Source: Acidobacteriota bacterium (GTDB lineage Bacteria > Acidobacteriota > Terriglobia > Terriglobales > Acidobacteriaceae). From it: a stretch of 38,900 bases of DNA. The DNA lies in assembly GCA_021793405.1 (NCBI GenBank), contig JAJYSV010000038.1, forward strand, positions 1-38,900, read 5' to 3'. Made by a program: the position numbers and the translations under genes. Under the pieces are notes generated by a model, which made no database searches, was not told the origin of the DNA, and was given only the letters and a program-made list of their open reading frames with translations. Positions 1-38,900 of this stretch are shown one piece after another (within the stretch, counting starts at the first letter, position 1; the number at the start of each line of letters is the position of its first letter).

Positions 1-64
1 CCTGCCCCTGGTCGTGCGCCTCCAACAGCTTTCTTCGCAGATCGTCCGAATACGGTCGCGCCAT
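1..64 (-). CDS. IS630-family transposase, N-terminal end (runs off window)
   Basis: Read on the minus strand from the ATG at 62-64, the first 21 codons give MARPYSDDLRRKLLEAHDQG, the characteristic opening of IS630/Tc1-mariner DDE transposases (a helix-turn-helix that binds the terminal inverted repeat). The rest of the gene lies outside the window. No inverted repeat could be confirmed. It shows that the left edge of the window is already mobile DNA. Confidence 0.75.
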   Translation of the reverse strand, partial: MARPYSDDLRRKLLEAHDQGQ

Positions 65-364
65 CTCAGCTCATGTCGCGGATCATCGCCTCCCACTACT
101 CTACACCATCAGACAAAATGCTTTAATGGCCTCATTGTATTGAAATAGCCCGTTGCCAATACCAAGATAAATTCTCGGTAGCGCTTTCGCGCGCCTTATG
201 TCCACTTCGTGCCGCTCCGGTGGCGGCCCAGCGCATAAAGCCGCGCTAAACGGGCCTTCCTGAGTCCGTTCGGGCCAGCGCCGTCTGCGCGCCAAACGAT
301 AGTGCGTGTTTGGCACTTGCCGCGCCCACCCTCCAGCCTCCCACCTCCGCTGCCCTCGTTCTGC

Positions 365-437
365 CTTGGTGTCCGTTTGTCCGGGTTTGTCCGCTGCGCT
401 TTGTGAAGGACAAACCACTCCCAAACGGGACACCAAG
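365..437 (+). promoter_or_regulatory. Nested inverted repeat overlapping the ardC ribosome binding site
   Basis: An outer pair, CTTGGTGTCCGTTTG at 365-379 and its complement at 422-437 (one bulged C), encloses an inner 9-bp pair, GGTTTGTCC at 384-392 and GGACAAACC at 408-416. The 3' arm runs into the Shine-Dalgarno AAGGAG at 435-440, six bases before the ardC ATG. Folding would partly sequester the ribosome site, or in single-stranded DNA could form a duplex promoter like those upstream of antirestriction genes in plasmid leading regions. The remaining gene-free stretch (65-364) shows only a small 7-bp inverted repeat (291-297 with 308-314). Confidence 0.55.
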
Positions 438-445
438 GAGAAAAA

Positions 446-1354
446 ATGTTATCTACCAACAACAACCGCAGCAGCAACAGCACAGGCACGCCGCGCAATG
501 AAAACGCGACGCAGAAACTCATCCGCGAAAATGTGGACTTCCTCATCGTGCAGCTTGAGGCGGGACGCAGCGATGCACTCACGGCCTATCTCACGGCCAT
601 GAGCCACTTTCACAATTACAGTTTCGGCAACATTCTCCAGATCGCACGGCAGAAACCCGATGCAACCCACGTTGCCGGATTGTATGCGTGGAACCAGCTT
701 GGCCGCCGCGTGAAGAAAGGCGAGAAAGGCATCCAGATTCTTGCGCCCATGATCGGCGTCAAGCGCAAGAAAGATGCCGAAGCCGAGCAGGACATCACCA
801 AGCAAAATGTCCCGGTACTGGTTGGCTTTCGCGCCGTGTACGTCTTCGATGTGTCGCAGACCGAAGGCAAAGAGCTTCCCGGCATGGACGGGGTAAAGGG
901 CGAAGTTGGCGAACACCGCGACCGTCTGATTGACTTCATCACCACTCAGGGTATCGAGCTGGAGTTCAACGAGCACATCGCACCAGCAATGGGCATGAGC
1001 TACGGCGGCAAGATCGTTCTTTTGCCGGGGCAATCGAAGGCCGAAGAGTTCGCTACCCTTGTGCATGAACTGGCGCACGAAATGTTGCACAAGGCCGAGC
1101 GCCGCACCCAGACCACCAAGACCGTCCGCGAGACCGAAGCCGAGGCCATCGCGTTCGTGGTGAGCAAAGCAGTAGGTCTACAGACGGGAACCGCGTCCGC
1201 CGATTACATCCAGCTTTACCACGGTAATGCATCGCTCTTGGCGGAAAGCCTTGAGGTCATCCAGAAAGCCTCCGCCGTCATTCTGGCAGCACTGGAGACA
1301 AAGCCGGAAGTCGAGGAGCAGCAGCCGCAAGATGCAATGGCAGCCGCCAGTTAG
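446..1354 (+). CDS. ardC: ArdC-like antirestriction / zincin-type metallopeptidase-domain protein
   Basis: A 302-aa protein with the two-part ArdC layout. The N-terminal ssDNA-binding domain (about residues 20-135) carries the typical run with NYSFGN, ATHVAG and KGEKGIQIL. A C-terminal zincin-like domain carries HELAH at 207-211, and an acidic RETEAEA segment near 229-235 probably supplies the third ligand. Family members coat incoming ssDNA and protect transferred plasmids from restriction. The start is fixed by AAGGAG at 435-440. It lies 81 bp upstream of a ParB-like gene in the same orientation, a common pair in plasmids and ICEs. The C-terminal 25 residues are low-complexity. The family call is secure from motifs; antirestriction activity is inferred. 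Confidence 0.85.
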   Translation: MLSTNNNRSSNSTGTPRNENATQKLIRENVDFLIVQLEAGRSDALTAYLTAMSHFHNYSFGNILQIARQKPDATHVAGLYAWNQLGRRVKKGEKGIQILAPMIGVKRKKDAEAEQDITKQNVPVLVGFRAVYVFDVSQTEGKELPGMDGVKGEVGEHRDRLIDFITTQGIELEFNEHIAPAMGMSYGGKIVLLPGQSKAEEFATLVHELAHEMLHKAERRTQTTKTVRETEAEAIAFVVSKAVGLQTGTASADYIQLYHGNASLLAESLEVIQKASAVILAALETKPEVEEQQPQDAMAAAS

Positions 1355-1435
1355 GCTACCGCAACCAATGGGCGGACAGCCAGCGGCTGTCCGCTCTCCC
1401 CATCCACGCACGTTCAACTATAGGAGAAGCGCATC

Positions 1436-3031
1436 ATGTCTACATCAATCGCAGCTACCGAATACCGCAACCTGCCACTCGCCGTATTGACCGAATCGAA
1501 AACCAACCCGCGCCGCATCTTTGAGGATGCGGCCCTCAAGGAACTGGCCGAGAGCATTCGCAGTCAGGGTGTTCTCTCGCCCTTGCTTGTGCGGCCTTTG
1601 AATGAACGCAGCTTCGAGATCGTTGCCGGAGCACGGCGTTACCGCGCCGCGCAACTGGCCGAGTCTGAAACCATACCCGTCCGCATCGTCAACCTTACCG
1701 ACGCGGAAGCACTGGAGGCGCAGTTGATTGAAAATCTCCAGCGGCGGGACGTGCATCCACTGGAGGAAGCGCAGGGTTTCCGTGCTTTGCTGAATCTCGA
1801 CGAACCGAAATACTCCATCGAACAGATTGCCGCAAAGACAGGGAAATCGCCAGCGTATTGCGCCCAACGCCTCAAGCTGACGGAGCTTGCTCCGTCAGTG
1901 GTCGAGGCATTCTACAAGAATGAGATCGGCGTAGGCCACGCGCTGCTACTGGCAAAACTCCAGCCAGCCGAGCAGGAACAAGCACTCGCCGCTTGCTTCC
2001 GCGAGGATTGGGGAGGCGGCAGCAAGAGCAAACGCATCCTGCTGCCCGTCCGCAATCTCCAGCAATGGATCGAACACAACATCCTACTCATACTGAAGGA
2101 CGCGCCATTCTCGAAAAGTGACGCGACCCTCAACCCGCAGGCTGGCGCTTGTCTGGATTGCCCCAAACGGACGGGACACAACAAGCTGCTATTTGCGGAC
2201 GTTCAGCAGGATGCTTGCACCGATCCCGCTTGCTACCAGACCAAGGTGGACGCGCATGTTGCGAAGACCCTCGCCGCCAAGCCGAAGCTGGTACAAATCT
2301 CCGCTGCCTACGGCCAACCAGCCACAGGCAGTACGGCAATCCCGCGCAACAAGTACATCGAGATCAAGCAGGAGAAGCCGCAAAACAACAAGCAGCGCGA
2401 TTGGCCGGAGTACAAGACCTGCAAATCCACGATCGAGGCCATCATCACGGAAGGCACGGAGAAAGGCGAACTCCGTAAAATCTGTGCCGACCCAAACTGT
2501 CCGATTCACCATCCGAAAAAGCAGAAGCCAACCGCCGATGCCAATGGGAAGATCGAGCAGGAGAAGCAGCGCCGCGAGGAAGCACTGGCCCAGGCAACGG
2601 GCTTGCGCGTTCTGAATGCCATCATTGCCGCCGTTCCGGTACGGCTGATGAAACGCGACCTGCTTTTCATCGTGGAGCGCGTCGCAACCATGCTGGACGA
2701 ACGGCGGCTGGAGGTTGTCGCCCGCAATCGTGGGATCAAGAAGGCAAAGGACAGCGACTCAATTCCGAAACTGCTATCTGCCTACATCCGCAAAGCCGAC
2801 GAAGGCGAACTCGGACGGCTACTGGTGGAGATGGTCATTCTTCACGCAGCACGGACGCAGCCGAATGCTGGCAACGCGCTCAAGGAAGCAGCCGAGCATT
2901 ACAAGGTGGACACCGATGCCATTGCCCTCAAGGTGAAACAGGAGTTCACTGCGAAAGCAAAGGCGCAAGCTGCAAAGAAGGTGAATGCGAAAGCACAACT
3001 GAAGCCAGCAAAGAAACCCACCGCTGCATAA
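1436..3031 (+). CDS. ParB/Spo0J-like partition-family protein with Cys clusters
   Basis: A 531-aa protein. Residues 12-100 form a ParB N-terminal (CTPase/sulfiredoxin-like) domain, with NPRR at 24-27, GARRYRAAQ at 65-73 and ENLQRRDVHPLEEAQGF at 99-115. A helix-turn-helix follows near 126-147 (SIEQIAAKTGKSPAYCAQRL). The protein is longer than a chromosomal ParB and has unusual Cys sets: CLDCPKR near 239-245, CTDPAC at 261-266 and CADPNCPIHH at 350-359, possibly metal-binding. The C-terminus is Lys/Ala-rich (about 505-531). No ParA is visible nearby, so it may be a plasmid-type regulator or ParB-like accessory factor rather than a true partition protein. It is probably co-transcribed with ardC and ends at a strong terminator. 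Confidence 0.82.
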   Translation: MSTSIAATEYRNLPLAVLTESKTNPRRIFEDAALKELAESIRSQGVLSPLLVRPLNERSFEIVAGARRYRAAQLAESETIPVRIVNLTDAEALEAQLIENLQRRDVHPLEEAQGFRALLNLDEPKYSIEQIAAKTGKSPAYCAQRLKLTELAPSVVEAFYKNEIGVGHALLLAKLQPAEQEQALAACFREDWGGGSKSKRILLPVRNLQQWIEHNILLILKDAPFSKSDATLNPQAGACLDCPKRTGHNKLLFADVQQDACTDPACYQTKVDAHVAKTLAAKPKLVQISAAYGQPATGSTAIPRNKYIEIKQEKPQNNKQRDWPEYKTCKSTIEAIITEGTEKGELRKICADPNCPIHHPKKQKPTADANGKIEQEKQRREEALAQATGLRVLNAIIAAVPVRLMKRDLLFIVERVATMLDERRLEVVARNRGIKKAKDSDSIPKLLSAYIRKADEGELGRLLVEMVILHAARTQPNAGNALKEAAEHYKVDTDAIALKVKQEFTAKAKAQAAKKVNAKAQLKPAKKPTAA

Positions 3032-3050
3032 TTCCAGTAATCAATATTGA

Positions 3051-3080
3051 CGGAGCCTGAACCACAGGCTCCGTTTTCTT
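3051..3080 (+). terminator. Rho-independent terminator after parB-like gene
   Basis: CGGAGCCTG (3051-3059) pairs perfectly with CAGGCTCCG (3065-3073) across a 5-nt loop and is followed by TTTTCTT (3074-3080). It lies 20 bp after the ParB-like stop codon. The following stretch up to 3305 shows no convincing gene. Confidence 0.88.
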
Positions 3081-3305
3081 ATGCCAGCCCGTCGATTCCC
3101 GCCCTCTTGCGTGCTGCCGCTCCGCGCCCGGTTTTGCCCACGACGGCCAAATGTGAAATTCCCAACCCATGCACGTCTTGTCATACGCAGAAATCTATTG
3201 GTTGGGCAAAAAGCAATAAACTACCAGTCAGAGCGCATCGTTGATAGTTCATCAGGGCTGCACCGAAAACTTAAATCTCGCATTCGGCTCACACATCTCA
3301 GCACC

Positions 3306-3617
3306 TTATCCATCAATCGCCTTCAAAGGTTTCCTTGCTCCGTGATAGATACGCAACACGGTCACGGTGCTTTCATCGATGCGGAAAATGATTCGATGAG
3401 AAGCATAGATGAGATGCCGCATTTCTTGTTCAAAATATTTCTGTTCGGGAATGATTGAACATCGTCGTGGCAACGTTTCAAGAGAAAGGATCTGATCCAC
3501 CAGACCATTCCACCACTGTTCGGCGGCCACGGGGTCTTGACGATCATCCCTGATGAAGCAGACATAACCCTCAGCATCGGCCAAAGCGGCTTGGGTAATT
3601 TCAACGCTGAATTCCAA
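3306..3617 (-). CDS. RelE/ParE-family toxin
   Basis: A 103-aa protein matching the RelE/ParE fold: EFSVEITQAALADAEGY at the N-terminus, a central PEQKYFEQEMRHLIY strand, and a C-terminal VTVLRIYHGARKPL strand typical of ParE/RelE toxins. Such toxins cleave mRNA on the ribosome or poison gyrase; which applies cannot be told here. The start is TTG at 3615-3617, inside the antitoxin's last codons, so the frames overlap by 17 bp and translation is probably coupled. Confidence 0.85.
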   Translation of the reverse strand: MEFSVEITQAALADAEGYVCFIRDDRQDPVAAEQWWNGLVDQILSLETLPRRCSIIPEQKYFEQEMRHLIYASHRIIFRIDESTVTVLRIYHGARKPLKAIDG

Positions 3618-3888
3618 GTTTAGCCCCGAGGTTCTTTAGAGCTTTTCGCGCCGGCTGAACGCGGCCTTCTTTCGCATCCTGCAAGCCCACACGAATTGCG
3701 GCGACTGTTTCCAGCTCTTCCAGACGGTTGAGCAATTCCTGATAACTGGCAGCATCCTGGACGACGAGTTCCGCTCGACCGTTGACTGTAAGGACGAGGG
3801 GAGTTTTGGAACCCTTGATTTTGCCGACATACTCTTTGGCATTTCTCTGGAACTCGGTAACGGAGCGGACCTCACGGAGATCGATCAT
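3601..3888 (-). CDS. Phd/YefM-family antitoxin
   Basis: A 95-aa protein starting MIDLREVRSVTEFQRNA. It has the Phd/YefM N-terminal DNA-binding fold (VRSVTEFQRNAKEYVGKIK, then PLVLTVNGRAELVVQDAASY) and a C-terminal toxin-binding tail. A longer reading from 3933 exists, but its extra 15 residues cross the promoter and operator. The ATG at 3886-3888 follows a GAGGTG ribosome site and fits the family start. It is the upstream partner of the RelE-like toxin and likely autorepresses through the palindrome at 3912-3929. Confidence 0.85.
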   Translation of the reverse strand: MIDLREVRSVTEFQRNAKEYVGKIKGSKTPLVLTVNGRAELVVQDAASYQELLNRLEELETVAAIRVGLQDAKEGRVQPARKALKNLGAKLGIQR

Positions 3889-3904
3889 GGGCACCTCGAC
3901 ATTT

Positions 3905-3933
3905 ATAAAGCATACTATAAGCATAGTATTCAA
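3905..3933 (-). promoter_or_regulatory. Promoter and operator of the Phd/RelE pair
   Basis: On the minus strand a -35-like TTGAAT (3928-3933) and a -10-like CTTTAT (3905-3910) are 17 bp apart. Between them is a perfect 7-bp inverted repeat, ATACTAT (3912-3918) and ATAGTAT (3923-3929), with a 4-nt spacer. This is the expected arrangement for antitoxin autorepression. Confidence 0.65.
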
Positions 3934-4071
3934 TGCGAGTGGGCGTTCCAGGTCCCAACAAATTGATATTAGTGTGTTGCTCCACGGCCAAGTGGCAGTA
4001 CCGGTAACTTCGTCAAATCCTTGGTCAAATTGTGCGCCGTAGAGACTCCAAAAACGCCTCTCGGCTCCGCG

Positions 4072-5493
<1,422 letters not shown>

Positions 5494-5586
5494 ACATCCC
5501 CCTTCATAACCTAAAATCAGGGCAGTTGTTGCACTTTCAAAACAATCGATCTATGCAGAATTGTTGTCATGATGATCTTCGTGAGT

Positions 5587-6033
5587 TTAACGCCTTGACG
5601 GTTTCTCTTCTTTTGGCAGCAGACACAGCGCACCGCGCGAAGCGAGCGCCTTGTCAAAGGTAACCAGGACACCTTCCGCTGCATGGGCAACAGCAAGCAA
5701 CCAGGCATCGGCCCAGACTTTGGGTGATGCGGTTCGTCCCGTTGCCGTTTCTCGGAATCGCTTGTCTACCTCTGGCGGTTCCGCGACGAACGTCACGCGG
5801 TCGTCATCATACAAGCGGTCGTAGACGCGCCAAGCCTCAGTCATCGTCAGCGGCTTCCCATCCATCACCGCAGCCGTGGTCATCAGACGGAGAAATCCGA
5901 GCTGTGTCAGGCGACAAAACGCGATGGACCCGATTTCCTGTTTCCACCAAACCTTTGCAGTGGCGGCGTAAACGTGTTCGGGTGCTGCGATTGCGAGCCA
6001 AACGTTAATGTCAGGGAAGCTCAATAAGCTCAT
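5587..6033 (-). CDS. vapC: VapC-like PIN-domain toxin
   Basis: A 148-aa PIN-domain ribonuclease. It opens FPDINVWLA with the first acidic residue D8. The mid-protein RLTQLGFLRL at 41-50 is typical of this VapC group. WADAWLLA carries D109 and TFDKAL carries D127, completing the Mg2+ site of PIN nucleases. VapC toxins cleave tRNA or rRNA. The start ATG at 6031-6033 lies within the antitoxin's final codons (23-bp overlap). The stop at 5587 is 93 bp from the integrase start, with no terminator between. Confidence 0.88.
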   Translation of the reverse strand: MSLLSFPDINVWLAIAAPEHVYAATAKVWWKQEIGSIAFCRLTQLGFLRLMTTAAVMDGKPLTMTEAWRVYDRLYDDDRVTFVAEPPEVDKRFRETATGRTASPKVWADAWLLAVAHAAEGVLVTFDKALASRGALCLLPKEEKPSRR

Positions 6034-6262
6034 AAGCCTCTTCGTTCGTGATACGGATGCGCCGTCCCGCTGGGCGGATCAACGGTTGATCGAGACTGAG
6101 CCGCCGACGAGGCCGGGACACTTTGGCTTCTTCCACGACGCGCTCAATCCCGGCAAGAATGAGCTTGCGCGCAGAGCAACCCTTCCGTGCGGCGGCCTCA
6201 TGGACGCGGCGGTGAAGATCGCGCGGCAGGTCAATCGAGGTGCGGATGGCATTCGGCTCCAT
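6011..6262 (-). CDS. vapB: VapB-like ribbon-helix-helix antitoxin
   Basis: An 83-aa protein opening MEPNAIRTSIDLPRDLHRR, a ribbon-helix-helix DNA-binding domain (strand IRTSIDLP, helices to about residue 45), followed by a basic and acidic tail that would bind the PIN toxin. A longer reading from 6298 would place translated codons across the -10 and -35 boxes. The ATG at 6260-6262 is the better start and lies only about 8 bp past the -10, so the message may be nearly leaderless. The downstream gene is the overlapping VapC toxin. Confidence 0.8.
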   Translation of the reverse strand: MEPNAIRTSIDLPRDLHRRVHEAAARKGCSARKLILAGIERVVEEAKVSRPRRRLSLDQPLIRPAGRRIRITNEEAYELIELP

Positions 6263-6269
6263 ATTCCAA

Positions 6270-6298
6270 ATTATGAGCGTAAGACTTAAATAAGTCAA
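6270..6298 (-). promoter_or_regulatory. vapBC promoter with overlapping operator
   Basis: On the minus strand, TTGACT (6293-6298) and CATAAT (6270-6275) have an exact 17-bp spacer. The palindrome GACTTAAATAAGTC (6283-6296) covers the -35 and spacer, as expected for autorepression by the VapB ribbon-helix-helix protein. Confidence 0.72.
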
Positions 6299-6340
6299 TG
6301 AGATGATTGCTGGGGTTCTATGGGAGAAAAATCTCCGTTG

Positions 6341-6586
6341 TCATCCCGACTTGCGGAGCGAAATGCCATGTCTCTCGGACTTCACTCGAATTCGCTGGGT
6401 GGGGTCTTCTCCGCCGCTTGGCTGGGCCTGCTCCCACTGAATCAGATCCCCCTCGCCATAGCGAACAAGTGAACCGAATTTCGAGTATTTCGGTCCACGA
6501 TTCTCCAGTCGCCACCGGCGTAGGGTTTTGAGGCTGATCCTCGTTCGTTCGGCCACCTGGATTTCTGTCAGATATTGTTCGCTCAT
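6341..6586 (-). CDS. AlpA-like excisionase / small HTH protein
   Basis: An 81-aa protein starting MSEQYLTEIQVAERTRISLKT. The segment LTEIQVAERTRISLKTLRRWRLENRGPKYSKFGSLVRYGEGDLIQW is the MerR-like winged helix of AlpA/excisionase proteins, with the expected GPKYxKxGxxVRY hairpin. Such proteins bend DNA at attachment sites and bias the integrase to excision, or activate it. An upstream extension to 6868 is open but unlike any protein and crosses the operator at 6729-6763, so the ATG at 6584-6586 is preferred. It lies between VapBC and the orphan gene at 6808, inside the IME. Confidence 0.8.
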   Translation of the reverse strand: MSEQYLTEIQVAERTRISLKTLRRWRLENRGPKYSKFGSLVRYGEGDLIQWEQAQPSGGEDPTQRIRVKSERHGISLRKSG

Positions 6587-6728
6587 ATCAATTGCAGCCT
6601 CCGGTCCGCCGTGCAGAACGCAAAATGCGATGAACCAAACACTCTGCACGTAGGGAAATGCGGGGAGCCTCTGCGTCGCCGAGGCAGGTGAAAAGAACGC
6701 AAAGGGCACCTCGCCTATCGAAACTACG

Positions 6729-6763
6729 CTTGACAATATCGCGATTGTAGACATATTGTCAAG
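6729..6763. promoter_or_regulatory. Inverted-repeat operator with divergent promoter elements
   Basis: CTTGACAATAT (6729-6739) and ATATTGTCAAG (6753-6763) form a perfect 11-bp inverted repeat around a 13-bp spacer. Each arm contains TTGACA, facing inward, so the site can carry a -35 for both strands, with TATTGT as a weak -10. It lies between the excisionase-like gene (minus) and the orphan gene starting at 6808 (plus), and is a good candidate for the element's main control switch. Confidence 0.7.
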
Positions 6764-6807
6764 TTGTAATGTTACAGCTATCAGTGGGTAACGAGGTAAA
6801 GCGTCCA

Positions 6808-7950
6808 ATGGCCGAAAAGGCACCGCCACCGCAACAGCCGGTGATCTCGATTCGTATCTCAGAAGCACTCCGCTATAGGCTGGAACACCTGAGGAAAATC
6901 CTTTCTCTAAAAAGCGGGGAAAGCATTTCGACGTCCGAAGTGGCGAAGCAGCTTCTTGAATCCGCCAGGGACGACCGCCTCGAGTTCGTCAAACTGATCT
7001 CCGAGCCGATCAAGTCCCTGCTGAACATCCGCCAGAAAGTGGAAGCGAAGCTCCCGCTGGCTCAAACCGAATGGCTGATAGTGGCCTGGTTCTGCCAGCG
7101 CGGAGCAGAGGCATTGTCGGACAACGTACAGAGCCAGATATCGAATGAATCTCTCATCGGCATTCTGGAGGCGTTTCTAGCGGTTTACGGACTGCAAAAC
7201 GCGAAGCGGACTCCCAGAGATCCGTATTACGTTGCCAATCTTCCGCCGGATGAAGAAGTCTCAAAGAAGAGCTTGCAGGATATTGGAAGCAACGATGTCC
7301 GCCGCACCGTTGAGAAGACGATCCTAGCGCTCAGGAACCCGAAGCCAGGGCAATTGAAACCGATTCTTGCCGCGCGGAACCTTTTCTTTGTTCTTGACGA
7401 AACCGAGTTCTCGAATATCGAAAAGCTGAACGGAGCGCTCTCGCCGCACTGGCCAGTCTTGTGGCGAGTATGCGCGCGCGGCCACTACTTTGAACGTGGC
7501 GAGCCGATCTTCGATGAAAACGCGGCACCGGAGATATTTGACCCGTTTGTAGACCCGCAATTGCCCGCATTTGAGGAAGGCGAATGCAGCATCTTTCTCC
7601 CACGCGGACGGCGAGGAGGCTTTGCACTTTGCCTGAACCTGCCGGGAAAGCTTTCGCCGATGTATCCCATGAGCGAATTCGCCATGATCTCCGAATTTCG
7701 TGCAATGCTGGAGCGCTTCGATTGGAAACACGACCGCTCCTTCTGGCGTGGATATTATTTCTTCGCTTCTACATCGAAGCTGGAATCCGGAGAGATCGAT
7801 ATTGCATTTCGGGCCAACCACAACGGGATTACGTTCCACCTTGAACGCGGCGCATGGCTGGCGATTCGCAATCTGCTTCGCCGTGCATGGGAGCATCCAG
7901 AAGTGTGCCGACTTTGGGACGAGGAGATGCTTCGATATGGCGAGATTTAG
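6808..7950 (+). CDS. IME protein of unknown function with possible RHH N-terminus
   Basis: A 380-aa protein that I do not recognise. After a Pro/Gln-rich start (MAEKAPPPQQP), residues 12-55 (VISIRISEALRYRLEHLRK ... STSEVAKQLLESA) resemble a ribbon-helix-helix domain with extended helices. The middle is helical and the C-terminal half is rich in Phe/Trp (FFVLDETEF, WPVLWRVC, SFWRGYYFF). There is no transmembrane segment, Walker motif or nuclease motif. The ATG at 6808 follows GAGGTAAAG, and an upstream ATG at 6769 has no ribosome site. Directly behind the operator at 6729-6763 and ahead of the candidate oriT, it could be the IME regulator or a replication or mobilisation accessory protein. That is inference from place only. 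Confidence 0.75.
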   Translation: MAEKAPPPQQPVISIRISEALRYRLEHLRKILSLKSGESISTSEVAKQLLESARDDRLEFVKLISEPIKSLLNIRQKVEAKLPLAQTEWLIVAWFCQRGAEALSDNVQSQISNESLIGILEAFLAVYGLQNAKRTPRDPYYVANLPPDEEVSKKSLQDIGSNDVRRTVEKTILALRNPKPGQLKPILAARNLFFVLDETEFSNIEKLNGALSPHWPVLWRVCARGHYFERGEPIFDENAAPEIFDPFVDPQLPAFEEGECSIFLPRGRRGGFALCLNLPGKLSPMYPMSEFAMISEFRAMLERFDWKHDRSFWRGYYFFASTSKLESGEIDIAFRANHNGITFHLERGAWLAIRNLLRRAWEHPEVCRLWDEEMLRYGEI

Positions 7951-8232
7951 AGACCGCGCTGCTGTGCAGCGGATGAACTGTGGACACGTCACCCCCAATT
8001 CGGGAACTGTGGAGTGCCCCACGGCGCGGTGACGTTTACGCGCGTCAACGCGCCCTATATCAGAAGTTTAGATTCAGGGCCGATTCCGTCCCGCAACGCG
8101 CAGTAGGGGTCGTTTACGTCGGAGCGCTCCGAAGCGCCGCAGACGTAAACACATTGAAAGATCGAGGTTTCGGCCATCGGACGACACGATGAATGAAGGC
8201 GCTCTGTGGTGCGCATCGAAGGTGGTTTTCCC
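7951..8232 (+). other. oriT: Candidate oriT / mobilisation region
   Basis: A 282-bp gene-free stretch directly upstream of the MobC-like gene. It holds GTTTACGTC (8112-8120) and its complement GACGTAAAC (8142-8150) around an inner palindrome GGAGCGCTCC (8121-8130), plus a third GTTTACG at 8034-8040 within GACGTTTACGCGCGTC (8031-8046). Repeated inverted motifs next to a relaxosome gene are typical of transfer origins. No nic site could be assigned. A replication origin or plain regulatory region is also possible. Confidence 0.45.
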
Positions 8233-8655
8233 ATGAATACTCCGCAGATTCAGGCCCCACTCCCCTTCCAGGATTCTTTAGCCAAGGAAGCCAAAGCCGA
8301 ATTTCGCACCAAGATTGTCTCCATGCGGCTGAGTCCCGCCGAACTGGCTGAGATAGAAACTGCTGCCGAAGGTGCGGGGCAGTCTCTCGCCGAGTGGCAG
8401 CGTGAGACGATTCTGCGAGCGGCGCGCCAGCGGCCCGTCGATCCCGTTGAGTTGCTATTGGCCGAGGTTTGGGCACTGCGTTACGCGCTCCTGAACCTGT
8501 TTCAGGCAGGCGCTCAAGCGGCTTCGGAAGGTAAACAATTATTGCCCAATTCCATCCTGGAAATCCGCGATCAGGCTGATGCGCGGAAGCTCCAGCAGGC
8601 CCGCAAAATGCTTGCCGAATTCCTTGCTTTGGAGGCCAAGGGAAGGGGCAAGTAG
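8233..8655 (+). CDS. MobC-like relaxosome accessory protein
   Basis: A 140-aa protein. The central segment KIVSMRLSPAELAEIETAAEGAGQSLAEWQRETILRAA (residues about 28-65) is the ribbon-helix-helix pattern of MobC/TraY-type mobilisation proteins. A helical C-terminal half follows (VELLLAEVWALRYALLNLF, then ADARKLQQARKMLAEF). These proteins bind oriT and help the relaxase nick. The ATG at 8233 is preferred over a GTG at 8206 because GAAGGTGG lies ahead of it and the family starts near here. Its stop is 2 bp before the next start, so translation is coupled into the membrane protein and probably the relaxase. Confidence 0.72.
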   Translation: MNTPQIQAPLPFQDSLAKEAKAEFRTKIVSMRLSPAELAEIETAAEGAGQSLAEWQRETILRAARQRPVDPVELLLAEVWALRYALLNLFQAGAQAASEGKQLLPNSILEIRDQADARKLQQARKMLAEFLALEAKGRGK

Positions 8656-8657
8656 CC

Positions 8658-9428
8658 ATGTATCTGATGCCAATTCCGAGGTACATTCGATGGCTCGCAG
8701 CCCTTGCCGCGCTGGTTCTCTGCGTCACGTTTTTACTTTGGTCAAGACTGGTTTGGACACCCATCCAACGCTACTACTTTGGAACATATTTGAGGTGTTC
8801 CTGGCCGGGAACCGACCACGCTTCATCGTCCGAAATCAGCTGGATAGATAAGACGGCACCGGATGGAAAACAGGAGCTTGCATTGGACGAGGACGTGATT
8901 CCAGCCTCGTCGGGAGGCAACCGCCAAATTCCAATGCAACTCTCGTCTGAAGCCCGTCAGTCCGGCTGGATCGGCCTCACGCAGGGACCGGAGGAGCGGC
9001 TCCAGAGGGACAAACTCCAAGCGCTTCTTGAGGCGCAGTTCTATAACGGCGAGAGCGTCTGGATGATGCTATTGTTGCCTTTCCTTTGTGGAATCGCGCT
9101 GCTCTGTTTTCTGTTCGCTGGAATGGGTTGGTTAGACGGCTGGATAGATTACGCGCCGTGGCGAGTGGAGCCGCTTCCATGGGAGGAACCCACTCCAAGT
9201 TCGCTTCAGAAATGGGCGAGAAAGATCGGCAGAATTCGATCCAGACTGTCGGAATTTGTGGAGAAAAAGCCGCGCAAGATTGCGGCGAAGGCACCGCCAG
9301 CAGTGTCAACCACCGGCCCCGTAAAGCCACCGGGAAAGCCCCCACAGGCTGCGCTACCGCTGTTTGGGGCAAACGATGGAACTCGCAAGGAAGGTTTTCT
9401 CTGGGACCGGACAAAGGAGATTGATTGA
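8658..9428 (+). CDS. Two-TM membrane protein of the mobilisation operon
   Basis: A 256-aa protein with a transmembrane helix at about 12-33 (WLAALAALVLCVTFLLWSRL), a polar segment of about 100 residues, a second helix at about 137-157 (MMLLLPFLCGIALLCFLFAG), and a basic, Pro/Ala-rich cytoplasmic tail. This topology recalls the N-terminal membrane part of VirD4/TraD coupling proteins, but no Walker ATPase follows. It is sandwiched between mobC and the relaxase and may anchor the relaxosome to a helper's coupling protein. The function is inferred from position. Confidence 0.65.
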   Translation: MYLMPIPRYIRWLAALAALVLCVTFLLWSRLVWTPIQRYYFGTYLRCSWPGTDHASSSEISWIDKTAPDGKQELALDEDVIPASSGGNRQIPMQLSSEARQSGWIGLTQGPEERLQRDKLQALLEAQFYNGESVWMMLLLPFLCGIALLCFLFAGMGWLDGWIDYAPWRVEPLPWEEPTPSSLQKWARKIGRIRSRLSEFVEKKPRKIAAKAPPAVSTTGPVKPPGKPPQAALPLFGANDGTRKEGFLWDRTKEID

Positions 9429-9508
9429 ATAATTCACGAAAAGGAATCTCCGATTCATTAACCATAGGTGTGGTGATCGTGCCGCCGAACCCTTGAGGAT
9501 ATTCCGCT

Positions 9509-12268
9509 ATGCTCACAATCTCGAAACCAATATCGGCGAGTCAGGCACGTACGTATCACGCGCGAGAGTTTGCATCTCAGAAGCAGAACTATTGGAGCCG
9601 TGACCAGCAGGGTCACAGCGAGTGGCAGGGCAGGCTCGCCGAGCAATGGAAGCTCGCGGGAGCAGTCGGGGCAGAACACTTCGCGCGGCTGAGCGAGGGA
9701 CAGCATCCGCACACCGAAGAACAGCTTGTGCGGCACCAGATTTCGAGAAATTACGAAGGAAAATTTGGCAGAGAGGTGAACAGCGCCGAACATCGCGCCG
9801 GATGGGATGCCACATTTTCTGCGCCAAAGTCGGTGTCTCTCACTGCGCTTGTAGGTGGTGATGACCGCGTTCGGGAAGCGCACAGGGAGAGCGTTCGCGT
9901 GGCGCTGACGGAGTTGGAGAGATACACGCAGGCTCGGATCGGCAATGTGCATTCCCCGGAGACGACTGGAAAATTCATCGCCGCTACGTTTGAACACGAT
10001 ACTGCCCGGCCAGTCGATGGCTACGCAGCACCACAGCTTCATACCCATGCCGTCATTTTCAATGTGACCGAGCGAGAGAACGGCCAAACACGCGCCCTGC
10101 AACCGCACGAGATGTTCGTGTCACAACGCTACGCTACTGCGGTCTACCGATCCGAGTTGGCGTTGCATCTGGAAAGGCTGGGTTATGAACTGGAGCGAGG
10201 CAAGCACGGGCAGCCGGAGGTTCGAGGTTATACGAAGGAATATCTGGAGGCTTCCAGTCCGCGACGGGAACAGATCAAGGATCATCTGCGGGAGCAAGGA
10301 ATGGACGGCGCGGCGGCAGCGCAAATCGCCGCCCACCACACGCGCGACCGCAAGGAACTGCTGTCGCCTGAAGAAGTCCTACATCGGCACCGCGAATTGG
10401 CCGTGCAATATGGCCATCAGGCCGACCGGGTCGTTGCACAGGCGCGGGAACATAAGCAATACCAGATGCGTGAACCGCAGATGCAGGCGCAGCGAGCCGT
10501 GACTTGGGCACGAGATCATGTCTTCGAGAGATCGGCGGTGCAGGACAGCCGAGCCATTCTTGAAACAGCGTTGGTACGCGGCATGGGAGAAACCACGTAT
10601 GCCCAGGTCAGGCAGGAGTTAGACCGCAGGATCAGCGCAGGCGAGTTCCGCGAAGTCGCGCACAGCGGCGTAGGCCGACAGTACACGACCGCCGCAATGG
10701 CCGGCATGGAGCGCGAGATCGTTGTCAGGATGCAGGAAGGCAATCGGCGGGACTACGGCGATCCCATGCTGGTTTCGCCGCAGGTGCGTATCGCTATCGA
10801 GGATCGTCACCTGGAACTGAATCTTTCGCAGCGCCGGGTCGTGGACGAAATCTTTCTTTCGCGTGAAAGGGTCGTGGGCTTGGATGGCATTGCTGGCGCC
10901 GGTAAGACGACGGCATTGGCCGTTGTCCGCGAAGGCGCGGAGAGCGATGGCTACAGAGTGGAGGGCTTTGCGCCGACATCGCGTGCGGCGCAGAAACTCG
11001 CCGAGTCTGGGATGGAAACATCCACACTGCAAAAGCATCTGGCGCGTGGCCAGCAGCCGGACACCAGCGAGAAGAGGCTCTATGTTCTCGATGAATCCTC
11101 GCTGGCATCGACCCGGCAGGTGCATGAATTTCTGAACCGGCTCCATCCTAATGATCGTGTGTTGCTGGTTGGCGACCGGAGGCAACATGAACCGGTCGAG
11201 GCTGGTCGGCCCTTCGCGCAACTTCAGGACGCAGGGATGAAAACAGTAAAGCTCGAACAGATTGTGCGCCAGAAAGAGCCGGAACTGAAACAGGTGGTCG
11301 AGCAGCTTGCGCGAGGAGAAGTAGAGAAAGCTGTCCAGAGTCTTGACCGACAGGGTCGCGTCCATGAAATTCAGGGCCACGACGACCGCATCACAGCTAT
11401 CGCCCGCGACTACGCGAAATCGCCGGAGAACGCGCTTGTGGTATCTCCCGACAATCGATCCCGCATGGAGATCAACGAACGCATTCATACGGAATTGCAG
11501 AGCCGAGGCATGGTAAGTGCTGATGAACACCGCATCCGAACGCTGCTTCCGCGCCAGGATATGACTGGCGCAGATCGTACCTGGGCCGAGCGATATGCGG
11601 TAGGAGACGTGCTTCGGTACTCGCGCACGTCGAAGGAAACGGGAATCGGAAAAGGCGAGTACGCACAGGTGAAAAGCATCGACGCTCCAAATAATCGGCT
11701 GACAGTCGAGTTACACAACGGTACGGAGATCAACTATGACCCACGCCGACAGCAGGGAGTTTCCGTTTATCGCGAGGAGATGCGGAGCTTCTCCGTGGGC
11801 GACCGCATCCAGTTCACAGCGCCAGTGAACGATCTCAGAGTAGCAAACCGCGAATTGGGCACCATAGAGGGTATCAACAACGACTGGCGATTGAATTTGA
11901 AGTTTGACAATGGCCGCGCAATCGAACTTGATCTGCACAGACCACTGCATCTTGACTATGGCTATGCAATGACCAGCCACTCCAGTCAAGGACAAACTGC
12001 CGACCGCATCCTGATTCATGTGGATACGGAACTGGGCGCAAAAGACCTGCTGAATGGCCGCATGGCGTATGTGGCCGTCTCACGGGGAGCCTACGATGCT
12101 CAGATATACACGAACGACCGCGAGAAACTACCCCAGGCTCTCGGTCATGATGTATCGCGGCAGAGTGCGCATGTACCCGCGATTCAGCAGGAGGCAATGA
12201 CTCAAAAGATAGAACCACAACCCGCGCACACGAATGAAATTGCTCGCGACTTCGGTTTTGGTCTCTGA
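9509..12268 (+). CDS. MobF (TrwC/TraI-type) conjugative relaxase-helicase
   Basis: A 919-aa protein. Residues 1-300 form the HUH relaxase domain, with Tyr16 and Tyr28 near the N-terminus (ARTYHAREF, NYWS) as candidate nucleophiles and the metal triad segment LHTHAVIF (HTH 178-180). A RecD-like SF1 helicase follows, with Walker A GIAGAGKT at 460-467, Walker B VLDES near 526-530, VGDRRQ soon after, and the late motif YAMTSHSSQGQTADR. It nicks oriT and pumps the strand during transfer. It is shorter than F TraI, as usual for mobilisable MobF elements. It starts 80 bp after the membrane protein and is followed at once by a 143-bp inverted repeat. Confidence 0.92.
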   Translation: MLTISKPISASQARTYHAREFASQKQNYWSRDQQGHSEWQGRLAEQWKLAGAVGAEHFARLSEGQHPHTEEQLVRHQISRNYEGKFGREVNSAEHRAGWDATFSAPKSVSLTALVGGDDRVREAHRESVRVALTELERYTQARIGNVHSPETTGKFIAATFEHDTARPVDGYAAPQLHTHAVIFNVTERENGQTRALQPHEMFVSQRYATAVYRSELALHLERLGYELERGKHGQPEVRGYTKEYLEASSPRREQIKDHLREQGMDGAAAAQIAAHHTRDRKELLSPEEVLHRHRELAVQYGHQADRVVAQAREHKQYQMREPQMQAQRAVTWARDHVFERSAVQDSRAILETALVRGMGETTYAQVRQELDRRISAGEFREVAHSGVGRQYTTAAMAGMEREIVVRMQEGNRRDYGDPMLVSPQVRIAIEDRHLELNLSQRRVVDEIFLSRERVVGLDGIAGAGKTTALAVVREGAESDGYRVEGFAPTSRAAQKLAESGMETSTLQKHLARGQQPDTSEKRLYVLDESSLASTRQVHEFLNRLHPNDRVLLVGDRRQHEPVEAGRPFAQLQDAGMKTVKLEQIVRQKEPELKQVVEQLARGEVEKAVQSLDRQGRVHEIQGHDDRITAIARDYAKSPENALVVSPDNRSRMEINERIHTELQSRGMVSADEHRIRTLLPRQDMTGADRTWAERYAVGDVLRYSRTSKETGIGKGEYAQVKSIDAPNNRLTVELHNGTEINYDPRRQQGVSVYREEMRSFSVGDRIQFTAPVNDLRVANRELGTIEGINNDWRLNLKFDNGRAIELDLHRPLHLDYGYAMTSHSSQGQTADRILIHVDTELGAKDLLNGRMAYVAVSRGAYDAQIYTNDREKLPQALGHDVSRQSAHVPAIQQEAMTQKIEPQPAHTNEIARDFGFGL

Positions 12269-12282
12269 CGCTGCATTCCTAA

Positions 12283-12425
12283 ATGACATTCCCCGGATAG
12301 TCAGAGCGTAGCCGAGGCCCGGCCAGTGTCAAGGCCGCGCTGCGCGCGCCGCATTCGCGGTCGAAGAGCCTTGACACCGGCCTCCCAGCCTCGGCTTATC
12401 ATTCCAATTATCCGGGGAATGTTAT
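12283..12425. repeat. 143-bp imperfect inverted repeat at the mobilisation/cargo boundary
   Basis: The outer arms AATGACATTCCCCGGATA (12283-12300) and its complement ending at 12425 differ at one base. Further in, AGCCGAGGC pairs with GCCTCGGCT (ending 12396), and GTGTCAAGGC (12326-12335) pairs with GCCTTGACAC (12368-12377). The central loop is GC-rich and self-complementary. It starts 14 bp after the relaxase stop and ends before the SIR2 gene. There is no T-tract as in a terminator, and integron attC core sequences were not found. Confidence 0.8.
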
Positions 12426-12463
12426 TGTTCAAACCCCGTCAATTGTGGGGCGAGGTGAACATT

Positions 12464-13435
12464 GTGACTTCATTTCTCATTGGAGCTGGGTTCAATGCCG
12501 ATGCGGGACGGATCAGAACGCCGTACGACGCGGACTGCTCGTATCCACTCGTCAGTGATGTAGCGCGCCTGTGCTTCGGTCTCGATTCGGTCTCGATCCC
12601 GAATGGAAAATCCGTAGAAAATCTCTTTGCTGATGCTCACGAAAATCACGACGACGCTCCCATGAAACGTCTTACCGACAAGGTCATGGAAGCCGATTAT
12701 TACCTTGGCTCGACACTCGCCGCATCTGAAGAATCGAATTGTTACCGTCGATTCTTTGAAGCATTTCCGGGGTCATCTTTCTTGACATTTAATTACGATT
12801 CGCTCCCGGAGATATGTTTGTTTCGCATGAAGCGCTGGTTTCCCGACGATGGATATGGAGTCCCTGTAGAAACGGATGTGGAGATAGAGGGCCTTCTGCC
12901 TCCAAATCGAAGGTCGCAGTCAATCGTCTTGCACCTACACGGCAGCTTTTGTCTTCGCAGTTCTGAATTCGAGCTTCATGGGAACCCGAGAGGAGGTACG
13001 GGATGGGTTGACCTACTTCCGTCCCCTAAGTTCAAGTTTGACCCAGACAGTCTCAGTGGTGTCTTTTTTCCGTATCGCCGCGTGCTACCGGATGAAGGGT
13101 ACATGACAACCGATGGTCGTGTGATTGCACCTGTCCCAAATAAAGATCCGCAACTCGCACAGGCGTTTGTTCAGGCTATATATCAAAGAGCATGTGGTGT
13201 AGTAAGGAAGTCGGATGTCCTTATATCAATTGGTTACAGCTTCAATGTGCATGATTGCGCGTCGTATGACCCCATTCTGCTTGCACTGGAAAAGTCGCCC
13301 AGTAGAAGGTTGGTTGTTGTTTCGCCTGACGCGCAAGGCGCGGCAAGTAGACTTGCAGTTGAATACCGCCACCTTTCGATTACTGCGGTTAATAGGACGT
13401 TCAGGCAATGGGCTGACGGGTGTTTTCCCTTTTAA
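12464..13435 (+). CDS. SIR2-domain protein, probable NAD-linked defence effector
   Basis: A 323-aa protein starting at GTG 12464 (V47 of the longer frame) behind GAGGTG, so that it opens directly with the NAD-binding TSFLIGAGFNADAG. Other SIR2 motifs are SFLTFNYDSLPE (NYD motif), VLHLHGSF (catalytic His region) and ISIGYSFNVHD (late IGYS-type motif). No second domain or membrane segment is present. Bacterial SIR2-like proteins of this build act as NADases in abortive anti-phage systems, alone or with partners. Here the next gene is an M48 metallopeptidase 175 bp on. An upstream ATG at 12419 lies in the inverted repeat and has no spaced ribosome site. Confidence 0.82.
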   Translation: MTSFLIGAGFNADAGRIRTPYDADCSYPLVSDVARLCFGLDSVSIPNGKSVENLFADAHENHDDAPMKRLTDKVMEADYYLGSTLAASEESNCYRRFFEAFPGSSFLTFNYDSLPEICLFRMKRWFPDDGYGVPVETDVEIEGLLPPNRRSQSIVLHLHGSFCLRSSEFELHGNPRGGTGWVDLLPSPKFKFDPDSLSGVFFPYRRVLPDEGYMTTDGRVIAPVPNKDPQLAQAFVQAIYQRACGVVRKSDVLISIGYSFNVHDCASYDPILLALEKSPSRRLVVVSPDAQGAASRLAVEYRHLSITAVNRTFRQWADGCFPF

Positions 13436-13610
13436 GCAAACAGCCAAGGCGTGTCCGAGGGCAATCCTGGATTAATACTATCCTTCGCACCGTGTTCGCG
13501 GAGGCTCAATACAACTTACCTATCGAGTTGGCGATCCACCAAGTTGTGCCTTGTCGACGGGGGAGGGGTGTATAGTAAATTCGTCTCTTACTCACAAATT
13601 GGGGATTCCG

Positions 13611-15097
13611 ATGAAGAAATTTGGCCGCCCCTTCGGTATGTTTGCTCTGCTGTTGGCGATACCCTTGATCGCCTTTGTTGCGGCGGAAGGTATTCAGTGG
13701 AAATCCGACTCCACTCTTCGTCAGACACTTCTAAAAGAATTTCCGGATAAGGCAGCTACCATCAACAATGTTACGGTGACAAGTCTCTGCGAGAACCCCG
13801 ATGTGCGTTCAGATCAAGGGTTCAGTGACGTCTGTAGCCAAAATGACAACATCGGATGGATGAAGTCTGGCGCGATTTTTGCGGCATGCTTCGGGATATT
13901 GATGGTAGCAATCATCAAGCTGGCGGGAACCGTTGCGCGCAAACGAAGAACTCTCCTTCTGTTGCTATTTGCTCCCGGTCTGCATCTGACCATGCTGGCG
14001 ACGAGCGCTTTGGCCCTGCTCTATGCAGCACTAGGTATTGCTGCTCTCTACTATGGCGAGTCCGCTCTCATCGGGAGAATCCACATAGGCATCATGCTGG
14101 CTTTTGGAATTGGCGCAATCGTTGCCGTTGGTTCTCTGATCCGCGCCCAATTCATTACGGTGCGGAGAGCCAGTACGACGATCATTGGCAAGAAGTTGGA
14201 ACGCCAGCAGCATATACGTCTTTGGAGTTTTATTGAAACGTTGGCTGATCGGATGGGTGCCGAACGACCTCAGAGCATCGTGGCAGGACTCGAACCAAAT
14301 TTCTACGTGACTGAAGCAGATGTCATTTGTGTAGACGGAAAGCTGCGTGGCAGAACGATGTACATCTCGTTGCCGCTGTGTCGAATTCTGAATGCAGACG
14401 AATTCACCGCTGTCCTTGGTCACGAACTCGGACATTACAAGGGACTCGATACGAAATTCAGCAAGCGTTTTTTCCAATCTATCGAGGCGCTTCCCAAGCA
14501 GTCACAAGCATAGCATCTGGTTTCTCTTCAAAAGGGAGCGCAGCCGATTTTGTCCTCCTGCCGGTGTTTCTCATTTTGTCCTTCTTTTTGGATTGTTTTT
14601 CTGCCGCTGAAAACGAGATCAGCAGGGATAGAGAACTGGCAGCGGACAATGAGGCGGCCAAGGCTGTTTCGGCAAAGAGCATGGCGACCTCGCTCGTGAA
14701 GATCCACGCATTCTCGGCTATCTGGCCCGTGGTGAGGAACCACATGAAGGAAGTGATTGGGGAAGGTCAGATAGTTACAAACGCGAGCCTGTTGTTCGCG
14801 AATATCGCGTCCCAGATTTCCGCTGCGGACGCTTTCGGTGATGTTTCGCAGGAAGGGCCAATCCATCCGACCGACACGCATCCTCCGCTCTCTACCAGAC
14901 TGAGAAGTTTGAATTTCGACCTCACAGACCTAACGACCGATGCGGCAATAACTTCGCCCGAAACCTCTGCCATCCACTTGGTGGATGCTGCTGACGCGTT
15001 GGAAGGCGAGTTAAGCGAGATCGTTCAGGCTCTCATGATGAAATCCGGCGAAGCACTACCTCGTACGGAATCAGTAACTGCTGCGGCTACCGCTTAG
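13611..15097 (+). CDS. Membrane-bound M48-family metallopeptidase read across a -1 frameshift
   Basis: Two overlapping frames form one M48 protease of about 495 aa. The first (from ATG 13611 behind GGGGA) holds a signal or TM start, further TM helices and HELGH at 271-275, then stops at 14513. The second frame continues the family match (PIYRGASQAV, then FFLDCFSAAENEISRDRELAADNEAA with the third zinc ligand E) to 15097. The joint falls on T-TTT-TTC at 14468-14474, in exactly the X-XXY-YYZ register of a -1 ribosomal slippery heptamer. It may be programmed frameshifting or a one-base loss in a T-run that inactivates the gene. If no slip occurs the product ends just after the zinc-binding helix. 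Confidence 0.78.
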
Positions 15098-15099
15098 CT

Positions 15100-15265
15100 C
15101 TTGATGGATTCGCTACACCGCTGGCCGGACAAGCGACATTGGGAGAAGTGCGGATAGAGTGCAATGCGATCACGCTGTTGCTTGTGCGCCACCCCGCCGA
15201 TCTTCATGATGGAGCCTTCGTGATCCCCGCGCGGCGTAAATTGCGTACAGCAGTGCAGCGCAATT
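15100..15265 (-). pseudogene. Degraded tyrosine-integrase 3' end (scar 1)
   Basis: On the minus strand, across frameshifts, one reads QLRCTAVRNLRRAGITK, then IMKIGG, then WRTSNSV, matching the end of tyrosine integrases (RTAVRNLRRAGxxEGVIMKIGGWRT). It is heavily decayed after this. It is homologous to the scar at 19886-20102 on the far side of the helicase gene and in the same orientation. It fills most of the 315-bp gap between the M48 gene and the helicase. Confidence 0.75.
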
Positions 15266-15357
15266 GAATACCGGGATGCTGGGACACGGGCCGTCTGATC
15301 TGCAGATTGTGAATCGAATGGAATCTGCCATCGCAACTGGCTACAATGAGCCATTGC

Positions 15358-15397
15358 CAGAATCTTGCTCTAGCCTACCTCGTAGAGCAAGATTCTG
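15358..15397. promoter_or_regulatory. Perfect 15-bp inverted repeat upstream of the helicase gene
   Basis: CAGAATCTTGCTCTA (15358-15372) and TAGAGCAAGATTCTG (15383-15397) pair perfectly across a 10-nt loop. It ends 4 bp before the AGGAG ribosome site and 15 bp before the ATG. It could be an operator for a defence repressor or an RNA hairpin that controls translation. It has no T-tract, so it is not a simple terminator. Confidence 0.72.
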
Positions 15398-15412
15398 TGC
15401 CCAGGAGCCTGA

Positions 15413-18400
15413 ATGCCTGATCCGCGCGAACTGTTGGTCTGTCTGCTGGACTACATCAAAGGGCAGGCCAAGGAGGTCAACCCCAAGGGATACAGTCTTA
15501 AGTCTACAAAGGGGTTCATCCGGCAGCGAAACGACATTGCGGGCCTGCCCGGTGTGGAATTCGATATTCGCGTCGCGGGCGATCATGTTTGGTTGAGAGT
15601 TCCACGATTGGCGGCTGAACCGCCGCCCGATCCTGCCAAGAGCCATAAAGGGCTGTTCAAAATCAGCCCCGACCCGAATGGCCCCTTGCCGTTGCTTGAC
15701 GAAGCTGCCTTGAGTCGGAAGGTGAACAAGGCAATTCAATTGCTGAGGGCCGACGGTACACAGACCCCGGAAGACATAGCTCGATTGGAATCCCAGCAAA
15801 GAATCGCAGCAGCGCAGGCGCTGGATTCGTACACGACGGTCTGGAAATCATGGGCTGCTGGTGAACGTCCCCGACGTATCACAATTGCACTATACGGCGA
15901 CCTGTTCACGTTGATGCACCAGATGGAAGCAGAACAGACCAACAAGCCACAGGAGTTGATCTGGGGCGTTGGAGTTTCATCATGGCAGCTTGAGGCCGAC
16001 CGCGAGCAAATTCCCTTTGAGTATCCACTTCTCACCCAGGTGATGGAAATCGCAATCGACGATCAAACGATGGCGATTGATTTACGTCCTCGTGCAACCG
16101 ATACCCGCGTAGAACTGGATGCATTTGTCGCATGTCAGATTGTGGGAGCTATCGAAATCGAACGAGCTGCCACCGGCCATCTTGCGAAGCACAAAGACAA
16201 CCCTGTGACGCCCTTTGATCCTGGAAGCTATACAGATGTCCTGAAACTTATAGCGGGCAACATGGATAGCGAGGGGACATACTGCGAAGTGTTGTCCAAG
16301 GACGGGATCGTACCATCGCCGAGTGCGCACTTGGTTGTCACGGACGCTTGGGTGTTGCTCTCGCGTCCTCGCGCGATCAACTATCTGTTTGATGATCTGA
16401 AGCGCTTGCAGGAAAAATTAGAGGACGGTTGTCTGATTTACGACGGCCCCCTGGCGCTTGTGACACCACCATCCGACCAACCTATCGAATATGAGCCCAT
16501 CAGTTTCCGGGGCCTGTCGGGTCGCGGAAATAGCAGCGGCGGCGCTGTTGAAGAACTGTACTTCCCACTTCCCTACAACGACGAGCAGGTGACTATCGTT
16601 CAACGACTCAAGCGCGCCGCTGGTGTGACGGTGCAAGGACCGCCCGGCACAGGAAAGACCCATACCATTGCAAACGTGATTTGCCATTACCTTGCGATGG
16701 GAAAGCGTGTTCTTGTCACTTCACGAGGGGAAGCAGCGCTTGGTGTTCTACAGGAGAAGATTCCTGAAGAAATTCGCGCCCTGACCGTTGCGTTGCTCAC
16801 CAGCGACCGCGAGGGAATTCGACAGTTTCAAGGCTCCATTGAGGCCATCCAACATCGCGTATCTCAAATCAACCCGGAACTGACGCGCCAAGAAATTGCG
16901 AGAATCCAAAGTTCAATTGATCGCGCCCACTCGGAGTTGATCGTCATTGATCGGAAAGTTGATGAGATTGCGCTTCAGCAGCTCTCTACCATTGAAGTTG
17001 ACGGCGCACCGATGCGCGCGCAAGCACTCGCCGAATTGGTGCTTTCGGGGCGGGAACGGCATGGATGGTTCGAGGATTCGATAACCCTTGCGCCCGAACA
17101 TGCTCCTCCACTCTCCTCGGATGAAGCGGGACGTCTCAGAGAAGCCCGTCGGAGGCTTGGGAAAGACCTGGTATATGTCCAGGCTCGTATTCCATCCGCA
17201 GATAGCTTCCCTTCGGTATCGGCTCTCGGAGACTTGCATGACGTCTTGGTCAAACGGGAGCGTATTGAAGACGAGGTGCGTAGAGGCGACCTGATACCAC
17301 TCAAAGCAAATACTCCAGAGGTACTCGACGCAACACGGAAACTGCTTTTGCTCGTGGATGAGATGATCGGATTTTTCGCTGAGTTAGACGAGTGCGGTGA
17401 CGGCTGGCCCTTTGAGTTGCGCGCCAAGTGTCAGCAAGCATCATTCGCTTCTGAACGTGCCGCCCTCGAATCGTTATTCGATGATCTCGACGCGCTCATT
17501 GGCGCACGAGCTGAATTCCTGAAAGCTCCGATTATCTTCCCTGAAGCAGGGCTGAATAATCCGAGAACAGTTGAAGCCGTCGCTCGTGCTGTTGATACCG
17601 GGAAACCGTTTGGATTTGTCTCCCTTGGTGCTGCCGAGGCCAAAGAACATATTGCTGCGATTCGTATCGAGGGCCGACCCCCTTCGACTTCAGACGATTG
17701 GATGATGGTGCAGAGATGGATTGGACTCCATAAGCAAGTCCTGACTTTCAACACAAGGTGGAACGAACTCCATCAGCTTCTCTCTGTGCCGTCACTAAAC
17801 GGCGGCATCAGCGGACTTCGGCAGCTTGAGGTCGTTGCAACGACCGCCCGAAAAGCCCACACCTTGGCGACCCATTTCGATGTCCATTTTCTGACAGGGA
17901 CACGGGATGTTTTTGAACGGATGCCTCAAACATCGCCAAGCGTTACTCGCGCCGATTTGGAATCTGTTCGGCAACAGTTACTGCGGCACCTTACCTTTGC
18001 CGAGTTGTCCCGAGCTGCAATGCAATTGAGTGACTTTCAAGAAAAGCTTGCGGGCAAGTCTGGCCCTATATCGGATGCTCTCCGGCTGTTTGTTGAAAAT
18101 AGCCTTGGCAACAGAGAACTACCGAGAGAACGTGTTTGCGCACAGTACGCGGAACTCCTGGCAGAACTTCGGCGCACTGCTGCGCTAGCCGCCGATCTTT
18201 CGTTCGTCCATGATGCAGCACAGAGGCTAGAAGTCTCAGGTGCCCCGAAACTTGCAGGCAGCGTTCGCACGTTGCCGGTAGCCGAGTCGGGCGAAGACAC
18301 CACGTTCCCGACGACTTGGAGAGATGCCTGGAATTGGGCACGTATGCGGACACACCTCGACATGATTGAGGCGAGGGATGAACTCTTGACCCTTGCTGGG

Positions 18401-19951
18401 CGCAGACGTGAGGTAGAGACTGGGTTGGCACGTTTCTATCATGAGATGGTTGCCAAGGCAGCTTGGCTAGCAACGAAGAGAAATGCAACGCCAAGAATTC
18501 TTCAAGCTTTGGCTGGATATGCCACTGCAATCAGAAGGATCGGTCAAGGAACCGGACCAAACGCGACACGCTATCGCAGAGATGCGCGGGAAATGATGTT
18601 CGATGCGGCTGGGGCGGTGCCTTGCTGGATTATGAACCACAACCGCATTTCGGAAGCGATGCCCGCTGACATCGGAGCATTTGACTTGGTAATTGTTGAT
18701 GAAGCGAGTCAATCCGACCTGTGGGCTTTACCGGCGGTCTTGAGAGGCAAGAAAATTCTCGTGGTTGGAGATGACAAGCAGGTATCTCCAGATGGTGGGT
18801 TCATAGATAGCAGCCGGATTCAAGAGCTGCTCGACCGCTTTCTGGTCGATCAACCATATGCAGCGGAAATGACACCAGAGAAGTCGCTTTATGATCTTGC
18901 CGCGCGTGTATTTGCCGCAGATCAAGTGATGTTACGAGAGCATTTTCGCTGCGTGCCGCCTATCATTGCCTATTCAAATCGCACGTTCTACCAGAACCAA
19001 ATTCTGCCGCTACGAATCCCTCGTGCCTCCGAGCGCATTGAGCCGCCACTCGTGGACATTTATGTGGAGGGCGGTGCCAGAGATCATCATGACCGAAATG
19101 ATTGCGAAGCACAGGCAATTGCCGACGAGATCGCAGCAATTTTGAAGAATGAGAAGTTTACGGGCCGGACAATTGGAGTCGTGTCCCTCCTAGGAACCGA
19201 TCAAGCAAAATACATTGACTCTGTCGTCAGCCAGAAGTGCGATGCAGCAGAACTGCATCGTCGCAAATTCTTGTGTGGCGATGCACGGGCGTTTCAAGGG
19301 AGCGAAAGGCACATCATGTTCCTGTCGCTAGTAGTAGACCCTACCAGTTGCAAAGCGCTTTCAGGAAATATGTTTGATCAGCGATTCAATGTTGCAGCCA
19401 GTCGTGCCCAGGATCGAATGTATCTCATTCGCTCTGTCAGGCCATCAGACCTGTCGGACAAAGACCTCAGAATGACGCTGCTGTCCCATTTTGAAAAGCC
19501 GCTTGTGATGAATACAGAAGAAATAGAGCGGCTCGTCGATCTCTGTGAGTCTGGCTTTGAGCAGCAGGTTTACACCGAGCTAAGCACGCGCGGGTATCGT
19601 GTAATCCCGCAGGTCAAAACCGGAGCGTACCGGATCGATATGGTTGTCGAAGGTGCGAGCGACATTCGTCTGGCGATTGAATGTGATGGCGACGAATATC
19701 ACGGACCGGATCGCTGGCAACACGACATGAATCGCCAGCGCATTCTTGAACGTGCTGGCTGGGTATTCTGGCGTTGCTTTGCTTCAACATGGACTCTGAA
19801 AAAAGACGAAGTTCTGTTTGAGTTGCTTCAACGACTACACGCGATGGGCATCGATCCGCTGGGTGCAGTTGAACGCACAACCAGCTTAGTTGAAAAGCGC
19901 ACTTGGCGACCATCGTTTGAAGAGAGCGTAGTCGATACAGTCCAGTCGTGA
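15413..19951 (+). CDS. Large SF1 helicase fused to Vsr-like (DUF559-type) nuclease
   Basis: A 1512-aa protein. The first 380 residues are an unassigned N-terminal domain. Walker A GPPGTGKT is at 409-416, a long helical insertion follows, and the DEAS box is at 1096-1099 (VIVDEASQSDLWALP) with VVGDDKQVSP next. Late SF1 motifs include REHFRCVPPIIAYSN, DARAFQGSERHI and NVAASRAQDR. The C-terminal 110 residues (about 1385-1495) form a Vsr/DUF559-like nuclease: D1409 in YRIDMVV, E1423 and D1425 in IECDGDEYH, and the later RQRILERAGWVFWRCF. Single-gene helicase-nuclease proteins of this kind are common in defence islands. The start follows AGGAG. It is flanked on both sides by integrase scars. Confidence 0.88.
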   Translation: MPDPRELLVCLLDYIKGQAKEVNPKGYSLKSTKGFIRQRNDIAGLPGVEFDIRVAGDHVWLRVPRLAAEPPPDPAKSHKGLFKISPDPNGPLPLLDEAALSRKVNKAIQLLRADGTQTPEDIARLESQQRIAAAQALDSYTTVWKSWAAGERPRRITIALYGDLFTLMHQMEAEQTNKPQELIWGVGVSSWQLEADREQIPFEYPLLTQVMEIAIDDQTMAIDLRPRATDTRVELDAFVACQIVGAIEIERAATGHLAKHKDNPVTPFDPGSYTDVLKLIAGNMDSEGTYCEVLSKDGIVPSPSAHLVVTDAWVLLSRPRAINYLFDDLKRLQEKLEDGCLIYDGPLALVTPPSDQPIEYEPISFRGLSGRGNSSGGAVEELYFPLPYNDEQVTIVQRLKRAAGVTVQGPPGTGKTHTIANVICHYLAMGKRVLVTSRGEAALGVLQEKIPEEIRALTVALLTSDREGIRQFQGSIEAIQHRVSQINPELTRQEIARIQSSIDRAHSELIVIDRKVDEIALQQLSTIEVDGAPMRAQALAELVLSGRERHGWFEDSITLAPEHAPPLSSDEAGRLREARRRLGKDLVYVQARIPSADSFPSVSALGDLHDVLVKRERIEDEVRRGDLIPLKANTPEVLDATRKLLLLVDEMIGFFAELDECGDGWPFELRAKCQQASFASERAALESLFDDLDALIGARAEFLKAPIIFPEAGLNNPRTVEAVARAVDTGKPFGFVSLGAAEAKEHIAAIRIEGRPPSTSDDWMMVQRWIGLHKQVLTFNTRWNELHQLLSVPSLNGGISGLRQLEVVATTARKAHTLATHFDVHFLTGTRDVFERMPQTSPSVTRADLESVRQQLLRHLTFAELSRAAMQLSDFQEKLAGKSGPISDALRLFVENSLGNRELPRERVCAQYAELLAELRRTAALAADLSFVHDAAQRLEVSGAPKLAGSVRTLPVAESGEDTTFPTTWRDAWNWARMRTHLDMIEARDELLTLAGRRREVETGLARFYHEMVAKAAWLATKRNATPRILQALAGYATAIRRIGQGTGPNATRYRRDAREMMFDAAGAVPCWIMNHNRISEAMPADIGAFDLVIVDEASQSDLWALPAVLRGKKILVVGDDKQVSPDGGFIDSSRIQELLDRFLVDQPYAAEMTPEKSLYDLAARVFAADQVMLREHFRCVPPIIAYSNRTFYQNQILPLRIPRASERIEPPLVDIYVEGGARDHHDRNDCEAQAIADEIAAILKNEKFTGRTIGVVSLLGTDQAKYIDSVVSQKCDAAELHRRKFLCGDARAFQGSERHIMFLSLVVDPTSCKALSGNMFDQRFNVAASRAQDRMYLIRSVRPSDLSDKDLRMTLLSHFEKPLVMNTEEIERLVDLCESGFEQQVYTELSTRGYRVIPQVKTGAYRIDMVVEGASDIRLAIECDGDEYHGPDRWQHDMNRQRILERAGWVFWRCFASTWTLKKDEVLFELLQRLHAMGIDPLGAVERTTSLVEKRTWRPSFEESVVDTVQS

Positions 19952-20102
19952 TTCACTTAGCTTCTGGAGCGTCTCAGCAATGTCCATGTGCGAGACAATG
20001 GCATAACGCTCAAAGCTGTTGTGCGTGCGCCAGCCGCCAATTTTCATGATGACGCCTTCCGCAATATCCGCACGACGCAAGTTGCGGGCGACAGTGAGAA
20101 GA
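19886..20102 (-). pseudogene. Tyrosine-integrase 3' end (scar 2)
   Basis: On the minus strand an open frame reads TVARNLRRADIAEGVIMKIG, then GWRTHNSFERYAIVSHMDIA and ETLQKLSES, the last 55 or so residues of a tyrosine integrase including the region just before and after the catalytic Tyr (FERYAIV). The upstream catalytic part is absent. Its end overlaps the last 66 bp of the helicase gene in antisense. It is homologous to the scar at 15100-15265. Confidence 0.8.
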
Positions 20103-20141
20103 AAATTGTGAAGAAACACGAAATGATGTCGCGTGATCGCA

Positions 20142-20163
20142 TTTATAATAAATATTGTATAAA
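20142..20163 (+). promoter_or_regulatory. AT-rich promoter/operator before higBA
   Basis: A consensus -10 TATAAT (20144-20149) lies in an AT-rich inverted repeat, TTTATA (20142-20147) with TATAAA (20158-20163). No good -35 is visible. The position 25 bp before the toxin start suits an antitoxin-bound autoregulatory site. Confidence 0.5.
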
Positions 20164-20187
20164 CCTCGCTTGCCGAGTAATATCGCA

Positions 20188-20580
20188 ATGATGGTGTCCA
20201 GAGAAGAATCGCAACAAGCCGCTGAGGTTCACTTTGAGGGCGATTCCCTGGAGGTACTATCGGCCTTTCCTTCTGCGGTGAAGCAGGCCCTTGGGTTTGC
20301 ACTCCGCCAGCTTCAGATCGGCAGAGAGCCGACATGCCAGACGCGCAGCATGAGTTCCATCGGCCCCGGCGTGTACGAACTGAAGGAAGCGGATGAACGG
20401 ACGTGGTATAGGGCCATTTACCTGTCCAAAGTGGGAGACGTCATTCACGTTTTGCACTGCTTCGAGAAAGATAGCCGTAAGACCGACAGACGAGACGTTG
20501 CAATTGCGAGCCAGCGATTGAAGCTGGTAAGGCAGAGAATTCAGGAGCAAAGAGCACATGAAAAACACAGCGGGAAATAA
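20188..20580 (+). CDS. higB: HigB-like (Gp49/RelE superfamily) toxin
   Basis: A 130-aa protein starting MMVSREESQQAAEVHFEGDS. It has the Gp49-like/HigB pattern: LEVLSAFPSAVKQALGFALRQLQIGREP, then GVYELKEADERTWYRAIYLSKVGDVIHVLHCFEKDSRKTDRRDVAIASQRL. These are ribosome-dependent mRNA interferases. The longer reading from 20155 overlaps the -10 region, so the ATG at 20188 (or 20191) is preferred. The toxin-first order and 23-bp overlap with the XRE gene are typical of HigBA. Confidence 0.87.
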   Translation: MMVSREESQQAAEVHFEGDSLEVLSAFPSAVKQALGFALRQLQIGREPTCQTRSMSSIGPGVYELKEADERTWYRAIYLSKVGDVIHVLHCFEKDSRKTDRRDVAIASQRLKLVRQRIQEQRAHEKHSGK

Positions 20581-20938
20581 GCCAACTCACATCGTTAAAG
20601 GAAACATCTTCGATGCGCTGGGATTCTCTGCGTCCGAGACAAGCGCGCTGAAGGTCAAGGCGGAGATTCTGTCCGCCATCCTTGAGCATGTTCGAGCGGA
20701 AGGCTACACGCAGGCGCAATTGGTGGACATGCTGGATGAGTACCAGCCGTCTGTGAGCAATCTGCTAAAGGGGAGTATTTCGCAGGTAAGCATAGAGAAG
20801 CTTTTGCGCTATGCCGACCGACTGCATTTGCAGACGAGCATCGCAGTGCGGCCCATAGATGGCCGGAGCCGCCGTGTGAGAACCCAGACCACGGCAAGCG
20901 CGCGACGCTCAGCGCGAAAGCTGGCAGCGGCAGTTTAG
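20558..20938 (+). CDS. higA: HigA-like XRE-family antitoxin
   Basis: A 126-aa protein. Residues about 33-90 form an XRE helix-turn-helix (KAEILSAILEHVRAEGYTQA, then QLVDMLDEYQPSVSNLLKGS, then SIEKLLRYADRLHLQTSIAV), as in HigA/XRE antitoxins paired with Gp49-like toxins. The C-terminal tail is Arg/Ala-rich. It overlaps the toxin frame by 23 bp. It is the last gene before the right arm sites, stopping 55 bp before them. Confidence 0.86.
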   Translation: MKNTAGNKPTHIVKGNIFDALGFSASETSALKVKAEILSAILEHVRAEGYTQAQLVDMLDEYQPSVSNLLKGSISQVSIEKLLRYADRLHLQTSIAVRPIDGRSRRVRTQTTASARRSARKLAAAV

Positions 20939-20993
20939 ATAGCTTCGAGCTTTTCAACGCATGATCTTGGGGGTCGTAAATTGCTACAAAAAC

Positions 20994-21015
20994 ACTGTAG
21001 GGACTTTTGTAGGGA
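20994..21015. repeat. Putative integrase arm site pair, right end
   Basis: A 22-bp sequence beginning ACTGTAGGGACTTTTG, identical to 4218-4239 inside the integrase gene at the other end of the element. It lies 130 bp inside the right att core in otherwise gene-free DNA (20939-21145). Confidence 0.72.
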
Positions 21016-21045
21016 TAGTGCTAAAAAAAGGCGGGTAAAAGCGGG

Positions 21046-21058
21046 CAGTCCCTACAGT
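21046..21058. repeat. Inverted single arm-like site, right end
   Basis: CAGTCCCTACAGT is the reverse complement of the arm unit ACTGTAGGGACTG, facing the direct pair at 20994-21015. A mixed orientation is usual for integrase arm sites. Confidence 0.55.
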
Positions 21059-21144
21059 CTGTCCCGTCAAATGGATCGCTGTAAGCATTTGAAATCAAGC
21101 AAGATAGAGCAATGATGGGTAATGCCGCGCAAGGCACATTTCTA

Positions 21145-21191
<47 letters not shown>

Positions 21192-21200
21192 CACAATCTA

Positions 21201-21365
21201 TTAGTTAGGGCGAACCACTCCAGAACCGCCATCCGGTACCGGGGAATATACAGGGGATCCCGTTGTAATTCCGCCGTTGATACTCTCCACAGCGCCTCGC
21301 AGCTCATCCAGAGAAAAGTGTCCATAACGGGCTGCCATTCTCACCATTGTGGCTGGACTACGGCC
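21201..21365 (-). pseudogene. Integrase C-terminal remnant
   Basis: On the minus strand GRSPATMVRMAARYGHFSLD, then ELRGAVESI, resembles the end of a phage-type tyrosine integrase around the catalytic Tyr (RYGH). It is joined out of frame to a Fic fragment and lies 10 bp outside the right att site, so it is probably the residue of an older element at the same tRNA site. Confidence 0.55.
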
Positions 21366-21531
21366 AGTCGGGCAGGAGCGAGGCCAAGCCGTCGAGCCTG
21401 CCGATGGCCTGATTGGCCTGTTCCAGCAGGATCTGAAATCGCGCCAGATCCACCGGCAGCACAGGCGGCAACAGTGGCGGCACGAAAGCTCGAACAGTCT
21501 CGCCCTCAAACTGCTTGACGATATAGCGGCC
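21358..21531 (-). pseudogene. Fic-family protein, N-terminal fragment
   Basis: On the minus strand GRYIVKQFEGETVRAFVPPL, then LPPVLPVDL and later ANQAIGRLDGLASLLPD, is the Fic N-terminal domain that precedes the AMPylating FIC core. The catalytic HPFxxGNG part is absent. It is cut at its 3' end by the integrase remnant and has no clear start codon in frame. Confidence 0.7.
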
Positions 21532-21675
21532 TAGTCGAGCGGACGGATGGTCTCTGGCACGGTATCCTTCCGTTAATTTTCGAGCAACGAAAGAATAGAC
21601 CATCATCCTTTTGTTGGCAATCGCACAACCAATAATGAGTGTCTCTCCCCAGACTTCGGCGGGTCCACTCGATGC

Positions 21676-22230
21676 TTATACTGCCAAACCCTGCCCAGAT
21701 GCCAAATCGTTGATTAACTGAGGCTTGACGTTGATTCTCTGCGTGGTTTCGAGCGCGGAACTTTTCTCCTGAGATCTGGAAACGAGTTCGCCCAGGCGCT
21801 CCAAGCTGTTTGTGTAGAGGGTGGCGTCCTGCGAAGCCCTCGATATCGACACATAGGCGAAGCGATCACTGACGAGTTCTGGGTGAATCCCCGTATCGAC
21901 ATGGACGAGCACTCGATCTGCGGTCAGTCCCTGGGCAATATGCGATGTGACGGCATAGCCGTGGTCGAGATGAATGCTGGCACGGCCTTCCGGTGAGAGC
22001 GCCTCAACGGTGCCTTGCTCTCGATTGGCGATTCGCTGGCCCTTCAGTGGAGCGTTGAATTGTAGGCGCTCGCCGAGCGACAACTGGATCGTAATGGGCT
22101 TGTAGGTGTCTACCCCTTTAAGGCGTGACGTGTCATAGGAGACCTGCACTCCATCTGGTCGGCAGACTGTGATTTGGTGCTGGTCTGGCTGGACGTTGGC
22201 CACTTCCGCATAGGTGCCGGCAGCCAGGTT
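21676..22230 (-). pseudogene. MobF relaxase, C-terminal fragment
   Basis: The last 185 or so residues of a TrwC/TraI relaxase-helicase, aligning to the end of the intact relaxase at 9509-12268: AAGTYAEVANVQPDQHQITV, then GERLQFNAPLKGQRIANREQ, HLDHGYAVTSHIAQGLTADR and VHVDTGIHPELVSDRFAYVS. A loop of roughly 15 residues before HLDHGY is missing compared with the intact copy. The relaxase and ATPase parts are absent. It marks an older related mobilisable element outside the right att site. Confidence 0.82.
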
Positions 22231-22343
22231 ACCCGCATTGCCGTCATCCTTAGCTCCACCGGGAGTAACGGCTGCCCTGTTGACATCTTTCCAATGCAAA
22301 CAATCTAATCGTCCTGACAAAATACTCTGAGGTGGGCAAAAGA

Positions 22344-23294
22344 ATGACATTTATGAATCGCCGGAAATTTGTACAACTCTCGGGCGGGGCCTGTCTGGCG
22401 GGCGGACTCACTCCGGCCGCGGAACCCGTTGTCGCAGAGCCAACCACAGTCACAGCCGACAGCGGTACTTCTCCCAGTCGCATCGGACTCGTTGTCTGGA
22501 TCGGAGAGGGCCAGTCGATCGATGCGGCGATACGACGCGTGCATCGCCTGGGCCTGCCCACCTGCCAGATCGGCTTCAGGCATCTTACTGCGGAAGTGGC
22601 GGCTCCCGTAAAAGAGGCTCTTTCAAAATATGGAGTGGAGGCGACCGCCTTCTCCGAACACGGACCCGGACAGAGACTCTTTGATTTCTATCGGGGTCCG
22701 GAAACGATCGGTATCGTACCCCCGACCACTCGTCCGGCGCGCATCGCCAACTTGAAACTGGCGGCCGATGTTGCGGCGCGGTGCGGCATCCCTGCCATCC
22801 ACACGCACTGCGGCTTCATTCCAGAAAATCCCAACGACCCCCTATACCCGCAGGCGGTCGCCGCCGTCAAAGAGGTGGCGGAGCATTGCCGCGAGCGCGG
22901 TACCATATTCCTCTGCGAAACTGGTGAGGAAACCCCCACCACGCTGCTGCGCCTCATTCAGGATGTCGGCACCGGCAACGTCTTCGTGAACCTCGACCTC
23001 GCCAACCTCATCCTCTACGGCAAAGGCAACCCGGTGGACGCCATGACAGTTTTTGGCCGCTATGTGCGCGGCGTCCACGCCAAAGACGGCCTCTTCCCCA
23101 CCGGTACCAGGGAACTGGGCAAACCGGTTCCCTTCGGCCAGGGAGATGTCGATTTCCCCGCCATCATCAAGCGGCTCCGGCAGGTCGGGTACACTGGCTC
23201 TCTCACCATAGAAATGGAAACTGAAGGAGGCCAGTCGGATCAGCAGATTCTTCAATCGAAGGCCTTCCTGCAGCGACTCATCCGGAGCAGTTAG
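22344..23294 (+). CDS. Tat-exported TIM-barrel sugar isomerase/epimerase family protein
   Basis: A 316-aa protein with a twin-arginine signal (MNRRKFVQLSGGACLAGGL) followed by a xylose-isomerase-like TIM barrel. Likely metal ligands lie in FLCETGEE, FVNLDLANL, RGVHAKDG and LTIEMETE. Family members isomerise or epimerise keto-sugars or act on inositols in the periplasm; the substrate is unknown. The ATG at 22344 follows GAGGTG; an ATG at 22353 is also possible. Its stop overlaps the convergent exchanger fragment by 4 bp. Confidence 0.85.
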   Translation: MTFMNRRKFVQLSGGACLAGGLTPAAEPVVAEPTTVTADSGTSPSRIGLVVWIGEGQSIDAAIRRVHRLGLPTCQIGFRHLTAEVAAPVKEALSKYGVEATAFSEHGPGQRLFDFYRGPETIGIVPPTTRPARIANLKLAADVAARCGIPAIHTHCGFIPENPNDPLYPQAVAAVKEVAEHCRERGTIFLCETGEETPTTLLRLIQDVGTGNVFVNLDLANLILYGKGNPVDAMTVFGRYVRGVHAKDGLFPTGTRELGKPVPFGQGDVDFPAIIKRLRQVGYTGSLTIEMETEGGQSDQQILQSKAFLQRLIRSS

Positions 23295-23551
23295 AGAGGT
23301 TCATCTTCCGATGCCGAAGGGTTGTCCGTTATTCGTCTGCGAGGGTGGGTACCAGGAGAGCCGCGAAGCGAAGCGACGGCGGCTGTTGCAGGTTTTTCAG
23401 GCTCCGCTTCGGCCAGCAGCAGGGCAAGGGCGAAGCTACTGACGCCAAGCACGACGGCTGCTTTTCCGAGATGTTCGGCGAAGGTTTCGGCTCCCCACAC
23501 GATAGCGCCGACTCCAGCCACTAGAAGTATCAGCCATAGAAAAAGCGTCAT
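23291..23551 (-). pseudogene. Truncated CaCA-type cation exchanger, N-terminal repeat
   Basis: An 86-aa frame: one transmembrane helix (MTLFLWLILLVAGVGAIVWG), then GAETFAEHLGKAAVVLGVSS, FALALLLAEAEPEKPATAAV, the alpha-1 repeat region of sodium/calcium-type exchangers, in which AEPE is functionally important. It then runs into an unrelated tail (about residues 68-86) and stops. Full exchangers have 10-11 helices, so this is a stub. It lies 23 bp from the end of the RND gene in the same orientation. Confidence 0.6.
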
Positions 23552-23574
23552 CGTTTAATTGCCTTCGCCACCAA

Positions 23575-26500
23575 TCAATCATGTGAACGGCGTTCAAACC
23601 GGCCGTAGCGCAGAGCCAATGTCGGCAGAACCAATAGATTAAGTGCGGTCGATGTCATCAAGCCTCCAAGAATCACGATAGCCAACGGACCCTCAATTTC
23701 CTGTCCGGCATTACCACTTCCGATGGCAAGCGGCAAAAGGCCCAGCGCGGTGACAAGCGCGGTCATAAGGATAGGAGCCAGTCTTTCCGACGCGCCTTGA
23801 ATAGCCGCTTGATAGCCCCACTCCATGCCCTCCACATCCACCAGGTGCTCGTAATGCGAGATCAGCATGATGGAGTTGCGAAGGGTGATACCAAACAGCG
23901 TGACGAAGCCTACCATTGCCCCCAGCGACAGTTCGCCACCTCCCGCGAAGACCGCGAGGACACCACCGACCAGAGCAAAGGGAATGTTCACTAGCACAAG
24001 GAGCAGATTCCGCCAGTTCATCAGGACGACTGATAGAAGCAGCACAATGCCCAACGCGGCCAGGAGTGAATGTATGAGGAGATCGCGGCGGGATTGGGCC
24101 TGGGCCGCGGCGGTGCCGGTGAATTGCACGTAATTGCCAGGCGCCAGATGCACCTTCGCTGCGATCTGTGCCTGCGCGTTGCGGACAAATGCCTCTGCGT
24201 CGCCGCCCGCTACATTGAGCGTGATGGTCTGGACTCGCCGCGCCCCATCATGGAGGATGTTGTACCGCCCGGACTTCTCATCAACGCTGGCAAGTTTGCC
24301 GAGCGGGACGTAGATACCGTCAGGGCTTCTGATGGGCAATGCCGCGACGGAGTCCACCCGGTTCCGAAGATCGGGCGGCAAGATCACCGATACGGCGAAG
24401 ACCCGGTTCCCCTCATAGATGTCTCCGACCTGCTCGCCCTGATAGGCCGTATGAACAGCTTGTAGAACGCTCACCGGATCGAAGCCCCAGTGCAGGAGTT
24501 CCGGAGTACGCAGATCGACTGCGATTTCCGGAGTGCCGGGCGGAGATTGCATTTGAACGTCCGTCGCTCCTGGAACTCCGCTCAAGACGCGCGCAACTTG
24601 GCTAGCTTCCCGGTCCAGTTCGTCGAGATCGTTGCCATAGATGTTGACGACTGTGGACGCCGTATAGCCGGAGATTGTCTCTTCGATGCGCTCGGTAAGG
24701 AAAGTCAGTACAGAAAAACTCTGTCCTGAAAATTGGGAGAGGGTCTTGCGGATCGTGCCGAGATCCGCTTCCTCCTGTTCGCCGCTGACTGGTTTCAGAT
24801 CGACCTCGATCTCGCTGTAGTGCGGCCCCCAGGTGTCTTCCGATAGTTCGGCGCGGCCCACCCTCTGAGCAACCGACCGCACAAAGGGAAGCTTCAAAAG
24901 TGCTGCCGTGACTTCCCGTCCTACGCGCAGCGAATCCTCAAGAGAGGAGCCGGGAACAGATTGCATGTGCACAATGTAATGGCCCTCTCGAAGTTCGGGT
25001 AAAAAGGTGGTTGTGAAAAAAGGCAGTGCAGCCACGCCGAGGATCGTCATAACGATCACGGCGCCGATGACCAAGCGCGGCGATTGCTCGATTCGTGCCA
25101 GGGCCGCGCAGTACTGCTTCTTTGACCAGATCACGACAGGAGGATCTGTGGCGCGGATTTTGCGATGGCCCAGGAACAGCATGGAGAGTGCCGGAGTGAC
25201 GGTTAGCGCGACAATCAGCGACGCTAATACGGAGAAGATGTACGCAATGCCTAGCGGAGCGAAGAGCCTTCCAGCCACTCCTGAGAGTGTGAGGACGGGA
25301 ATAAAGATCAGGATGACGACGAAGGTTGCGTAGACCACCGCACTCCGAACTTCAATCGAAGCATCGAGCACAACGGTAAAAATAGATTGAGGATCGCCGC
25401 TGGCCGCATTTTGTCTCAGACGCCGCAGTATGTTTTCCACATCGATCACCGCGTCATCGACCACTTCGCCAATAGCGATCGCAAGTCCGGCAAGAGTGAG
25501 GGTGTTCAGCGAATAACCCATATGAACCATTACGGTCACGGCGGCCAGCAGAGAAAGCGGGATCGCAGTGCAGGAAATCGCAGCCGTTCGCAGGTCAAAC
25601 AGGAAAAGGAAGAGAACGATTACGACGAATACAGCCCCAAGCAACAGAGAATTCCGCACGTTATGTACGGCTGTGTTGATGAAATTGGCCGGACGGAAGA
25701 GATCGGTGCGCATGACGATGCCTTGCTGTCGCAACGCTGGGTTCAGTTCACTGAGCGCTTTTTCGACTCGAACCGTAACTTCGGCGGTATTGGAACCGTA
25801 TTGTCCATCGATCGAGAGAACCACTCCGGTTTTTCCCTCGACCGAAGCCGCGCCAAAGGGCGGCGCTTCGCCATCGACAACATGGGCCACCTGACCTAAG
25901 GTTACGTTGGCGCCATTCTGGCGAAGCAGCACGGTCGCGGCAATCTGCTCTGGGGTGAGAGCCTGACCTTCCGATTGCAATATGAGCCGTTGGTTGCCGT
26001 TCTCGATGAATCCCGCGCCCAGCACACCTGTGGCTTTTTGCGCCGCAGCAACAACGTCGTTCAGCGATAGGCCATACTGAACCAGCTTTTCCGGCAGGAA
26101 TTGGACCTGAAGCTGTTTTACTTCACCGCCGAAGACGGAGACGGCTACCACCCCTGGCACTGCAAGTAGTCGAGGACGGATGGTCCAATCCGCAGCCGTT
26201 CGCAAATCCATCAAGGATCTGTGCTGCGAGGTAAGTCCAATGACGAGGACTGTCCCGGTCGCAAGCGTCAGCGGCTCCATGACAGGCGCCTGCACTCCGC
26301 GTGGAAATTCGCCGGCCAGGGTCGCGAGGCGTTCATTGACCAATTGGCGGTCGAGATAGATATCGGTTCCGCTCTGAAAAGTCGCTTTTATGACCGATAG
26401 ACCTTGAATCGAGTTCGAGCGCAGCGTGTCGAGTCCAGAGACGCCGTTGATCACATTCTCTATCCGCTGTGTCACCAGAACTTCGACTTGTTCAGGAGAA

Positions 26501-26667
26501 AGTCCGGGCGCTTCTGTCTGAATTCCTACAAGTGGAGGCGCAAATTCCGGGAATACATCGTACTTCGCTTGTGTGAGCGAGTAGATTCCGTAGCCAAGCA
26601 AAGCGATGGCGAGCGCGAGAACCACGCCACGGAAGCGAATCGAGAAGCGAACAATGGCAGTCAACAT
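23575..26667 (-). CDS. CusA/CzcA-like heavy-metal RND efflux pump
   Basis: A 1030-aa inner-membrane RND transporter with the standard two 6-TM halves and large periplasmic loops. It opens MLTAIVRFSIRFRGVVLALA, followed by the pore-domain signature YDVFPEFAPPLVGIQTEAPG. The TM4 proton-relay stretch GEVVDDAVIDVEN lies at 400-412, with D404, D405, D409 and E411. Classic CzcA has D, D and E at fixed spacing; here the first Asp position is Ala (residue 398) and an extra acidic residue E401 appears, so the metal specificity is unclear. An AGGAG site precedes the start. It is the last gene of the outer-membrane factor, adaptor, pump operon. Confidence 0.93.
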   Translation of the reverse strand: MLTAIVRFSIRFRGVVLALAIALLGYGIYSLTQAKYDVFPEFAPPLVGIQTEAPGLSPEQVEVLVTQRIENVINGVSGLDTLRSNSIQGLSVIKATFQSGTDIYLDRQLVNERLATLAGEFPRGVQAPVMEPLTLATGTVLVIGLTSQHRSLMDLRTAADWTIRPRLLAVPGVVAVSVFGGEVKQLQVQFLPEKLVQYGLSLNDVVAAAQKATGVLGAGFIENGNQRLILQSEGQALTPEQIAATVLLRQNGANVTLGQVAHVVDGEAPPFGAASVEGKTGVVLSIDGQYGSNTAEVTVRVEKALSELNPALRQQGIVMRTDLFRPANFINTAVHNVRNSLLLGAVFVVIVLFLFLFDLRTAAISCTAIPLSLLAAVTVMVHMGYSLNTLTLAGLAIAIGEVVDDAVIDVENILRRLRQNAASGDPQSIFTVVLDASIEVRSAVVYATFVVILIFIPVLTLSGVAGRLFAPLGIAYIFSVLASLIVALTVTPALSMLFLGHRKIRATDPPVVIWSKKQYCAALARIEQSPRLVIGAVIVMTILGVAALPFFTTTFLPELREGHYIVHMQSVPGSSLEDSLRVGREVTAALLKLPFVRSVAQRVGRAELSEDTWGPHYSEIEVDLKPVSGEQEEADLGTIRKTLSQFSGQSFSVLTFLTERIEETISGYTASTVVNIYGNDLDELDREASQVARVLSGVPGATDVQMQSPPGTPEIAVDLRTPELLHWGFDPVSVLQAVHTAYQGEQVGDIYEGNRVFAVSVILPPDLRNRVDSVAALPIRSPDGIYVPLGKLASVDEKSGRYNILHDGARRVQTITLNVAGGDAEAFVRNAQAQIAAKVHLAPGNYVQFTGTAAAQAQSRRDLLIHSLLAALGIVLLLSVVLMNWRNLLLVLVNIPFALVGGVLAVFAGGGELSLGAMVGFVTLFGITLRNSIMLISHYEHLVDVEGMEWGYQAAIQGASERLAPILMTALVTALGLLPLAIGSGNAGQEIEGPLAIVILGGLMTSTALNLLVLPTLALRYGRFERRSHD

Positions 26668-26690
26668 CCGTTATTTCTCCTGGCTTCCCA

Positions 26691-27737
26691 TCAGTCCTGA
26701 TCTGCCTGAATCTGAGAACGAAATTCCTCAGAAAGTAGCGTCTGCGCGCCCGCCATAACCACGCGTGCGTTAGGAACAATTCCTTCTGTAATGAACCATC
26801 CGCCGGATACAGGGTTCGAGGTCTGTACCGCCGAGCGCACAAATTTTCCGGGGAATTCCTCGACATAACACCAGGCGCTCCCCTGCGACCACACCACCGC
26901 GCTTGAAGGAACGATGACTCCACGTTCGAGCGGACCGGAGGGCAGGAATACGCTGAGGTTGATTCCCGGAACGAGTCCCGGATGCGCCGAGACTTCATAG
27001 AGAAGGCTCGGCACCTGTAAACGCGGATCGAGCTGAGGCAGGACTGAGACAAACTTTGCTTGCCCGTGGGTACCGTCCGCAAACTGCACGATGGCGTGCT
27101 TTGGCTCCTCGAAACGAGTGGCTGTTGTACCCGTTACTTGGAGAAGGAATCTCTGCTGCATTAGCAGAGCATCCAGTTGCGGCGAATTTCCCTCAACCCA
27201 GAGGGCAATTACTGGCCCCCAATGGAGCAGCGCGCTTCCATGAAGGATAGTGATGGCCTGCTGCGCATTCTCGACTAAAGCGGCATCGCCTTCGGCAGTG
27301 GCATGCGCGGCCTCGACCGCCTTGTCAGAAGCGTTTTTTCCATTTCGATTGAGTTGAAGCAGGCGTTCGTATTCCGCCTGCGATGCCTGTGCATTGGCGC
27401 GTGCTCGTATGAGGTCGGTTCGAGGTGTGTTGTAGCTGGCCTTCAAATCGAGCAGTGGCTGAATCTGCACGACGACGCCCGTGGCCTGACTCTCAATTTG
27501 CTGTTTGGTTGAGCTTAGAACCACGGTAACGATACCATTGGCCTTTTGCGCCGCAGCGTCGAAGGTGAGAACTGTATGCCCGCTTTCGGATGTGACACGA
27601 GATGGGGCCTGTACTGGAGAATCGCTCTGTGCTTCTGCGGCTAGATCTCTTCGTCCTGCGAGAAAACTCCAGATCAGACCGCCCGCAAGGGCGCAAATAA
27701 TCAGGGAAAAGACGAGAATGCGCACAATCTGTTTCAT
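26691..27737 (-). CDS. RND periplasmic adaptor (HlyD/CusB-like)
   Basis: A 348-aa membrane fusion protein: an N-terminal TM anchor (IVRILVFSLIICALAGGLIW), a barrel-sandwich start (GIVTVVLSSTKQQIESQATG, VVVQIQPLLDLK), an alpha-hairpin (ANAQASQAEYERLLQLNRNG, then AVEAAHATAEGDAALVENAQ), and beta-barrel and membrane-proximal domains ending VMAGAQTLLSEEFRSQIQ. It links the RND pump to the outer-membrane channel. AGGAGG is 4 bp before the ATG. The gaps of 11 bp to the channel gene and 23 bp to the pump gene indicate one operon. Confidence 0.9.
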   Translation of the reverse strand: MKQIVRILVFSLIICALAGGLIWSFLAGRRDLAAEAQSDSPVQAPSRVTSESGHTVLTFDAAAQKANGIVTVVLSSTKQQIESQATGVVVQIQPLLDLKASYNTPRTDLIRARANAQASQAEYERLLQLNRNGKNASDKAVEAAHATAEGDAALVENAQQAITILHGSALLHWGPVIALWVEGNSPQLDALLMQQRFLLQVTGTTATRFEEPKHAIVQFADGTHGQAKFVSVLPQLDPRLQVPSLLYEVSAHPGLVPGINLSVFLPSGPLERGVIVPSSAVVWSQGSAWCYVEEFPGKFVRSAVQTSNPVSGGWFITEGIVPNARVVMAGAQTLLSEEFRSQIQADQD

Positions 27738-27748
27738 CGGTCCTCCTG

Positions 27749-29143
27749 CTATCGCGGTGCGCTCTTTGGAAGCGCGGGTGTTGTTGTGGGACTGATGGGG
27801 CGCTGTAAGGCGTCCTCCACCAGTCCAAGCGAGAGTTGCGTCTGGTGCAAAGCGTCCAGCCGTGCGCGTTCCGCTACCGACGTTTGAAGTTCGGCAGCAA
27901 CGACCGTGAGCTGGTCTGTTTCCCCCAATTGCTGCATCCGCATGGCTGCCTGTTGCTGCTCTTCGAGCTGGTCAGCGGAATGGTCGGCCACTTTCAGAGT
28001 CGCGTAGACGGCGGCATATTGGCGCAATGCTTTGTCGGTATCGGCGATCACTGTGCTCTGGACGGCGAGGAGTTGTGCGCCGGCTACTTTGCGCTGAGCT
28101 TCCGCTTCAGCGATGGGGCCTTGATTATGATTTCGGAGCGGAAGCACCGTTGACAGCGATAGCGCGATGAAATTCGCGCCTTCTTCGTAGTTGTAGCCGG
28201 GTCCGAGATCGATGTCCGGATACTGACGCGCAACCTGAAGCTGCAGCGCGGATTGTGCCGCCCGATACCGCTCCAGAGCGCGCTGCACGTCCAGGCGGTT
28301 CCGGACCGCAGTTTCCTGCATCTCTTGAGAAGGAAGCGTGGCAGGAGAAGGCGGCTGATCTGCGCCGGGCCAAACCAGTATTTTCCCGGCCAATCCCGAC
28401 TCAGGAATCCCAATCGCCGCAGCAAGAGCGGCATGTGTTGTATGCACCCGCCCCTCGGCACCGCTAAGGGTCTGACGGAGCGCCGTCAGCTCGATCCGCG
28501 CAGTCGTCACATCGGGTTGTGGAATTTCGCCCGTGCGAAAGCGACTCTCCGTGAGATCCACGTACCTGCTTCGTAGTGCTTCTTCTTTTCGCAGCAGGCC
28601 GACTGACTGAACAGCGAACAGATAATCGAGCAGCGCCGAACGGACCCGGCTGCGCACCACCCATGCTGTCTGGGACAGTTGAATTCGGCTTGCAAGGCTC
28701 AAGTGTGTGGCATTCGCAATTCGATAGCCCCGTTTCCCGGCGGTCTCAATCGGTAGGGAAAAATTGAACGCCATCGTAAACGGGCCTTGATCGCCAGATT
28801 CATATCCGGGTCCTCCACCTATTGATGGATTCGGCTTCATAGCGGCTGTCGTGATGGCGGCGGTTGCCGCTGCCGCATTCGCGCGGGCAACATCCAACTC
28901 AGGATTGAAATAAAACGCAGCGAGAGTCAGCGCGTTTAGATTCCAGGTCTCCATCGGCCATGAGGGCGGCTGATAAGCCACGGCCTGCTTCATCCATGAA
29001 CGCAAATCGGGATCGTCCAGACTGCGGGCATAAAGGCTGGCAGCCTGTGCCGCTGGCAAAATTGGAGCGGCGTGGTACTTGTAGCGTGCGCAGCCCGTGA
29101 CAAGCGCAAAGGCAAGCAGCACAAATGCTGCAATGTATTTCAT
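27749..29143 (-). CDS. TolC/CusC-family outer-membrane efflux lipoprotein
   Basis: A 464-aa OEP-family channel. The signal sequence ends in a lipobox, LVTGC (Cys18), so the protein is probably acylated. Two TolC repeats follow, with the usual helices (NPELDVARANAAAATAAITT; QSALQLQVARQYPDIDLGPG) and NPSIGGGPGYESGDQGPF. The ATG at 29143 is preferred over a GTG at 29149 because AGGAG lies 5 bp before it. It is the first of the three efflux genes, with a small membrane protein 79 bp upstream. Confidence 0.9.
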   Translation of the reverse strand: MKYIAAFVLLAFALVTGCARYKYHAAPILPAAQAASLYARSLDDPDLRSWMKQAVAYQPPSWPMETWNLNALTLAAFYFNPELDVARANAAAATAAITTAAMKPNPSIGGGPGYESGDQGPFTMAFNFSLPIETAGKRGYRIANATHLSLASRIQLSQTAWVVRSRVRSALLDYLFAVQSVGLLRKEEALRSRYVDLTESRFRTGEIPQPDVTTARIELTALRQTLSGAEGRVHTTHAALAAAIGIPESGLAGKILVWPGADQPPSPATLPSQEMQETAVRNRLDVQRALERYRAAQSALQLQVARQYPDIDLGPGYNYEEGANFIALSLSTVLPLRNHNQGPIAEAEAQRKVAGAQLLAVQSTVIADTDKALRQYAAVYATLKVADHSADQLEEQQQAAMRMQQLGETDQLTVVAAELQTSVAERARLDALHQTQLSLGLVEDALQRPISPTTTPALPKSAPR

Positions 29144-29222
29144 GGTCACTCCTGGAGACCTAAGTTTGAGAGGAGCGCAGGCAGGCGTACCGCCGCGTCT
29201 GAACTAGAGACAGGAGTGGTTA

Positions 29223-29555
29223 CTAGATTCGGAGAGAGGTCACACTGAGAGGTGGGGAGAAGAGCAGGTGTTCGATCTCGAAATTTTCGTGCTGGAATAT
29301 CGAGATAAACAATAAACCGAAATTCCCAAATGGAAGCAGTTGGGCTAGCGCCACGCAAAAACTAAATACGCGACGAGCCAGGGCCATAATGCCGACACAA
29401 AAGACCAGCACACAACTATGCAGCATCAGCAGACATTCTGGATCGATAAAGAAAGGCTTTGTGTCGTGTATGTCGAAAATTTCTGAAATCAGAGCTCCCG
29501 CCATCACCAGAATAAAGGCGACGACCGCGAAACCGAGAATGCGCTTCCAACCCAT
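29223..29555 (-). CDS. Small hydrophobic protein upstream of the efflux operon
   Basis: A 110-aa protein with about three hydrophobic segments (ILGFAVVAFILVMAGALI; LLMLHSCVLVFCVGIMAL; FCVALAQLLPFGNFGLLFIS). It has no recognised domain. There are no clear metal-binding Cys or His clusters beyond scattered residues. It lies 79 bp upstream of the outer-membrane channel gene and is probably transcribed with it. A role in metal stress is inferred only from position. Confidence 0.6.
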   Translation of the reverse strand: MGWKRILGFAVVAFILVMAGALISEIFDIHDTKPFFIDPECLLMLHSCVLVFCVGIMALARRVFSFCVALAQLLPFGNFGLLFISIFQHENFEIEHLLFSPPLSVTSLRI

Positions 29556-29641
29556 TGCACTTGAGTTTACAGGGTCAGGTTCAGCGGAGCAATGTCAACG
29601 CCTCAGCGCAACGCGTCTGCGGTTCGCCAAGTCGAAAGCTG

Positions 29642-30007
29642 ACTCCCGTGCATATGATGATCGCTATTCCGCCGAAGTACGCGGTGTCGCAGGTGGTGGG
29701 GTTTATCAAGGGCAAAAGCGCGATCCACCTGGCACGGGTGTACGGGGAGCGGAAGCAAAACTACGCGGGGCAGAGTTTCTGGGCGCGGGGATATTTCGTG
29801 TCGACGGTGGGCCGGGACGAACGGGTCATTCGCGAATACATCCGCAATCAGGAACGCGAAGACCAGCGTCTGGACCAGATGAACATGTGGAAATGGCCTG
29901 CCACCGTTAAGGTGGCTCAATCAAACCGGGGCCGCGTTAGCGACCCCGCACCAGCCGCTTTGAGCGGCTCACACAATAAAGCCCCCGGCTCTGCCGGGGG
30001 ATACTTA
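29642..30007 (+). pseudogene. tnpA: IS200/IS605 TnpA remnant with right-end hairpins
   Basis: The C-terminal part of a Y1 HUH transposase: PVHMMIAIPPKYAVSQVVGF, then IKGKSAIHLARVYGERKQNY, and VIREYIRNQEREDQRLDQMN with the catalytic Tyr in REYIRNQ. The N-terminal third is missing and the first His of the HUH motif reads Pro. The end contains two hairpins, AGCCGCT/AGCGGCT (29953-29969) and CCCCCGGC/GCCGGGGG (29982-30000), which look like the IS right end. The 5' junction lies near 29640. Confidence 0.82.
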
Positions 30008-30290
30008 CACAGTCATAGGTGGTTGCCAGGTCCGGTTCGGCCTTCGCCAATCGATGCCTTCAAGCAGCATCGACAGCTGCGCACGGGTCAGAGATACCTT
30101 TCCACTGTCGGCCTGCGTCCACACAAATCGTCCCCGCTCGAGCTTCTTTCGAAAACAGACAAAGGCCGTCGCCGTCGAACCAGAGCAGCTTGATCAGATC
30201 GCCGCGCCGGCCACGGAACGCAAACACATGACCGGAGAGTGGCGCCTGTTCGAGGGCCGTCTGTACCAGTGCGCTGAGCCCGGTGAAGTC
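30005..30290 (-). pseudogene. tnpB: IS66 TnpB (Orf2) fragment, interrupted and frameshifted
   Basis: On the minus strand: DFTGLSALVQTALEQAPLSG, HVFAFRGRRGDLIKLLWFDG, DGLCLF, then after a one-base T-run frameshift near 30163, RKKLERGRFVWTQADSGKVS and TRAQLSMLLEGIDWRRPNRT, ending at a stop at 30005-30007. This is the IS66 Orf2 signature. The usual start is replaced by a group II intron 3' end at 30291, so the intron split this gene. Confidence 0.8.
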
Positions 30291-30510
30291 GGGTAAGAGA
30301 GCGTCATTGCTGACGCTCCCTCCCCTAACAACCGGACATGAAAGTTTCCCTTCATCCGGCTCAAGCCATGTGTAAGCCCTTTGGAGTGGAGAGCCGGTCA
30401 TCAGCGACAGTTTGTCGTATTTTCGAACCTTGGCCCTTTGTGCAAAATACGAGCGCCACCGGGGATCGAAAGGGTTGGCTTCCCCTTTGATCTTTCGGTG
30501 TCGTTGTATG
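30291..30510 (-). mobile_element. Group II intron 3' remnant (RT tail, domains V and VI)
   Basis: On the minus strand, domain V starts GAGCCGGATGAAGGGAAACT and ends in CCGGTT (30330-30362): AGC triad, GAAA loop and bulged base pattern. Domain VI is the GAGCGTC/GACGCTC hairpin (30299-30318), with the intron end at about 30291-30294. Upstream, IQRHRKIKGEANPFDPRWRS followed by YFAQRAK resembles the C-terminal part of intron-encoded reverse transcriptases. The rest of the intron is lost at the IS110 junction near 30510. Confidence 0.65.
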
Positions 30511-31068
30511 GGCGTGTTCCCCGAGCACATGCGAGAACGTGTTCTGCGACTGGAGCAGGCCATCGCCGAGGCGGTGAAGCTGGCATCGTCCGCATTGCAG
30601 GAAGTCATCACGGATCTGCAGGCGTTGCGTGGTATCGTGCACATTTCGGCGGTGACGATCGCGGCTGAGTTATGCCAGGTCTCTCGCTGTGCAGGTGCTC
30701 GAGAGCTGATGGGTTATTGCGGCGCTGTGCCGAGCGAGAACTCCAGTGGCAAGCGGACCCGCCGCGGCGGCATTACGAAGACGGGCAACGCGCACCTGAG
30801 GCGGATCGTCGTCAACGCAGCATGGAGTTATCATCGTCCTCCTGCCATCTGGGCTGGGTTGCGGAAACGACAGCAGAGCGCGTCGGAATAGGCTACAGAG
30901 GTTGCGTGGAAGGCACAACACCGGCTGCATAAGCGATGCGCGAGACTGGCGGCCAAGGGCAAAGACAAGAGAAAGATCGTCACAGCGGTGGGCCGCGAAC
31001 TCCTGGGTTTTATCTGGGCCATAGGTACCAAAGCGGAAGCGACTGTCAGGCAGCGAATAGCAGCTTGA
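30508..31068 (+). pseudogene. IS110-family transposase, C-terminal part with in-frame stop
   Basis: Reading from about 30508: ERVLRLEQAIAEAVKLASSA, then LQALRGIVHISAVTIAAELC and GARELMGYCGAVPSENSSGK, then RTRRGGITKTGNAHLRRIVV, the IS116/IS110/IS902 C-terminal domain with the catalytic Ser region. A TAG at 30889-30891 interrupts it; the same frame continues with AWKAQHRLHKRCARLAAKGK and ends at 31066-31068. The RuvC-like N-terminal DEDD domain is missing. The following 31069-31441 has no gene and looks like IS110 3' flank. Confidence 0.8.
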
Positions 31069-31441
31069 GGAAAAGCAAAAACCTTCCTGAGAAGGAAAAA
31101 CAAAAGCGAACTCACTGATGAAAATCGTCGTCCAAATCGAGCACAGTGCCAGAAGCAGCCGGAGCAAGCTCGAAGGAGAATCCTCGTTTGGCCTATGCGA
31201 CAGGCTCAGCCGGACTCGCGATAACAGTCAGAGGCAGCCAGCTCCCGACGGATCAAGATTATGCGGTTTCGACCCGCGAATATCAGACTGATCAATCGTT
31301 GCTGAAAACTGCCCCGACTGCTGCTCGCTCTGTCCTCGAAAGACGACGAAACCAACGACAACAAACCCATAGATTGCGCTGGTTGACACGGTCACTCCAT
31401 GTCAGCCCATTGCACTGGCTGTATGCAGCAACCAACGGCTC

Positions 31442-32098
31442 TGGTGGCCGGATTTCCAGCAGCGGCGCGTGGACCGAATTGCCGACGGCTTGCCCAAGCG
31501 GGCCTGGAAGCGGTGTTCCGCCGGTGCGGGCGCCAAGGGAGAGCGGCTGTACGACTGGGCCCTGCTGCGGAGCGTCTATCTGCCGGACAAGGAAGCAAGG
31601 GAGAAAGGCTCTACGACTGGACGCTGATCCAGAGCCGGGAAGAAGACGGCTGGAGTCACGGACTGCTGGTGCGGCGTAGCATGGAAGAGCAGCCCGAGCA
31701 TGCCTACTACTGGTTTTATGCGCCTGCATGCAAAGCCACGCTGGAAACTCTTGTGCGCGTGGCTGGACAGCGCTGGCAGATCGAGCAAGCCTTCCAGGCG
31801 GCCAAGGGCGAGTGTGGACTGGACCACTACGAAGTCCGTCACTGGCAAGGCTGGTACCGCACATCACGTTAGCCATGCTGGCCCACACGGTACTGGTCAT
31901 TCGCACGCGGAGAAAAAAACTCCCGGCGGGCAGGTTCCGCCCAGCGTTCCCGAACTACGCCACCTGCTCACTCACCTGCTCTGGCGAGGATGGCACGGCG
32001 TTGAACATCTTCTCCTCTGGTCCCAATGGCGAAGAAAACATCAATTCCAGGCGCTTCGATGCCACTACCGGAAACGAGGCTCGCCTCTGCCAATCCTT
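31442..32098 (+). pseudogene. IS701-family transposase remnant, chimeric and frameshifted
   Basis: The first piece (31442 to about 31570) reads WPDFQQRRVDRIADGLPKRA followed by GAGAKGERLYDWALLRS. A second piece in another frame repeats the same motif as GSKGERLYDWTLIQS and continues GLLVRRSMEEQPEHAYYWFY, RVAGQRWQIEQAFQAAKGEC and GLDHYEVRHWQGWYR. A further frameshift near 31860 gives HITLAMLAHTVL, and another frame gives VPELRHLLTHLLWRGWHGVE to the usual Arg-rich end. It is a dead IS701 copy with an internal partial duplication. Confidence 0.78.
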
Positions 32099-32109
32099 TA
32101 TCTACTACT

Positions 32110-32517
32110 GTAGTACTAACCGCCTGTCAGCATGGCCATCGCGTGCGCTCCACTACGGCCGCCGCCCTGGTCAGTGAACTGATCGAGGCCAGAGACGAGA
32201 AGAAGCTGCTCCGATTGCAAAAACAACTGGCCAGCTACGAACTGCTGATTGTCGATGAACTGGGTTTCGTGCCCCTGTCGAAGACCGGAGCCGAGCTGCT
32301 CTTCGAAGTCTTCAGCCAGCGCTACGAACGCAGTTCCACCCTGGTCACATCCAATCTGCCGTTTCAGGAGTGGACCGAAGTTCTCGGCTCGAAACGGCTG
32401 ACCGGCGCGCTGCTGGACCGGCTCACTCACCACGTCCACATCCTGGAGATGAACGGCGACAGCTACCGGCTCAAACAGAGCAAACGCAAGCAGAAATCTC
32501 AACCCGCCTCCGCTTAA
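32110..32517 (+). pseudogene. istB: IS21 IstB helper ATPase, C-terminal part
   Basis: On the plus strand: LTACQHGHRVRSTTAAALVS, EARDEKKLLRLQKQLASYEL, LIVDELGFVPLSKTGAELLF (Walker B VDELG) and RLTGALLDRLTHHVHILEMN, the AAA+ IstB signature. The N-terminal third with Walker A is missing, cut at the IS701 junction near 32100. No IstA is nearby. Confidence 0.82.
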
Positions 32518-32547
32518 ATCACAATCCCAGCCCATCGGCCACACGCC

Positions 32548-32596
32548 GCGGGGAGGATGGCGTCTTTCGCTACGCTCCAGACGCCATCCTCCCCGC
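32548..32596. terminator. Perfect 18-bp inverted repeat after istB fragment
   Basis: GCGGGGAGGATGGCGTCT (32548-32565) pairs with its exact complement at 32579-32596 across a 13-nt loop. There is no T-tract. It lies 31 bp past the istB stop. It could be a bidirectional transcription stop or part of an IS end. Confidence 0.5.
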
Positions 32597-32657
32597 ATAT
32601 CCCTACTGCGCGGTTATCTTCGCTGGCCAACTTTTCCTCTGAAACACTGGCCGGGTT

Positions 32658-32899
32658 TTACTTTGTTATTGACACCGAGGCGATCACGTTGTCGGCGAAG
32701 ATGAGTCCGTCAATGTAGATCACCAGCAGCTTCAGGTCGTCGAAGCGCCGGCTGAGCAAGGCTTCCACCTCCGCTTCCGAGGCTTCGATGGCCGCCCGGC
32801 TCACCGCCGAGCGCGACACCCCCGCCGTCTCGGCCATCTCCGGAATAACGGAATAACGGCTTTGTAGTTGCCTCGGCGCAACGGGAGCAGCGTGCCTCC
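32658..32899 (-). pseudogene. IS256-family transposase fragment with 8-bp tandem duplication
   Basis: On the minus strand LLPLRRGNYKAVIP, then in a shifted frame EMAETAGVSRSAVSR and EASEAEVEALLSRRFDDLKL, LVIYIDGLIFADN, the IS256 (mutator-type) core around the first catalytic Asp. The frame breaks at GGAATAAC repeated twice in tandem (32842-32849, 32850-32857). Removing one copy restores NYKAVIPEMAETAGVSR. The rest of the transposase is missing. Confidence 0.78.
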
Positions 32900-32927
32900 A
32901 TAAAGTATTTCTAAAGGAAGAAGTAGT

Positions 32928-33707
32928 ATGCAGTTCAATCCTGGCTTCAACATCACCTTGAAGCCAAAAAAACTCGAATTCGAATACGGCGATGGCGTCC
33001 GCGGTCCTGCACCTGAATTTCGCAGGTTGAATGCAATCCGTCCCAGCCTGAAAGACCCAGGCTGCACAGGCCCGGACCCCGTTTACGGCATCGCCATGGA
33101 TGTGGGTCGAGAACAAGATTTCCCAATACTGAAAGAACGTATGCTTCTGTTCGGCGCTGTCGCATACGCCAGCGGCCAACTAGGCGAAGAACCCGTGCGC
33201 AGCCAGGGGCACGTCCATTCCATCGCTCCTCACTGCGGATGGTCAACACCGGAATGGTTCGAAATATGGGAAGGCACAGCGATTATCTACGCGCAACAAC
33301 GTACCGAAGATGACCCCGGTATTTGCGTCGCTGTAAAAGCTCGCGTCGGCGAGCAAGTCATAGTTCCTCCCGGCTGGGCCCACTGCGTCATCAATGCCGA
33401 CTCCCAGAACCGCATGGCCTTTGGCGCGCTCTGTGATCGACAATACGCTTTTGAGTACGCAGCTATCCGGCGCCATCACGGACTCGCCTGGTTTCCTGTT
33501 TTTCGCAATGGTGATCGCATCACCTGGGAACGTAACCCACACTACAACCCCAGCAAGCTCGTCGAACGCGTCGCACGCGATTACCCCGAGCTTGTCTGTA
33601 GATCTGGCGTACCTCTCTATCAACAGTTCCTGGATAGTCCCGATATGGTCAACTGGGTTTCAAATCCAGCAAGCATGCAACACCTATGGCCTACGTTTAT
33701 TCCGTAG
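32928..33707 (+). CDS. Cupin-type glucose-6-phosphate isomerase family protein
   Basis: A 259-aa cupin of the archaeal-type GPI family, which interconverts glucose-6-phosphate and fructose-6-phosphate. The metal site motif is GHVHSIAPHCGWSTPEWFEI: H95, H97 and an acidic residue (E109 or E112). The second motif VIVPPGWAHCVIN supplies H152. The length and N-terminus fit the family. AAGGAAG precedes the ATG. It starts 28 bp after the IS256 remnant and ends 3 bp from the convergent DeoR gene. Confidence 0.82.
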   Translation: MQFNPGFNITLKPKKLEFEYGDGVRGPAPEFRRLNAIRPSLKDPGCTGPDPVYGIAMDVGREQDFPILKERMLLFGAVAYASGQLGEEPVRSQGHVHSIAPHCGWSTPEWFEIWEGTAIIYAQQRTEDDPGICVAVKARVGEQVIVPPGWAHCVINADSQNRMAFGALCDRQYAFEYAAIRRHHGLAWFPVFRNGDRITWERNPHYNPSKLVERVARDYPELVCRSGVPLYQQFLDSPDMVNWVSNPASMQHLWPTFIP

Positions 33708-33710
33708 GCG

Positions 33711-34501
33711 TTACACACACTTTACTTCGATGCCCTTTGCTTGAAAGGGGGCAATCTGCGCATCCGTTGCCCCACTATCTGTAATCAACAAATCAATCTC
33801 ATCGATTGCACATATCAGCCACGCAGCTGTCTTTCCCAATTTACTATGATCCGCAACAGCGATTTTCCTCTTGGCTTGAAGGATCATTGCGCGGTTTACC
33901 TCGGCCTCCTCCGGATTGTGGCAGGTAGTCCCGTAGCTGCATCGATCGCATTCGCCCCAATAAACACAATATCGACAAACGTCTTCCGCATATTCTCGAC
34001 GGCATTGGATCCGACCAACGAAAACCAGTCGCCACGCAGATGACCACCGACCATAAAAACGTTAACGTCTTTTCGTTTCGACAGTTCCATGGCTATATTT
34101 ACCGCGTTGGTAGTCACGCGAATGTCATTGTCGGGAGGAAGGTTGCGAACAACCTCGTTTGTGGTTGTCCCAGGTGTCAAGGCAATCCCGCTTCCTGCGG
34201 GAACTAGTGACGCAGCAGCGCGGCCAATGCGCTTCTTTTCCTGCGCAAAACGTTCTATCAGATCTTGGAATGTCGAATCCCTTTTGAACGGTTCATAGAA
34301 AAGAGGCTCGATTGAAGCTGCGCCGCCGTGTGTGCGACGCAGCAGCCCGCGCGATTCCAATTGCAGAAGATCGCGACGAATTGTGGCAATGGAAGCATTA
34401 AAACGACTACGCAGGCCAAGTACGTTCACCTCACCGGTTTCTTGGAGAGCTTGAATTATCGCTTTTAGTCTGGCAGCTTGTCGGTCAGAACGTGCGGACA
34501 T
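33711..34501 (-). pseudogene. DeoR-family sugar regulator, frameshifted
   Basis: The first 201-aa frame (33896-34501) holds the DeoR helix-turn-helix (LKAIIQALQETGEVNVLGLR, then FNASIATIRRDLLQLESRGL and RRTHGGA) and most of the sugar-phosphate-binding domain. At about 33929-33935 a one-base shift breaks it. The other frame resumes GTTCHNPEEAEVNRAMILQA, KRKIAVADHSKLGKTAAWLI and ends at the stop 33711-33713, giving a full-length DeoR of about 263 residues if joined. It is probably a recent pseudogene or a sequencing error. It would be the natural regulator of the GPI/GH genes. Confidence 0.82.
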
Positions 34502-34700
34502 GGCAGCCTTAAACTATCACGCCCATTGAACATGTAGGCAGGAGGTTCATATAAAGCGATTGGATTCAATGCAATCAATCACATCTTGTTTTATTTGATC
34601 GGGAAGAGAGAAATAACCTTCATCTGCACGCATGGGAGGGTTGCTCTTGTCTACAAGTCCTATCCGTCTGACCTGGCCCGAGTTCCTTCCCAACACGAGT

Positions 34701-36179
34701 CTAGGCGACACGGATGGCATGACGCGGATTGAGTCCTTCGAGAGCCAACGTGAGGAGCACCGACGACATGCCTAGATTACGAACTCCCAATGGCGCTCCG
34801 GTCTGCGAGTTGTAATGTTCACTGATGCCGACCTTCAGCGCGTCATCGAGCAAGCGGCCGGAAAAATTGGCGGCCAAATCCCGGTGTCCGTACTTTGCCA
34901 GTCCGGCGATAACCTGATACGACGTGGCAGGCCACACATCTCCGCGCCAAAAGCCGCCACTCCTATATTGATCGCTGCGCGCGTCAACCGTCGGAACCGG
35001 TAACGGCGTGTTCCAATGGGGACCTGCCAGCATCTCGGCCATGCGTGTCGCTTGCGCCTTCGTGGGAATGCGCGCGTAGAGTGGCACCATACCACCAACT
35101 GTGGCCGTCGAAAGTTTGCGAAGATCTGGACGTCGGACTGCTAGAAAACAGCCTTGCGATTCATCCCACATATAACGTCGCATGGCATTGATCCCTTTGC
35201 GCACAAAAGGACGACGACGCGCCGCCAGCGCATGGTCGCCGATAGCCTTCGCCATCTTGATAAGGCTCATCTCTGAAAGCAGCAGGTAAGACGTATTCGC
35301 GGGAATATAGATGTTTCCATACCACGGGCCGTTCTCCGGGCCCTTTGCCCGTCCTGGATGAGGAGTCAGCTGCAGTGTGTCCAAATCGACTTCGTTATCG
35401 TAGGTTTCAAACCGCGCGTCCTGAATCTTTCCATCGTACGATCCCACAGTAACCAATCCAACATTATCCAGATCGCGCTCGCGCCAGTACCAATCATGGA
35501 ACGCCTCAAGATGAGGAAGTGCCGTGCGAACAAGCTCCTGATCGCGATTCCGCCGGTAAACACGCTCGACACCCCAGCCGAGAAGCGGCGCCTGCGAATA
35601 CGCAGGAAATGTCAGCCACCTCTTTCCGTTAAATCCGGGCGGCCCGCTGTCGGGCGCGATGAAGTTCGCAATCATGCCACGGGCGTACTCGGGTTTAGCG
35701 TGGCTCCATCGATCCTGAAAATCCCAGAAATTGTCGTAAATGCCGCGAATCAATTCCACCTGCCCGGGCAGAATGGCAAGCAGGTCGGTAATAAAAGTCG
35801 TGTCCCATATCCATTGCCCCCGATACCCTCCTCCGGGAGTAAGCCATGCATGACGGAACGGTGGTTCGGCGCTCACGATTCGATCTTCGATACAAAATCG
35901 ATATACATTCTCGGCAAACCGAAGCATCTCAGGGTTTCTGGGCACAAATGCAGAGCGGACCGCTCGCTCCATTTCTGTTTGCGGCGCCGGATCTGATTCA
36001 TTTTTCGAACTGCCGGCAGCCCACGACGGCAGATACAACGCAGCCGTAGCTATGCCCAGGGAGACAAGAATGGAGCGGCGGCCATAGAGCATGTTTGTTT
36101 CCGCGGAAGCTGAAGAGGGAACGTCCGGCTGCACATCAGGTGTGTCACGTTTCATCGTAGTTTTGTCCGTTGTTGGCAT
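34701..36179 (-). CDS. Exported GH63/trehalase-like (alpha/alpha)6 glycoside hydrolase
   Basis: A 492-aa protein with a twin-arginine-like signal near residues 30-55 (YGRRSILVSLGIATAALYLP). The body matches (alpha/alpha)6-barrel hydrolases of the GH63/MGH1-like type: YRGQWIWDTTFITDLLAILP near the N-terminal third and SGGFWRGDVWPATSYQVIAG near the C-terminal third, the two regions that carry the catalytic acids. Such enzymes hydrolyse alpha-linked glucose or mannose. The start at 36179 is the longest; ATGs at 36155 and 36092 (directly before the signal) are possible. It is divergent from the GH3 gene. Confidence 0.8.
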   Translation of the reverse strand: MPTTDKTTMKRDTPDVQPDVPSSASAETNMLYGRRSILVSLGIATAALYLPSWAAGSSKNESDPAPQTEMERAVRSAFVPRNPEMLRFAENVYRFCIEDRIVSAEPPFRHAWLTPGGGYRGQWIWDTTFITDLLAILPGQVELIRGIYDNFWDFQDRWSHAKPEYARGMIANFIAPDSGPPGFNGKRWLTFPAYSQAPLLGWGVERVYRRNRDQELVRTALPHLEAFHDWYWRERDLDNVGLVTVGSYDGKIQDARFETYDNEVDLDTLQLTPHPGRAKGPENGPWYGNIYIPANTSYLLLSEMSLIKMAKAIGDHALAARRRPFVRKGINAMRRYMWDESQGCFLAVRRPDLRKLSTATVGGMVPLYARIPTKAQATRMAEMLAGPHWNTPLPVPTVDARSDQYRSGGFWRGDVWPATSYQVIAGLAKYGHRDLAANFSGRLLDDALKVGISEHYNSQTGAPLGVRNLGMSSVLLTLALEGLNPRHAIRVA

Positions 36180-36292
36180 AAATCTGTGGTGCGTACAGCA
36201 CGCTCAACCACCCATTCTGTCGCACTGGAATTTGTGCTGCGCTGTCGCAACCGTTCAGAATTTTCAAAACCCATGATGACGATGCAGGTGTA

Positions 36293-36330
36293 AATCATGA
36301 TTGATACATCTACATTATGCTTGATATAAT
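36293..36330 (+). promoter_or_regulatory. GH3 promoter with palindromic operator
   Basis: TTGATA (36301-36306) and TATAAT (36325-36330) have an 18-bp spacer. The palindrome AATCATGATT (36293-36302) overlaps the -35. It lies in the 178-bp divergent gap between the GH63-like gene and GH3. Confidence 0.6.
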
Positions 36331-36405
36331 GATCTTTTCTTCTTAATTTGCTCGGGAATGCCCAATGTGAGCTGCACCAGACTTTCCCATCGATTCGGAT
36401 TCTCA

Positions 36406-38535
36406 ATGCGCGTGCGATATCTTGGGTGGATTGCGGTTTTGGCGGTCACGCTTCCCGCAACTTTTCCGCTTTTTGCTGCTTCTAAAAGTCTCAGGCCAAC
36501 CCAGCCATGGATGGACAAGTCTCTCCCCGCCGAGCAGCGGGCAAATTTGCTGCTCCAGGCGATGACGCTCGATGAAAAGATCACAATGGTCCATGGAATG
36601 GATCCTCGTCCAAACAACGAGTATGCCGGATATGTCCCGCCAAATCCGCGGCTTTCGATTCCGGCGCTCAAGTTGGCCGACGGCCGCGCCGGGGTGGGCA
36701 ATCACGCCACCGATGTAACGTTGCTGCCAGCGCCCATTGCTGCTGCAGCAAGTTGGGACACAGCCCTGATGCACAGATATGGTCAGGTGCTCGGCAATGA
36801 GGAATGGGGCAAGGGCACCAATGTTGCATTGGGCCCCACCATTGATGTTGTTCGTGTGCCGGAATGGGGGCGGACTTTCGAGACCTTTGGCGAGGACCCA
36901 TACTTCAACGCTCAAATGGCCGTCGCGGAGATTCATGGCATTCAGAGTCAGGGTCCGATTGCCGACGCCAACATGTACCTGACCATGAACCAAGAAAATA
37001 ACCGGTTCAAAGAAAACTCAATAGTCGATCCACGAACACTGCATGAAATCTACCTGCCTCCATTCGAGGCAGCGGTCGAACAAGGCCATGTCGGCACCGT
37101 GATGTGTGCGTACATCAAAACGAACGGTGTCTACTCCTGCGAAAATCAATATCTGCTGAAAGATTTGCTAAAAGGACGACTAGGATTCTCAGGCTGGGTC
37201 ATGAGCGACTGGGGTGCAACTCACTCCACCGTTGCCTCTGCCAAGAATGGGCTCGATCAGGAAATGGGCGGCGGCACATACTATAGTCAAGCTTTGAAGG
37301 CGGCGGTTGAGAATGGTCAGGTCAGCATGGCTACGCTGAACGAGCACGTGCGCCGCATTCTGGTCACGATGTTTCGTTTTGGGCTGTTCGACAAAGACCA
37401 ATCTGGAAGCTGGACAACAGACGTGCGCACCGCGGAACATGCCGCTTTCTCCCGTGAGGCTGCGGAGCAAGGGTCGGCATTGCTGAAAAATGAGCATGGG
37501 CTGTTGCCGCTTTCCAACGCGTCGTCGATTGCTGTAATTGGGGCCGCGGGCGACTTGAAACCCAAAGCGCAAGGTGGCGGAAGCTCTACGGTAGTCGCGT
37601 CTTATATCGTGACTCCGCTTCAAGGCATTCGTAAACATGCAGCAGATGACACGCGGGTTTCCTACGCGGACGGCAGCGATCTTGCCCACGCCATCGCGGT
37701 AGCGCGCACCGTGCGCGTGGCAATCGTGTTTGTCAATACAGACGAGGGTGAAGGCCGAGACCGGCCGAATCTCGAATTGCCGGGCAATCAGGATCAACTG
37801 ATCTCGGCAGTGGCCAGTGCCAATCCAAACACAATTGTCGTTCTCAATACGGGAGGCCCTGTTCTTATGCCATGGATCGGCAAGATCCGTGGACTTATAG
37901 AGGCTTGGTATCCGGGGCAAGAAGACGGGAATGCAATTGCGGCTATTTTATATGGAGATGTCGATCCGTCCGGGAAACTCCCGTTGACCTTCCCGCGCAC
38001 CGCGACGGAGATCCCTACCGCAACCCGCCAGCAATGGCCTGGCATTGACGGAAACTCCACTTACAGCGAAAAATCGGATGTCGGGTACCGCTGGTATGAC
38101 GCGAACAATGTACGGCCTTTATTTCCCTTCGGTTACGGCTTGTCTTACACCACTTTCAAACTAAGTCAATTTTCAGTAACGCCGAAGAAGATTGATTGGG
38201 CGACCAATCCATCCAACAACATTAATGCCGAGTTGGAAGTCACCAACGTAGGCAAGCGGCCCGGAGCCGAGGTCGTCGAGGTCTACGTGGCACAGCCCGA
38301 GAAGAATGGCGAACTTCCCCGCCAACTACGTGCTTTCTCAAAAGTATTTTTACAGCCGGGCGAAAGCAAGCACGTCACACTGGCGCTGAATAAACGGTCA
38401 TTTTCGATCTATGATTCGACCTCACACGCTTGGAAGTTTCCGGATGGAACATACAAAATTCTGGTTGGTACTTCTTCGCGAGATCTGCCGTTGCAGAGCA
38501 CCGTGGTTATAAGCAGTAGCCCTGTTTCTCATTGA
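36406..38535 (+). CDS. bglX: Exported GH3 beta-glucosidase family glycoside hydrolase
   Basis: A 709-aa protein from ATG 36406 (725 aa if from 36358). The 36406 start opens with a signal peptide, MRVRYLGWIAVLAVTLPATF. The GH3 N-terminal TIM barrel holds LKLADGRAGVG, ALGPTIDVVRVPEWGRTFET and the nucleophile Asp in VMSDWGATHS (residue 284 in the longer count). The C-terminal alpha/beta sandwich holds ALLKNEHGLLPLS and NTGGPVLMPW, and the FnIII-like domain ends the protein (VTNVGKRPGAEVVEVYV). It releases glucose, xylose or similar units from beta-linked oligosaccharides in the periplasm. Substrate not known; bglX is a family-level name. Confidence 0.88.
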   Translation: MRVRYLGWIAVLAVTLPATFPLFAASKSLRPTQPWMDKSLPAEQRANLLLQAMTLDEKITMVHGMDPRPNNEYAGYVPPNPRLSIPALKLADGRAGVGNHATDVTLLPAPIAAAASWDTALMHRYGQVLGNEEWGKGTNVALGPTIDVVRVPEWGRTFETFGEDPYFNAQMAVAEIHGIQSQGPIADANMYLTMNQENNRFKENSIVDPRTLHEIYLPPFEAAVEQGHVGTVMCAYIKTNGVYSCENQYLLKDLLKGRLGFSGWVMSDWGATHSTVASAKNGLDQEMGGGTYYSQALKAAVENGQVSMATLNEHVRRILVTMFRFGLFDKDQSGSWTTDVRTAEHAAFSREAAEQGSALLKNEHGLLPLSNASSIAVIGAAGDLKPKAQGGGSSTVVASYIVTPLQGIRKHAADDTRVSYADGSDLAHAIAVARTVRVAIVFVNTDEGEGRDRPNLELPGNQDQLISAVASANPNTIVVLNTGGPVLMPWIGKIRGLIEAWYPGQEDGNAIAAILYGDVDPSGKLPLTFPRTATEIPTATRQQWPGIDGNSTYSEKSDVGYRWYDANNVRPLFPFGYGLSYTTFKLSQFSVTPKKIDWATNPSNNINAELEVTNVGKRPGAEVVEVYVAQPEKNGELPRQLRAFSKVFLQPGESKHVTLALNKRSFSIYDSTSHAWKFPDGTYKILVGTSSRDLPLQSTVVISSSPVSH

Positions 38536-38611
38536 TGCCGGTGAGCGTAACCATGGAAGCTACGCTTTCTAATTTTCATCACAGTTTCATCCAGAGAAGG
38601 AGCACTCTACT

Positions 38612-38900
38612 GTGGGATTTGATCGAAGAAATTTTGTGAAGTACCTGTCCGCTGCGTTTGCCGCGCCTGCCGTCGCTTCTGCCTTACCATCCGCGAGCAC
38701 CAGCGCGCAGTCTCACAAATCCGCCGGCGGCCGACGGCGAGGCTCGCCCAACGTGATTTTCATGATCTGCGACGACCTGGGTTACGGAGATCTTGGCTGC
38801 TACGGATCGAAGCTTCCCACCCCTAACCTGGATGCGATGGCGGCAGACGGGCTTCGCTTTACCAGATACAACTCGGCCCATCCAATCTGCTCTGCCTCGC
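38612..38900 (+). CDS. Tat-exported sulfatase, N-terminal part (runs off window)
   Basis: From GTG 38612 (AGAAGGAG at 38594-38601): [20 protein letters not shown], a twin-arginine signal, then [20 protein letters not shown] with the metal-binding Asp pair at 54-55, and at the window edge [10 protein letters not shown], matching the sulfatase C-x-A-x-R site whose Cys93 becomes formylglycine. The final base c fits an Arg codon. It is 76 bp downstream of GH3 in the same direction, so sulfated glycans are a possible substrate of this locus. Confidence 0.85.

Follow-up and report, generated by a model that had tools for sequence, protein, structure and literature searches.

Most of the known single-strand promoters and origins come from plasmids of enterobacteria and from rolling-circle elements of Firmicutes. 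Frpo is described as folding as single-stranded DNA and so rebuilding −10 and −35 boxes (PMC9849209; PMC11541004). For plasmid leading regions, genes for anti-defence proteins, methyltransferases, SSB and toxin-antitoxin systems are reported exclusively on the transferred strand among the 300 commonest families (PMC11541004). In ICEBs1, sso1 is reported immediately downstream of the relaxase gene, active in one orientation and redundant with another region (PMC4595007). In the DNA analyzed here, a stretch of 38,900 nucleotides from an Acidobacteriota bacterium (GCA_021793405.1, contig JAJYSV010000038.1; herein referred to as the window), a large palindrome follows a relaxase gene. This palindrome may be a hairpin promoter or primer site working on the single-stranded DNA of integrative mobilizable elements (IMEs). 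Among the explanations weighed, this one is the best supported, and we give it somewhat less than an even chance.

The large imperfect palindrome that an earlier note on this DNA had placed between relaxase and cargo was confirmed at 12284–12424, 15 bp 3' of the relaxase stop codon; a pattern search located the outer-arm motif at 12282–12296 and 12412–12426. The three paired blocks noted earlier are present and nested. The outer stem, TGACATTCCCCGGAT/ATCCGGGGAATGTTA (12284–12298 and 12410–12424), was found by motif search and family alignment, its left arm also by folding. The middle stem, GCCGAGGC/GCCTCGGC (12311–12318 and 12388–12395), and the inner stem, GTCAAGGC/GCCTTGAC (12321–12335 and 12368–12382), come from the family alignment, and the fold places a GC-rich loop with small hairpins at 12336–12367. 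On the minus strand, the left arm of the inner stem holds a −35-like hexamer, TTGACA (12327–12332), the last base of which is variable in the family. At a distance of 16 bases, an internal loop holds a −10-like hexamer, TACGCT (12305–12310), which reads TAYGCT in most family copies.

Folding of 12275–12435, suggested earlier for both single-stranded DNA and RNA, went far beyond chance in each case. The DNA fold has −49.0 kcal/mol compared with −22.9 (sd 2.7) in shuffles (z −9.6), the RNA fold has −90.1 kcal/mol (z −11.7), and 0 of 200 shuffles were as low in either case. In the minus-strand fold of the window hairpin, the −35 has a predicted pairing of 0.99 and the −10 of 0.43; the plus-strand fold is similar (0.98 and 0.39). 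In two other copies (L028, 3625–3767, and L046, 7820–7961), the GC-rich loop appears by eye to have a reversed orientation with respect to the arms, as though it had been flipped within the inner stem; both strands of these copies score nearly alike.

The hairpin lies within an integrated element bordered by a perfect direct repeat of 46 bp, the two copies of which were found by repeat search at 4115–4160 (attL candidate) and 21146–21191 (attR candidate). The repeat looks like the last half of a tRNA-Asn gene (3' side); ARAGORN called no tRNA in the window. The left end of the element carries a gene for a tyrosine integrase (473 aa, 4072–5493, minus strand; PF00589, 1.8e-22). The gene whose 3' end adjoins the hairpin encodes a TrwC/MobF relaxase-helicase (919 aa, 9509–12268, plus strand; PF08751, 1e-83; MobF NF041492 above cut-off), and the cargo is located to its right, all on the plus strand. 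The first cargo ORF (323 aa, 12464–13435) has no family match in Pfam, PADLOC, PHROGs, or NCBIfam. It is followed by two overlapping ORFs (13551–15097) that match the M48 peptidase profile in different parts, and by a 1512-aa helicase/REase resembling anti-phage proteins (15413–19951; NCBIfam ProA and Hhe below cut-offs; PADLOC PDC-S37 and Hhe).

Several other features were observed. A 53% relative of the 323-aa protein is encoded in L087, an element of type B (see below), at a different position, about 3.3 kb to the right of the hairpin. A 25-bp repeat is present in three copies near both element ends (4215–4239, 4368–4392, and 20991–21015); these are perhaps integrase arm sites. An inverted repeat, CTTGACAATAT...ATATTGTCAAG, is conserved before the 393-aa gene of type A elements (upstream of 6769 in the window) and may be an operator or oriT. 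Just past the right 46-bp repeat, 21676–22350 (minus strand) encodes a C-terminal relaxase fragment, 36% identical to the window relaxase over the final 207 residues of the latter, which suggests that a second element follows in tandem. A match to a Group II intron domain (RF00029, 55.8 bits, above the gathering score) is located further along, in the contig's second half (30288–30364, minus strand).

Copies of the hairpin were found in the same genome (C3, 84%; C99, 75%; and C54, where the copy is partial, with 81% over a portion of the query). BLAST of a first draw of genomes found the hairpin in 7 of 61, five of them belonging to the genus of the window, its own genome included. A covariance model, herein referred to as R1, was built from 28 copies and used with a cut-off of E ≤ 1e-4; its seeds were picked largely by the outer arms, so that conservation of the outer arms is inflated. 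R1 matches were found in 73 of 398 genomes and 19 of 79 genera of the family Acidobacteriaceae. In a class-wide draw, 19 of 299 genomes had a match: 15 belong to the same family, and the 4 outside it are weak (E 7e-5 to 3e-7). A pattern search of genome contigs gave 41 stretches, of which 21 were counted as members by their blocks and 20 are apparently due to chance. All 21 members are titled Acidobacteria or Acidobacteriaceae and come from MAGs or isolates, KBS 146 among them.

Among viral contigs, the pattern search gave two matches, neither with the inner blocks of the family. The window copy had a single weak match in 72,556 plasmid records (Deinococcus, E 0.07), a phage search with the C3 copy gave no convincing relative, and searches of open-access PMC papers showed no description of this hairpin family. 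Contrary to the refuting case set out in the earlier note (no copies elsewhere and loss of pairing in homologues), copies are numerous and paired.

The pairing was analyzed in an alignment of 51 distinct copies, from which the low-scoring copies and some others of the 77 copies examined were left out. In the three stems, 93.1% of the cells pair, compared with at most 44.9% for slid partners. The covariation score is 0.115 versus 0.052 in shuffles, none of 500 of which reached 0.115, although the arms of a palindrome can correct each other and thereby mimic covariation. An additional alignment has 16 rows, comprising 14 low-scoring, diverged copies and 2 typical ones. In these diverged copies stem blocks are replaced on both arms, for example GCCCAACC/GGTTGGGC, and 12 of the 19 predicted pairs are changed on both sides.

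The best-kept letters of the family are found on the left arm only, where the minus strand reads TTGAC, 16 bases, TAYGCT; this one-arm rule is partly circular because copies were oriented by AGC[AG]TAG in the left arm or by the promoter signal itself. The named copies were oriented by placing AGC[AG]TAG in the left arm, and the diverged L155, L171, L175, and L176 by the promoter signal, opposite to their model-score orientation. Between the −35 and the −10, no gap interrupts the left arm in any of the 51 rows; of the −10 bases, T(−12) is kept in 50 rows and A(−11) and T(−7) in all 51. Of 74 copies in which the left-arm blocks were countable, 64 have them at a distance of 16, whereas right-arm distances vary: 20 in 46 of 76 copies, 21 in 15, and 12 to 46 in the remainder. 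The TA...T triad occurs at a spacing of 16 in 72 of the 77 copies; at no other spacing between 8 and 25 is it present in more than 1 copy. L004, a degenerate copy, is included in these counts of distance and spacing. Since the copies share ancestry, these are not 77 independent cases, and comparison among the 14 related diverged copies is the better test of selection.

Among these 14 copies, the commonest letter has on average a share of 0.96 at the −35 and of 0.81 at the −10. The left loop beside the −10 reaches 0.43, the right loop 0.58, the spacer 0.61, the outer arms 0.69–0.70, and the middle stems about 0.7. Among 17 copies scoring 55–90 bits, the −35 (at least 5 of 6 letters) is kept in 15, the −10 triad in 14, the middle block in 8, and the outer arm in 1. 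In the predicted folds, the −35 and the spacer lie in the stem and the −10 largely in an internal loop. In minimum-energy folds, the −10 is fully unpaired in 13 of 77 copies and unpaired at 4 or more of its 6 bases in 43. In nearly all copies, the −10 matches the consensus at just 3–4 of 6 positions. The right arm also carries TTGACA, 20 bases, and TATCAT or TATTAT (a 5/6 match to the −10 at a long spacing) in 13 of 77 copies, the window included.

A TrwC relaxase or tyrosine integrase gene is located within 6 kb of 69 of the 77 copies; the others, some of them on short stretches, are L023, L004, L146, L150, L156, L161, L166, and L176. The 3' end of a relaxase gene lies within 250 bp of the hairpin, on either side, in 31 of 77. 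By a neighbour rule, three element types were distinguished, and 15 copies remained unclassified. In type A (24 copies), the 3' end of the TrwC relaxase gene is within 60 bp of the left arm. In type B (27 copies), the left arm faces xis or the integrase gene, and the right side is relaxase or cargo; these counts follow the rule, which also assigns L152, L154, and L159 to this type, even though the latter two have flanks that look like type A. In type C (11 copies), the right arm faces the 3' end of a gene for a 336-aa integrase, and a tRNA-Leu gene is located on the left in 7 of 9 loci scanned (L106 counted for L013). The relaxases of types A and B are 29% identical, and relative to the relaxase gene the hairpin has the same orientation in types A and C and is inverted in type B. 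For 49 of 61 hairpins, the nearest hairpin by sequence belongs to the same element type, so the hairpins mostly travel with their backbones. On the left of L154, L159, and L160, apparently only the last part of the relaxase gene is left beside the hairpin, with other genes upstream (L154 and L159 by eye).

At 20 other TrwC relaxase loci, from 9 genomes of the family, no R1 match better than E 0.52 was found, and four of these relaxases are 75–77% identical to that of the window over the match. Downstream of the 20 genes, the best hairpins are mostly at about shuffle level; three have z < −4, none is family-like, and one locus extends only 62 bases. Thus, the hairpin is dispensable. At L188, a short left-arm-like resemblance follows the relaxase gene and is not significant.

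As a promoter or primer site, acting much as Frpo/ssi does in conjugative plasmids or an sso in rolling-circle elements, the palindrome would work as follows. The minus strand, once single, would fold into the hairpin. Its 3' arm would be the non-template strand, with TTGACA in the paired stem and TAYGCT, 16 bases apart from it, in a largely unpaired bubble; the 5' arm would be the template strand. RNA polymerase would bind, and the RNA would run from the hairpin base towards the right flank, where it would prime second-strand synthesis and possibly express the genes of that flank. A folded promoter requires stems that pair while their sequence is freer to change, promoter letters that are fixed on one of the arms, and a bubble at the −10, and the family shows these features. 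Because the best-kept letters are a one-arm −35/−10 at fixed spacing, they point to use by RNA polymerase and not by a recombinase. The minus strand would presumably be the transferred or displaced one, and priming, rather than gene expression, would be the main role. In type A, the first right-hand ORFs of at least 150 aa are evenly split by strand (12 plus, 12 minus), unlike the plasmid leading-region genes described in PMC11541004; this favours priming over gene expression, or another function. An Frpo-like expression of the cargo was set aside on the same even split. Against a promoter or primer site stand an oriT that was not located, the inverted orientation of the hairpin in type B, the 20 relaxase loci lacking it, and the 13 copies with a −10-like hexamer on the right arm. 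In the search for oriT, the stretches conserved upstream of relaxase genes and the inverted repeat before the 393-aa gene share no motif by eye.

A bidirectional transcription terminator, insulating the relaxase or integrase module from the cargo, is an unlikely explanation, though several observations fit it. The stem is strong, and genes often end within about 70 bp of the hairpin: the relaxase gene in type A, int in type C, and, among type B slots, the relaxase gene in the emptier L087 and L102. In L139, L141, and L170, the left cargo also ends close by. In the family, T content in the first 12 bases outside the hairpin is mildly raised at both edges (0.317 right, 0.324 left) relative to positions further out (0.19–0.27). 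However, as the earlier note stated, no T-tract directly follows the window hairpin, and in type B the hairpin has the 5' side of xis or int to its left. Nor would a plain terminator retain TTGAC-16-TAYGCT on a single arm when its stems change.

The cargo bears on a further explanation, a recombination or cassette junction. Within each type, conservation of the backbone extends to the hairpin or close to it, and the opposite side is variable; L085 has an additional 1.26-kb insertion on the left. In a first set of type A elements, no two right flanks were alike except those of the two copies of L100. In a second set, compared by eye, the start of the right flank is shared by L147, L148, L153, L159, L160, and L162, and a short shared start was found in L140, L142, L172, and L173. 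In type B, the slot between hairpin and relaxase gene ranges from 3 bp (L087), 28 bp (L102), and 82 bp (L105) up to 4010 bp (L009). Of 20 cargo proteins scanned, 4 have no Pfam family at E ≤ 0.01; the families in the remaining ones include kinase, alpha/beta hydrolase DUF900, HEAT repeats, beta-lactamase fold, outer-membrane proteins, ABC transporter, Fic, AIPR, AAA-DUF4143, and metallophosphatases.

A second or remnant hairpin copy was found at the far edge of the cargo in 5 of 77 loci. Second copies bound the cargo in L100 (two full copies; the same locus as L028) and L093 (one full and one short), in the same orientation as the first. Short remnants are located at the far cargo edge in L085 (E 0.78), L013 (E 0.02–0.04), and L086 (an exact 11-mer found by pattern); the first two are weak as profile matches, and the remnants carry weight because of their location at the expected cargo edge. 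Since the outer arms are palindromic, the remnants of L013 and L086 are not surely orientable. In 40 later loci and the 20 relaxase loci, no further remnants were found at E ≤ 1, where shuffles gave 0–2. No cassette arrays were seen, and side-by-side copies occur in L100 and L093 only.

The earlier note proposed a cassette insertion site or a strand-specific recombination substrate. At such a junction, cargo would be exchanged through a tyrosine recombinase acting on the folded strand or through homologous exchange between the copies of co-resident elements. The expected differing genes beside the copies were indeed found, as were the five loci with a second or remnant copy, and one genome (G000) has 11 TrwC relaxase matches, so elements coexist. 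The small number of such loci speaks against the junction, as do hairpins that mostly stay with their backbones and cargo edges that do not coincide with the hairpin. Several such edges are about 60 bases off; in L096 and L098, which are type C slots holding cargo, the break is about 60 bp away from the hairpin start of the empty element. Edge duplications are not clearly enriched (at least 5 bases, 8 of 76 versus 4.5 expected; at least 6 bases, 0 of 76 versus 1.7). No recombinase was tied to the site, and the best-kept letters are a −35/−10. The cassette idea is thus partly supported and not the best fit, and a junction of this kind seems quite improbable.

We consider it doubtful that the site acts in double-stranded form, as an ordinary leftward promoter or protein-binding site, or that it gives rise to a small structured RNA, the third suggestion of the earlier note. 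TTGACA-16-TAYGCT makes a fair sigma70 promoter, in type B aimed at xis and int, which are about 200 bp away in most cases. In types A and C, however, it is aimed into the 3' end of the relaxase gene or towards the tRNA, and a double-strand promoter needs no pairing of its spacer with the other arm. For the structured RNA, an Rfam scan gave no family reaching the gathering score at the hairpin. The proximity to relaxase genes and the terminal inverted repeats might suggest an origin of transfer for these elements or a MITE (a transposable element of the non-autonomous kind), but either is very improbable, since the hairpin is common to type A and B relaxases only 29% identical and yet absent beside close relatives, its edge duplications stay near expectation, and its copies cluster near relaxase and integrase genes instead of being dispersed.

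A broader claim, which we put forward only speculatively, is that the hairpin promoter or primer site represents a new, sequence-unrelated class of single-strand promoter or origin, portable among three lineages of Acidobacteriota IMEs and doubling as a junction for exchange of cargo, defence genes included. If so, one hairpin would tie establishment in the recipient to cargo turnover. A folded site outside the groups where such sites are mainly known would show how the IMEs of Acidobacteriota establish after transfer. Its signature is stem pairing that is kept, a −35/−10 fixed on one arm, and a −10 in a bubble; with it, the R1 model could find such sites and predict the transferred strand. 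The hairpin also marks a spot of cargo turnover, likely including defence genes.

Among the known systems, integron attC sites share with the family a long imperfect palindrome that follows a gene and adjoins variable cargo. The core boxes of attC are RYYYAAC and GTTRRRY; by eye, neither was seen in the window hairpin, and the family has mostly one copy per element and no arrays. REP elements and MITEs are likewise palindromic intergenic repeats at several places in a genome; the family differs from them by its low copy number, positions tied to IME genes, and edges without clear enrichment of duplications. The sso1 of ICEBs1 and the sso of plasmids are noncoding, folded, one-sided, and dispensable, as the family appears to be, and lie directly 3' of a relaxase gene, as in type A. 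The family differs from sso1 in having one long interrupted stem instead of three stem-loops, and it belongs to another phylum and is associated with a MOBF relaxase.

Frpo and the ssi sites of F and ColIb-P9 resemble the family in design, with a large hairpin on one strand, a −35/−10 rebuilt by folding, the same strand geometry, and a conjugation-related element as host. In the leading region of F, the two strongest 160-base hairpins were found on the minus strand, upstream of rightward genes, and a third, nearly as strong, on the plus strand; by position, the two strongest are probably Frpo1 and Frpo2. Neither of these two gave a promoter in a consensus scan that required at least 8 of 12 letters, so that the comparison with F is positional only. 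No sequence relation to Frpo or ssi was seen in the plasmid search. The family hairpin is shorter than these sites and, instead of being tied to a co-oriented run of genes, is located beside the relaxase and integrase genes of Acidobacteriota IMEs.
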